From: Terebella lapidaria | Lineage: Eukaryota; Annelida; Polychaeta; Terebellida; Terebellidae | Assembly (NCBI GenBank): GCA_949152475.1 | Contig: OX424555.1 | Span: 98,551,515-98,615,514 of the forward strand | Direction: 5' to 3' | Length of the DNA stretch: 64,000 nucleotides | In this document: positions 1 through 64,000 of the stretch, piece by piece | Layout of the letters: each line of letters opens with the position of its first letter | How positions within the stretch are numbered: position 1 is the first letter of the stretch | Notes under the pieces: model-generated | Database searches by the model: none | The model's input: the letters and a program-made list of their open reading frames with translations, nothing else | Told to the model about the DNA's origin: nothing | Position numbers and translations under genes: made by a program

Positions 1-59
1 ACCATATGCCGTGATTTTTTCGAATTTTACAAAATATGAAATTATTAGCAATATGTGTG

Positions 60-275
60 TATCAGGATATTGCCACTAATACCACAAGATGTTGATGATA
101 CCTTTAAAGAACATAAAACGAAACACTTTCAGAATAGAAGCAAAGTCCAATAGAACACCTTAAAACCAAAGACACACTGGCGTCATCAGGGGCAGACAGT
201 GTATAAAATGTGGTTATTTCTACTGTAACACGCATGGAAGAATTAGAATACACATGCTCAAAAACCAATCAAACA
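60..275 (+). repeat. Dispersed repeat family A, copy 1
   Basis: This stretch matches 27,470-27,690 along most of its length, including a shared block reading ACACTGGCGTCATCAGGGGC followed by a common 'tttctactgta' segment. Weaker relatives lie at 37,610-37,700 and 60,640-60,710. Two of the relatives sit beside Penelope-like fragments, so A may belong to that element. I see no open frame worth naming. Confidence 0.6.
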
Positions 276-287
276 CGCCATCTGACA

Positions 288-307
288 CCCCCCCCCCCTC
301 GCCCCCC
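288..307. repeat. Poly-C tract
   Basis: A C-rich run interrupted by TCG. It is low complexity and marks nothing further. Confidence 0.9.
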
Positions 308-334
308 GAAATAAGTGTGTGACAAGTAACATTA

Positions 335-500
335 TCGGTTGTCAGTTGCTTAGAAGTAGAGCTTTCACCTCACAAACCAGTGGGCACAGGTTCGATCTCA
401 GGTCTCGCTCACTGGCGAACGTAGAACCAGATTTGTTGTCTTTCAGCCCGGCTGGGTGAAGTTGTGGCACCGGGATTCTCAGCAGTGGTGATGGGATGGC
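335..500 (+). repeat. tRNA-derived SINE-like sequence
   Basis: A polymerase III B-box-like motif GGTTCGATCTC lies at 389-399. A tRNA D-arm-like segment (GCTTAGAAGTAGAGC) lies about 30 bases upstream. The acceptor stem does not close, so this is a SINE head or tRNA pseudogene, not a working tRNA. The body after 420 has no visible match elsewhere in the window. Confidence 0.45.
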
Positions 501-865
501 TAATGTATTTATCACACACTATAAACTGCAATGTCAGAGGACTCCGATAGGTGTGATAAACCTTTTCTGTATCACCCTACTTCAAACTAATCTGTATAAC
601 TCGCTGAGCCACACCGGGGCGAAACTACTTTCTTACCGCGGATTACGTAAAGACCATTATTGCGTGAAAGAACAATGTGATGTCGTATGAAAACGATTCT
701 AGTAACCTGGAGTTACTTACCAAGCCCAGACTTGAGATTTTCGGACATCACTTGCATACTCATGAATATAATTGAATCATTTAGTTAATTTATTAATGAT
801 CATTGACAATGTTCTTATGATAACGACGGTATTTAATATCATGTTTAAAAAGTAGTGTGTGATAA

Positions 866-1032
866 AATAAAAACCACGCTCGTGTGTTTTCCGCAAGAGA
901 TATCGGTCTCGTTTGGTCTGGCGGATGAACACAGGATACACTCGTCCTTCGGACTCGTGCATCCTGAATTCATTCGCCAGACCAAACTCGACCGATATCT
1001 TTTTGCGGAAAACACACTCGCATGGTTTTATA
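866..1032. repeat. Hairpin MITE-like palindrome
   Basis: The two halves are reverse complements over about 75 bases around a centre at about 950 (CTCGTCCTTCGGACTCG). Outer ends read AAAACCA and TGGTTTT. Open frames here, on both strands, are consequences of the palindrome. No clean target-site duplication is visible beyond AT-rich flanks. Confidence 0.75.
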
Positions 1033-1650
1033 TATGTACCCTTATTAGCTTCAAACCGCTGTGGAAATTATGGAAGTTCAGTACACACACCACAAAAAAG
1101 ACCCCACTAGAAATAAGTGCGAAAATCATTATCATTAAATTTTCAGTACAAAGTCTGTGAAGGCCTATGAAATTTTACAAAATTAACTTTCTCTGAAATG
1201 GTGCGTCTACTTTCATTAAGATTTCACATGTAATTTTTATATTCACTAGTCAGGTGGACACGTTTTAGAAATGACCCACGACTTCTCCCCATCAATGCAA
1301 AACGTCGACAAAATGACAATCCATTTGCACTTTTAGATGTGTGAGTGGACAAAGATCACTTTGGAATAACAAAAGGCAATCGAACAGGTTTGCTGATCAA
1401 TAAATCTTGAGAGATACTTGTATCTTTTTACCTGTAAGTTTTGACTATGATCGTCATATTTTACAGTCCCATAGTGCTGCCGTTACATTTTTGTGCAATC
1501 AGCATAACGAATGAATAATTCATATTCGTATACCTGCAATATATTCTCATGATGACGCCCACCTACCATCAAAATGAGGGGAAAATACAAAAAGTCGAAC
1601 GTGGCAGTATCACAAGCGAACGATGACGTAATTCCAGCTTGAGACAAAAA
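1033..1650. other. No recognisable feature
   Basis: AT-rich sequence with no long open frame, no repeat match found inside the window and no RNA gene. Confidence 0.5.
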
Positions 1651-1651
1651 G

Positions 1652-2230
1652 ATGAAAACAGAGATCATCACCGAACTCAATCACAAAATACAGGCACTTG
1701 TAGATAAATCAACCAAGAAAATTATGTTCACCTGTCGCAAACTGAAGCAGGATACCAGTAAATCATTCCTAAACCTTGAGGTTGAGTACACCAGTCCGAA
1801 TACCAGTCCTTAAAACGAACGGTGTAGTAACCAAACATCAGTCTTATAAAATTGCTCTCAACAAAATGTCAAAAGGCCACGGATCAGGTATCAAAATCGA
1901 TACGTTGAGGGAAAATCTGATCTTCACTGGTATCCCGGAGGCAGAGAATGACGAGACAGAGAAGATCCGTAAGACAATAGTGAAGGTCCCTCCTGTTAAA
2001 ATGAAAATGGACACATCATACGTCAACATCGTAAGCTGTCACAGCTTCAAAACATACAATCAATCTCAACCGCGGGATGTCATTACGAGATTTCCGAAAT
2101 ACAGCAGCAAGAAGGCTTGTCAACTTGTCAAAGATCCCATATACATGAATGAGCAGTTTCCAGAAGAGGTATTAGGAAGATGAAGCAGCTGTTCAAATGG
2201 ACGCTGCAGAACGTGGGGGAATTTTGAAAC
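1652..2230 (+). pseudogene. LINE ORF1-like relic
   Basis: The frame 1,776-2,183 encodes a 135-residue peptide with the layout of LINE ORF1 proteins. It has RENLIFTGIPEAEND at about residues 45-59, a middle stretch ending QPRDVITRFPKYSSKKA, and MNEQFPEEVLGR at the end. Such proteins bind RNA of the parent retrotransposon. A short coiled-coil-like frame upstream (ATG at 1,652, about 53 codons) is in a different phase, so the gene is frameshifted. Downstream codons (about 2,184-2,230) look like a continuation in decay. No endonuclease or reverse transcriptase follows. The family assignment rests on pattern recall and is moderate; the alternative is a domesticated ORF1 fragment. Confidence 0.5.
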
Positions 2231-3695
2231 GTGACCATTCGCAGTAGTAACGTAATAAGTCGTAGTGAAACATAGTCCAGTAACAACGTGATAGCAGTCG
2301 TCAGTTATATGACCGATCTTGGTAGAATGTGAAAGCTAACGATTTTCTGGGAAGAGTCTGATCAAACGACCCGGATTTTCCGGGAACATGACAGGTCGGG
2401 GCAGGTCTCGACTGCATGTGATTTATGGTCACAAGAACGTACTAGTAAACGTGACAGAACTTTGCTGGCCAGGAGAGGTCGTCGAGTATGTAGAGTGTAT
2501 ACTTGGGAGACAACATTCGAGCAACATTCACTCACGACCCAACCAGACATTCCCCCAAATATCGTAGATATACCTTAGAGAACGTGGCTGACATCAAAAG
2601 AATGTAGAAGTGTCATGCACCATCGCACTGGATGGGTTGATTGATGCTTTTCACGCAAGAAGTTCCCGGTTTTATCACGATCCACATGGTAGCACAGTTC
2701 TGGCTTCTCCAAACTACTCAAACAGGGATATGTAATGCCTAAACTCAGGTCGACATCAACAAATTTTATGGTCGGCAGTATGATTTGGTTGGGGGTTACA
2801 TCAAGCCTGTTACACACACGATGAAAGATATCATCCCATCCTTATAGTTATGTGCATATGTCTGTTTCTCGATTTGCCATTGTGGAAATCACAGTGTGCG
2901 GGGCACGCGACTCACATCTCACACTCAGCTGGCTGGGTGTCTGTAATGTTCTCATCACTTTGACTTCGATAATTTAGTATCACTTGGATTTGACCACATT
3001 CACTGACTTGTCAAATTCTTTCATGGATTTGATTTCGGAACGTAAATTTGTCTGTTTCGGTAACCGTTTGTCCTGATTATGCCTGTTTGGCACTCAAATG
3101 GTGGTCGTCATACATTCGAAGCTGTGCGTGTATTAACCATTTACATGCGTGCCCATGAATTGTAACAACTGTAACAGTTATACAAGCAAGATGCTGTCCT
3201 ATGCGCATTATTCTGTAATGTTTCCTGTCTGTTCGTTTTATCTCATTAAAAAGGTTTGTGATTGTTGGTTTGAAGAAGAACATTTTTAAGTGTGAGACCG
3301 GTAATGGATTACTAATGAGGAATTTGCTTTCATCACATTTCGAATTATAATGTAAACAAGGAGAGCAAAGTACTCTACGCACGGAAGCCTGGAAGCAACA
3401 TGAAAATTTTTTGTTACTAATCTGCCCGGGCATATTGCTACTGGTTGCCTGTGTAATGCACGGTTCGGAAGTCCTTGTTTGGCAACACAACAGCGAGAAT
3501 TCGCGGCCAGATTATTAATATTTTTGTCATGTCGCCTCTAGGCTTTCGTATCTACGTAACATCATATTATTTCAAAATACCAGTGTTACGTTGATAAATC
3601 AAACATTTGTTTCTCATGTGTTGAAAAATAGACCAGACACTAGACATTGATGGTGGATAACTGATTAGAACTCGATTCGGATGTTTATTATGTGA
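2231..3695. other. No recognisable feature
   Basis: Open frames of 62-137 codons on the minus strand (2,362-2,550; 2,575-2,817; 3,077-3,490) match nothing I know and have no promoter or splice context. I treat them as chance frames. Confidence 0.5.
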
Positions 3696-3792
3696 CCAAG
3701 TAAGTTCGCCTCCAGTGGGATTCGAATCCAGGTCGTCAGATTCAAAGCCCTACGCTCTACCAAGTGAGCTAAAGGGATATTCCACTAGCAAA
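3696..3792 (-). repeat. tRNA-derived SINE head or tRNA pseudogene
   Basis: On the minus strand an A-box-like TAGCTCACTTGGTAG (3,757-3,771) is followed by a perfect B-box GGATTCGAATCC (3,718-3,729), the spacing of a tRNA. The acceptor arms do not pair and no CCA-side stem can be drawn, so it is not a functional tRNA gene. Confidence 0.55.
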
Positions 3793-4499
3793 TCCAGTAG
3801 GAACGCGGGTCCCATCTTCCCTCCTCCCGCCCGAGTTGAGGTGGCATTTAATTCCATCTTCCCAATCAGAACATTTCACAAAACAGGTGCTGGAATGTGG
3901 CGGCAATTACGCACACTCCACATTCAGCACTACTAACGAAGGTGGCTTCATAAAGGAATGAAGAATTAAATGATTACCAATCCCTTGTCATATTTGCTGT
4001 GGGGAAATATCTTTTACGGAAGTCGTGAACAACATTAACGAACAAAACGTTCCAAGGTATGGGGTACATTATCGAGAGTCATACATCTTTCTGTATTTAG
4101 ACCCGACTTGCCTCACATGGATATTCTAATGAAGAGTTAATCAAGCATGGCTAAAATCAATTAATATTCTTAGAACCAGTAGGATGACAAAAAGTCACCT
4201 ATTTTGCTCTGCTTGAATGATATCCGCATAAGAGGGCGTGAAATGCAATTCGATTTTAAACCAATTTGCAATAGTCGCCTCATCTTTTGCTCATTACTCT
4301 ATGTTTTAAATGTGGTTCAGTGTATGTGTTTAGGAATGTTAAGAAAAGATGAGATAATAAACGAACCGTAAACGTTTGATGGAAAAGTTGGAAATGCCGT
4401 GAAATCATAGCAACCATACACATAACTCTCTTCTCGACATTTTTATTCGACATTTCTCCATCTGTGCGTTGTTCAAGTCTTCTGCAGAAACCCACTTGA

Positions 4500-5712
4500 A
4501 TGACTTCGCACATGCTCTGTGCAAAGTAGCATAGTTTGTAGAAATACGTGCTCTTGTCAGCTTCAATTCTAAACCAGTTTATTTCCAGGGTGGACTAAAA
4601 TGTAATGTGCTTTGATTTGTGTGATTTATATTTATTACAATTATAACTGCTCTGGATGCATGTCTTGTGCCTACGTGACTTACTAAGCACACTGTCGACA
4701 TTTGGTTATATTCTTCTGGAACAGATCATCATCGTCAACGAAGTTATAGCACACCGAATATGATTAAACTCAAGCATAAAATATTCCAAAGGGATTTACC
4801 TGGAAAGTCAAGCTACATACCGTCCTTGTGACCGAGTGGATTCAATTGCTGGTTCTTGAAGCAATAACGTTCAGAGGCGGTAGGTGATGTGAGTCCTGTC
4901 ATCGTCACAGACTAGATTATTTAATCTTGGTGGCACAGATTTAATCTTGGTGGCATCACAAAGGCTTCTCGAAAGTGTGTTTTTCAAAAATGTAGATTGT
5001 CACTCGAGCGTGGATGGAGAAGACAGGCAGAAATACATACCAACATGGACCGTCGATGAAAAATCTGATTATTATTATTATTATAAAATATGTTTGTGTT
5101 CTTTGTTCGTCGTTCAAGTTATATTCCTTTGTATTGTTTTTCTCGTAAATATATGTTGTTCTCGACGTTCGTATCAATTCCAAATATATTGTAGTTTAGT
5201 GTTTTTTTCTGTAATCATGAGAATCTGCATGTAATAGTGGTAACAAATTGATACATACCGGATACATTAGTTTGCTGCCAATGAAGAGTCTCAAGATGAG
5301 ATTACGAATTGCGTGCGTCGGCTGGAAACACTACATCTATGATATAATCGTGTTCGAGATGTGTTCGCAAGTGTCAGTGAGAACAGTAGTTCCACTTGTG
5401 ATGTGTCGACCGTGAAATCAAGAAGTCTTCAACCGCACAAATGTTGCTCTGAAATGGATATACTCCAAAGTCGATTCAATTCAAGTCAATTCACGATTGT
5501 GAACATCTCTTCACAGGCCATTCACAGGGTTCGCTACATTAATTCATCATCCAGTTGTTAATATAAGCAACTTGAACAGTTTGCGTCGAGTATAATGCTG
5601 CCGAGCATATCCATGTTCGTTCATTGACCCGGAAATACCCAGTTCGCCCTGAACTGAGCTCCAGTGCAGACGCGCAAGAGAAGTTGGATATTATGCCATG
5701 GCAAATCAGGCA
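4500..5712 (+). repeat. Module C, copy 1, first part
   Basis: From about 4,510, and clearly from 5,280 to 5,712, this aligns with 22,440-23,098. The shared features include the block 'tacattaattcatcatccag' and a block ending 'caaatcaggc'. Copy 1 is broken at 5,713 by a foldback element and resumes at 11,809. A tRNA-like SINE head is also embedded at about 4,826-4,905. No coding potential is apparent. Confidence 0.7.
4826..4905 (+). repeat. tRNA(Ser/Leu)-like SINE head, degenerate
   Basis: The segment 'TGACCGAGTGGAT' resembles an A box and is followed by 'ggttcttgaagcaa'. The same order occurs in the better preserved SINE at 42,917 (TGGCTGAGTGGAT, then 'ggctcttgaagcaa'). The B box is not recognisable. 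Confidence 0.45.
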
Positions 5713-5715
5713 TAT

Positions 5716-6948
5716 TAGTGTATGGGCCAGAGGGGGTGGTCGGTACCACTTGGGGGGGCAAATGCCCACTATATTTTTTTGAAAGCTATATATCCCTAGA
5801 TCACGTTTTTGCATGATAGCCCTCTGGATCTGGTAGCTTAACGGCGTTACCAGGCCAAACGTGGACCCACCCCCCTTCATTTTTTGTATGTTTGAAAATC
5901 TACATTTTGGACAAAAACTACAATGTAGGGTTCGAATAAATCAACCTATCATCACAAAACCCATGAGAAATATTGGCAGATATGCAATGTGTTTGGAATA
6001 AATGTATTTAAAGTTTTCTAAAATTCAAAATGGCTGCCAAAATCCAAGATGGCCGCCAAAAATTGTCAATTTACTTCGAAATACTCAACACTAAAATATG
6101 GTATACAAAATAAAACTTCTTTGCTCTATGTGATCACATTCCCCTCTGGTGCAGCACTTTGTCCATAGTAAGTCAAACATGGCTGCCAAAATTGATATGA
6201 CATTCACATTTACGTTGAAACTAGAAAACAAAAATGAATGCGTGCAAATCGACATTTTGGACAAAAACTACAATGTAGGGTTCCAATAAATCAACCTATC
6301 ATCACAAAACCCGTAAGAAATAATGGCAGATATGCAATGTGTTTGGAATAAATGTATTTAAAGTGTTTTAAAATTCAAAATGGCCGCCAAAATCCAAGAT
6401 GGCCGCCAAAAATTGTCAATTTACTTCGAAATACTCAATACTAAAATATGGTATACAAAACAAAACTTTTTTGCTCTATGTGATCACATTCCCCTCTGGT
6501 GCAGCACTTTATCTATAGTAAGTCAAACATGGCTGCCAAAATTGATATGACATTCACATTTACGTTGAAATTAGAAAACAAAATTGAATGCGTGCAAAGT
6601 ATTACAAATCATGAATCGGTCACACTTTTTTTGCAATTTGGCACAGCATTCATGTTATTAGCCACTGGTTTGGAATTTGCATGTCAAATTTGGTAGTAGC
6701 TCATAGATATACACTTTTCAAAATTTCACAACAAGCAACTTCCTGTAGCTCTTAAAATGTGCAGATGTGAACATCCAAGATGGCCGCTGCCGAAGTTGGG
6801 AATGATGCATTTCAGATCTTGTGGATAGATATAAACTTGTATAACATCACGTTTTGTAGGTGCTTTGGCGTGAATATTATGCCTGCCAACTCAAAAGTTC
6901 CCTCTAAATAATTACCTGCCTGTTTGGATGCCCATGAGTGGAGTGAGC
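5716..6948 (+). repeat. Left arm of foldback, with tandem 350-bp units
   Basis: Contains two tandem units with a 350-bp period (for example 'acattttggacaaaaactac' at 5,902 and 6,252). Each unit carries AAAATGGCNGCC and AAGATGGCCGCC motifs. The arm ends near 6,948 with 'tggatgcccatgagtg', whose reverse complement opens the right arm. Confidence 0.8.
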
Positions 6949-6956
6949 CCTGTTCC

Positions 6957-9900
6957 AGGTGGCAATGAAGCAATCCTGCCCATTGTTATAAATAATTCAC
7001 CCCGTGGCCTCTGCGTAATCAACGTGTACCTTCTGTTTTGGAGTAACCACTCTTCAGAGTGATTTGATGATGTCCTGGACATTCTACAAACCATCATAGA
7101 CAAAACCATGCCTCAATATAACATCATCATCATTGGCGACTTCAATGCATCGTTATTAGAGGATAGAAACAGAAGAGATCAAAGTTACAGAAGTGGTGTA
7201 AAACAATGGCATGTTTCTAATAAATGACTATCTCAGAGGGCAGGTTCAAGTGAAGAGTTCGTCCCTGCCACGATCCAGCCCATAGAAAACTTGGACAGAT
7301 GCGATCGTAGCTTATTCTGCCAGACCATCCTTGAACTCCTTCCTACTATCGATGAGGAACCCTGAAAGCTTTTCTTCAGGCCTTTTCCGATACTTGTATA
7401 TCTCAGCTCCCCCAAAAGCAGTGCAAATACACCTGCAATGTGCAGTATCAAAGGCAGTGGCTGCCAACTGAGAAGCCCTCTGTGCATGGCGTGACGGTCT
7501 ATTACCTAAATGTAGCTCGGGAGCACTACAGGAGGATCTTCTCCTTGCAAAGAAGCTACTCTGTCAATCTCAACGACAAACAAATACCGAGAACTGCTCA
7601 AAGTTGTACAAAGACGTCACTCAAGCCAGTTCAAGAGACACAAAGCTACTCTAAACCTATCCAGAAACATCGAGCAACTCCCTCCTCAGCTGCTCCAGAA
7701 CTGCTAGTATCGGGAAATGGAAAACTAATCACAAACAGGAATGCAATCCGTGAAGAATGGTCAAAGCACTTTAGTAATTTGACCACTCCAACCACAAGCT
7801 CCGACTGAATACTATCTTTGAAACCTTCGTTAGACAATAAACTATTGGGCTGTATGGCCACAAACAATCTCACAATATTCATTCCCATTGACCAATGAGA
7901 AGTTGCAAAGGTCCTATATGCACTCACAAATAGGAAAGAGCTGAACCATATCCTGCAACATAGTAACCTCCTGTACACCATCATACCGTACTGGCTTTAA
8001 TAGTGGCACGGTGAGCCAAAGCAAGACCTCCTGCAGCAGCACGTGCAAAAATAGGTCAAATTCAAGAAAATCACTGAATAATAAATATACCCATAGATTT
8101 CAATCCCCTTATGATTCAAATAACATAAATGTATAGATTGAAACACTCTAATAGTTTATTTGGAACATATCAAGTGAATTACAAGGTTATAAAATCAAAC
8201 ATTTTGGGGGGAAAAGGGGAGGGGGGGGGGCTCTACTATTAGGGCGCCTGCCACTATTAGGACCAATACTGTATTCATAGCAAGAGGGATCTGTCGAGAA
8301 AACCTTATTGCTGCCTACATCATCATAGAACATAAAAAGGAAAGAATAAGCTGAGCTCAATTAACTTCAGGGCATCACCATCACGCCGATCCTGGCGAAG
8401 GCCCCCGAGCACATGCTGTTTGCCCTTCTGAATCCGGACTCATCCAGGCATCTCTGCAATACAGTTTTACGAGAGCCTTGTCCCAGCCCTGGCTTCCCTT
8501 ACCATTACAGCAGCATAGCAGATGCACCACTGTGTTGCGACACTGGATGTCCAGAAGACATTTGATGTGGTGGACTACATCTGTCTGCTGAGGAAGCTAT
8601 ATTCTTCCAGATGGTCACATCCAGCTGGATCTATATGTCGAACATTCTCGACATATAGAAGCAGAGGTCCGCATCAAAATCCAGGGTAATCTCGATGAAC
8701 CCTTCACCATCAATCAGGGTGCCGGACAAGGCAGAATCATGTTTACATAAAACTACAAGACCATTCAGTATTTTTACTTTTTTGGCATAGCTCTCAATGA
8801 TCTTCCTCTGGGTTTGGAGATTGACAATATGTTTGGACATAAAATCTATATCATCTGATTATGACGATAGTTGTTCATGTAGCTGATCCACATAACACCC
8901 CGTCAAATCCAAGTGTATTAAATATGAGATTGAGGCCTCAGCTCAACTCGTGATTAACAACCAAAGATCTGCCAATTAGATTCTTTGACCCGTCTCGGAA
9001 TGGACTGCTACTCCAAATGCTTTACCTTTGATCTCTCATTGAATCCCGCCTCTCTCAAGCCAGAAGAACCTCATACTCACTGATGAGTACCACTTAGCAT
9101 GGAAGGAATGGCATCTCACAAAAGATATTTACAGGACATACATACGTGCTTCGAAGGTTTACCTATGGACTGGAGGTTGTTGTCCTATAAACGAAGCAGA
9201 TCGAGGGACTGGAGAAACATCATCGAACCACATCAGGAGAACTTCAATCATTACCACCAGGGACTGTCAAGTGTGCCGTCAAGTGTGTGACTCTGTTGGA
9301 TCCCGCCGCTAGAGATAATCTTGGTCCTGAACATGGCTACTTTACTCAATATGGTGGACAAGAACCCTTACGCACCACTGGCTGTCATTGACCGATACCA
9401 GCTCACCAGAAAGAATGAGAAGTCGTCATCGGGGTTTATTTACTGTGCCAAGCCGCTAGCTTAGTATGGGATGAATGCTTTGCAAATCATGGAGGGAAAA
9501 CTGAACAAAGCGGAGATACGCAGATTAATTATTGAAAATGAACGCCCGAAGGAAGCAGCTTGTTCCAAATCCAGTCTGCGTTTCCTCAACATGAAACTTG
9601 CTCGCTATTCAAGTAGGATCCGGTATGGGACACTGTTGACGTAAGGTTTCGACCAAGGCTTCTCATTGGAGGTTACACACTTTCTTCCAACAAAGTTTCT
9701 CCTTGGAGGTTACACACTTCAGTCCAACAAAGCTGTCTTCAATCAATACCAAGTGAACAAATATTATTCCTTTGAAATTGGTCATTTGTTCAGATGTAGA
9801 GATGTCATTCTGTTAAGTACCCCCTCATTATAAACAGCAACACAGAATCACCGGAAGACATCCATGAATGATTGAGTGTAAATGTGATATAGCCAGGACT

Positions 9901-9960
9901 CATTCAAACAAACCTAATTAATCATAATCTTAGAAACAAAAAAGGGACAGAGCTGGTCTT
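6957..9960 (+). pseudogene. Degenerate non-LTR retrotransposon (endonuclease and reverse transcriptase relics)
   Basis: Fragments of one retrotransposon are readable in order on the plus strand. At about 7,012-7,206 there is an APE-type endonuclease piece reading CVINVYLLFW, then one stop, then NIIIIGDFNASLLEDRNRRD. At 7,440-7,808 comes a linker ending LLVSGNGKLITNRNAIREEW. At about 8,368-8,460 there is an RT piece ITITPILAKAPEHMLFALLN, then ATLDVQKTFDVVDYICLLRK at about 8,535-8,600 (the 'D-x-x-K-x-F-D' catalytic region). DEPFTINQGAGQGRIM follows at about 8,692-8,740. The catalytic YxDD box is unrecognisable. Multiple frameshifts and stops make it inactive. It is enclosed by the foldback arms. 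The clade cannot be set by eye. Confidence 0.7.
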
Positions 9961-10565
9961 GAGGAAATCTCCAGATGCTTTGTGTTCAGCTTGAACTGTA
10001 GGAGGCTAAACTTACTCAACGCCCCCTGAACGAAGAGGAGGCACGACTACAAACAACAACATGGCTGCTACCCGTAAATGACTCTTACCTGATTGAACAA
10101 TCGATTTGTTTTGTTGATGTAAATCAAAACATGAAAACACCCACAATTAAAATGCCAAATACCATTTTTACAGTTTTCTGGAAGCCATGCACTGATTCTG
10201 TGTCAATAAATGACTAGCAAATATATTGCAGCGAAGCAAAACCAACTCTGGAACGAGTGTAATATGCAGTATACTAAAAAGAAGTGACGTTCCATATGGA
10301 AATGATATCAATCCAAAGTGACACGCATTTTCCAAGATCTAAAATATTTGATCAAAACACAATTTTGATATGTTTCTGAAAAATCATGCAAATTATTTGT
10401 GTTGAAAAAGGATGATTACAGACAGCCATATAAGCTTGTTTGTAGTACATTTTTATGTTCATCAGCAGATTTCTCACACCACAAAACCCATGATTCATCA
10501 TTAGATAAAAGTATTCGAGATATTTCAATTTTGAGACGAGTCATTTTCGAGTAGCAGCCATGTTG

Positions 10566-11805
10566 GATTTCCACTCATGGGCATCCAAGCAGACAGGTAA
10601 TTATTTGGAATGAACTATTGAGTTGACATGCATACAATGCACGCCCAATCACCTACAAAAAGTTATTTTACACAAGTTTATATCCATTCACAAGAATTGC
10701 GATGCAACATATCCAATTTCGGCTGCTGCCATTTTGGATGTTCACATCTGCGCATCATCACAGCTACAGGAAGTTACTTGTTGTGACATCTCGAACAGTG
10801 TATATCTATGTGCTACTATACTTACCAAATTCAACATCCAAATTCCAAACCAGTAGCTATTAACGTGCCAAATTGCAAAAAAAAAGTGTGACCGATTCAT
10901 GAATTGTAATGCTCTGCACGCATTAAAATTTGTTTTCTAATTTCAATGTAAATGTGATTGTCATATTATTATTGGCAGCCATATTTGACTTTCAATAGAC
11001 AAAATGCTGCACCAGAGGGGAATGTGATCACACTGAGCAAAGAAGTTTTGTTTTGTATACCATATTTTAGTGTTGAATATTTCGAAGTAAATTGACGATT
11101 TTTGGCGGCCATCTTGGATTTTGGCGGCCATTTTGAATTTTAAAAATCTTTAAATACATTTGTTCCAAACACATTGCATATCTGCCAATATTTCTTACGG
11201 GTTTTGTGAGGATAGGTTGATTTATTGGAACCCTATATTGTAGTTTTTGTCCAAAATGTCGATTTGCACGCATTCATGTTTGTTTTCTAGTTTCAACGTA
11301 AATGTGAATGTCATATCAATTTTGGCAGCCATGTTTGACTTACTATGGACAAAGTGCTGCACCAGAGGGGAATGTGATCACATAGAGCAAAGAAGTTTTA
11401 TTTTGTATACCATATTTTAGTGTTGAGTATTTCGAAGTAAATTGACAATTTTTGGCGGCCATCTTGGATTTTGGCGGCCATTTTGAATTTTAAAAAACTT
11501 TGAATACATTTATTCCAAACACATTGCATATCTGCCAATATTTCTCATGGGTTTTGTGATGATAGGTTGATTTATTGGAACCCTACATTGTAGTTTTTGT
11601 CCAAAATGTAGATTTTCAAACATACACAAATTGAAGGGGGGTGGGTCCACGTTTGTGCTGGTAACGCCGTTAAGCTACCAGATCCAGAGGGCTATCATGC
11701 AGAAATGTGCTCTAGGGATATATAGCTTTCAAAAAAATATAGTGGGCATTTGCCCCCCCAAGTGGTACCAATGACCCTAATTTGGTGTGTCCGGCCCATA
11801 CACTA
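10566..11805 (-). repeat. Right arm of foldback
   Basis: Inverted counterpart of 5,716-6,948, including the same two units of about 350 bp ('ccaaaatgtcgatttgcacg' near 11,252 and its partner near 11,601). The two arms have drifted by scattered substitutions, so the element is not recent. Confidence 0.8.
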
Positions 11806-11808
11806 TAT

Positions 11809-13092
11809 GTCACATGGGCAAATAATGGAAAAAAACTCAATCGGGTTGTTTGTGAGAAAAGTACTGTGAAAAACAAAACTAACAATTTCTTTCTCTCAAG
11901 TTTGAAACGTTGAACGTTCAGGCGATATTGAGGACTGTAATCAATTATTCTTCTTAATCGTAAGTGAAATTAATTAATGGCCCACTGAAATATGATGCCT
12001 ACAGACAAGTTTTCTGGAACACATTATATTCACTATTCATTATAAGTGCCAATATTCTGGGAGTTAGACATTACACAGTTTAGCAGTGCTCTGTCACTGG
12101 CACTTCGTCTGGTGTCGTTGATCCATATGTTACCACGCTGTAGGTATTCTGTATGATAATAAGCCTATGATCTTTGTGTAAATGTTCAACGAACTGCGGT
12201 TACGGAATCACCAATCGGCTATCAAGAATTGGTATGCCTACGCTAAAAGTGATGTAAAATTTTGGATACAGACTTTATGCAAACGTCCTTCTTCATACGT
12301 ACTAAGCTCAATTGTTTACTTCCTCTTACCAGGCTAGTTGCATGTCAAGTAGATTCGTGCATATATGTATTTTTGTTCTGAAGTGTTAAGTGACCACGCT
12401 TGCCTGCTGCTGAAGGTGTCATGTGTGTATTTTGAGAGTAGTACAGTCTTCGTTTAATACCCATGCTGTGCTTAGAATTGCTAGATGTGTATTGTTGTAC
12501 ATAACAGATTCATGTAAAAAGGAATTGGGATGACATTAGGAGACATTGAAACAATAAATTGTCCTGATATCGATCAGCGTGGCAAAACATACAACTACTG
12601 CATTACAATCGCCGAAATCATGACACACTATCATAAGATAACATGCCGTTAGATTGTTAAAATCATGACAGTGTTGATATTTGGTAAACATAACTCTCTA
12701 CCTGATGAGCTGTCTGGTATTAACAATCTCTTCAATCGTATAGGAAGTATTCTTGTTGGATTTGTTCCACATTCGTGACTGTTATTATTATATATAAAGG
12801 GTATGATCAAAGAGTTGGTGGCTATGAAGTGATGCCTTAATGCTGGTGATATCGAGAGCTTGTCCAAAGATAATGGTGATTGGTTTGTGTGTCATAGAAA
12901 GATGTCGTGGTCTGGCACTAATTTTATTCCCATGGGTTTTCGAAAAGTATGAAGTAGTTTTACTGAGTACGTGGCATTACGGTAAGTTTTTATCAAGCCT
13001 ATCTGGCCTTGAGATCGATACACTTATTCATACCTTTTCAAGAAAATCACTAACAGTTATCGGAAGCAAACACGCAGTTGGCAACAAAGATA
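11809..13092 (+). repeat. Module C, copy 1, middle part
   Basis: Continues the module after the foldback. 'Gggcaaataatgg' at about 11,815 corresponds to 'ggcaaataatga' at 23,132. The segment 12,530-13,092 aligns with 23,590-24,115, for example 'cctgatatcgatcagcgtgg' against 'cctgatatcgaaaagcatga'. The frame 12,840-13,103 runs into the next element and is not a gene. Confidence 0.7.
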
Positions 13093-13098
13093 TGTTGG
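13093..13098. repeat. Left target-site duplication TGTTGG
   Basis: TGTTGG immediately precedes the first base of the palindromic element and is repeated exactly at 18,779-18,784. A 6-bp duplication is the known hallmark of Polinton/Maverick integration. Confidence 0.9.
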
Positions 13099-13154
13099 AG
13101 TAGTAAGGACCCCCCTTTGAGTTTTTTTTGGAAAAACCCATGGTTTTTGCTATG

Positions 13155-13213
13155 GTTATATGATGTCACTTCCGGTTTTGGTTTCGGTGGTTATATGACG
13201 TCACTTCCGGTTT
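13155..13213 (+). promoter_or_regulatory. Duplicated CRE + ETS-like sites near left terminus
   Basis: Two copies of 'ggttatatgaYgtcacttcc', 34 bp apart, lie 56-115 bp from the element end. The second contains a perfect CRE palindrome TGACGTCA (13,196-13,203) joined to an ETS-like CTTCCGG. The first has TGATGTCA. Such pairs are common in animal and viral promoters. A role as an enhancer, a terminal promoter or a replication-linked site is inference. Confidence 0.5.
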
Positions 13214-13225
13214 CTGTTTAGGGTT

Positions 13226-13580
13226 CGTCATAACGTACCCGTAAATGTTTGAAAAATCATAACGTTCCCATAAATGTTTGAAAAATCATAACGTACAACC
13301 CATGATATGGAATATCATAACGCACCCATAAAAGTTTGGAAAATCATAACGGTACCATAAATGTTTGGAAAATCATAACGTTCCCATAAATGTTTGAAAA
13401 ATCATAACGTACCCATAAATGTCTGAAAAATCATAACGTACCCATTTATGTCTGGAAAATCTTAACGTACCCATGATTGTCTGAAAAATCATAATGCACC
13501 CAATTGTCTCAAAAAATCATAATGCACCCATAAATTATCGACAATCATTACACACCCATAAATGTTTTGAATATTATGAT
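13226..13580 (+). repeat. Subterminal array of twelve 28-29-bp repeats (left)
   Basis: The unit is approximately 'atcataacgtacccataaat' followed by 'gtttgaaaa', repeated about twelve times with 10-25% divergence and decaying toward the gene. The same array in mirror image is at 18,297-18,651. Arrays of this type next to a terminus can bind element-encoded proteins; nothing here proves that. Confidence 0.85.
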
Positions 13581-13723
13581 ATATATTTCAATACATTTTT
13601 ATTCACTTTATTGGTAAATTTTCTTTAACTTTGTTTTTACTATTTTTGTTTGATTTTTCCCTTTTTCAATCTATATTCAATCTGGAAAAAAATGAGTGAG
13701 TATATGACATTTTTACAGGGTTC

Positions 13724-13729
13724 TTTATT
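13724..13729 (-). terminator. Polyadenylation signal of the left ATPase gene
   Basis: AATAAA on the minus strand, 118 bases after the stop codon, followed by a T-rich stretch. Mirror of 18,148-18,153. Confidence 0.7.
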
Positions 13730-13846
13730 TCACAGTACACATTTACTATACATACAATTTCTACATACAATCAAAAGGCATGTGAAAAAGTACACATGCA
13801 CAATATACAGTTATCATGACAGATAGAGTGGGGTAGGGTTTTCTTC

Positions 13847-15766
13847 TCAATATTCAATGTCCTCATCCATGGAGTCCTCTTCTTCCGGCTGAACAACATC
13901 ATCAAAGAGATGATTGAGATTCTCCATGGACAAATTCAGTGCTTCCTCAAAGTTGGCTCCCCGTCCCATATATTTTTCCACAGCTTTCATGATTTCCGTG
14001 TGGATCATGCTTCTTTGCAACAAATGGTTCATCTTTACCATGGTTTTGTACATTTCCATCAACCCCATCTTCATTTCCAGTTTCGCCTCATCTTCGGGCA
14101 ACTCGGGTGTATATTCCATGACACGATGCAGCAGGTACTCAAAGGCCGTTTCGCATACCTCATGATCCTGGACTCCCTTGCATCCATTTTGGAACCAGCT
14201 TACGACTTGATCAAACCAGTCATGTTTCATCATGATAGCCATGTTAAGCGCATCTTTGAATGTAGCACCTCGCGCTCTGTATTCTTCAACCGCCTTTTCA
14301 ATTCCAGCATGAATCCGACTTCTCTGGAGCAGATGGATGCAATTTGCCACTCTCTGGTAGGTGTTAATCAATTCTTCTTTGATTTTTTGCGTGACCTCCT
14401 CTTCCGGCACTTCTTTTTCCTCAATTTCGCCCTGAACAGACTTCAGCATGCGTTTGAAGGCGCTTTCGTCCATTTTTCTGGGGAACTCGTCTTCCGATGA
14501 CTCGTCATCGTGTGCGGGACATCTCGGCAAGTGCATTTGTAGCTCATAGTTATTCGAAAACAGAGCTCCACAGCTGAAACATTTCATTGTCTTGTCCGAC
14601 TGCCATTCTAGAGATTTTGTATTACTTTGAGATGCTGCGGGTTGGCCCGAGGCTGGACTCTCGGATGACTGACTGTGAAGCGGGTTCGGTTGCAGGCGTT
14701 TATTTTCCTGCGTTGTCGGTTTCAGGTCCACGACAAGATGTCCGTAGGGCTCAGAGGTTGCGCTGTCGAACTCTTGAAGAAACTTTTGGGGGCAGGCGGG
14801 ATACATTTGCCTGGCCAGGGTCATGATTTGCTGCTGATCAATAGGGTTTCTGAACAGAGTCAGATAATGACAGTTTCTCCTCTGAGTCGGGTCCTTGCTG
14901 TAGTAGAGGTTCTGGTTCAAGCAAATGACGCTCAGGTTCCGATGGTGGCTCCCTTCCGTGAACAAGTCCGTGATTCTCGGATCCTTGGCGGAAATAGACA
15001 TGAGGTCGTCCAGGACGATGACGTTATTGTCCGTAGGTGAGACGAAGTCATCGGAATCCAGATTGATAGGTATCCCCTGTATGAACTGCACGGGAGGCTG
15101 CACACTAGACCTTACGATGTCGTAGAGGGGTTGCCATCTCTTGTACAGCCATATGATCCTGGTAGGGGCGGGGAATATTTGACCGGACTCCAAGAGGGAT
15201 TTTACCCAAGCCGTCTTCCCACACCCAGTAGGTCCTGACACGTTCAGGGTGAAGGGGTGTTGAAATACCAGGGGATCCATATAATTGACGGACCAGTGCT
15301 TTTGCTGCTGTGGCTGAGGCTGAGGCTGCCAAGCCTGTGGCTGTGGCTGAGGCTGAGGCTGAGGCTGAGGCTGTGGCTGAGGATGAGGCTGAGGCTGAGG
15401 CTGAGGCTGCCAAGGCTTTGGCTGAGCCTGAGGCTGAGGCTGAGGCTGTGGCTGCCAAGCCTGAGGCTGAGGCTGCCAAGCCTGAGGCTGAGGCTGCCAA
15501 GGCTGAGGCTGTGGCTGCTGAGGCTGAGGCTGCCAAGGCTTTGGCTGAGCCTGAGGCTGAGGCTGAGGCTGTGGCTGCCAAGCCTGAGGCTGAGGCTGCC
15601 AAGCCTGCTGCCAAGCCTGAGGCTGAGGCTGCCAAGGCTGAGGCTGTGGCTGAGGCTGAGGCTGTGGCTGTGGCTGCGATGGATAATCCATATGGTGCAA
15701 TTTTTGATGTCTTTTCAGGTCTTGCTTCCAATTATATGTCTTGTGGCAGAGAGCACAAGAATTCAT
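13847..15766 (-). CDS. Polinton-type FtsK/HerA DNA-packaging ATPase, left copy (639 aa)
   Basis: Predicted to drive DNA into a Polinton virion. Domains in order: C2H2 finger at residues 4-24 (C-x2-C-x12-H-x3-H); Pro/Gln/Trp repeat linker to about 155; ATPase core with Walker A GPTGCGKT (178-185), Walker B VIVLDD (249-254) and the family segment FTEGSHHRNLSVICLNQN. A C2HC finger (C-x2-C-x12-H-x3-C, from about 396) and an acidic stretch follow. Two copies of a helical repeat come next, LLQRSRIHAGIEKAVEEY and LLQRSMIHTEIMKAVEKY, and an acidic tail. The ATG has A at -3. A TATAAAAG box lies 54 bp upstream and AATAAA follows the stop. The linker is 22 codons longer than in the right copy, and residue 359 is Q where the right copy has R337. 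No intron is needed. The neighbour upstream on the same strand is the small spacer ORF, probably the original gene order. Confidence 0.85.
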   Translation of the reverse strand: MNSCALCHKTYNWKQDLKRHQKLHHMDYPSQPQPQPQPQPQPQPWQPQPQAWQQAWQPQPQAWQPQPQPQPQAQPKPWQPQPQQPQPQPWQPQPQAWQPQPQAWQPQPQPQPQAQPKPWQPQPQPQPHPQPQPQPQPQPQPQPQAWQPQPQPQQQKHWSVNYMDPLVFQHPFTLNVSGPTGCGKTAWVKSLLESGQIFPAPTRIIWLYKRWQPLYDIVRSSVQPPVQFIQGIPINLDSDDFVSPTDNNVIVLDDLMSISAKDPRITDLFTEGSHHRNLSVICLNQNLYYSKDPTQRRNCHYLTLFRNPIDQQQIMTLARQMYPACPQKFLQEFDSATSEPYGHLVVDLKPTTQENKRLQPNPLHSQSSESPASGQPAASQSNTKSLEWQSDKTMKCFSCGALFSNNYELQMHLPRCPAHDDESSEDEFPRKMDESAFKRMLKSVQGEIEEKEVPEEEVTQKIKEELINTYQRVANCIHLLQRSRIHAGIEKAVEEYRARGATFKDALNMAIMMKHDWFDQVVSWFQNGCKGVQDHEVCETAFEYLLHRVMEYTPELPEDEAKLEMKMGLMEMYKTMVKMNHLLQRSMIHTEIMKAVEKYMGRGANFEEALNLSMENLNHLFDDVVQPEEEDSMDEDIEY

Positions 15767-15819
15767 GTTGCCTCTTCAACGTCTCTTCTTCGAATGATAG
15801 TTCCTAGCTGATATTGCCA

Positions 15820-15827
15820 CTTTTATA
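15820..15827 (-). promoter_or_regulatory. TATA box of the left ATPase gene
   Basis: TATAAAAG on the minus strand, 54 bp before the start codon at 15,766, would place a transcription start about 25 bases before the ATG. It lies in the unique spacer, so only the left ATPase copy owns it. Confidence 0.65.
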
Positions 15828-15855
15828 CTCTTCAGGACCACTTTTGTTGTATACT

Positions 15856-16050
15856 TCAAAATGATGTCTTCCCTTGCTTGATCAGCAACTTGGCCCGTTC
15901 CACAGTCTGTTGTGTGGGTGTGACTAACTTTACCACTACTTTTTCTGTCTTGTCCGCCTTTTCATTGACAGTGTGGCTCTTTTTTTCTTTCTTTTCCTGT
16001 TGATATTTCTTCCAGGCATCCACTGCGGGAAGGTACGGCTTGAGGGGCAT
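15856..16050 (-). CDS. Small basic protein of the spacer (64 aa), unknown function
   Basis: I do not recognise this protein. The ATG at 16,050 opens a frame that starts MPLKPYLPAVDAWKKYQQ. It continues through a strongly basic Lys/Glu stretch and ends QTVERAKLLIKQGKTSF. It has about 17 lysines and no membrane segment. It is supported by its own CCAAT and TATA sequences upstream, by a stop 89 bp before the left ATPase start, and by lying on the same strand as that gene. This suggests it is the gene that naturally precedes the ATPase in the parental Polinton. A longer frame in the same phase runs back into the right arm, but that part is only the antisense of the repeat linker. It could be a minor virion or DNA-binding protein; this is speculative. 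Confidence 0.5.
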   Translation of the reverse strand: MPLKPYLPAVDAWKKYQQEKKEKKSHTVNEKADKTEKVVVKLVTPTQQTVERAKLLIKQGKTSF

Positions 16051-16102
16051 GTTGATCCTTCGACGTCCGAAATGCGAATGAGGAAAGAGCTCAGTACAAA
16101 GA

Positions 16103-16145
16103 CTTATATAGTTTTCTCCTTCAAAACGCTCGATTCTGATTGGTC
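16103..16145 (-). promoter_or_regulatory. CCAAT and TATA boxes before the small ORF
   Basis: On the minus strand GACCAATC (16,138-16,145) lies 27 bp upstream of CTATATAAG (16,103-16,111), which is 53 bp before the ATG at 16,050. On the plus strand the same site reads TATATAG, 66-74 bp before the right ATPase start, so it might serve both directions. Confidence 0.55.
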
Positions 16146-16176
16146 CATTCGAATGGGGTGACGTTGAAGAGGCAAC

Positions 16177-18030
16177 ATGAATTCTTGTGCTCTCTGCCAC
16201 AAGACATATAATTGGAAGCAAGACCTGAAAAGACATCAAAAATTGCACCATATGGATTATCCATCGCAGCCACAGCCACAGCCTCAGCCTCAGCCACAGC
16301 CTCAGCCTTGGCAGCCTCAGCCTAAGGCTTGGCAGCCTCAGCCTCAGCAGCCACAGCCTCAGCCTTGGCAGCCTCAGCCTCAGGCTTGGCAGCCTCAGCC
16401 TCAGGCTTGGCAGCCACAGCCTCAGCCTCAGCCTCAGGCTCAGCCAAAGCCTTGGCAGCCTCAGCCTCAGCCTCAGCCTCAGCCTCATCCTCAGCCACAG
16501 CCTCAGCCTCAGCCTCAGCCTCAGCCTCAGCCACAGCCACAGGCTTGGCAGCCTCAGCCTCAGCCACAGCAGCAAAAGCACTGGTCCGTCAATTATATGG
16601 ATCCCCTGGTATTTCAACACCCCTTCACCCTGAACGTGTCAGGACCTACTGGGTGTGGGAAGACGGCTTGGGTAAAATCCCTCTTGGAGTCCGGTCAAAT
16701 ATTCCCCGCCCCTACCAGGATCATATGGCTGTACAAGAGATGGCAACCCCTCTACGACATCGTAAGGTCTAGTGTGCAGCCTCCTGTGCAGTTCATACAG
16801 GGGATACCTATCAATCTGGATTCCGATGACTTCGTCTCACCTACGGACAATAACGTCATCGTCCTGGACGACCTCATGTCTATTTCCGCCAAGGATCCGA
16901 GAATCACGGACTTGTTCACGGAAGGGAGCCACCATCGGAACCTGAGCGTCATTTGCTTGAACCAGAACCTCTACTACAGCAAGGACCCGACTCAGAGGAG
17001 AAACTGTCATTATCTGACTCTGTTCAGAAACCCTATTGATCAGCAGCAAATCATGACCCTGGCCAGGCAAATGTATCCCGCCTGCCCCCAAAAGTTTCTT
17101 CAAGAGTTCGACAGCGCAACCTCTGAGCCCTACGGACATCTTGTCGTGGACCTGAAACCGACAACGCAGGAAAATAAACGCCTGCGACCGAACCCGCTTC
17201 ACAGTCAGTCATCCGAGAGTCCAGCCTCGGGCCAACCCGCAGCATCTCAAAGTAATACAAAATCTCTAGAATGGCAGTCGGACAAGACAATGAAATGTTT
17301 CAGCTGTGGAGCTCTGTTTTCGAATAACTATGAGCTACAAATGCACTTGCCGAGATGTCCCGCACACGATGACGAGTCATCGGAAGACGAGTTCCCCAGA
17401 AAAATGGACGAAAGCGCCTTCAAACGCATGCTGAAGTCTGTTCAGGGCGAAATTGAGGAAAAAGAAGTGCCGGAAGAGGAGGTCACGCAAAAAATCAAAG
17501 AAGAATTGATTAACACCTACCAGAGAGTGGCAAATTGCATCCATCTGCTCCAGAGAAGTCGGATTCATGCTGGAATTGAAAAGGCGGTTGAAGAATACAG
17601 AGCGCGAGGTGCTACATTCAAAGATGCGCTTAACATGGCTATCATGATGAAACATGACTGGTTTGATCAAGTCGTAAGCTGGTTCCAAAATGGATGCAAG
17701 GGAGTCCAGGATCATGAGGTATGCGAAACGGCCTTTGAGTACCTGCTGCATCGTGTCATGGAATATACACCCGAGTTGCCCGAAGATGAGGCGAAACTGG
17801 AAATGAAGATGGGGTTGATGGAAATGTACAAAACCATGGTAAAGATGAACCATTTGTTGCAAAGAAGCATGATCCACACGGAAATCATGAAAGCTGTGGA
17901 AAAATATATGGGACGGGGAGCCAACTTTGAGGAAGCACTGAATTTGTCCATGGAGAATCTCAATCATCTCTTTGATGATGTTGTTCAGCCGGAAGAAGAG
18001 GACTCCATGGATGAGGACATTGAATATTGA
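16177..18030 (+). CDS. Polinton-type FtsK/HerA DNA-packaging ATPase, right copy (617 aa)
   Basis: Same protein as the left copy. C2H2 finger at residues 4-24; PQ/WQPQPQA repeat linker 30-133; ATPase core from His135 with Walker A 156-163 and Walker B 227-232. GSHHRN is at 250-255 and the NQN sensor-like segment at 262-264. C2HC finger 374-394; acidic cluster; helical repeats 453-487 and 557-592; acidic C terminus. Only the core of roughly 230 residues matches the usual Polinton ATPase; the fingers and the duplicated helices are additions as far as I know. The gene retains the shared leader but not the TATAAAAG box of the left copy, so its promoter is uncertain. The polyadenylation signal is intact. 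Orientation is outward toward the right terminus. Confidence 0.85.
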   Translation: MNSCALCHKTYNWKQDLKRHQKLHHMDYPSQPQPQPQPQPQPQPWQPQPKAWQPQPQQPQPQPWQPQPQAWQPQPQAWQPQPQPQPQAQPKPWQPQPQPQPQPHPQPQPQPQPQPQPQPQPQAWQPQPQPQQQKHWSVNYMDPLVFQHPFTLNVSGPTGCGKTAWVKSLLESGQIFPAPTRIIWLYKRWQPLYDIVRSSVQPPVQFIQGIPINLDSDDFVSPTDNNVIVLDDLMSISAKDPRITDLFTEGSHHRNLSVICLNQNLYYSKDPTQRRNCHYLTLFRNPIDQQQIMTLARQMYPACPQKFLQEFDSATSEPYGHLVVDLKPTTQENKRLRPNPLHSQSSESPASGQPAASQSNTKSLEWQSDKTMKCFSCGALFSNNYELQMHLPRCPAHDDESSEDEFPRKMDESAFKRMLKSVQGEIEEKEVPEEEVTQKIKEELINTYQRVANCIHLLQRSRIHAGIEKAVEEYRARGATFKDALNMAIMMKHDWFDQVVSWFQNGCKGVQDHEVCETAFEYLLHRVMEYTPELPEDEAKLEMKMGLMEMYKTMVKMNHLLQRSMIHTEIMKAVEKYMGRGANFEEALNLSMENLNHLFDDVVQPEEEDSMDEDIEY

Positions 18031-18147
18031 GAAGAAAACCCTACCCCACTCTATCTGTCATGATAACTGTATATTGTGCATGTGTACTTTTTCACATGCC
18101 TTTTGATTGTATGTAGAAATTGTATGTATAGTAAATGTGTACTGTGA

Positions 18148-18153
18148 AATAAA
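18148..18153 (+). terminator. Polyadenylation signal of the right ATPase gene
   Basis: AATAAA 118 bases after the stop codon, mirror image of the left site. Confidence 0.7.
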
Positions 18154-18296
18154 GAACCCTGTAAAAATGTCATATACTCACTCATTTTTTTCCAGATTGA
18201 ATATAGATTGAAAAAGGGAAAAATCAAACAAAAATAGTAAAAACAAAGTTAAAGAAAATTTACCAATAAAGTGAATAAAAATGTATTGAAATATAT

Positions 18297-18651
18297 ATCA
18301 TAATATTCAAAACATTTATGGGTGTGTAATGATTGTCGATAATTTATGGGTGCATTATGATTTTTTGAGACAATTGGGTGCATTATGATTTTTCAGACAA
18401 TCATGGGTACGTTAAGATTTTCCAGACATAAATGGGTACGTTATGATTTTTCAGACATTTATGGGTACGTTATGATTTTTCAAACATTTATGGGAACGTT
18501 ATGATTTTCCAAACATTTATGGTACCGTTATGATTTTCCAAACTTTTATGGGTGCGTTATGATATTCCATATCATGGGTTGTACGTTATGATTTTTCAAA
18601 CATTTATGGGAACGTTATGATTTTTCAAACATTTACGGGTACGTTATGACG
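18297..18651 (-). repeat. Subterminal array of twelve 28-29-bp repeats (right)
   Basis: Exact mirror of 13,226-13,580 as far as I compared. Even the irregular units (such as the one with 'acaacccatgatatgg' in the left arm) are conserved in order. Confidence 0.85.
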
Positions 18652-18663
18652 AACCCTAAACAG

Positions 18664-18722
18664 AAACCGGAAGTGACGTCATATAACCACCGAAACCAAA
18701 ACCGGAAGTGACATCATATAAC
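18664..18722 (-). promoter_or_regulatory. Duplicated CRE + ETS-like sites near right terminus
   Basis: Mirror of 13,155-13,213: CCGGAAGTGACGTCA and CCGGAAGTGACATCA, 34 bp apart. Confidence 0.5.
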
Positions 18723-18778
18723 CATAGCAAAAACCATGGGTTTTTCCAAAAAAAACTCAAAGGGGGGTCCTTACTACT

Positions 18779-18784
18779 TGTTGG
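18779..18784. repeat. Right target-site duplication TGTTGG
   Basis: Exact repeat of 13,093-13,098, abutting the last base (CCTTACTACT) of the element. Confidence 0.9.
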
Positions 18785-18898
18785 GTCCAATAAAGGTCAT
18801 CGGAGTACGGAACTCGAAATCAACATGTTGTATAAATATAATGGTGTATATTGAGACTGGAATGACCATATACGGGCATCATGAGTTTCCTTAATTAA
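18785..18898 (+). repeat. Module C, copy 1, last part
   Basis: 'Gtccaataaaggtcatcgga' corresponds to 'gctcaataaggtcatctgag' at 24,124-24,143 and continues to the following hairpin. Confidence 0.6.
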
Positions 18899-19255
18899 GG
18901 AATAATGTATAGATTTGGAGTAATTGTCGCACAATAAACTTCGAGGGCAAGGTGATATGGTCCCGAGACGCCGAAGGCGTCGAGGGCTATATCACCTGTC
19001 CCGAGAAGTTTATTTTGCAGACAATTACGACAAATCTATACATTATTTCTATTCTAACATGGTAAATGACTGTTAGGAAATAAACGTCACCATGGCTACA
19101 CACGTTTGTTGCGGTCATGACGTTTTTGTAGGCCGTTGCTCCTGGAAACGAAATCTGATATAGGCCCTAGGGCCATATATTATCAACTGATATAACACCT
19201 TTTGAAATGACTGAAATGCTAAGAGCCCTCTGACGTCACCATGTTAGAATAGTTC
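18899..19255. repeat. Hairpin element with GC-rich loop
   Basis: 18,899-19,050 is an imperfect palindrome: 'ataatgtatagatttg' near 18,902 pairs with 'caaatctatacattat' near 19,031. Its tip contains the perfect hairpin GACGCCGAAGGCGTC (18,966-18,980). Just outside, ATTCTAACATGG (19,051-19,062) is repeated inverted as CCATGTTAGAAT (19,241-19,252). The MITE may therefore extend to 19,255. A TGACGTCA lies at about 19,231. Confidence 0.6.
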
Positions 19256-19439
19256 TTATAGAAACTGGGTAGAAATCATTACGATAGTTGGTTGTGATCT
19301 GAAGTGTTTTCTTATGATTAATATCATTGGGATCTCCAAATATATAGTGATTGGTGAAGTTATCTTGAGAATAATCATTACTCAAATCAGTGAGACATGC
19401 AGCTCATTATCCGTACATAACTAATTTGACTTTCTTGTC

Positions 19440-21300
19440 GTAAGCTTCACTGTCGTCGGTCTAACCGGCTAAAACAGCCAATCAGGAACATTGCATAATC
19501 ATTTCTCTGGTGACTTGGTGATTTTTTTCGGTAGACAATGTGGGGTTATGAGCTGTCAACTGAAATAAGATTATTTCCTACGACACTCAACAGATGAGTA
19601 GTCTTGTTGAATAAGTTTTTCGACAATACCTCACTAATTAGCAATGGAATATCTACATATTAAATAGTTTTCATCATTTCTAATTACATGGGATATTTTT
19701 TCAGGAGTTGTGAATGAAACGCGATAATGTGGGCGTCAAGAATGTTACTGTTTTACATAAAGTTTTGTGCTGGGAGAGGTTTTCTTGTCGTTGTGCCCTT
19801 TGTGATGTGGTAGGAGGATGTAGTTATGGTGGTAATGGTACGTAGGAAGTGTGGGTGAAAGAACTGTTCCATCGCGCTGTTTTATATTGCTACGAAACTG
19901 TGGCAAACTGCAGTGGCAGACTTTCTTACAATCGAGCAATGTACCACTGGGCCCATTGGCTATGACGCAATCACAACATACATGTACCTTTCACGAGAGA
20001 ACAACAGCATATGTATCTCAATATTTCACTCGTTTGTATTCTGGCGATATGACGTTTGTTTATAAATTACATACCAAATGAATTAGCCGAGAAAAGTGAA
20101 ATGACCCTAGTGAAATGACCCTAGAAGTGAAAAACTAGAGAGGTATATATTTTATTCGAAGAATTTTTTACACTACTCATTGGTTATGATAACACATAGT
20201 GATGCAACGTCTACACTAGTTCAAAAGGCTCCCGAACAGGATATTGGGGAAACAATCCAATATCTACTGCTACATAGCGATTTCCCTGAGGAAAAGTATC
20301 TGGTTTCTGGCAAATTACATTATTGTAACTCCTCATGTATGTCTAACTACTAGTTTCCTATGAACAGTATAACCGTATATAATATGTACTTTTGGTTGTA
20401 TGTTTATTGTAATGTATAGTTAAAGTACTGAAAATTCCCACTGCCAAATTTCCAAATAAATTCGTTTATAACCAATTTTCAGGCGTTTTCAGATATTTGT
20501 CTGTATCAATGTGTACCTCTTTATGTATACAGATTTTAACAATGTGTTCATGGTAATAAGTTCTGACACCATCATTATGATCGGCTACACATTAATGGTA
20601 TTGCAAGAATCCATGTTAGATGATGTTCATGACCCGCAATTTCTATGGATGTATATCAAAGATTAAATCATCGTACCGCCGGATTGCTGGTCTTTGTTTT
20701 GGCAAAGATGTCTTTTGTCAGGGTGAAGGTTATGGCAGGAAACGAGCGCTCTGTTTGGACTCAGTTCCACCGATCACCAGAAATGATGGTTGTGCGAGAT
20801 AGAGTGCTAGACTTGATAGAACATGTCACCCATGGTAGTGGACTGCTATGCTTTACGTTTTGGGAACATGGTGGAATTATCACATGTAACTGGCGAATAT
20901 CAGGGTCATATTATTGTGAACCGTTTTGGCATATGCAAAATCCTAATAATCTCAATGTGATCCTGACTTTATGACACAAATCATATTTATTACGTGTACT
21001 TTGACCGTTGATGGTTACCACAATTGACACGAATTTTCTATCCCAGGCAATATTCGATCTTCGCGCGTGTTCTTGTGTCTATATATGTTATTGGTTTAGC
21101 AGACACCTTGTCTGATCTGATTAGCCTATAGATTGCTACACTGTTGGAATTCTATTGGACATCATTGACGGATTATATATTTCACTTGTATGGGAACCTT
21201 ATCAGAGGCACCAGAGTGTCCGGACTGTCCTCGGGTTTGTGTATGTAGGGTATTGCCATATTGCCAGTAATTTGAACTCAACATTTAATTATATGAATAA
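19440..21300 (+). repeat. Module E, copy 1
   Basis: Aligns with 35,411-36,340 (from about 20,170 on) and with 38,340-38,700 (19,540-19,900), with many substitutions and indels. The 109-codon frame at 20,645-20,974 is broken in the 36-kb copy, so it is not under visible selection. Confidence 0.65.
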
Positions 21301-22439
21301 AACCAGCATCACAAAAACACACTAAACATGGAGTACAAAAAGTATAAAACATAGCAATGTTCAATTTGAGGTTTATTTGGAACATATTCACTTCAGAATA
21401 ATATATGATAATTCAATTTATCAAACAATAATTTTATTTTCGATTTCAAAAAAATAAATTTAAGTCAGTATCATTGATGCTACCTTTCTTCATATTGATT
21501 ATATACAGTAGACAAACAAATTCCACAAAATATGAAGAAAAATATTGGTCGTCAATATTCATCAATTATCATTCCGGAGTCTGTGAAGGCTTTCCCAGTC
21601 TTGCTAGGTAAAAGCCATTTCTTTCTTCTGGATGTTAGGTTTCATTGTTCATACTCCTCGGCTTCACTCTTATGGCTGGATTCATTCTCCACGAGAATAG
21701 GTTTATTCACTCCAATGGGCAATGTTCCAGAAATCTATAACAATGAAAAACATTTTATTCGTATGTTTCCTGTATATTTATTTCCTGACAAATCTGTTGA
21801 CTCTAACGTCGCATTTTTTAATGTCTTAACTTTCGTTTGCGTGATGGGAATTTTTATCCTACCAGGTATTTACGACAATTACGCCAAGGGTTTCAACAGA
21901 GCAATATCATTCACTGTCCATCTCATTGTACAGTATGAGTAGGATACTAGTAGGATACTAGTAGGATACTAGTGATACTACTTCTCCACATTTCAGATCC
22001 CATCAGAGCAATTCAAAAATAAGGTTCATGTAGTTTCTCAATACTGCATATCTAGAAATCAGTCCGTGACAGGTGATGAGAACAACTTCATGAGGACCAT
22101 TCTATTCTCAATATTGTTGTGGGATATTTTTTCTAATGAACAAGAAATCAGTGGTGACCGACCGTTAATGAATGAAACGTACGGATCTATGGTTTGTTCA
22201 TTACGGTTGTGCAACTGGTTTGGGTGAATGTGCTCAGTATGTCAATTTCAGTATGACATTTGTCAATGTTTAATGTCAATTTATGGAATTGCTGTTCAAT
22301 TATTATAGCAAACGTTCCACATTAACACACTTCTTTGCTGCTGTAAGAATATCAACACCCTTATATCTACTCTCTTTCTCAGTCTACACGTTCTTAGATT
22401 CCCATGTAGAGAAGCTCTTTATTGATCTTGCACATTATT
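21301..22439. other. No recognised gene; short tandem repeat inside
   Basis: A 136-codon frame (21,532-21,942, plus) encodes a peptide with hydrophobic segments that I do not recognise. It has no promoter, splice or repeat support. At 21,942-21,975 an 11-bp unit (aggatactagt) is repeated three times. Confidence 0.4.
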
Positions 22440-24300
22440 TGTGTTGATGAACATAGCTTGTAGGAATATGTGATCTTGTTAGCTTTTCTAGAATGAAGAC
22501 TCCATATGATCAAACTTTAGTCTAGCATCTCAGAACGTCCAATAATAGTATCTCTGAAAATCAAATGAAAAAATGTATATATTCGTGTATCATTACCTCA
22601 TAAACATCCGGTGTTTTCGGTCTAATACCTTTTTATTTGAGCTCCAATTGGCGTGCGTGTAAGGAGGCACTCTACCTAAACATTGTGCTCACTGAATGTA
22701 GACATGGAATAAAATTCTTGATTCTTGGCACTATATCTTTGATATGACCGTGTTCCAGATTCGTTCACGAGGGTCAATGAGAACTAAAGTGCTACTTGTG
22801 ATATATCGACTATGAAATGAATTTGTCTTCAACCATATAAATGTTGATCTGGAATCGATATACTTCAATTTCACATGATTCATGACTGCGTATAATACTT
22901 CACACACCATCCGACGAATTTGCTACATTAATTCATCATCCAGTCGCTAAATGAGGCAGAGAAGAACAATATGCACCGAGCGTAATGCTGCTCAGCATCT
23001 TTGTTTGTTCACTGAACCCGGAAATATCGAACTCGCTCCAGAACCGAGCTCCAGTGCCGAAACGCAAAGGAAGTGGTTATGCTGTGGTAAATCAGGCCTA
23101 TGTCACATTTGAGAATTCACAGTACTGTGGCAAATAATGATCTGCGCATTTTGTGAGAAATTTATTGGGAAATACTTTGATACTCAACAAATGCAGTTGG
23201 GAAATCCTAAATCTGCCAGCAAGCATTGTTATGAGCTTGATTTGCGAAAGTGATATATAATTTTTGATATCGGTATACAGAATTGACGCTAAAGTTCTTC
23301 ACCATGTGCACATGACCAAATTGTTGGCGTCCTCTCACCAAGATGATTGGTAGAGTAGATCCGTTTACGTATAGATCTAGTGAAAGAAGTTGTAGACGGC
23401 TAAACTCAGTGTATCTGCAGTAGTGAATGGTCAGAAACCTATATCATTGTACTCTTGAAAGACTTTGTCCACAACTGCCAAATAAACTGTCGATATATCA
23501 TATGGCTCGCTTTACGTTTGATGTTGAGCATCATGGATCCTATTTATCAAACTGTAAATTATATGTGGAATCGGGGTCACACTAGCAGACATTGAATCAA
23601 TAACTTGTCCTGATATCGAAAAGCATGACACCAACACACAACTAGTACGATGTCTAAAATTAAGGTGCACTCTATGGGTCTTTTAAAAATTTACAGATTT
23701 AATATTTGTTATTATCACTCTCCCGATCATAAACTGCTTGATACAAATAACCTTTAGAGAAAGTATCCTTCTCGGATGTGTTTTACGTTCGTGACTCCAT
23801 CACTTAGCATATGAATGCAGTTACATGATCAAAGCGTTAATGGTTATCTGGTTTGTGCTGATATCAAGAGCTTGCCCCGATAGCGTGTGATTGACTTGCG
23901 TGTCCTTAAACGATGAGGTGATCAGGCACAAATTTAATCACATGGGTCGATAAAGTATTGCATGTTATAATTGGGTATATTGCCTTCCATCAAGATGTTA
24001 TCAAGGACATCTGACCTCGAGATCTATACACATGAAAGACCTCAAGTCCAATTTTCGAATGCCTAATAGTTATGTGAAGCAACGCGCATATATCAATAAA
24101 GACAGATCAACAAAGACACGTTTGGCTCAATAAGGTCATCTGAGTACCAAACTGAAATTATGAACGAAAATATGTCTATAGGTCGTATATGATACGTGCA
24201 TACTAAGACTTGAATTGCCATATATCCGGGGATGATGCTCTCATGGATATGAATTTGACTCAAATACCAAATGATGCCACTGCTCTGAAAAATGTGTAAC
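22440..24300 (+). repeat. Module C, copy 2 (uninterrupted)
   Basis: Paralogue of 4,500-5,712 + 11,809-13,092 + 18,785-18,898. It preserves the pre-insertion state of both large elements: the TAT site at 23,099-23,101 and the TGTTGG-equivalent site at about 24,110-24,130 (here 'cacgtttggctcaa'). Identity is roughly 65-75% by eye. Confidence 0.7.
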
Positions 24301-24619
24301 AAAAGTTTGGATGCAACAAGCGCGTTTCATTCTGGGATGTGGGTTCCGCATAAGCCAGAGCCTACTTATTATATGTTCCGTTGTAGCTCCCTGGCCTCTA
24401 ATAGCCATAAATACCACACAAACTCACTATGAACATCCTGTTCTCAAATATATTCAGATATCATTGACAGCTTGCTTTTGGTCACCAACACCCATCAGGT
24501 ATCTTGCTCAGTAGGAATAGTCAGGGAGTACATATTATTTTGATTGCCATGGCAACCAATATGGCTGGTATTCAAGTTGAAACACGATATACAAGTTTCA
24601 GATATTAACAGATTAGTAA

Positions 24620-27180
24620 CATAACATTAGTAATGATCATAATACTGTAAAATTGAGATCGATGAAGCACTATAGTGATAAAGTATTCATTGATCGTCTT
24701 CGTAATCAGGACTGGTCTGATATATACACATGTGAAAATTCTAATGTAGCATGGTGTAAGTTTAAAGAGATCTTCTTGTCTGTTCTCAATGATTTAGCAC
24801 CTATGAAAGAAGTGAGGGTGAAACAAAGGTCTGACCAGTGGATGACCAGTGAAATCCTTGAGCTCATTAGGCTACGAGACAAAAGTCTTGCCAAGTTTAA
24901 ACGGTCTAGATCTCAGGGTGATTATGACAAGTACAGAAACCAAGTTAAATACAAAAAAGACAAAGCAAAATCTCAATATTATGAAAATGCAGTGAATGAC
25001 AACAAAAATGAACCCAAAAAGCTGTGGACCGTGCTAAAAGATCTTGGCACGTCAAGTAAAGGTAAATCAAAAACAAGTTCGATTGGTCTGTCTATTAATG
25101 ATGTCCTATGTTTTGACAAGCACACGGTGGCAAATCACTTCAACTCATTTTTTACTTCCATTGCCTCAACCCTTGTCGAGAAATTGCCAGAATCTTCTAC
25201 CAGAGCAAGAATGTTGTACCCAGTATGTTCAGTTTATTACCTGCTACTAACGATCAAGTATTACAGGTTTTAAGTGCCATGAGTAGCAATAAATCTACAG
25301 GATTAGATGATGTTCCAGCCAGATTTATTAAGGCCAGTATGAATGTCATTTCTGCACACATATGTCATATTTTCAATATGTCAGTAAATACCAGTTGCTT
25401 TCCTGATCAACTAAAAACAGCCAGAGTTGTTCCATTGTTTAAGAAAAATAGTAAATCAGAATGCGGTAATTATCGGCCTGTATCAATATTGAGTATTGTA
25501 TCTAAGGTCTTTGAAAAGCTTGTGTTCAACCAAGTCAGTGATTACCTTAAACAAAACAACATATTGTACAAATACCAGTCAGGTTTCAGGAATTCTTATT
25601 CTACTGACTCCTGCTTGATTCATCTGTCCGACTTTGTAAAACATGAGAGTGATAAAGGCAATTACACAGGCATGGTCTTGTTAGACCTACAGAAAGCTTT
25701 CGATACCGTTGATCATGCTATTTTATTGTCCAAATTAAAATGCATGGGTATGAAAGAAATGTCTGTCAAGTGGTTTGAGTCATATCTAACTGGAAGGTCA
25801 CAGGTTACAGATGTTGGTGGCGTTATGTCAAACAGTGAAATCATAACGTGTGGTGTTCCACAAGGTTCCATACTGGGGCCTCTTCTATTTCTGATATATG
25901 TGAATGACATGACAGCAGCAGTTAAGTGCAAGTTATTGCTATATGCAGATGATTCTGCCTTGCTGGTGCCAGGAAGGGATATATCAGAGATAGAGCAAGT
26001 CCTCAGTGTGGAACTTGAATCTGTGAGTAACTGGCTGGCAGAAAACAAACTCTCGCTCCATTACGGCAAGACTGAATCTATTCTGTTTGGTACTAAGAGC
26101 CGGTTAAGAAAGGATGACAAAATAAGTGTGTGTTGCAACGGAAATGACATTGCATCAAAGTCTAGTGTAACTTATCTTGGTGTAACTTTAGATCAATCTC
26201 TATCAGGCGAGGTTATTGCCAACAAGGTACTCTCTAAAAGTGCCAACAAGCTAAAGTTCTTATACAGAAGCACAAAAAACTTCAACTTGAAAACTAAAAA
26301 GTTACTAGTATCGGCCCTGATCCAATGTCATTTCGACTATGCCAGCTCCATGTGGTACAGTGGTCTCACCAAAAAAACTTAAGAATCGCATGCAAACTAT
26401 GCAAAATAAAATGGTCAGGTATTTGTTGAATGTTCCACCCAGACATCATATTGGTGTAATTGAACTGAAACAAGTTGGTTTTCTACCTGTTGAATACAGG
26501 GTTGAACAACTAAAACTGAACCACATGTACAAAGTCATTAATGGTAGTGCACCTGAGTATTTAAATTTTAATATAAGCCGCATTGTGGATCAACATAGGT
26601 ATGCCACTCGTGGCAGTCAACTAGCTTGTCATGTTCCTAGGGTAGGTGGATCTTGTGCATCGTCATTCTTTTATACAGGTATTAGTGCCTGGAATAAAGT
26701 ACCTGATTTTATCAAACAGTCCTCAAACAAATACAGGTTCAAAATTCTAGTCAAAACATACCTTTGGGATCGATTTTCTGCAGAGTCTTCTAGTCATTTT
26801 GTATGACTGGTTTGGTGCTTTCCTTATTACTATTCTGTCCTTATTTTGTACTCTTTTTTGTTATCATTCTATTATTATTATTATTATTATTATTTTTATA
26901 ATTATCATTATCATCTATTTATTTATCAGTATTATTAGCCTTTTTTTCATATGTCTATTTTGTTATTATTGTTATTATTATTCCATTGTACAATTGTCTT
27001 TATTAATTTATTTGTTGTGCCCAAATTCAACTCTTGTTGCCACTCAGTCTTGTTTTCTATACAGAGGACCACATTGGAAATAAGTGTTTTTACTAATACT
27101 TTTATGTGCTATCCTCGGTGATTGTTATACATCATTTTACATGTACTTTTTACCCAAATAAATCAAATCAAATCAAAATC
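24620..27180 (+). mobile_element. 5'-truncated non-LTR retrotransposon (Jockey/CR1-Daphne type)
   Basis: Starts within the last codons of the endonuclease (an NDHNTVKL segment at about 24,632), includes the RT region and C-terminal domain, and ends in a 3' tail of 'aaatcaaatcaaatc' repeats at 27,160-27,180. The truncation is the usual outcome of incomplete target-primed reverse transcription. The 3' UTR (26,807-27,100) contains an ATT-rich microsatellite. Confidence 0.8.
24629..26806 (+). pseudogene. Reverse transcriptase of a non-LTR retrotransposon, two frameshifts
   Basis: Three overlapping frames make one protein. 24,629-25,190 holds the linker between endonuclease and RT (RSMKHYSDKVF...). 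25,190-26,375 holds the RT proper: NYRPVSILSIVSKVFEKLVF, LLDLQKAFDTVDHAILLSKL with the first catalytic Asp, GVPQGSILGPLLFLIYVNDM, and YADD at 25,942-25,953. 26,375-26,806 holds a C-terminal domain (TRGSQLACHVPR, SFFYTGISAWNKVPDFIKQ). The first frameshift is near 25,190. The second is an extra A in a run of seven A at about 26,370. Core catalytic residues are intact, but with the frameshifts and no endonuclease the copy is inactive. The clade is judged from motif style only. Confidence 0.85.
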
Positions 27181-27224
27181 GTCTTGTGGAATAGATGCAC
27201 AAAATGTTCAAACACACCCTAGTA

Positions 27225-27455
27225 AGAAGAGCTTCCAAGAAATGCTAATGACGTTACCACGATCTGGTTGATAGGTACACCAAATCTGTCACCTAAATGC
27301 AGTAAGACCTGCTCACATGTTCATTTGTTTGGAAATAATGAGAATGCCACATATGGAGCAGACGGAATATGTTCACTCTTTCCAGACACCATATTTCACC
27401 TTCTTATGACCATACATGGGGACTCTTGAAGTTCTGTACAATTTTCTCGCTTTTG
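27225..27455 (+). repeat. Penelope-like 3' fragment, highly diverged
   Basis: 'Aagaaatgctaatgacgtta' followed by 'ccacgatctggttgata' corresponds to codons for KKFYGRHHDLVD in the Penelope-like ORF (56,008-56,043). Downstream 'atgttcactctttccag' matches the 3' UTR at 56,138-56,155. Confidence 0.6.
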
Positions 27456-27469
27456 CTTGACACTGAATG

Positions 27470-27690
27470 TAAGTATCAATCTATTACCACCAATACAGCC
27501 AAATTTTGATGATTCCAATAACAAACATAAAATACAACACTTTGCAATAGAAACAAAGCCCGACCAAATACCTTATCAAAAACACACTGGCGTCATCAGG
27601 GGCAGACAGTTTGGTAAATGTAGTTGTTTCTACTGTACACCTGATAGAATTAGTATACAACTGCTCAACAACCTATGAAAATAACTTAGA
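27470..27690 (+). repeat. Dispersed repeat family A, copy 2
   Basis: Match to 60-275, sharing CACTGGCGTCATCAGG. It is sandwiched between two pieces of Penelope-like 3' sequence. Confidence 0.6.
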
Positions 27691-27769
27691 AATCCGAAAC
27701 AAACCCCATGGAATAGATATATGACAAGTACATAAGTACCTAATCACAAGCCAAAAGGCTACTGAGTTG

Positions 27770-27855
27770 AACTTGGAGATGGGATAACGGACTCGGTTGT
27801 GTTCGCTCGGAATACTTTGTACCTTGGTATTAGTTCCATGTTTATAGCGAATAAG
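27770..27855 (+). repeat. Penelope-like 3' terminal fragment
   Basis: 'Gagatgggataacggactcg' and 'tcgctcggaatact' match the 3' end of the Penelope-like element at about 56,266-56,310. Confidence 0.55.
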
Positions 27856-27865
27856 GTATGAGAAA

Positions 27866-28112
27866 TGTCGCCGTTTGGAAGTAGACTCCAGGACACACAG
27901 GTAGAATCAGTGCAGTTTATTCACAGTGTTGTATGATACATGTGCGATGATGACTGTCAGACTGGCAAGTGGCAATTGGACTTGGCGCCAAAGCCCTTTA
28001 TATTATTTTATTACAATGGAAGTGACGTCATTAGTGGAATTACCGTACTACAACAAATAATAACTATTAGGAATAACTTTAGCTCCACTCCATAAATGAA
28101 TACCCGGCTACA
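27866..28112 (-). repeat. LTR (3' LTR in element orientation)
   Basis: 247 bp, canonical TG...CA ends on the minus strand. Contains TGACGTCA at about 28,022-28,029 in the segment missing from the other LTR. Confidence 0.75.
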
Positions 28113-30486
28113 TACTTCCCCACAAAAATAGATGTCGTCCTCGACATTATGAAGTGTAACAGATAAATGACTAATGTTGAACTCAGAACAACATCCGAAA
28201 TACTGATCCTGAGAAATATTACAAGTGAAACCAATAAGCAAAAAATGTACAATTGGTAGATATAAAGTAAGCATAGTGATATGCAAATAAATATTGGAAA
28301 TAACACCAATACTAAAGAAGACCAGGAGTATACAAAATACTACACCAGGGCCAACTACCACAGTTGTTCAATAAATAATGGTTTCAAAATAGATCCGAGA
28401 AGAATGAACTCCACCAAATCACAACCAAGAAGAACACAGAATGTTATTAAAACACACTATCAGATATTTTAGTTCTGCCACGAAAATTGACGCTAACAAA
28501 TAACGAACTCCCTGCTAGACGTAGCTAGTCATGCCTCGACCAAGTGATGAGTGTACATTGTAGAGATATTACCGCGATTAATCACTACAAAAGTATACAA
28601 TACACTATAACTAAACAAATCAGATAAGTGTAGAGAAACAACATACATATGAGTAATCAGAAAAATATAATTATATAGATCTGGTAAAATAAATTACTAA
28701 ACTGAACCACACACCATGAAATGACAAGCTGACGATGTCAAAAATCAAACACCAGGGTACCGTTTCACTAAGAATTCAAGGAGCTCCTTAATGCAATTTT
28801 TGCTCCTACAGTCCATTTTGCTCCATAAATAAAAAGCTCTTTATGGATTAGCATTTAAGGTATCACACCTGGGATTCCTCCGATGAACATCCGTGTACCC
28901 AATCAAATAGTTCCTAAAAAAAACTTGGATTTCAGGCATGTATGCAGTCTTTGTGGATATTGAATATATAACTAGTGGTGTTTTGTAGCTAAAAAGCTTC
29001 GAACATTGCACTACATGTCGTTTTGAGAAAACATTAAATGTCTGGTATTCCTACGCCGAACACACATGTTTCGAGGGGACCTCGGCTGTCAGACGCTCGT
29101 CGGCAAAACGGGCGGAAACTGGTGATTTTTTTCATTTAGCTCGCGAAAAAACGAGCGTGTGACCATATGACGAAATGACATTTTTATTACAGCCCAGTGA
29201 TGTAGCTGTCAGAAAAAATGAACAATAAGTTCATTTTCTTCCCCTTTGATAGAGATAAGAAGGTCCGAAGTGGGAAAATTTACATTGATTTATATAGGGC
29301 CTTCTAACCCAGGTGTGCAGCCTTCACTAAGAATTTGTTCTTTAAATAACTCCCAAATTTGCTCCTTAATAAGGAGCACTGGCGAGCACTCTTTTAAATA
29401 TGAAAATGCTCTTTGAAAGAATGATATGTCAATATTCGTGCATCGAGTTATGTACTGGATGTTGTGATATAATGTACCCCCATTATCATAATAATAAGCT
29501 CACACGCTTTAATTAATCCATGGGCATGTTGGTTATGGAAGACACGGCCTAAAAACCGCTTTTCTTGGGCTTGATTTTTAATATATTTTCATTGCGTCTT
29601 CAAGAAATATACATTTAACGAACCACCGTATTATTATTGGAGCGGCGTTGGTCGTGGTGGATGGTAAATCACTCTCCAAGTATACCATCAGCTTAATGAC
29701 ATTCAACGATATTGTTCTATGAGTGATGGTTTTTCTGTACTCTGTCAATATTTGTCAATATTTGACATGTTGATAACCGTCTAATATCTAGTGAAATTGG
29801 CCATGTACCGGCCCCGGTCGATATAGCGTCAAGATGATAGTGTTTGAACTATTCCTGTTCCTTTATACATGTGTAGCCTATAGGCCAATCAGTATCGTTC
29901 AGTTTATTTACCAAAACCCAATAGTATAATACATTAAGCATTTCTCCCTAAATTTAATCGAGATATACTCGATTCACAAAATAATTATAAATCGTGGGGG
30001 AAAACATATATGTCTCATGGCAATCATGGTCGAAAGTATCCCAAATACCATGAAAAATGTTTTTTTTCAGCGGGGCAAAATTTTTAAAAAAATCATGTAT
30101 ATACTTATATCCGCACAAACCCATAGTACATATAGACGTTTAGCATAATAACACAAAACGTATTTCATGTTGGATTTTAGAATGAATTTCAATATAAATT
30201 GACGTCAAATTAAATTTTAAAATGACGTCAAATTCTTAATGAGTCAGCTTGCAAGCAATAAAATATACCCATTTGTATTAGACTATTAGGCTCATCAGCA
30301 ATAATTAGTAACGGAATTAGTTGCCAAGGGAACCGATCTTTATATTTATCCCTGGTAACCACATGGGTGCTAGGGCCGAAACATCATAAATTAATGCAAC
30401 AAGTGTTAAAAAGTGTATGCTACCCTTTTAAAATTATGTTTTACACCTCAACAGCGAATGACCGATCAGCGAATGGTAATTGTAAA
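28113..30486. other. Interior of the LTR element, no gene seen
   Basis: No frame above about 116 codons and no retroviral motif. Two stretches (about 28,755-28,800 and 29,325-29,350) share 'ttcactaagaatt' and 'ctccttaat', perhaps the ends of a small insertion. Confidence 0.4.
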
Positions 30487-30694
30487 AATCGCCGTTTGGA
30501 AGTAGACTCCAGGACACACAGGTAGAATCAGTGCAGTTTATTCACAGTGTTGTATAATACAAGTGCGATGATGACTGTCAGACTGGCAAGTGGCAATTGG
30601 ACTTGGCGCCAAAGCCCTTTATATTATTTTATATATATATAATAACTATTAGGAATAACTTTAGCTCCAATCCATAAATGAATACCCGGCTACA
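30487..30694 (-). repeat. LTR (5' LTR in element orientation), shorter
   Basis: 208 bp. Its inner border ('aatcgcc' instead of 'tgtcgcc' on the plus strand) is mutated, and no primer-binding site can be recognised beside it. Confidence 0.7.
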
Positions 30695-30757
30695 GAAATA
30701 TGGGTTTAACTGGTAGAGTTCGGTTCTTGAAATCAGGTACTTTACACTTTTGTACCT

Positions 30758-31250
30758 CACTGTCCGGAATCCGTTTCCGGATATTGGGAAACGATATTTT
30801 TCGGTTGGGAAACGATATGTTCGATTGGGAAACGCCAAGCTACAAGGGGTTATGTGTTGTTCTCCTCAATAAAGTATGAAAAAATAGGTGTAATCGTCAA
30901 TTTGAAGACAGACAAACATGGTTTAATGTTGTATAAAGTCTTCAGTGTCGACCAAATCTGCTATACTTGATGTAATATCGTTTTTGTAACGTGAAATGCG
31001 ATGAAAATGACACCGTTTAGAACAAATGAACACTGATGATTAAATATGTGTCGGATGCACATAAAAAGTAACACGAGTCAAGAGAAAGGTGTATTTCATG
31101 ATCTCCACTAAAAAGAAACACTTTACATCGTCTCATTAATAAATATTTGCTGATTTTCTGAACCAGTGATGTTTCGGTGGGTAAACGATAACGTTCCGAT
31201 TGGACAACAGTTCTGATATGGGTGTCTCGATTAGTAAACGATATTTTATT
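30758..31250 (+). repeat. Left TIR of the TACCT element
   Basis: Pairs with 34,910-35,405, for example 'ggatattgggaaacgatatt' at about 30,779 with 'aatatcgtttcccaatatcc' at about 35,361, and 'cggtgggtaaacgata' with 'tatcgtttacccaccg'. Confidence 0.75.
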
Positions 31251-31314
31251 TGAAATTTGTGGCCAGTTAAGGCTCGTGTTTGGCTATTATTCATACTTAT
31301 CATTTTTTCAACAG

Positions 31315-31545
31315 ATGGCGTCTCGCGGCTTCAACGCCAGGTGTTATCACTGTCATTCCAAGTTTGGAGACTCTAACCACATAGTGAAGCACTTATTTAA
31401 CAAACACCAAGAGAAACCTTTTCAATACTGAGACTCGTTGTGGATGAGGAAACGTTAGCCCAAAACGTTAGGGAAAAATTAGCCAAAGTCTGAGAAAGTT
31501 TATCGGAGAAATGCGCAGAATTAAGCTCTCAAAGTCTGCAATGGT
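31315..31545 (+). pseudogene. C2H2 zinc-finger coding relic behind an apparent 3' splice site
   Basis: 'Cattttttcaacag' at about 31,301-31,314 looks like a splice acceptor directly before ATG. The frame gives MASRGFNARCYHCHSKFGD and ends ...HQEKPFQY, with a C-x2-C-x12-H-x4-H finger, then a stop at 31,429. One base later another frame continues sensibly (LRLVVDEETLAQNVREKLAK) before further stops. I infer a frameshifted first coding exon of the transposon's own gene. It is not recognisable as a named transposase. Confidence 0.45.
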
Positions 31546-31589
31546 AATTTTTCAACAATGTCTGCCCAAGGAGAACATTGTTTTCTATA

Positions 31590-32930
31590 TGATTACAATT
31601 GATTCCTAAGTCGGAAAGTCGATATTGATTTTGACCTTGAAAATAAGGTCAAAGGTCAACTTCAAGCTTATGAGAATATTCGACATATATCATTTCCTAT
31701 ATGTCCACAAATGATTCCTAAGCTGTAAAGTTGATAATAAACGAGATATTAGCGAGAGATATTATATTCATATAATATTAATATAATTATTATAATATAA
31801 TATAATTATAATATAATATTATTCATTATAAACGAGATATTATATTCATCTAAATCTGATTATTGGTGGACAAGGATATGTTTTACCAAGACTTATAGTT
31901 GCGTTTAAGAAATTCTATGGATGTCATCATGATCTGGTGGATAAATACAGCAAATCCATGTCTGCCATGCAACTAGATCTATTTTCATGTTGATTTTGGG
32001 GAATTCATGACGGGTGCCACTAGTGGGGCAGGAAATGCTCACTCTTTCCGGAACACCTGATTTCACCTCCTAATGGCCATTTTTGGTGGTTCATGAGTTT
32101 CCCTGTCATTTTTGTTTTCTCCCACTTCGTATGCCTGATATGACTTTCTGTCCCCGGACTATGAGATTGGATAACGGACCTTGTTTTGTTTGCTCGGAAT
32201 ACTTAATACTGGGTATTGATTCCACGTCTATTAGCCACTTTGTTTTCTGACCTCGAAAATAAGGTCAAAGGTCAAATTCCAGGTCACGTGAACTTTCAGC
32301 ATATATCATTCCCTATATGTCCACAATTGATTCCTCAGCTGTAAAGTCGATAATAAGCGAGATATTGTGTGCTCTGACCTTGAAAATATGATCAAAGTCG
32401 AATTCAAGGTAAAATTCGACGTATATCATTTCCTATGTGTCCACAATTGATTCCCAAGCTATAAAGTCGATAAGAAGCGAGATATTAGCCATTTTGTCCT
32501 GTGACCTTGAAAATTAGGTCGAATGTGAAATTCAAGGTCATGAGAAAATTCAGTATAATCATTTCCTTTATGTCCACAATTGATTCCTGATCTCTAATCT
32601 CAATATTAAGTGAGATATTAGCAATAATGTGTCCCATTATAAAGCATAAGAGAATTTAACATGGGAAAGTCCCATTTGGGCCAAAACGGCCCACTTTGAA
32701 CGATTCAACGGCAAAGAAACTTATACATGTCGCAAAAGGTACATAAGGGGGATCTTTTCAAACGATAATCTGAGAACCGCCTGAACAGTTTTCGAGAAAA
32801 TGGCCGCCAAAATTGACCGTTTTTCTGACAAGAAAGGGCGTTTTGACCTTTCAAGGTCATTGAAGGTCAAATTCAAGGTCATCACCGAAACCACAATATA
32901 TGAATTCCTATTTGAATGTGCCAATATGTA
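31590..32930 (+). repeat. Repeat D tandem units with DR1-like motifs (copy inside the TACCT element)
   Basis: Units of about 120 bp with the order 'ggtcaaaggtcaa ... tatcatttcctat ... gtccacaattgattcc ... gatattagcc'. Perfect AGGTCA-A-AGGTCA lies at 31,646-31,658 and 32,262-32,274. The array is interrupted by a Penelope-like fragment. The end of this block (about 32,800) carries AAAATGGCCGCC. Confidence 0.7.
31860..32235 (+). repeat. Penelope-like 3' fragment, insertion in repeat D
   Basis: Over 90% identical by eye to 55,970-56,335: the last about 40 codons of the ORF, the stop, and the 3' UTR to 'gattccacgtctatt'. It is truncated at its 5' side, as expected for a target-primed retroelement. 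Confidence 0.85.
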
Positions 32931-33004
32931 AGCTCTATCTTGAAGTGTGTTGGGAGTTTACTCCATACAGCTCCCATTATCAGGAAAAATTGCGTGAAAT
33001 CTAA

Positions 33005-34230
33005 GGCCCAATTTCTCATCTCCAGGTTACCCCTGGGTTTTCATAACCGGAGGCTAACCCTGGGATAACCTGTAGGTCACCGTCGAATTGCGTTTCTAAT
33101 GTCCGAGTTATCCCTCGGTTATCCCTGGGTTTCGTAACCCAGGGGTAACACGGTGTTAACCCCAAGGTAACCCACAACATGGATTTCTCATCTGTGGGTT
33201 TGTGTAACCCAGGGCTAACTTGTATTGTTTTCTTAACCCTGGTATACAGTAGGTTTATTGAGGTGTTGCATATCACACTATGGATAACTTTTACGTTTTA
33301 TTCGCATACAACGACAACGGAGACATTTACTGATGCGGGGGAGTGTTTGGAGACCGAACGAACATGTTTGACATGTACAGTGGGTCCAAAAGTTTTAGAC
33401 CACCTTGAGAGTGTCATCATAATAGGTGTACGATAGAAGACAAGTGCTTATTACATGCGGGTTATTATGCTGAATCCTCTCTTTACTTTATACACATGTA
33501 TCTCAAAATAACACCAGTTTTGGTAAAATCGACAAAGTTTACCAACAAACTTAATTACAGAAATGTAACATATTTCATATATATATGTGATCAACTCTTA
33601 CATCGGTGAAACACATGAAAATAACTGGCTGCAATGAAACTGATGTTGACTAACACACAGTCACCAACCACATTGCACTCTTATCGTGTTATTATTCACA
33701 TTCCGTCATTTTTCCAAAGCAAATGTAAAACCATTCAAATTTAGTGTTTTCCCCATAGTTAATCAAATATTCTAACGTTGCACAATTCGACGTTCTGAAT
33801 TTCTGATATACCTCGTGCTCTCATAACATCCGATATGTAAGAAATTCTCGATCCTGAGTGTTACGATCAGATCAGAATATTGAGCTATTTAGGACCCCAA
33901 ACTTGAAGTACGTGCGGCCATACCGAGATGAGTTGTTTGTGTGTGCAAAACTGAGTTGATTTGTTTGATTTGTGTTCAGTGCATCGTGTTCTCAGTTTTA
34001 TTAGGCGCTCATCTTAGACTGCACTAAATTGCCGAGCCAAACATACAACAAAACCACAGGTTAACCGCGGGTTAGCCTTAGGTTAGGTGACCTAGACCTA
34101 GCCTTGACATGGGAAACAAACCTGACCCACGCCCACGGGTCAGGGTTACCTCTGTGTCAGCTCACCCAGGGTTAGCCCTGGGTTTTGGACATAACCTACC
34201 TAGGTTAACCCAGAGATGAGAAATTGGGCC
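33005..34230. mobile_element. Foldback/MITE with GGCCCAATTTCTCATCTC ends
   Basis: The 18-bp ends are a perfect inverted pair. Subterminal sequence is made of CCCAGGGTTA and TAACCCTGGG motifs in both orientations, which can pair extensively. No transposase; no unambiguous target-site duplication (flanks 'ctaa' and 'caag'). Confidence 0.65.
33376..33406 (+). repeat. Tc1/mariner-like terminal repeat, solitary
   Basis: TA followed by CAGTGGGTCCAAAAGTTTTA and then GACCACC resembles the terminal repeat of Tc1-like transposons. The matching right end was not found, so this is a relic or a resemblance. Confidence 0.4.
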
Positions 34231-34239
34231 CAAGAGTTT

Positions 34240-34790
34240 TCAAGGGGGAATCGTTTTTTTTGGTTGTAAATCATTCAAGAAGAATAGTGACTTAATTTGG
34301 GCCGAAAAGTTTTTTTCTCACCGACCAAATTCAAAATGGCCGCAACACGCAGACCGGCAATTCAAGGGCAACAAAACTTATACACTTCTGAAAGGTACAT
34401 AAGAGGAATATTTCTTAACAAAAATCTCAAAACTGATCAGACAGTTTTTGGGAAAACAGTTGAAAACTGAAATCTGGGCCTTTTTGGGCCTTTCGAGCCT
34501 AAATATTTGGCCTATCGATCGATTCAAGACACTCCATCATCATACACAATGTCAAGGACCACAATTAGCATGTTTTGAAATGAAAATCTCAAACTGATCA
34601 AATAATTTTTGAGAAAACAGTCTAAAAAAAACTAAAATTTAGGCCTTTTGAGCCTAGATTTCAGGCCTTTCGAGCGATTCAAGGCACTCCATCTTATACA
34701 CAATGTCAAGGACCCAAACTAGTATGTTTTGAAACAAAATTCTCAAAACTTTTTCTATTATGTCGAGCCCGGGCACATGATTCACCTTAT
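34240..34790 (+). repeat. Repeat D continuation, tandem units of about 180 bp
   Basis: Two similar units near 34,500 and 34,640 share 'tttcgagc', 'cactccatc', 'acacaatgtcaaggacc' and 'tgttttgaaa'. The block also contains AAAATGGCCGCAACACGCAG at 34,333, as in other D copies. Confidence 0.6.
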
Positions 34791-34909
34791 TTCACACCCA
34801 AAATACTGTGCATACAGTCATATAATAATAATTCACTCGAGGTAACCTTTCACTAAAGACCACACAGTATTGCTCGTGTATAACAGTTGATCTCGTCTTT
34901 CATATGTAC

Positions 34910-35405
34910 AAAATTTCCCGTTTCCCAATCGAAACAGCATGGAATACCAACCGGCGCCTTCTCTATATGTATCGTTTACCCACCGAAACCTCAATGGTTC
35001 AGAAAACCAGCAAACATTTATTATTGAGACGATGTAAAGTGTTTTTTTTCTGTGGGGATCATGTAATACACCTTTCTCTTGGCTCGTGTTACTTTTGTGT
35101 GCATCAGACACATATTTAATCATCAGTGTTCATTTGTTCTAAACGGTATTATTTTCATCGCATTGCACGTCACAAAAACGATATTACATCAAGTACACCA
35201 GGTTTGGTCGACACTGCAGACTTATACAACATTAGCGCATGTTTGTCTTTCTTCTAAATAACGATTTCACCTATTTTTTCATACTTTATTGAGAAAAACA
35301 ACACATACCCCCTAGCAGCTTGGCGTTTCCCAATCGAACATATCGTTTCCCAACCGAAAAATATCGTTTCCCAATATCCTCTGCCGAAACGAATTCCGGA
35401 CAGTG
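34910..35405 (-). repeat. Right TIR of the TACCT element
   Basis: Inverted partner of 30,758-31,250, with about 80% identity by eye. Confidence 0.75.
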
Positions 35406-35410
35406 TACCT

Positions 35411-36340
35411 GTTATTTGTAGTTCTCATTGGTCATGATAACGCATAATGATACACTCTATACACTAGCTGGAACCAATCAATTATTGTGGAGAAATCCTA
35501 CCGCGCAATTCCTCACCAGGAAAAATATTTGGTTGCTGGTAAATTGACATTATTGTAAGTCCTCGTGCATATCTAGCAGGAAATTTCCTATGAGCGGAAA
35601 AACAATATTTAATTCGGTGTGAGAATGGTCTTCTGTGAAGTTTGGTTCACAATGAAGACCGCTGTCACCAACCTTATGATCGATCGACACGGCCAAACAT
35701 TTATAATATTGCAAGAATCCATGTGATAGGTTATTCACAACCGGTAATTTTTATGGATATAATGAAAGATTATATCTTCTGTATTTTTTCAGGGTGTATG
35801 TTATGGCAGGGAATGATTGGTTTATTTGGACCCAGTTCCATCATCACCTCATTTTAGTATTGTGTGATTTCAACGGTGGTTTTGTGAGGGAAAATGGTGT
35901 AATTTTACATGCTAGTGTTAGAGGCATATTTACTGTGAACTATTTTGGCATATGCTTCAGAAAAAAATCATAATAACTTTGATGTGATTCTGATATTTTA
36001 TGACAACATTTATATTTATTTTGTGTATTTTGATCTTTGATGGTCATCGCATTCAACACAAGTCTACGTTTACCCCAGGCAATATTTGATTTATGTGTGC
36101 TTTTGTGTGCGTACATGTTTTAAGTTCAACAGACAACTTTTTCTGATCTCTTTATCCCATAGATCGCGATGTGGGAATGCTTTTGAACACAATGGCAGTT
36201 TATATATATACTCCTTGTATGTATGATAGCCTCTTCAGAGAGATCAGAGTTTCCAACCTGACCTAATTCGTATGATGTAAGTCGGTGATATATTGCCGTT
36301 AATTGAGATGAATGAATTAAATTTTGTTGAATCAATAATT
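35411..36340 (+). repeat. Module E, copy 2
   Basis: Aligns with about 20,170-21,280, e.g. 'attgcaagaatccatgt' in both. Its left neighbour before insertion of the TACCT element lies upstream of 30,753. Confidence 0.65.
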
Positions 36341-37080
36341 TGATTGTCTACCCAATTTTGCAATCATTTTTCAGTCCATATCGTGGACTTAATGTAATGT
36401 TTGATGCTTACTTTTTATTTATGTAATATTTCTACTGTATATTTGCCAAATAATTGTAATAATTGCCAGACATATTTTGTCCTGACCATCTAGATATCCT
36501 TAAGAACTGTTTAAATGGTAATGAGGGACCAATAAGGAGGAAAACGGACAAATTCATACTCCCAAGACCGACTCCAAGGACAAATATTACAATTTTAATG
36601 CGAGTGGTCTAATCCAAGTGACACTATCAGTATTAAAGTCAAAGACAGGTAAACATCCCAGACAACCAGCCAACTGAGTGTCAGGTCTCCGGAAGCATCT
36701 CCTGCCCCGCATGCGACACCAACTTCGATATCCACACTGGCAAATCGAGATGCAAATATATGCACAAAATTACAAGGATCGAGTCATATCTTCTATCATG
36801 TGTGTGACATGCTTGGCGTAACCTTCAACCAGATCACTACTGCCGACCATAAAACCACAAGACCATTCTTGAATGTCGACCTCGTTTAAGCCATTACACA
36901 CCTTTATTTTTTTTAGTAGTTTTGCGAGATGTTTCGACAGACCTCACACAGCTCACCAGTTTGGTGCGCTGTCACATCTCACTACGCCTGGCGATGTTGG
37001 ATATTGTGTTTGGTTCATACATTGTTGGTATCATGTGAGATTATGCATAATATCAAGGATATTCTAAGCCCATGTCGCTT
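36341..37080. other. Mostly featureless; short cysteine-rich open stretch
   Basis: About 36,680-36,815 has a codon-like texture unlike its surroundings and reads ...SISCPACDTNFDIHTGKS... then a Cys and a His, up to a stop. It may be a decayed zinc-binding segment. Nothing else is recognisable. Confidence 0.3.
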
Positions 37081-37412
37081 GTGTATATACCGTTCTCCAA
37101 GCCGCAGTCACGCTATAAAGTTGGGTTGCTAACAATGATGTCCAATTTTTATACAGAATTACCACACGTAGCCATCATATATATCAGGCTAAATTGTTGG
37201 CGTCCTCTTACCAGGGTGAAATACACGTCGACTAGATTCGTGCACGTGTCTACGCAGTGTTTTATCTCATTTCTGTAATGTGACAGCTGAATTATCTGTT
37301 GACCTTGTGTTTTGATCTCACACGCTAGCTACAGTCACACTCATCTGCAATACACCTGTACATTTTAAAATTTACAGATTTAATGAATGTATGTATGTAT
37401 GTATGTATGTTC
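37080..37412 (+). repeat. Module C fragment and (ATGT)n microsatellite
   Basis: 'Ctaaattgttggcgtcctct' at about 37,189 matches 'ccaaattgttggcgtcctct' at about 23,317. The run of ATGT units lies at about 37,385-37,411. Confidence 0.55.
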
Positions 37413-37599
37413 ATGTACCAATTCTCTTATTTCTTGACACACTCGGTCCAAGTCAGGTATGATAAATGAATATCATTTAATCTGTCTGTCACATTTTTTA
37501 AAATCCTAATTGAAAATGGAATATGAGGTGAATGAAAATGTTGATTAGAATACTATAAAGAAAGTTTTCATGAATATTTCCGATAGATTCATCTTAGTC

Positions 37600-38110
37600 T
37601 GGCGTTGTGCGTTGCACCTGTGCAAAGTGTGTGAGAAATATAGTTGTTTTACTGTAATCTGATGTAATTAGTATGAAACTAATTCGTGCAACTATGGAAA
37701 CTACTATGAACAACTATGAAACTAACTGTTTATCGAAGTGCCCAGCTAATCTCTAAATTGCTGTGACAAGGATATGTTTCACCAAGAATCATAGCTGCCT
37801 TTAAGAAATTCTATGGATGTCATCATGATCTGGTTGAAAAATACACCAAATCCATGTCTGCCATGCAACTAATCTATTTTCATGTCGATTTGGGGGAATT
37901 CATGGCGGGTGCCACTAGTGGGGCAGGAAATGCTCACTCTTCCCGGAACACTTGATTTCACCTCCTAATGGCCATGGGGGGGGGGGGGGGGGCGTCATGA
38001 GTTTCCCTGTCATTTTTATTTTCTCTCACTTCGACTATGATATTGGACAACGGACCCTGTTTTGTTCGCTCGGAATACTTGATACTGGTTATGTGATACT
38101 TTTTCATAAA
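37600..38110 (+). repeat. Repeat A remnant joined to a Penelope-like 3' fragment
   Basis: 37,610-37,700 resembles repeat A. From 37,728 ('cgaagtgcccagctaatctc') to about 38,095 it follows the end of the Penelope-like ORF and its 3' UTR, with stops in the coding part. A poly-G run (37,976-37,992) interrupts it. Confidence 0.7.
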
Positions 38111-38259
38111 TATTGAATTGTTCGATGTTTACTGCTTTGAATCTATGGAGTGTATGTTAACTTTGGGTTGACAACCTGAAACTATTGAATCTGCAAACTC
38201 GAATCTGCAAAGTCTATGTTTGTTTGTCATAGACTGTCTGATACAAACACTGTTCTCCA

Positions 38260-38700
38260 TAGTTACCTTCACAAGCTTTTTGCGTACTTGACTGCTGTTG
38301 GCTATGAAGTGATGTTGATGATATCAATATTTATTTGGTAAGAGATGATACGGACTTGTCATTTGACTGTCAATTGAAATAAATTTACTTCCTGTGACAT
38401 TCAGCAGAGAAGTCTTGTTGAAAAGGGTCATATTTACCTCTGGAATGCCTACTTATAATATTTATTTTCTAATTATATGAATATTTTGTTGTACGAGTGA
38501 CGAAGGAAAGCAAGTGATAGTGTAGGCGTCTACGGTGTTGTCCATACTTAGCTCTGCGCCTGAAGAGGTTTCCCTGTTGTTGTACCACTTGTGCTGTGGC
38601 AGCTGTGTTGTATGTGGATGAAAAGGTATGGTGAGAGTATTGAGGAGGTGTCTGTGATATCGAACTGTTCTATGACGGTTTGTACTCGACATTTATACAA
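38260..38700 (+). repeat. Module C/E fragment, copy 3
   Basis: 38,340-38,700 aligns with 19,540-19,900: 'actgtcaattgaaataaatt', 'agtcttgttgaa', and 'gaagaggtttccctgttgtt' against 'gagaggttttcttgtcgttg'. It follows module-C-like sequence in the same order as copy 1. Confidence 0.6.
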
Positions 38701-41700
38701 AACAAATTTTTCTTTTTCTTCCGTATCTCGGAAACGGTGTGTCGTAGAGCGAAACGGACGTTATTTTTGGACTCGTCGACCTAGACAAACATGTCTCAGG
38801 GGTACTATGGATGGACTTTGACCTTGACCTGAAATTTTCTTGCCGAGTCGGCATTATTCATTTTCGTTCACATTAAGCTATAATTATGGAAATTTAAATC
38901 TAATGACAAATTCAAGGTTATTTATCTGCACAACAGTACTTCCATAACAGTACGTATACGAAGTAGTATTTTGAGTCAATACATGAGGGAATGACTATGC
39001 CTATAGACAATTTATTACCTATAACCCATATAGAAGTAAAATTGTCAAACCGTGTACAGACATCTCGTCTATAGTTGGTCCAGATGTTGCCGCTTCGTGA
39101 GAAATCTCAGTAACACCACGCATTCAGAACCCCAATTATATGCATTAACCTCAGCACGGTCATTCGGCAGATATCAGGTACATGCTAAATGTGGCCATCA
39201 TTCAGCCACACTCTACACAAAACCACAATTAAGAAAATCCTCGAACGTCCGCCATAAGTAATATGACCTTGAGCTGTGTCCCAGTTTTGACCATCATCAA
39301 GATACAAAATGACTGAAAGTGCCATCAGCGTAGGTGTCAGGATTTCGCTGGAAGCTTTTCCCCATTCTGCTCATCATGGCTATTAACTGGTGATGCCCTT
39401 GGCCGATGGGATCGTACGACAAAATATATACATTCAGAAACACATACTTCATGAATACTAATTTATGTATCAACCTATTACCATTAGTGCACCCAATGTT
39501 GGATGATGCGAAATACTAGTAAGATATATTACTAGTATAATATATCTAGATTCAATGTCTGGGAATTGACAGCAAATCATAAGTAGAATAGGTTCTGTAA
39601 GTATTTGAACAACAATCACTATAAGATCACATATTGCAACATTCGATATCATTCAACATTCAACATCGATATATCTTCCACATACTAGTAAATGTGTTCA
39701 CTGTATGACATGCGAGATATGTTGATATGTATTGATATTTCAAGGTTTCAGTCGTTAGGCACTTATATACGAGTTCCATGTGGTTTACAACGCGGGTCTC
39801 CATTACACGTAGTAGTATACATTTTACCTTGCAAGTATAGGGTAAATACGTCAAGAAAAACTGGAGATCGTAACTCGAGATATATTAATCAATCATTCTC
39901 TTTTCGTATGAAATTGTTTTCATCTGTCACGTCATGAATACAGAAACAAGCGGATGCATATGCAGATGGACGGCCATGCTCTCATGCAATACGTTGGTGT
40001 CAGTTCCACTCCTATTTCCATAGAGAATGTCATTTGGCATTTACGGCTGCAGTGACATTCAGCTTGTGCTTTACCTTTTCTGTTACACCTCATATTAATT
40101 CCTCTCCTGTGGCACAACTGTTCTCGCGCCATTGTTGTTGACATTAAGAACGCAAGGAAAATTCATATCACTTGAAAGTTGTACGAGTGATTGTTTTGTA
40201 GTCATTACGTGACAAATGAACATCTCTCCTACTAAGTAAGTGAACGTCTTGGTGAGGTGGTTAGGAAGAAGTGACTTATTTTCCGACAATTGAGCTATTC
40301 CATTGGGCGAGTTTTGTGATCATGTCGCGTGGGATAACTCTGAGGAACGTTTGAGTTCTAGTCAGACAAAAACTGTTTGATGAGTGATTGTTGAATGCAT
40401 GCAAAAGGACTTGTGCTGAGGTTGTTTCTGAGACGAGTTGGCTCGACGAAGAGGCGTTCCATTGTCCCTTTATCATTTACATTCTGGTAGTTCTTTAATT
40501 ATGGCGGACATAACAATAAAAAATGCGTGGGCACATTGGTGAACGAATTATCATAGAACTATGGATGGGAATTCTTGCACAATGAATAACCTATCCATCC
40601 CAACCAGCGTGATATTCGTACCGTGAGGGATAATTGATATATTTATATATATTATGAAGAACCCAGGAATGGTCGCCATCATTCAAATAAAGCTATAATT
40701 AAGTAAATCCTTGAAGACACTCCAGAAATACCTTGACCTCAAGCTGAAAAACGTGAGCTCCAGTTTTGTTTATCGTCAAGATAAAAAAAAACATCTATCA
40801 AAGTTTTCTGTGTTACGTTGCAGCAATGAATTAGTGATCCTGACGACGATGCACATCATGCCCATCAATACTAGTAACGGTGACTGCTCCCTGAAAGAGT
40901 CAAGGGAAAAAGGGAACATGACCAGGTGTTCGAGATATCAAGTCTTCAGTGTTCCATTCGTGTCGCACGCTAGTCACCTGTTACGGCAAGGTCAGACACG
41001 TGTTTAATTCACCTAGCGGTGTATGAATCAGACATCATCATGGCTGTTGACTCTACCTAATTTCAAACTTGAATTGAGCGATAAATCGCAATAGTAAGTG
41101 ATGCAACAAACATCTTTGGTTTTCAGTCCTTTGACGTTCGATCACCCCTCTGACTCTGGTAAAGGTCTAAACAGTATTTTTGGGTAGAAAAACAGTTGTG
41201 GCGCGACACTCCGGTAACATTTCTGCCCTATACCAGAAGTGACAGCAAAGGAGCAAAATGAAAATGCCAAAATGTTTAATTCTGTTATTAACACACGTAA
41301 AATATTTTTTAAATGATTCTATGGTCAACCCTATCTCAATTTTCCAAATCTGTCTTCTGTGTGAAAATATAAGTATATGGCGTTTACATTAAACCATAAG
41401 TAACAATTTACGCACGATTTGTGAAAGAGAAAGCACCCAACATTAAAAAAGTTGGACACTGAATGATCAAGAAGTCGAAGTTTTTTTTTTCTTTTTAAAT
41501 GTATGAAATATTGGCAGAAACCCACCTTATGGGTTTCTGATATTGGGAATGGAAACAAGATTAGTTAGGAGACAGGAAATGCTCAGAATCAACCTCTTAA
41601 CACCAAAGCCACCATCTAGGTTCTGGGGCCCCAAACCCCACGCCATAGGCCGGCTCCCTCCCTGCCCTCAGTTGCGATTTGTGTACATATATTTTAGTTT

Positions 41701-41764
41701 ATTGAAGCACCTGGGAAAACGTCTAATTAGAATGTTTCATCCAATATTCATGTGGGTCATATAT
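38701..41764. other. No gene recognised; one diverged internal duplication
   Basis: About 39,195-39,320 and 40,668-40,790 are diverged direct copies ('gccatcattca', 'acaattaagaaaatcct' against 'ataattaagtaaatcct', 'ccagttttg', 'tcaagata'). Frames of 60-98 codons match nothing known. Confidence 0.45.
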
Positions 41765-42189
41765 TTATTCGGACCTATGGTCCGATAACCTATTGGCATG
41801 CCGTTGCGTCCGTCGTCGGCATCAGTATCGGCGTCTGTCCACATTTTTATCTTTAAAGTTTACCAACGGATCTTTCTAAAATTTTGCACAAAAATACCTA
41901 AAAATATATCAAGAGGGGGGATTTTTTAGTTTTTTGATTTTTGCATTTTTTTTCAAAATGGCGGCCATTTTCGACATAAAACGGCCAATTTTCTGAATTT
42001 GACGGCCATTTTCTCATAAACTGTTCAGACTGTTTTGAGATTTTTTGTCATATACCTTACTTGATGTGTGTATACGTTTCGTTGGCCTTGAATCGACGGT
42101 CTGCGTGTGGCGGCCATTTTAATTTTTCCGACGGGTCCCAAATGGCACTTTCCCATGTAAAATTCTCCTATGCTTTATAATGGGACATA

Positions 42190-42905
42190 TTATTGCTAAT
42201 ATCTCACTTAATATTGAGATTAGAGATTAGGAATCAATTGTGGACATATAGGAAATGATATATGTTAAATATTCTCACGACCTTGAATTTGACCTTTGAC
42301 CCAATTTCCAAGGTCACAGGACAAAATGGCTAATATCTCACTTATTATCGACTGTACATCCTAGGAATCAATTGTGGACATATAGGAAATGATATATCCT
42401 AGATATTCCCATGACCTTGAATTTGATCTTTGACCTCATTTTCAAGGTCAGAGAACAAAATGGCTAATATCTCGATAATTATCGACTTTACAGCTTAGGA
42501 ATCAATTGCGAACATTTGGGAAATGATATAAGCTGAATATTTCCATGACCTTGAACTTGACCATTGACCTCATTTTCAAGGTCACAGGACAAAATGGCTA
42601 ATATCTCGCTTATTATCGACTTTATAGCTTTGGAATCAATTATGAACATATAGGAAATTATATATACAGATTATTTTCATGACCTTGAATTTGACCTTTG
42701 ACCTAAATTTCAAGGTCACAAGACAAAATGACTAATATCTCACTTATTATCGATTTTACAGCTCAGGAATCAATTGTGAACATATAGAAAATGATAAATG
42801 CTGAATATTGCCATGACCTTGAATTCGACCTTTGACCTCATTTTCAAGGTCAAAGGACAAAATGGCTAATATCTCGCTCATTATCGACTTTGATATTATC
42901 GACTT
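42190..42905 (-). repeat. Tandem ~120-bp array with nuclear-receptor-like half sites
   Basis: About six units, each with 'atgaccttgaatttgacctt' and 'tgacctcattttcaaggtca'. A perfect TGACCT-T-TGACCT (DR1) is at 42,692-42,704. One-mismatch versions are at 42,290-42,302 and 42,826-42,838. Confidence 0.75.
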
Positions 42906-42916
42906 TACAGCTTTCA

Positions 42917-43182
42917 ACCGCCTGTATGGCTGAGTGGATAGGACTGGTGGCTCTTGAAGCAACGAAGCTCACAGTGCGGGAGATCTGGGGTTTGCGTCCT
43001 GGGCCGGCACTTAGTAAAGTGGGGGTTTTCATCCTGGTTAATTATGATTAAGGTTTTCCCTACTGAACGGTGCTTACCAAATTCAAAATTTGTCACTCAA
43101 CGTGGAGCTGTAAATTACAAGCCCCCGGCTTCCCACAATACACGCGAGTGGTGGTTGCCCACGTTGTAAAAATAAATTTGAA
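42917..43182 (+). repeat. tRNA-derived SINE
   Basis: A-box TGGCTGAGTGG (42,927-42,937) and B-box-like GGTTTGCGTCC (42,989-42,999), with spacing as in a class II tRNA with a variable arm. A body and an A-rich 3' end ('gtaaaaataaatttgaaac') follow. It is inserted in repeat D. Confidence 0.7.
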
Positions 43183-43689
43183 ACATTACATTATTATTAC
43201 TCTGCTTAAGAATCACTTGTGGATATACTGGAAATGATTGATATATGCTGAACATTCTCGTGACCTTGAATTGACCAATGGTCTTATTTTCAAGGTCACT
43301 GGACAAAAGGTTAATATCTAAAACATATATTGTTCGGTAACCTTTCTTAGCCCTTGGGCTAATTTTTAACTTGTGAGTATATGATATATAGATACGTACA
43401 GTTAAGACAATCTGGTGTATGTTCTTTCAAATTATATAGCACAAGCCCGACCCACATTTATTTTTGACAGCACCAACATATAAATCAACACTGATGGCTC
43501 TATTACTTTTTTTATCGAACACAAACAAACCTAGGTCAATTATTCTCATTGATCACAAATCTGATGAATTATTTATATTAGTACACATATACGTTAATAA
43601 ATTTGTGGATTAGTAATCACTTTCAGTTCAAATTCACTTACAGGTTAGTTTCTTTCCACAAAAAACAAGTTTGTAGTCGCATTAGACAG

Positions 43690-43870
43690 ATATTCGGTAG
43701 TGTCGCATGGACACGAGATGTCACGAAGCCAATTACTCAGTGAAATTAGTCGTGAGACGTGACCGACACAATTGTCTCCACTGTTTCTATAACTCTCCAT
43801 CCATTGAATCCTACTGGCTCCGCGAGAGACACATATATCCTGCAATTGTGGTGACCATAACGTTCAAACT
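43690..43870 (+). repeat. Repeat B fragment
   Basis: 'Tgtcgcatggacacgagatg' and 'caattgtctccactgtttc' recur at 48,487-48,610 and, in shortened form, at 54,000-54,070 and 57,420-57,500. Confidence 0.6.
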
Positions 43871-44539
43871 CCAGATATTTACATGTGAGATCAATATGCT
43901 CTGTGAGAAAGGTCACTACTTTAAGGCGCCACACCACATAGAGGCGAATCTCATATGGTGGTGTTTTCAGACTGTGACCCCTTTTGCGTCTTATTCTGAG
44001 TTACGTCCATACCTATGGTGGTTTAGACAAATTTGTGGGGCTATTGTTGGGTCTAAGACGACTACTACTGAGCTCTCCCAACACCAGGTATCAGTGTCCA
44101 TCTACATGACACAAGTCCACAGTGCCATATTGAAATCAATATTCAACATAATTCATATTTGGTTCATACTGCATCCTCGTGTCTGCTTCCAACATCATGG
44201 CATTAAAGCAAGTAATACAAGTAATTCAATTGAATCCATGCATAGATTTTAAGTTTATTTCACGAGAACAACGAATAATGATTATACAAAATGTGCCCTT
44301 CTGATCACTTCTGCCCCCGCCTTTCAAATTGGCTTCCGTCACCCCTGTATAGTTAAATTATTCCGAAAATATGGTCACATCAGCAATTTGGTCATCCGAG
44401 AGAATGAATTCTGAGTGGATAGTTCTCTGGGCATTTGCCAGTAATGCAAATACCTATTTACCAAGTATTATGGAACGCCGAAATTAGGCTCTTTATTGGC
44501 ATCGTGCAAATCTTGCCCTAGTGGTAATAGTTCGATATA
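43871..44539. other. No recognisable feature
   Basis: A 181-codon frame runs 43,707-44,252 across the repeat B border. It has no recognisable domain and its start lies in repeat sequence, so I do not call it a gene. Confidence 0.45.
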
Positions 44540-45169
44540 TATATGCTGCATGATAAAACCGAATATTGTGAAAAGCCCGACATGGTCGGGTTTCTCATGT
44601 GATAAAAGTGACCATGTCGCTTTTTTCACGTGAAATATCCGACCATGTCGCTTTTTTCACGGTTGGTGTTTTCGGCGTGAAAAAAGCAACATGCCCGTGA
44701 AGTACCCAACATTAACTGCGGAGTTATTGAAATAGCTTTTGTGTGTAAAATTCACGACATGCATGTCCATATTATCGTCCAATTCATGGACTTCCACTCA
44801 ATATTGAATCAGTATTCAGCGCTGAAATCGAGTGGGGGTGGGGGATCTGGCAGAACAGCACAACAAAGGATTTTATGGTGCGATATTAACCAATACATCG
44901 AGCTATGTTTTGGGTGCCTTATGTGCTGCGTTCCATTCTAGTCGTGCAAATGGTGACGGTGGTGCAGTACGAGTTCGAAGCATTCCATTGGCAAAACACA
45001 CAAATCGTCATTAAGACTGTCTGTTTACATTTGCTAATGAAACAATAACTTAATTGAAACGTATAAAGAAGTCAAATAATCTTTGATATGGATATCGCGG
45101 CCCATGTAGCGTATCTTACTCTACAAATTTTCAGTAGTACTTCAATACTGGTTCAGTCATATGGTACAT

Positions 45170-46230
45170 GATGGGGGTATGTTTTCTGACCGTCCGACAG
45201 TCCGACTGCAGACATCTCAATACTAAAGGGTGCACTGATTTCTTTCCGCGAGCATCCGACTGCAGACAATGATATACTACATGATGGGGCACGTTTTCTG
45301 ACCGTCCGACAGTCCGACTGCAGACAGCTCAATACTAAAGGGTAAATTAATTTCCTTCCGCGAGCATTCGACTACAGACAATGATATAGTACATGATGGG
45401 GGCATGGTTTCTGACCGTCCGACCATCCGACTGCAGACATCTCAATTCTCAATACTAAAGGGTACATACATTTCCTTCCAACCTTCCGACTGCAGACAAT
45501 GATATAGTACATGATGGGGGCATGTTTCTCTACCGTTTGACCATCCGACTGCAGACATCTCAATACTAAAGGGTACATACATTTCCTTCCAACCTTCCGA
45601 CTGCAGACAATGATATAGTACATGATGGGGGCATGTTTTCAGACCGTCCGACAGTCCGACTGCAGACAGCTCAATACTAAACGGTGCATTGATTTCCTTC
45701 CACGACCAACCGACAGTCCGACTGCAGACAATGATATAGTACATGATGGGGGCATAATAATTTCACACCGTCCGACCATCCGACTGCAGACATCTCAATA
45801 CTAAAGGGTACCGGGATTTCGTTCAGACCATCCGACTGCAGACAATGATATAGTGCATGACGGGGGCATGTTTTCTGACCGTCCGACAGTCCGACTGCAG
45901 ACAGCTCAATATTAAACGGTGCATTGATTTCCTTCCACGACCAACCGACAGTCCGACTGCAGACAATGATATAGTACATAATGGGGGCATGTTTTCACAC
46001 CGTCCGACCATCCGACAGCAGACATCTCAATACTAAAGGGTACATACATTTCCTTCCAACCTTCCGACTGCAGTCAATGATATAGTACATAATGGGGGCA
46101 TGTTTTCACACCGTCCGACCATCCGACAGCAGACATCTCAATACTAAAGGGTACATACATTTCCTTCCAACCTTCCGACTGCAGACAATGATATAGTACA
46201 TGATGGGGGCATGCTACGTGTTGGTGACCA
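45170..46230 (-). repeat. Left satellite array, 112-119-bp units
   Basis: The landmark 'gatatagtacatgatggggg' recurs near 45,382, 45,499, 45,612, 45,730, 45,847, 45,966, 46,078 and 46,190. Each unit is a dimer of two half-units that both begin TCCGACTGCAGACA (a PstI site in each). Confidence 0.9.
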
Positions 46231-46529
46231 GGACTTTAGGGGTCTCACGATCGGGAGATAGTACCAACCATGACAGGGATGCAGACAATGTCACAAAATA
46301 TACAAATATATCGTTTGATCACGTGATGGGTTTGAAACAACTATATGGTCCTTAAATTTTACCCAGTCCATAATAATGCATAATGATTGCATATTTTTAG
46401 GTCGTCCAATTTTCGGCAGCAAACACCAGGGAATAACACTCAGTTGTGAACATCCGATAGTCCAACTGGCGATAAACCATGTGGTACAAACTGTACTATC
46501 GCACTGTGGGATAGATCGTGAGTATCAGA

Positions 46530-47945
46530 GTATTGGGCTGTCGGAAAGTCGGACTGTCGGACGGTCAGAAAACATATCCCCATCATATACTATATCTTTG
46601 TCTGCAGTCGGATGGTCTGAACGAAATCAATGTACCTGTTAGGTTTGCGATGATTGCAGTCGGACTGTCGGACGGTCAGAAAACATACCCCCATCATGTA
46701 CCATATCATTGTCTGCAGTCGGATGGTCTGAACGAAATTAAAGTACCTTTTAGTTATGAGATGTCTGCAGTCGGACTGTCGGACGATCAGAAAACATACC
46801 CCATCATGTTCTATATCATTGTCTGCAGTCGGATGATCTGAACGAAATCAATGCACCGTTTAGTATTAAGCTGTCTGCAGTCGGACTGTCGCACGGTCAG
46901 AAGACATATCCCCATCATGTACTATATCTTTGTCTGCAGTCGGATGGTCTGAACGAAATCAATGCACCCTTTAGCATTAAGCTGTCTGCAGTCGGACTGT
47001 CGGACGGTCAGAAAACATGCCCTCATAATGTACTATATCATTGTCTGCAGTCGGATGGTCGCGGAAGGAAATCAATGCACCCTTTAGTATTGAGATGTCT
47101 GCAGTCGGACGGTCAGAAAACATACCCCCATCATGTACTATATCATTGTCTGCAGTCGGACGGTCTGAACAAGATTAAAGTACTTTTTAGTTATGAGATG
47201 TCTGCAGTCGGACTGTATCATTGTCTGCAGTCGGATGGTCGCGGAAGGAAATCAATACATCCTTCAGTATTGAGATGTCTGCAGTCGGACTGTCGGACGG
47301 TCAGAAAACATACCCCCATCATGTGCTATATCATTGTCTGCAGTCGGATGGTCTGAATGAAATTAATGTACTTTTTAGAGATGTCTGCTGTCGGATGGTC
47401 GGATGGTCAGAAAACATGCTCCCATCAGGTACTATATCATTGTCTGCAGTCGGGTGGTCTGAACGAAATCCATGTACCCTTAAGTTCAGTATTGAGATGT
47501 CTGCAGTCGGACTGTCGGACGGTCAGAAAATATGCCCCCATCATTTACTGTATCATTGTCTGCAGTCGGATGGTCTGAATGAAATCAATGTACCTTCTAG
47601 TTATGAGATGTCTGCAGTAGGACTGTCGGGCGGTCAGAAAACATACCCCATCATGTACTATATCATTGTCTGCAGTCGGATGGTCTCAACGAAATCAATG
47701 TACCTTTTAGTTATGAGATGTCTGCAGTCGGACTGTCGGGCGGTCAGAAAACATATCCCCATAATGTACTATGTCATTGTCTGCAGTCGGATGGTCTGAA
47801 CGAAATCATTGCACCCTTAAGTTTAGTATTGAGATGTCTGCAGTCGGACTGTCGGATGGTCAGAATACATACCCCCATCATTGTTATATCATTGTCTGCA
47901 GTCGGATGGTCGCGGAAGGAAATACATGTAAATGCACCCTTCAGT
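46530..47945 (+). repeat. Right satellite array, inverted orientation
   Basis: Same dimeric units, reading TGTCTGCAGTCGGA in each half-unit, about twelve dimers with some fused or deleted halves (for example near 47,212). Confidence 0.9.
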
Positions 47946-47947
47946 AT

Positions 47948-47994
47948 TAATAATAATAATAATAATAATAATATATATATAATAATAATAAATA

Positions 47995-48050
<56 letters not shown>

Positions 48051-48055
48051 CATTT
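47948..48055. repeat. (AAT)n/(AT)n microsatellite
   Basis: Imperfect AAT repeats followed by a long AT run, at the outer edge of the right array. Confidence 0.95.
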
Positions 48056-48479
48056 TTAAAATGTGTGGAGTAAGATACGCTACATGGGCCGATATCGCAA
48101 GCAGATTGGAATAAAATATTATCCACCAATCACATCAGCCGTGAAAAATGCGACATGGGCGATAATAAGCATTTGACTATGAGAAAGGCGACATACGTGA
48201 TGTTCGGGTTTCTCACATGTCGCGTTTGTAATGCTACATATACATATGCATATTTGCATTTGGTTCAATGCTGAGAAAGAAGACTATATACTTGTAAATA
48301 CTTGCATAATGCGTTGTCATGTCAAGTATGAGTTCTAACCTACGTTTTTCTCTATGTCGACTATACAATCGGACCTCAATTGTTATCCATAATTTATATT
48401 CCGTGCCAAAGTCGCTACCCCAATAGAAAGGAAAAGCTTGTTAAAATCACAAGTGAATACCAAGAACCAAACAAATATT

Positions 48480-49880
48480 TGGGAGTGTCGCATGAACACG
48501 AAATGTCACAGACGGTTACTCTGTAGAATTAGTCTGAGACATGACAGACTCCATTGTCTCCACTGTTTCCATAACGTTCCTCTCATTAAACCCTACTGAC
48601 TCCAATAGATACCCAAATATATTATGTACTCGGAAAACTCGCGTTTTCAAATTGCATACACACAAATATATTGGTGTTAGAGTGGAATAATCGGTTTCTG
48701 AAATTCATCATAAATAAATTGGCTAGCATATATCAGATGATATAACACCGTTACATCCCCAAAACACGTCCGTATGACCCTGGTCTTCTATATATTTTTT
48801 TTAGCTATTTGTATGCGCGCATTGGAACTTTTGTAATGTACAGCTGCTCGAGGACAGCTTTTGATCACTTTCAACCGGAAAACCAAAAACCGATTATGCC
48901 ACGCTAAACATGAGGTGGATATCCACACTACTTTCAGGGGACGCACCAGACAAAAGCAATTTACTATACTGGTCAGAATGTTAGTGTCTTCGGTCGGTGA
49001 ACTTGTATGACAGGGCAAAACACATCCCGTCCAACAACTGTACCATCCTCAGAATCGTGTGATTGTTGGTTCTTTCTTATAGCTTTGAGAAACACAGAAG
49101 TTTTAGAGTAGGTTTTAGAGTCTTATGTTTTAATAGCAACGAAGCCCGAAGGATGCAGTGGCATGAGTAAGAATTCCAATGGATTTGTTCAGTTGATTGG
49201 AGCATTTTAACATCCGCGCAAATTTGTAGAGATAATTTTGTGATAATTTTTTTTTCATTTTGTTTTTTTTGTTTCAATGCACATTGCTATCTCTGTAGAG
49301 AAACTTTGCTGTGGAAAAGTATTGCCACATTCAGTTAACTCAAACCAAGAACCGACTATGGACTAGTATATACCAACTGAATGGCAATATGAGCAAAAAA
49401 ATCCCATACCCTTCTGGCAAGTTATTACGTAGATTTACGGGTCACCGAGAAAGTTATGTTTTCACACAAGCAGTCTACAGGAACCAGAATGTTTGACCAG
49501 TGATCGGATGTAATAAACGGTAGGAAGGTAGTACATGACCATGCATTCTGCGGCCTTGAGCAATAACTAATGTAAATATCAAGATCACCCCGCCCCCAAG
49601 ATTACGAACGAATTCATAACAGATCGCCCAGCCGACAAGTAAAAGGCTGAAAAGGTAACTTTCATTTTGTAGTGCTAGTACTTTAGTAGTAGCAAATTAT
49701 TGACTTGACAAATATCAAGATCTTGATGATGCGTAAGTTCTCCAGTAGGTAATGCCTGAACTTGCGGGTTGTGTAGAGGTTCCACCTGTCTCAAACGTTT
49801 GAGATTGAGTTGGCACACTTGGGTCACCAGCACATCAACCGTTCTTAGCCTTTGATCAGTGGTGATTGGCGTTCTGCGCA
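48480..49880 (+). repeat. Repeat B, long copy 1
   Basis: Collinear with 57,400-58,400. Shared landmarks: 'atccacactactttcagggg' (48,920 and 57,631), 'gaatgtttgaccagtgatc' (49,487 and 57,870), 'gcggccttgagcaataact' (49,550 and 57,934), 'atcaagatcttgatga' (49,717 and 58,227). No intact coding sequence. Confidence 0.7.
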
Positions 49881-49940
49881 TGGAAATATTTTGGTTTTCA
49901 CGCGTTCTCAAAATTGTTTTTTTTATTGTATATATATTGC

Positions 49941-50056
49941 GAGATACTATCCATTGTTTGGTTTATTCAGTTCCAAGACATTGCATGTCTATTATCGGTG
50001 ATAGGGCCATATATATTTATCAGATACTATCCAATGTTTGGTTTACTCGGTTCCAA
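49941..50056 (+). repeat. Tandem duplication of ~80 bp
   Basis: 'Agatactatccattgtttgg' and a following 'ttccaag' are repeated 80 bp later as 'agatactatccaatgtttgg', with spacing preserved. Confidence 0.8.
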
Positions 50057-52429
50057 GAACTATGTAACCACCATTTTATAAATAATAGTAGTTCTAGAAG
50101 ATTCCTACATAACCATTTGTTTGCCAATTTCCTACAAATCGGTTTCTGGATACAAAATTGTGAATGAAGGCTACTCTTCGCCTGACACTGGACTCTGAGA
50201 TTGGATGAGAGATTTGGTTTTGTTCACTAAGACTAGTTTGAAGATGGGTATTGTTTTTGTATTTGTTTTATCTATGTTTTTACCACTTTTGGTATCGATA
50301 ATACTACCGGTTTCCATAACTCTTCGATTATTGTATTTGGAGAACATGATTCTTCCTCACAGAAATGTCCAAAACCTCGTCTACAAAAATTCAGGACTTC
50401 GATTCGAGAGTTCTAAATTTACTGAATAGCACAACTCCATTCAAGTATATAACTCTGACTGTAAAATACCATTAAGCGGAGCCTAGGTACCTATGGGAGT
50501 AAGGTGTGTGACGTTATCTGTTGTACCAGGCCCGACTGCAGACCAACCATCTCTCGTGACTCAAGCGGAAGTTTGTCACATTGAGCAAATTAAATTGGAA
50601 CAATTCGTTCTCGGTTCAAAACAGATGGACACTACCAAATTTCCCTGCCACCGAAAATGGGAAAACATACGACATTGAAAGTTATCATTTCTGCACAGTG
50701 CGTCCAAAACGGTGCCCGTGTACTGAAACCAAACCAATAGCAGTATTAGACACACTGGCGTCAGATATACCTAGCATAATATATCATCATGCTAGCCAAT
50801 CGATCTATAACAACATCCACAAGTAAATTACAGTGGAGAAAATTATTTTTGTGGCCAGCAGCAATATGTTGGGATGGGAAAGTGTATGTGAATCATAATG
50901 GCCTTAATTTATTGGAATAAATTGCTCATTATTCTCCATATAATAAACAATGAAGAACATATCTATAGATGTATATCCGAGCACAGACATTCAATGGTTT
51001 TAATGTTGCCCAATGTTTTGGATCAAATTGATAGTTTATGCGTCTATTTTGGTGTAAAAGAAATACTTGTCATCACATTTTATCACTTTTATATCGAAAA
51101 CTATAAAAGTTGGCAACCTTTCGTAATTGTTCTACCAACATCAGAAATTTAGCTCAATATTTTTGTTGCGCTACTGTATGCGTATATATTACGGTAAATC
51201 AATAAATATCGCAAAGCTCATACAATATTTGCGTCTATACACAAGATTAAAAAGTGAAACCTCATGGAAACAATCAGAAATACTATTTTTTGAAAGTGCT
51301 GTGATCCTTTTGTTGAGATTACTATATTTAACAAATGATAGCAGGACCGGGCCCACTCATGCATACCCTCCGTGGGTCTGTTTTTACCAAAATTTAGAAG
51401 ACCAGCGCAACGCGCTGGCCAAAAACCTGATTCGGCAATTACTATTCTCACTTGACACCTTGAAAGGTGATGAGATGCAGACAGGCCCAGCCTGAAGTGT
51501 TGATACCCCTCGGGTTCACTGAGCTGTGAGGGTCTAGGGGTAACACGACACTTTTCGATTATTGTATGATTCCACCACGGAGGATATGGATGTCACATAA
51601 GATGAGATTCGTCCTCTCACAAAGAGGATCAAAAGCTAACCCTCACACAGACAGAGTAAATTGTTTTTGTATTAAACGTCATGGTGTATTATAAACCTCA
51701 AGTAAACGACATCAGATTCGATAGCATCCTAATCATACTTTTCACCAAAAATATGTATTATTGTTGTCCCAGTTGTTCAGGGTGTATCTCGGCATTGATT
51801 TTTAAAAAAAATTAGCTTTCATCCAGATTAGTGCATCGTATAAGGAAAATAACATTATCAACTTGTTTAGCGGACATTATTGTATCCCCGAATGTAGTTC
51901 GGAGGATACTATAGATTCGCGTGAAATATACACTTGCATTTGTGATCATATGACACTGGCTCTTTGTTCAGAATACAGAAATTTTGGGTGAAAACAGAAT
52001 ACAATTACTGAATAATTTAACATTAATTGTATCATTTAAGTCTATTATTCATGTCAATAAAAAAATAGTTCGGGCTCAGTAAAAGATCCTGTCCAGTCGG
52101 TATTTTATGTTTATAGTAAAATTGATAGAACTGAATGGATTCGCATTGATGTTGTTATATTTTGAATGTATCAATATATTTGCGGCGAAAGAGATAGTAG
52201 TGCTACAGTGGGATACACCCTGGTACCTAGAAATAATTTTTTCATGGTACACTGCATGGCATATTCGAACTACATCATCGCTGTAAAATCCACGAAAGTG
52301 CGAACATGATGGAGATGCTCAGCGACAGATGAACGAAATTCTCACACACTTCTCTGGGCGCTAAAATAACAAAACACCTCACGAAACAACCTCTGGGAGT
52401 AGTGTTGCAAACACGCGATGGGCGATTAT
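50057..52429. other. No recognisable gene
   Basis: 50,175-50,262 weakly resembles the Penelope-like 3' end ('ctctgagattggatgagaga'). 51,402-51,421 holds the hairpin CCAGCGCAACGCGCTGG. 51,891-51,915 holds TCCCCGAATGTAGTTCGGAGGA, another hairpin-like motif. Frames of 60-122 codons show no known domain. Confidence 0.45.
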
Positions 52430-52620
52430 GCTAGTGACAGGACCACGAGCCCCAACTGAATAGAGTCACTCTATCAACAAGCCTGAGAGGTGACGTGATA
52501 ACTCGAGCCTGAGAGCCAATTATACCTGAGATGGCCCGAGTCTGATACGGTTGTCAGAGTGACAGGGAAGTGGTCACTCATCCTCCCACGGACCATCTAT
52601 CATAACGACCTTTGTTCCCC
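52430..52620 (-). repeat. Repeat G, copy 1 (inverted)
   Basis: Reverse complement of 59,655-59,825. The block 'gtgggaggatgagtgaccac' through 'cactctgacaa' is identical over about 40 bp. Confidence 0.75.
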
Positions 52621-53312
52621 TGCTCGGTTATCACCCTTTCTAGTTAGGCAACAAGTATGGGCACGTCAGGATGGTCACGGGAAATTGAAGCAACATTAAT
52701 ATTGGATATACTAGTCAGGAGATACTGACATTTATCAACAAACATCAAATTATCTCCGAATTTTTTGAAAATTGTTTTCTGGTAATCAACATGTAATCGA
52801 ATTCATTTGGTTACTGCTGGTCATATTCCAAGATGGCAGCGGTCAAAGCACCTTCTCTGGAGCGTTTGATTTCCCGATGGAAATGAATAGAACGAACATC
52901 GTAGGTGTGTCTATTCAGATGAAGGTTTTCTAATTGTACATTTATGTCATTCAAAACAATTATCATTAATAATGTCACGTAGCAGTATGTAACACCCACA
53001 CAACATACATAGTAGTATTTAACAATATGCATCAGTATAAATGCAATGAGTCACATGAATCGTGTACGCTTGGTAATAACTAGTCTTGGATATGTAGGAG
53101 ACCCAACCACTAGTTCAGGATTAGAATATCGTTGAATTTTGCAACAATGCATTGGATTCTTCACAGTCAGAATCTTTTTAAAAGCTTGTATTTATTAAAT
53201 TATGTTTTGTTTAATGTTATTTGAGATTAATAAACAGTGATATTCAAGAGCGTTACGAATACTACTTGTTTTTAAAAAAAATGTATATGTAATTTCCGAG
53301 CAGGTCTGCTCC
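52621..53312. other. No recognisable feature
   Basis: AT-rich sequence without repeat match or coding signal. Confidence 0.45.
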
Positions 53313-54166
53313 CCATGTATTTAATGATTTGATTTGCGAGATATTCTCTCCGTTTTGCAAGAGATTCTCTTTGTCATTAGAGCTGGGACTCGGTGCCGCC
53401 ATCTTTTTTACCCAGCTTTATTGCAATTTCCGTTACTGGAACCTGAACGTATTGCGAACGATCTTTCTGGAATAGATTCACAATGCAAACTATCATGCCA
53501 AAGCAGGTTACAAAATGTTTGCCCGGAATGTTATCAAGATGGTTCCCATTTCCAACGATCGTGAAACCAATATTGGATTTTGCTGCCAGCACTCGAATGA
53601 ACCAGAAAACACCTTTTGCACATGTGTTTTTCGAAAGCGAAAGTTTGGGAAATTTCATTTTGATTGGTTTGAATAAATGTGACATTCCTTCAAAATCTTT
53701 AGATGAATACTTACGAATAAAACCGTATCAAATTCTAACCCTGTTAAAAGTTATGACCTACATGTGGCAGTCGTTATCTTCGTTTGTTCTGCGTGATCAG
53801 GGGATCATAATTCTTGTGGTGAATATTGTATTGCCTTTTGGCTTGTGGTTCGATACATATATACTTATCAAACTACATAGTCTGAATGTTTGCATTTGTT
53901 TGCTGATTCATCAGGTGTACAATAAAAACGGAATATTCTACACATAGTATGTCCATGATGGCGCCAGTGTGTATAAATATTGAATTGAGAAGTGACGAAA
54001 TAGTCCGAGACGTGACAAACACAATTGTCTCCTGTCTCTACAACTCCTCCCATTAAACACTTCTGACTTTGTAAGAGATGACCCACTTATCCATGAACTC
54101 AGACGATAATACAATTGTCTTCTCCAATCAAACGCTACAGACTTCAGTAGCCTTCCAAATGGCCAG
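53313..54166 (+). repeat. Direct repeat flanking the Penelope-like ORF, left copy
   Basis: About 90% identical to 56,768-57,592, with one extra stretch of about 18 bp near 53,382. Frames on either strand (53,483-53,947 plus; 53,377-53,685 minus) are partly conserved between copies but match no known protein. The repeat could be the pseudo-LTR of the Penelope-like element or a host tandem duplication. Confidence 0.75.
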
Positions 54167-54238
54167 GGTTGCTATGCCCCACATCCACAGTCATGTCGAT
54201 GAGCAAACGAAACCAAAGGTGAAAATGGATTCACTCCA

Positions 54239-54350
54239 CATGTATAATAATATGCAATAATCATATTATTATTGCATATTATTATCATATTATTATTAAT
54301 CATATTATTATTATAAATAATCATATTATAAATAATCATATTATTATTGC
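54239..54350. repeat. ATT/AAT microsatellite
   Basis: Runs such as 'tcatattattattgcatatt' immediately before the Penelope-like ORF. They probably replaced its true 5' part. Confidence 0.85.
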
Positions 54351-56096
54351 ATGTTATGTAATCTCTTACATAACCCACCCTCCTGCACTTGCATTAACTC
54401 TCCGTTCATACACGATCCAGTTGGGCATGTTATTTCAGGCGACCTCAATATAGTGGAGAATGAATCATTGAAAAACATTTTGTCCAAAGGTCCCAAATAT
54501 AGAGAGCCCACGTCGTTTTCATGGAGATACAATTTTAAGTTAATCATGGATGCAGTTGAGGAGCATGCCAGAAAATGGACAAAGCGAGAAAAGGCAGAAA
54601 CTGATTCTCTGTCAGAATGGGTCAAACAGATTAGGTCATTGGTAAACAAACGCATTAATGTTTTGTCAAAGTCAGTTAGTACTAAATATAGCTCTGTCTT
54701 CAATGATCCCGTGGTTACTAATAGTTTGTTGAAACTTCAAGAGAGGTTCGTCATTGTCCCTGCAGATAAAGCTTCTAATAATGTTGTTTTTGTTTGTAAA
54801 GCATACTATATACAGTGCCTGTTTGACGAACTGGGTATTGCCAACAATACTAATTCCAATAGTACATACCAAGCCATTACCGTGCCCAAACAGGATATCT
54901 TATCAAATCATTTGTCTGTATTGCATTCGTTTGGTATTACTACCTCATGTAAAGATTCTAATCTACCGAACTTATATTGGATCCCAAAGTTGCACAAAAA
55001 TCCACACAAACAAAGATATATTTCAGGTTCAGCATCATGTTTTACCAAAGCCCTTTCTAAAATATTAACTACTATATTGTCTAAAATTAAACAGGGTCTC
55101 CAAAAGTACTCTGAAACCATCTATTCTAGAAGTGGTATAAACCAAATGTGGATATTAAAAAATTCCAAATCTTTATTGGAATATCTACATTCTCACACAC
55201 TTTCAAAAGTAACGTCTATCAAAACATTTGATTTCTCCACTTTGTACACAACTATACCTCATTCTGAACTGAAATCTCACCTTAAAAAACTAATCAATAA
55301 TTCGTTTTTCTCTAAAAAGGGACAACGTCGGTACCACTATATTGTAGTTAAATATAATACCGCTTATTTTGTTAAAGGCGACTCTGATGCCCCATACAAA
55401 TATACTGAAATAGATGTGATAAATATGGTTAATTTTCTGATTGATAATATTTTTGTGGAATTTGGTGGTCGAATATTTCAACAAACTATTGGTATTCCCA
55501 TGGGTACAAACTGTGCACCATTATTGGCAGACCTGTTTTTATACTCATATGAATCAGATTTTATCCAAAATTTACAAAGAGGAGGTTCTAAGAAACTAAC
55601 ATGTAATTTTAATTTCACTTTCCGATACATAGATGATGTATTGTCGCTAAATAATCCCAAGTTTGGTGATTATTTGGATGTCATATATCCTAAGGAACTT
55701 GAAATTAAGGATACTACAGAATCCGCTAATTTTTCCAACTATCTAGACCTGAGGTTGGAGATTGATAATGATTCTAACCTGTCAACTAGATTATATGACA
55801 AACGTGATGATTTCAATTTTTCCATAGTCAATTTCCCTTTTCTAAGCAGCAACATTCCTATGTCACCGGCATATGGTGTGTTTGTTTCTCAACTTATACG
55901 CTATTCCAGAGCTAGTTGCAAATATGAGGACTTTGTCTATCGAAGTGCCCAGCTAGTCTCTAAACTGCTACGACAAGGATATGTTTTACCAAGACTTATC
56001 GCTGCGTTTAAGAAATTCTATGGACGTCATCATGATCTGGTTGATAAATACAGCAAATCCATGTCTGCCATGCAACTAGATCTGTTTTCATGTTAA
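54351..56096 (+). CDS. Penelope-like element reverse transcriptase (581 codons, 5' truncated)
   Basis: The protein copies RNA into DNA for a Penelope-like retroelement. Visible RT motifs in order: LYWIPKLHKNPHKQRYISGS (about 206-225), KTFDFSTLYTTIPH with catalytic Asp294, QTIGIPMGTNCAPLLADLFL (378-397), RYIDDVLS with Asp428/Asp429, then SNYLDLRLEIDND and a C-terminal thumb ending GRHHDLVDKYSKSMSAMQLD. The frame is open and catalytic residues are intact. It starts inside what should be an internal region (SGDLNIVENESLKNIL), just after a microsatellite, so the N terminus is lost and the ATG is fortuitous. No GIY-YIG endonuclease is present on the C-terminal side, where many Penelope-like elements carry it. 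3' fragments of close relatives lie at 31.9, 37.8 and 27.3 kb. Confidence 0.85.
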   Translation: MLCNLLHNPPSCTCINSPFIHDPVGHVISGDLNIVENESLKNILSKGPKYREPTSFSWRYNFKLIMDAVEEHARKWTKREKAETDSLSEWVKQIRSLVNKRINVLSKSVSTKYSSVFNDPVVTNSLLKLQERFVIVPADKASNNVVFVCKAYYIQCLFDELGIANNTNSNSTYQAITVPKQDILSNHLSVLHSFGITTSCKDSNLPNLYWIPKLHKNPHKQRYISGSASCFTKALSKILTTILSKIKQGLQKYSETIYSRSGINQMWILKNSKSLLEYLHSHTLSKVTSIKTFDFSTLYTTIPHSELKSHLKKLINNSFFSKKGQRRYHYIVVKYNTAYFVKGDSDAPYKYTEIDVINMVNFLIDNIFVEFGGRIFQQTIGIPMGTNCAPLLADLFLYSYESDFIQNLQRGGSKKLTCNFNFTFRYIDDVLSLNNPKFGDYLDVIYPKELEIKDTTESANFSNYLDLRLEIDNDSNLSTRLYDKRDDFNFSIVNFPFLSSNIPMSPAYGVFVSQLIRYSRASCKYEDFVYRSAQLVSKLLRQGYVLPRLIAAFKKFYGRHHDLVDKYSKSMSAMQLDLFSC

Positions 56097-56345
56097 TTTT
56101 GGGGAATTCATGACGGGTGCCACTAGTGGGGCAGGAAATGCTCACTCTTTCCGGAACACCTGATTTCACCTCCTGATGGCCATTTACGGGGGTTCATGAG
56201 TTTCCCTGTCATTTTTGTTTTCTCTCACTTCGTATGCCTGATATGACTTTCTGTCCCCGGACTATGAGATTGGATAACGGACCCTGTTTTGTTTGCTCGG
56301 AATACTTGATACTGGGTATTGATTCCACGTCTATTCTGTCAAAAC
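56097..56345 (+). repeat. Penelope-like 3' UTR
   Basis: From the stop to 'gattccacgtctattctgtc'. Shared with 31,992-32,235 and 37,880-38,095 ('gccactagtggggcaggaaa'), which all end at about the same point and so fix the element's 3' end near 56,335. Confidence 0.7.
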
Positions 56346-56767
56346 CCATACTTCTGGCAGTTAGGACGGACCCATAGTAACCAATGGTTGCTCCGGACTC
56401 CAGCAGGTGAATAGTAACCATGGCAACAGTAACACTTTGAACAACACTGATAATTGACCATACCTATCAATGTTTGAAGTTTAGGTTTGCAATAATTCTG
56501 ACCAGATCAATTATATTGAGACTCTAACTTGCCTATTAAAATTATTCCCCCTTCTACGTCACAAATACCTCATTGGCATACTAATTAGCTTCTCGTAAAA
56601 TCCAGAAGTGTTCAATCCAGCATTTGGCATAACCTGCCAAAATGTGACATTCAAATGGCCATAACTTTTTAACCAATAGAGATATTGCCATGCAGTAAAC
56701 TGCATTTTACCCAGCAAAACCAGGTCTCTCATTTGAGTTCACATCATATTTACATGTTCCTAGGACT
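56346..56767. other. No recognisable feature
   Basis: Sequence between the Penelope-like 3' end and the right direct repeat. No coding signal. Confidence 0.45.
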
Positions 56768-57592
56768 TTAATGATTTGCGAAATATTCTCTTCGTTTTGC
56801 AAGAGATTCTCTTTGTCATTCGCCATCTTTTTTACCCAGCTTTATTGCAATTTTCATTATTGGAACCTGATCGTATTTCGAACGATCTTTCTGGAAAAGA
56901 TTCACAATGCAAACTATCATGCCAATGCAGGTAACAAAATGTTTGCCCGGAATGTTATCAAGATGGTTCCCATTTCCAACGATCGTGAAACCAATATTGG
57001 ATTTTGCTGCCAGCACGCGAATGAACCAGAAAACACCTTTTGCACATGTGTTTTTCGAAAGTGAAAGTTTGGGAAATTTCATTTTGATTGGTTTGAATAA
57101 AAGTGACATTTCTTCAAAATCTTTCGATGAATACTTACGAATAAACTCGTATCAAATTTTAGCCCTGTTAAAAGTTATGACCTACATGTGGCAGTCGTTC
57201 TCTTCGTTTGTTCTGCGTGATCAGGCGATCATAATTCTTGTTGTGAATATTGTATAGCCTTTTGGCTTGTGGTTTGATACATATATACTTATCAAACTAC
57301 ATAGTCTGAATGTTTGCATTTGTCTGCTGATTCATCAGGTGTACAATAAAAACGAATATATTCTACACATGGTCTGTCCATGATGGCGCCAGTGTGTATA
57401 AATATTGAGTTGAGAAGTGACAAAATAGTCCGAGACGTGACAAACACAATTGTCTCCTGTCTCTACAACTCTTCTCCCATTAAACACTTCTGACTTTGTA
57501 AGAGATGACCCACTTATCCATGAACACAGACGATAATACAATTGTCTCCTCCCATTAAACGCTACAGACTCCAGTACCCTCCCAAATGGCAC
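56768..57592 (+). repeat. Direct repeat flanking the Penelope-like ORF, right copy
   Basis: Partner of 53,313-54,166, 3,455 bp downstream. Identity ends at 'cccaaatggc' in both (54,162 and 57,592). Confidence 0.75.
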
Positions 57593-58400
57593 AAATGTTC
57601 ATACTGCTGCAGTGGTATCACCATGGTGTGGAATCCACACTACTTTCAGGGGACACAGCAGACAGAAGCAATTTACTGTTCTGGTGCAAATGTTCATGCA
57701 TTTAGTCTTGAAATCGCCGGGTGCTCAGGCAAAATATACTCTCATCTGACAACCATATCATCTATAAAATGTGAGGGTTTTTTCGTGATACAATTTGAGA
57801 ACACATAAAGTAGCCGGTAAATTAGCACAGCACCAACTAATTTAGTTGGTCAGTCGACAGGAACCCGAATGTTTGATCACTGATCAGATTGAGTAAACGG
57901 TTGGAAGTGTATACATGAATGACTATGCAATATGCGGCCTTGAGCAGTAACTAACGTGAGTAGCAAGAGAGCCCCCGAAGATACAATCCTACGCAGAGTT
58001 GCTCACTGAAGGACAGTTTTGTCATCCAAAAACAATTCTCTGTATGTATCACATTCCAGATAAATCAGCCTATTTGATCCAGTAACAAGTCGCTTCACTC
58101 AACCGACATTGAAGAGAAAAAAACCTTCATATATCATCATATAATTATATCATTATATCATCATATATTATATTTGGTATTTTTTAAAATATAATTACAT
58201 GTATATATAATCACATCTAAATGGTCGTCAAGATCTTGATGAAGTTCTCCAAGATCTCGATGAAATTATCCACCCCTTACTGCTTGAAACTGTAGGTGTC
58301 AGTTGGTTGTGTCTTTGTCCGATCTGCCTGAAGCGGTCTGCTGTACAGATCCTACCCTAATCGGGTCACCAGAAACATGTTCACATCTTGTCGTTCGTTC
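57593..58400 (+). repeat. Repeat B, long copy 2
   Basis: Collinear with 48,900-49,860, more diverged at its 3' half. The B-specific 'gacaaacacaattgtctcct' also sits inside the right direct repeat, so the two families are joined here. Confidence 0.65.
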
Positions 58401-59654
58401 ATTTACATTTCCATCTTCCGAATTCATGGTCGAATCTTCATGAAATTTCACAATAAACCTAAAACTTTGAGCTAAAGTGATTTAGCTCAAATATATTAAT
58501 ATGAGAGGGAAGAATGTTTAATTTTGTTGATTTTCCCGTTTTCTTCCAAACGATGACCATATTCAGTGAAAATATGCTCAATTTCGGATATCAGTGGTTT
58601 CTCTTCGTGCTTTTAACTTTTTTGCCTTCAGATTATTGGTCACTTTTTACATCATCAAAGTTTCGTATTATTCCTCATAGCAGGCTTAAAAATATATTTC
58701 ATATATTGGCACATTCAAATGCGTGACATATATAACCTTCTCATTGGTGACCTTGGATTTGACATTGAAAGGTCAAATTAGCCATCCTTGCCAGAAATAT
58801 ATGCAAAAAACATTTGGCTGCTATTTTCTGAAACTATTGTGATTCCATATTCCTTAAATAAATGCATGGTTTGTACCATGTATAACTTTCGTTGCCCTTG
58901 AATATCTGGTCTGAACATCACGGCCTTATATGTACATGTATTTGAGCCCTTTCCAGCCCCCCCCCCCCCCCAAAATAGAGTTTGGGGTCTTTGAATATTT
59001 GTTAGACTTAGTCTGGAAGGATGAATGACTGGTTGCAACGATGCAATTGGGTAAGACATGCCCAGGAAACCAACTGCGGTATCCGCATCAAAACGCCACA
59101 TGAGAGGGAATGCAGGAGGCTTACTGAATGTGATCGTTGACATGCAGTCAAATGACTAGTGGGGAGGTTCCATGTGAACGTTTTGTTCCGAATCAACAAA
59201 CTATGGTGAATTAGTGGGAAAATCAAATACTTGATAGTGCTAGCAGCTGCTTTTTTGTTTGGCGTTACTTCTGACCTGACCTAGTTATGCTCAAACATAT
59301 GCAAATAAGCTGGAATCGTGTTGCATCATGGGCTACAAAGCACTGGGAATAGCGGTTCTGTCAACAGACTCAAACGGTCCCCACCATGAACTCCACAATG
59401 CAATCAGTGAAATATGTGCATGTTTTCTTCTTTCGATTAGAAATGTCCGACAAAATCTGTAACTTACTTCAACGCCACTTTAATATCCAGACCTGACCTG
59501 CATGTCCGCAATATCTAGTTTGTTGCAGTTTCTTGGTTCTCGATCAGTGATTTCGAGGGGTCCCTCAAATTTCTGCAATTCAGTTATATCTAAGTCATAT
59601 CTTGTCGTTGTATTATGATCTATTAGTTACAAATATGCAAAGAGTAGAAAAACA
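58401..59654. other. No recognised gene
   Basis: A 70-codon frame at 58,514-58,726 and minus frames at 58,778-59,226 have no known domain. A poly-C run lies at 58,959-58,972. At 59,300-59,345 ATGCAAAT (octamer) is followed by 'gcatcatgggctac', which resembles a ZNF143/STAF site reversed, but no snRNA is visible next to it. Confidence 0.4.
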
Positions 59655-59825
59655 GTCCGTGGGAGGATGAGTGACCACTTCCCTGTCACTCTGACAAGCG
59701 TATCAGACTCGGACCATCTCGGTTATAATTGGCTTTATCACGTCACCTCTCAGTCTTGTTGATGGATGAACCCTATTCACTTGAGGTTGTTCGTCGGATC
59801 TCGAGGATTATCGCCCGTCATGTTT
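59655..59825 (+). repeat. Repeat G, copy 2
   Basis: See 52,430-52,620 and 62,195-62,385. All three contain 'gagtgaccacttccctg' followed by 'gacaagcgtat(c/t)agactc' or its complement. Confidence 0.75.
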
Positions 59826-59827
59826 TC

Positions 59828-59846
59828 GGGGGGGGGGGGGGGGGGG
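59828..59846. repeat. Poly-G tract
   Basis: Nineteen consecutive G. Confidence 0.95.
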
Positions 59847-61185
59847 TAAAGGTCGATTGTGGTTAAAAAAAAGTCGAAAATGTGGGTGTAAAAGTCGTAT
59901 CGACACGATGGAAGCGAACACACAGGTACACGTTTAGATAAAACTTTTCGCAATATGGTGATATATATAATAATATTTCTGACAGTCAATGAACGTCACA
60001 AGCCCTGTAGTTATTCCAAACCAATTCGCATAAGATACCCACCGTCTGGCCCAAAACGTCTGATTTTCGTTTTTAGCAGTTGATGGTGGTGAATCATTTA
60101 AATTATTCTTACAACACTCACATTCCGAGAGTGAAAATATATGTAGGCCTATTGTGGTATGATTTCGACGTATTATCCCACTGGGTGGGTTGTACATCTA
60201 TATATTTTTCACAATCACTAATTTTGCAAATTTTGTGAATACTTATACCCACTGAGAAGCTAAGTAGTAGTTTATTAGCATATAGATATATTACTAGCAA
60301 AAAAGTTATAGTCACTTAAAATTGTCCTTTCTAGGTTCTGTAAAGATGTTTGTTTGATATATACTACTTAGGCCAATCGTGAGTGGTATTATGTTGTAAA
60401 AGCAAATATTTCCTTATCCCCGAGCCACATGAACTCCAAATGTATTACACGGATTCCAGGGCATTGACATTTCTGTTTGGCTCGAGGTATGTATCATAGT
60501 GTGTTACTTAGGGAGCGACCTTTAGATGGACTGGCGATCTAGATAGTCACGGCAGTGTTGCTGTATGGTTTAGAATTCCCAAACGTCACGTTCCCGCATG
60601 AAAATAATTATAAAAGTATTATCACCAACAGAACCCAATTTTTATTCATTTTGAACGATAACAAACCTAAAATACAAAATTTTGAAATAAATACAAAGCT
60701 AGACCAAACATGGAGGAAAACCGATAATCCCAGGAAACAAGGTTTACGTTTATTACTGCTAGTGAATAATGCCATGGGAAATGAGTACACACCACCAAAT
60801 TTAAGCCATGATATATTCATGTAATATGTGTTATATTTATAATAGAATAGAGTAGAAGTTTATTTTGCATGTGTAAAACGTAACATAACAATGAGAAGGT
60901 TTACATATTCCATGGGTCATAAATCTACTTCCCTTGGTTCTCAACTGATCTGAAACTTATCGGACGATCATTAATTTGAGAACAATTCTGGTAAACGACG
61001 TTGGGAATGATCACCTGACATTTATCACTAGAATCATGGGAAAATTCAAAATATTTATAATGTGGTCATGAATATTGATCACTATATTTATGTGATATCA
61101 CTAGGATAGGATATAATAGCATGATGGGAATATGTAACAAGATAATGGCATGTGTCAACACAAATAACATGTTTCTACATTTATT
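59847..61185. other. No recognised gene; repeat A remnant
   Basis: 60,640-60,710 resembles repeat A ('acctaaaatacaaaattttg' against 'acataaaatacaacactttg' at 27,526). 60,398-60,475 is duplicated at the window's right end (63,893-63,990). Confidence 0.45.
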
Positions 61186-61189
61186 TCAG

Positions 61190-61459
61190 GGATGCAAGTC
61201 CAGAAATCTCGACAGCAAAGGAGCGTTGGCAGAAAGCCTGAAGTTGTATGATGTCAAGAGAGTATATCGACAAAGGGTCACATTGTTCAAACAGCGCAAC
61301 ACAAACGAGGGAAATGATAAGTTGGACAATTTCTACTCGACACCATTTGCTATTCCAAGGAGGAACGTGCAGAAAGGGAAATCAACTGATGCTCCACAAT
61401 ACACACGATTCCAAGTGAGCCAAATCTTGCCAAGTTTAGTGAAGACACTGAAGACCTAA
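61190..61459 (+). CDS. Possible terminal exon, unknown protein
   Basis: 'Acatttatttcag' ending at 61,189 is a good splice acceptor. The open frame that follows encodes 89 residues beginning GCKSRNLDSKGALAESLKLY and ending ILPSLVKTLKT before a stop. Composition is protein-like: basic, few low-complexity runs. I do not recognise it and see no upstream exon, donor site or AATAAA close behind. It could be a host exon, a relic or chance; it is the only candidate of this kind in the right third of the window. Confidence 0.25.
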   Translation, partial: GCKSRNLDSKGALAESLKLYDVKRVYRQRVTLFKQRNTNEGNDKLDNFYSTPFAIPRRNVQKGKSTDAPQYTRFQVSQILPSLVKTLKT

Positions 61460-62194
61460 CTTACATTGGCTTGTTGAATGACTGTCATAAGCTAAGCTCC
61501 CGGCTACAGAGCAAAGAAAAGGAGTGTACAGAAATAACGAAATGCATAAAAACTCATAACCGACCAACTACAACACTCCAACAAACGCCTCAAGCAGAAG
61601 AAGCCCGATGTTGTTCTTTGGATTCGTAATTTTGTATTCTCGTCTTTTCGCCAGTAATTACCAAACAATATGTGCTCATGCACAGTATTGTGCTGGACAA
61701 TCACCGTGACAGTGTTCCATGGGGGCTTGCCTGATTGAAATTATATTTCAAAGCGTAAATATTAGCCCACTAGCAATCTCAACATAATTGCTTTATTAGA
61801 TGCGTTGTCGGATACATAGTATTTATCATAACAGCTTTTGATATGCATATCAGTGTTTAAAGCTCTGTTAGTTCAAATTTAACTAGTCTTTTCATGTTTT
61901 TTGTTTCGTATTTTCGCTTCTGTTTTTGAATTTTCGCTTCGTGTTTTCCTGATTTATTAATGCTTCGTATTTTCGAGTTTTTGTTTCATAATTTCGACTG
62001 GCTATTCCCTTATTTTGTCTCAACACTAAGAAGCAAAATGGCAAAACAATGATGCAAAATAACGATATTAATAACGATACAGATTTCGCTTCGGGTTTTT
62101 GAGATTTCAGTTCATTATTTTGTCTTATCGCACAAATTGATGCATTTCTGTATTATATAGCTTATATTTTGGCGTTGTATTATGGTGTATTACA
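61460..62194. other. No recognisable feature
   Basis: 61,900-62,110 is oddly rich in 'ttcgcttcgtgtttt'-like words ('tcgtattttcgcttctg', 'ttcgggttttt'), an irregular simple repeat. No coding signal. Confidence 0.45.
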
Positions 62195-62385
62195 AAAAAG
62201 CAGAGTTGGAAGGTGGATCATCCGTAGAAGGACGAGTGACCACTTCCCTGCCCCTCGGACAAGCGTATTAGACTCAGACCACCTTGGATATAATTGCCTC
62301 TCAGGCGTTTTGATAGATGTCGCTATTCAATTTTGGGTGATCGTCGAGTCACTGGGATAATCGCCCGTCACGTGTTTCCAGTCCA
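62195..62385 (+). repeat. Repeat G, copy 3
   Basis: Same order of blocks as 59,655-59,825, more diverged, ending 'gataatcgcccgtcacgtgt'. Confidence 0.65.
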
Positions 62386-62845
62386 CACCAACGAAGCTCT
62401 CCCATAGCGGTTGGACACATGCAGATTGATACAGACTCTATTTTGTGCAACTTTATTTCTGCGGTGATAATTTCCATGTTGAGCGAGTGGCTTGTTTTGT
62501 TTGAGAATTGGAGAATTGTTTGAAAATTAAAAAAAAAATTATATACATTTCTATACACAAAGAATTGTATACATTTGTATACATTTGAACATTTGTATAC
62601 ATGTTCATGAATGCCGGAAAACACTATGGTCACATGACATACGGATACGGATATTTGAATTATCGATTGGGAAAATTCCAAACAAAGTGTGGAGGTTTTC
62701 GGGATGTTCAAAACAAACTGCCGTAATTTAATCTACTCGAGGACTATTTTCTTCACCTCACAACAATCTGACATATTTTTTGGCAAGGATTGTGGCATTA
62801 TATTCAGATTTGAGCCTCATGGTGAAATTACATTATGATTTATAA
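62386..62845. other. No recognisable feature
   Basis: Contains a short run of 'tatacatttgtatacattt' repeats near 62,560-62,605. The 120-codon minus frame matches nothing known. Confidence 0.4.
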
Positions 62846-63477
62846 AATTAGCCCAAGGGCTAAGAAAGGTCATCAGATTAAAGGTCATCAGAATAATCGG
62901 TATATTTCATTTCCTGTATGTCCACAATTGATTCTCAAGTTGTAAAGTCTGTCATAAACGAAATATTAGCCATTTATCCTGTGACCTTTGGACACGAATT
63001 AGCTATTTTGTGCTGTGACCTTGAAGATGAGGTCAAAGGTCAATTTGAAGCTCATGAAACTATCCAGCATTTATCATTTCCTAAGTGTTCACAATTGATT
63101 CTCAAGTCTCTAATCTCAATATTAAGTGACATATCAGGCATAGAGTGTCCCATTGTAAAGTATAGGAGAATTCAACATGAGAAAGTCCCTTTTGGGATCC
63201 ATCGACAAAATGAAAATGGCCGCCACACGCAGACGGGCGAAAATCTGAAAACTGTTCGATAACTTTTTGAGAAAATGTGCGCCAAATTAAGAAATTGGCC
63301 GCCATTTTGAAAAAAAAGTTCGAAAATCAAAAAACAGAAAACAACCCCTCTTGGAATATTTTTAGGTATTTTTGTGCAAAATTTCAGAAAGTTCCGATCG
63401 TAAACTTTGAAGATAAAAATGTGGACAGACGACGCTGACGGACAACGGATGCAAATAGGTTAGGACCAAAGGTCCGG
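62846..63477 (+). repeat. Repeat D element, short inverted copy
   Basis: Ends are the palindromes AGCCCAAGGGCT (62,850-62,861) and GGACCAAAGGTCC (63,463-63,475), counterparts of the long copy. It has only one to two tandem units, including a perfect AGGTCA-A-AGGTCA at 63,030-63,042, and AAAATGGCCGCC at 63,214. Confidence 0.7.
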
Positions 63478-64000
63478 TAATCCAAAATTGTTAATACTTA
63501 CAAAATGACGTAAATATAACGGAAACCGTTCACTTTCACTTGACAACTGCTTGGAGCCATCCGTTGATAAGATGGCCAACCATACTCTGACGATGAACAG
63601 TTGCGCATGCTCCAAACACAAGGTAACAAATGGTCACGTAGCAGTGACGTCAGATATCAGCGAGATTTCATCATACATACGACAAAAACTTGGAAAATTT
63701 GTCATCACAGATTGCCTTGATATTTTGGCTTTCACACACACATACACCCAATCGCAGAACAGAAATTGCTCAAAGTATACACAAAACACGCACATGAGTT
63801 TTTTTTCTCTTATTCCAAAACATTTCCGAGCTTTGGTTCTATTGTAGCTAGACATGCGTGTTTAAATTGCACACTTGTGTGGTATTCTCCTGTGAAAGCA
63901 AATATTTCCGTATTCTTGAGCGACATGAACTCAATCAAATATATATGTCAAATATATGTCAAATATATAATGGATTCCAGGGCATTTCCCCACATGAAAC
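63478..64000. other. No gene; start of a duplicated segment at the end
   Basis: 63,893-63,990 ('agcaaatatttccgtattct', 'ggattccagggcatt') repeats 60,398-60,475 and probably continues beyond the window. The 98-codon frame at 63,551-63,847 matches nothing known. Confidence 0.45.

What the first reader, a model, noticed from the sequence alone, without database searches (positions are those of the whole stretch)
13099..18778. A genomic Polinton copy-back palindrome: one end of a Maverick-type element duplicated head to head and integrated
The element is a 5.68-kb near-perfect palindrome with a short unique loop, bounded by a 6-bp target-site duplication. The order from the left end is terminus - ATPase - TATA - small ORF - promoter, then an abrupt switch to the complement of the ATPase region back to an identical terminus. 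Protein-primed DNA genomes such as adenoviruses are known to produce defective snapback genomes of this kind. An integrated equivalent from a Polinton would show that these elements make defective interfering-like forms that can be inherited. The copy-back origin is inference; the palindrome and termini are direct observations.
Basis: partly seen in the sequence, partly recalled or inferred. Interest (0 to 1): 0.92.

Follow-up and report, generated by a model that had tools for sequence, protein, structure and literature searches.

The report
Copy-back palindromes of a Polinton satellite
The window holds a mobile DNA element whose one end was copied head to head into a near-perfect palindrome, and because the same joint recurs at nine places in this genome, such "snapback" forms of a small relative of Polinton virus-like transposons can evidently be inherited and multiply.

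Summary
The palindrome is real: arms 13099-15783 and 16160-18778, a 376-nt loop, 6-bp target-site duplication TGTTGG. It is not a one-off. Its exact loop junction recurs in 9 loci of the host genome; 20 of 21 family elements with both ends found have exact 6-bp duplications. Straight relatives exist: the ATPase end (A) once, a different end (B), inverted repeats of only 77-130 bp. Against the nearest parent-like copy, the strand switch sits on a 4-bp microhomology (GACG). Other A-end palindromes have other junctions, so the event recurred. In 8 copies with the shared junction, 31 of 35 informative arm sites agree between both arms of every copy: arms were homogenised while spreading.

The parent is apparently not a full Polinton. 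Polintons here carry polymerase, integrase and their own ATPase; the palindrome's ATPase belongs to a small class (straight copies 3.6-5.6 kb) with Polinton-type termini but no polymerase, integrase or capsid homologue, and ATPase dN/dS of 0.22-0.38. I read this class as a Polinton satellite whose A end repeatedly makes copy-back genomes. One Polinton (C17) is also palindromic by coordinates.

The parts
13093..13098 (.). target-site duplication, left (TGTTGG)
13099..15783 (+). left arm: A end of the satellite element, terminus AGTAGTAAGG
13228..13567 (+). 29-bp subterminal tandem array, about 11.8 copies
13847..15766 (-). ATPase-2, 639 aa: C2H2-like finger (weak match), Gln-Pro repeat, Pox_A32/IVa2-like P-loop ATPase (weak matches), tail
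15307..15676 (-). Gln-Pro-coding hypervariable repeat, left
15780..15783 (-). rejoin point of the template switch: GACG read on the minus strand (4-bp microhomology)
15784..16159 (.). single-copy loop
15820..15827 (-). TATA-like TATAAAAG upstream of left ATPase-2 (by eye)
   Evidence: inference
15856..16050 (-). 64-aa gene; homologue lies just upstream of the 457-aa capsid-like gene in two Polintons (44 and 49% identity)
16105..16110 (.). TATATA, symmetric; could serve the 64-aa gene and the right ATPase-2 (by eye)
   Evidence: inference
16160..16163 (+). break point of the template switch: GACG; parent-like L030 continues with other sequence here
16160..18778 (-). right arm: A end copied back
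16177..18030 (+). second ATPase-2, 617 aa
16267..16570 (+). Gln-Pro-coding hypervariable repeat, right
18310..18649 (-). 29-bp array, right
18779..18784 (.). target-site duplication, right (TGTTGG)

Best explanation
The element is a palindromic, copy-back derivative of a small satellite of Polintons. Parent type (seen as contiguous natural copies): A end with ATPase-2 and a 64-aa gene, a different B end, short inverted repeats, Polinton-type termini, 6-bp duplications, no polymerase, integrase or capsid homologue; L030, and 19 or 20 further loci by coordinates, also have a 357-aa gene shared with Polintons. Inferred steps: the helper Polinton's protein-primed polymerase starts at the A terminus, leaves its template after about 3.06 kb, re-pairs through GACG with the complementary strand 376 nt back and copies back to the A terminus. 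The product has an origin and an integrase-recognised terminus at both ends, so it replicates as an element in its own right and is integrated by the helper's integrase. Replication through a panhandle with a 2.7-kb stem lets one arm correct the other, which explains arms that evolve together. The founder junction J1 was probably made once and spread to at least nine loci; other junctions show that the process recurs.
For: J1 exact (25 of 25 nt) at 10 places in 9 loci (window, L011, L012, L013, L015, L016, L017 twice, L018, and L026, whose second arm is cut short), while L030 and L014 read on into parent-like sequence at that point. 6-bp duplications exact in 20 of 21 elements (L036 has one mismatch). 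Straight relatives with short inverted repeats. Further junctions: J2 in L014; J7 in L045 and L048; J8 in L046 and L047; a J3 arrangement in L022-L025; L017 reads as a palindrome copied back again. Arms of the 8 J1 copies with both arms: 31 of 35 informative sites have the same allele in both arms of every copy, 0 sites separate all left from all right arms, 6 of 8 have copy-specific alleles in both arms, mean distance 0.37% within against 1.08% between copies, 1 of 20000 permutations as low; left/right arms are sisters with high support in L015, L017, L018. No tblastn match (E up to 1e-3) to Polinton integrase, PolB or the 457-aa protein in any of 21 elements. Two classes: of 49 tabulated 357-aa loci, 25 have PolB and/or integrase but no ATPase-2 nearby, 20 ATPase-2 only, 1 both, 3 neither. 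The C13 Polinton has the same kind of terminus, an integrase with chromodomain, PolB and its own ATPase. ATPase-2 dN/dS 0.22-0.38 in 7 comparisons among 6 elements.
Against: The direct parent of J1 is not in hand; L030 is about 9-12% diverged in the A half, so GACG is read from a proxy. Microhomology also fits end-joining of two inverted neighbours. ATPase-2 hits were scored for 150 of 416 candidates and integrase hits for 99 of 3394, so a Polinton with ATPase-2 could have been missed; three ATPase-2 relatives at 69-70% identity do sit beside an integrase (38-40% to the query). No replication intermediate, helper dependence or particle was observed. The far terminus of the C13 Polinton was not reached, and its PolB reads in several frames, so 'full' means gene content only. 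L019, L020 and L047 may be centre deletions rather than new copy-backs. Own-arm pairing fails in part: the nearest arm to L011_l, L012_l and L014_l belongs to another copy, and L013_r matches L020 at least as well. No significance test was made on dN/dS.
Confidence: 0.72

Rival explanations
1. Chromosomal origin: two satellite copies inserted near each other in inverted orientation, the facing B halves were deleted by microhomology-mediated joining, and the outer A ends were then used as one element.
For: Same product expected; 4-bp microhomology at J1.
Against: Would have to recur for J1, J2, J7, J8, J3 and the C17 Polinton; the second-order palindrome L017 and arms that evolve together fit replicative copy-back better.
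Confidence: 0.17
2. Copy-back of a full Polinton, the ATPase being that Polinton's own end gene.
For: Termini and 6-bp duplications are of the Polinton kind; one Polinton on C17 is itself palindromic by coordinates: 357-aa, integrase and PolB genes mirrored with equal spacings (1423 and 7641) on both arms.
Against: 0 of 150 listed ATPase-2 hits within 25 kb of 88 listed PolB hits; Polinton ATPase-1 is a different gene; straight ATPase-2 elements end after 3.6-5.6 kb with their own duplications, exact in 4 of 5. Left open: 4 of the 5 straight copies lack the 357-aa gene, so straight copies could be deletion products of some larger element not yet found.
Confidence: 0.08
3. Assembly or sequencing artefact (hairpin or chimeric long read).
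For: Perfect palindromes can be made by missed adapters (general knowledge).
Against: Exact terminus-to-terminus extent with target-site duplication, arm differences, and nine loci with the same junction, the eight of them with both ends each having exact duplications.
Confidence: 0.02

Closest known systems
Polintons/Mavericks
   Same: Termini beginning AG, 6-bp duplications; homologues of ATPase, 64-aa and (in L030) 357-aa proteins in Polintons of the same genome.
   Different: No PolB, integrase or 457-aa capsid-like gene found; ATPase differs; palindromic.
AAV snapback (defective interfering) genomes
   Same: One end of a linear genome made self-complementary with a loop, symmetric or asymmetric; said to act as regulatory subgenomes (PMC8235507, abstract and passages seen).
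   Different: Those are packaged forms of a hairpin-primed parvovirus; here the palindromes are copies in an assembled genome that multiplied.
Adenovirus defective snapback genomes
   Same: Protein-primed linear DNA with one end duplicated (recalled; no paper read).
   Different: Not integrated or inherited (recalled).
Tlr1 of Tetrahymena
   Same: Polinton-like element without polymerase (PMC4642659, passages seen).
   Different: Tlr1 keeps integrase and both capsid genes.
Phage satellites such as P4 and PICIs (recalled)
   Same: Small elements that carry genes akin to the helper's packaging functions.
   Different: Prokaryotic; helper dependence is shown there and only inferred here.

Membership tests
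Polinton/Maverick | protein-primed DNA polymerase B gene (PMC4046053, PMC4642659, passages) | tested here: not met
   no tblastn match to two PolB pieces in 21 of 21 elements; 0 of 150 listed ATPase-2 hits within 25 kb of a PolB hit
Polinton/Maverick | retroviral-type integrase | tested here: not met
   no tblastn match in 21 of 21 elements; 3 of 140 tabulated ATPase-2 hits, all 69-70% relatives, lie within 12 kb of an integrase hit (99 of 3394 integrase candidates scored)
Polinton/Maverick | 6-bp target-site duplication and AG...CT termini (recalled as family traits) | tested here: met
   20 of 21 elements; one terminus of the C13 and of the C1 Polinton is alike
Polinton/Maverick | packaging-type ATPase | tested here: met
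   38% identity over 197 aa to the ATPase of the C13 Polinton, E 2e-38; a packaging role itself was not tested
Non-autonomous Polinton satellite | complete element with helper-like termini and no replication or integration genes | tested here: met
   L030, L028, L032, L034 with exact duplications
Non-autonomous Polinton satellite | own genes under selection | tested here: met
   dN/dS 0.22-0.38 for ATPase-2 in 7 comparisons, no significance test; selection may date from a larger ancestor
Non-autonomous Polinton satellite | mobilised by a helper Polinton | not testable with these tools
   inferred from shared termini only
Copy-back/snapback genome | one end duplicated in inverted orientation with single-copy loop, parent with different ends | tested here: met
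Copy-back/snapback genome | made during replication by template switch | tested here: inconclusive
   4-bp microhomology at J1 against a proxy parent (chance of 4 or more 0.016); no intermediate seen

The most novel reading that the evidence does not exclude
A eukaryotic genome hosts virus-satellites of Polintons that carry their own variant packaging ATPase to divert helper particles, and whose A end is selected to form self-complementary double-dose genomes (two ATPase genes from head-to-head promoters); these snapback genomes are transmitted in the germ line, replicate as palindromes with arm-to-arm correction, and have displaced much of the straight form.
Probability: 0.35. Interest if true: 0.9.

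Novelty: new variant of a known kind. Interest (0 to 1): 0.78.

Why it matters
Whether Polintons replicate as protein-primed, virus-like linear DNA is mostly inferred from gene content. Recurrent copy-back palindromes with a microhomology junction and arm-to-arm correction would be a genomic footprint of such replication that can be counted in any assembly. It also points to helper-satellite relations among Polintons and to snapback genomes as heritable, multiplying parasites rather than dead-end defective molecules.

Tried and rejected
Assembly artefact: rejected. Parent with ATPase at both ends: spoken against by straight copies. Relatives in viral contigs: two protein scans found none; a 16-nt terminus pattern gave 2 contigs, not followed, perhaps chance. 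Protein families: Pox_A32 just under the Pfam cut-off; PHROGs and PDB sequence searches gave nothing useful. A fold of the 357-aa protein was too poor to use (pLDDT 34.8), so no fold search was made. I first thought L030 and its kin were plain deletions of Polintons; the separation of ATPase-2 from PolB/integrase changed that. The far end of the C13 Polinton was not reached. By eye J8 shares GCGTCC with straight copy L049, but that copy is diverged and the match needs a 2-nt gap beside it, so I do not use it.

Literature: three searches were answered for Polintons (18: Polinton with bivalve, 17 papers; 91: Polinton with palindrom, 44 papers, 10 listed; 92: phrases for non-autonomous, defective or derived Polintons, 3 papers) and one for adenovirus/panhandle/snap-back (96, 8 papers, 7 listed). 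None of the listed titles or abstract starts reports palindromic or satellite Polintons; I saw passages of three papers only. Some searches failed.

Rows dropped before counts: tabulated 140 of the 150 ATPase-2 rows (left out: nine of a C11 31.7-31.9 Mb cluster and one C15 fragment), 49 of 57 rows for the 357-aa protein (left out: eight fragments or second pieces), 60 and 61 of 88 for PolB, and 77 of 103 for integrase (fragments or second pieces). One search repeated the ATPase-2/PolB test with all 150 and all 88 rows.
Full report
Observation. The window element runs 13099-18778 (5680 bp). Arms 13099-15783 and 16160-18778 differ by 3 substitutions and 3 indels, the latter in a Gln-Pro-coding repeat; the 376-nt loop is single copy; TGTTGG flanks both ends. 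Each arm holds a 29-bp subterminal array and an ATPase gene reading outward from the centre; the loop holds a 64-aa gene. The ATPase has a weak C2H2 match at its N-terminus, a Gln-Pro repeat and a P-loop domain with a Pox_A32 match just under the Pfam cut-off.

It is a family. The window lies in a 761.6-Mb assembly of 438 contigs (organism not named, and I did not establish it). The terminal 802 bp match in 44 rows, which I group into 23 loci; 16 of them, the window included, are inverted pairs (the tool scored 40 of 625 candidates, so counts are lower bounds). I fetched the 15 other pairs and the 7 remaining loci. Of 21 elements with both ends found, 20 have exact 6-bp duplications; L036 has one mismatch. 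L026 and L037 showed one end only.

Straight relatives. L030 (5620 bp), L028 (5266 bp, with an internal insertion), L032/L034 (3600/3591 bp, with the same duplication and 99.2% identical, so probably one insertion copied with its flanks) and L036 (4133 bp) carry the A end once and a different B end; inverted repeats are 77-130 bp, 78-98% identical. So elements with ATPase at one end exist. ATPase-2 is broken in L030. Of 21 elements tested by tblastn, none matches the Polinton integrase, either PolB piece or the 457-aa protein, and only L030 carries the 357-aa gene.

The junction. At window 16160 the palindromes leave the sequence shared with L030. L030 reads GGGTGACGGTAGTG, the A arm on the other strand reads AAGAGACGTTGAAG, the palindromes read GGGTGACGTTGAAG: shared GACG. 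Four or more matching bases are expected at 1.6% of random joints under equal base use. J1 is present without mismatch at 10 places in 9 loci among the fetched sequences; a genome-wide count did not complete. L014 reads past J1 and rejoins the A arm elsewhere after sequence that I could not place (J2). Two diverged pairs of loci have further junctions: J7 in L045 and L048, J8 in L046 and L047. L022-L025 share another arrangement, L022 with a slightly different centre, and L017 reads as a J1 palindrome folded back again inside its second arm, followed by a further jump. L021 is also rearranged. L019, L020 and L047 may be centre deletions.

Arms evolve together. If arms had been independent since the J1 event, left arms would resemble left arms of other copies. 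In the 8 J1 copies with both arms no site separates left from right, 31 of 35 informative sites agree between the two arms of every copy, mean distance is 0.37% within and 1.08% between copies, and 1 of 20000 re-pairings is as low. Copy-specific alleles shared by both arms: 1, 0, 0, 2, 4, 4, 3, 3 for window, L011, L012, L013, L015, L016, L017, L018; alleles in one arm only range from 1 to 15 per copy, as expected after insertion. The tree pairs left and right arms with high support in L015, L017 and L018 only; in the young window/L011/L012 group and in L014 an arm of another copy can be nearer than the copy's own. The window's arms differ at 2 of 2189 positions outside the repeat, so it is young.

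Polintons in the same genome. The 357-aa gene of L030 led to C13:34099406 onward and C1:49820505 downward: at the C13 end AGCAGCAAGGACCCGGATTTGAGG, a 357-aa-type gene (96% on C13 and 91% on C1), and on C13 an integrase with chromodomain (PF00665 2e-13, PF00385 2e-6), a 457-aa protein that I take from its look and place to be the major capsid protein (no Pfam match; recalled resemblance), an ATPase with a sub-threshold Pox_A32 match, and PolB (PF03175 5e-7) in several reading frames. Their far ends were not reached. The C13 ATPase is 38% identical to the palindrome's. The 64-aa protein has 44% and 49% homologues just upstream of the 457-aa gene on C13 and C1.

Two classes. Of all 150 listed ATPase-2 hits none is within 25 kb of any of the 88 listed PolB hits; the nearest is 43.6 kb away. 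Of 49 tabulated 357-aa loci, 25 lie near PolB and/or integrase without ATPase-2 (23 near both), 20 near ATPase-2 without either, 1 near both (in a C4 cluster), 3 near none (hypergeometric 1.2e-9; loci are related by descent, so they are not 49 independent tests). Against this, three ATPase-2 relatives at 69-70% sit beside an integrase, possibly the older source of ATPase-2, and the ATPase-2 and integrase lists were capped (150 of 416 and 99 of 3394 candidates scored). ATPase-2 shows dN/dS of 0.22-0.38 in 7 comparisons among 6 elements, without a significance test, so it has probably been kept as a working protein somewhere.

How common. Among 140 tabulated ATPase-2 hits, 48 lie in 24 pairs under 6 kb: 16 diverging, 6 converging, 2 tandem. 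I read sequence of 13 of the 16 diverging pairs (9 whole, 4 centres) and 5 of the 6 converging ones. Among 49 tabulated 357-aa loci the only inverted pair under 20 kb is the C17 Polinton, so the satellite palindromes found here use the A end.

A palindromic Polinton. On C17 the 357-aa gene (27762159 + and 27777468 -), the integrase (27763582 - and 27775700 +, equal scores) and PolB (27769800 - and 27770160 +) are mirrored with spacings of 1423 and 7641 on both arms; the centre lies in PolB with about 70 residues single copy.

Mechanism. Shown: palindromes of one end, shared and differing junctions, transposon-type duplications, arms that share variants, no match to polymerase, integrase or capsid-like genes, Polinton-like termini. 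Inferred: protein-primed template switching at the A end, replication as a long panhandle, integration by the helper's integrase, helper dependence, and any packaging role of ATPase-2. The nearest natural parallel I could read is AAV, where snapback genomes arise from either end and are proposed to regulate the virus (PMC8235507, abstract and passages). Polinton-defining features were taken from passages of PMC4046053 and PMC4642659; termini and 6-bp duplication as family traits are recalled.

Noticed in passing
G000 C17:27762159-27778397: Polinton palindrome by mirrored gene coordinates, centre inside PolB.
   Followed up: partly
G000 C1:2932456-2948718 and C16:15680192-15696659: Inverted PolB pairs about 16.3 and 16.5 kb apart with equal scores in another Polinton lineage; may be palindromes or neighbours.
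   Followed up: no
G000 C2:32918470, C11:34642141, C13:19088381: ATPase-2 relatives (69-70%) next to an integrase: a possible older, integrase-bearing source.
   Followed up: no
L032:3728-4906 (C3) and the twin locus L034 (C12): A satellite copy inserted at the end of an ORF with an integrase core of the rva_4 family (PF24764, seen in L032); the same duplication and near-identical element occur on two contigs.
   Followed up: partly
G000 C11:31706926-31902784: Cluster of ten repeated ATPase-2 fragments, some 1.2 kb apart.
   Followed up: no
window 45159-46213 and 46547-47923: Large tandem arrays of a roughly 111-bp unit, apparently in opposite orientations (by eye).
   Followed up: no
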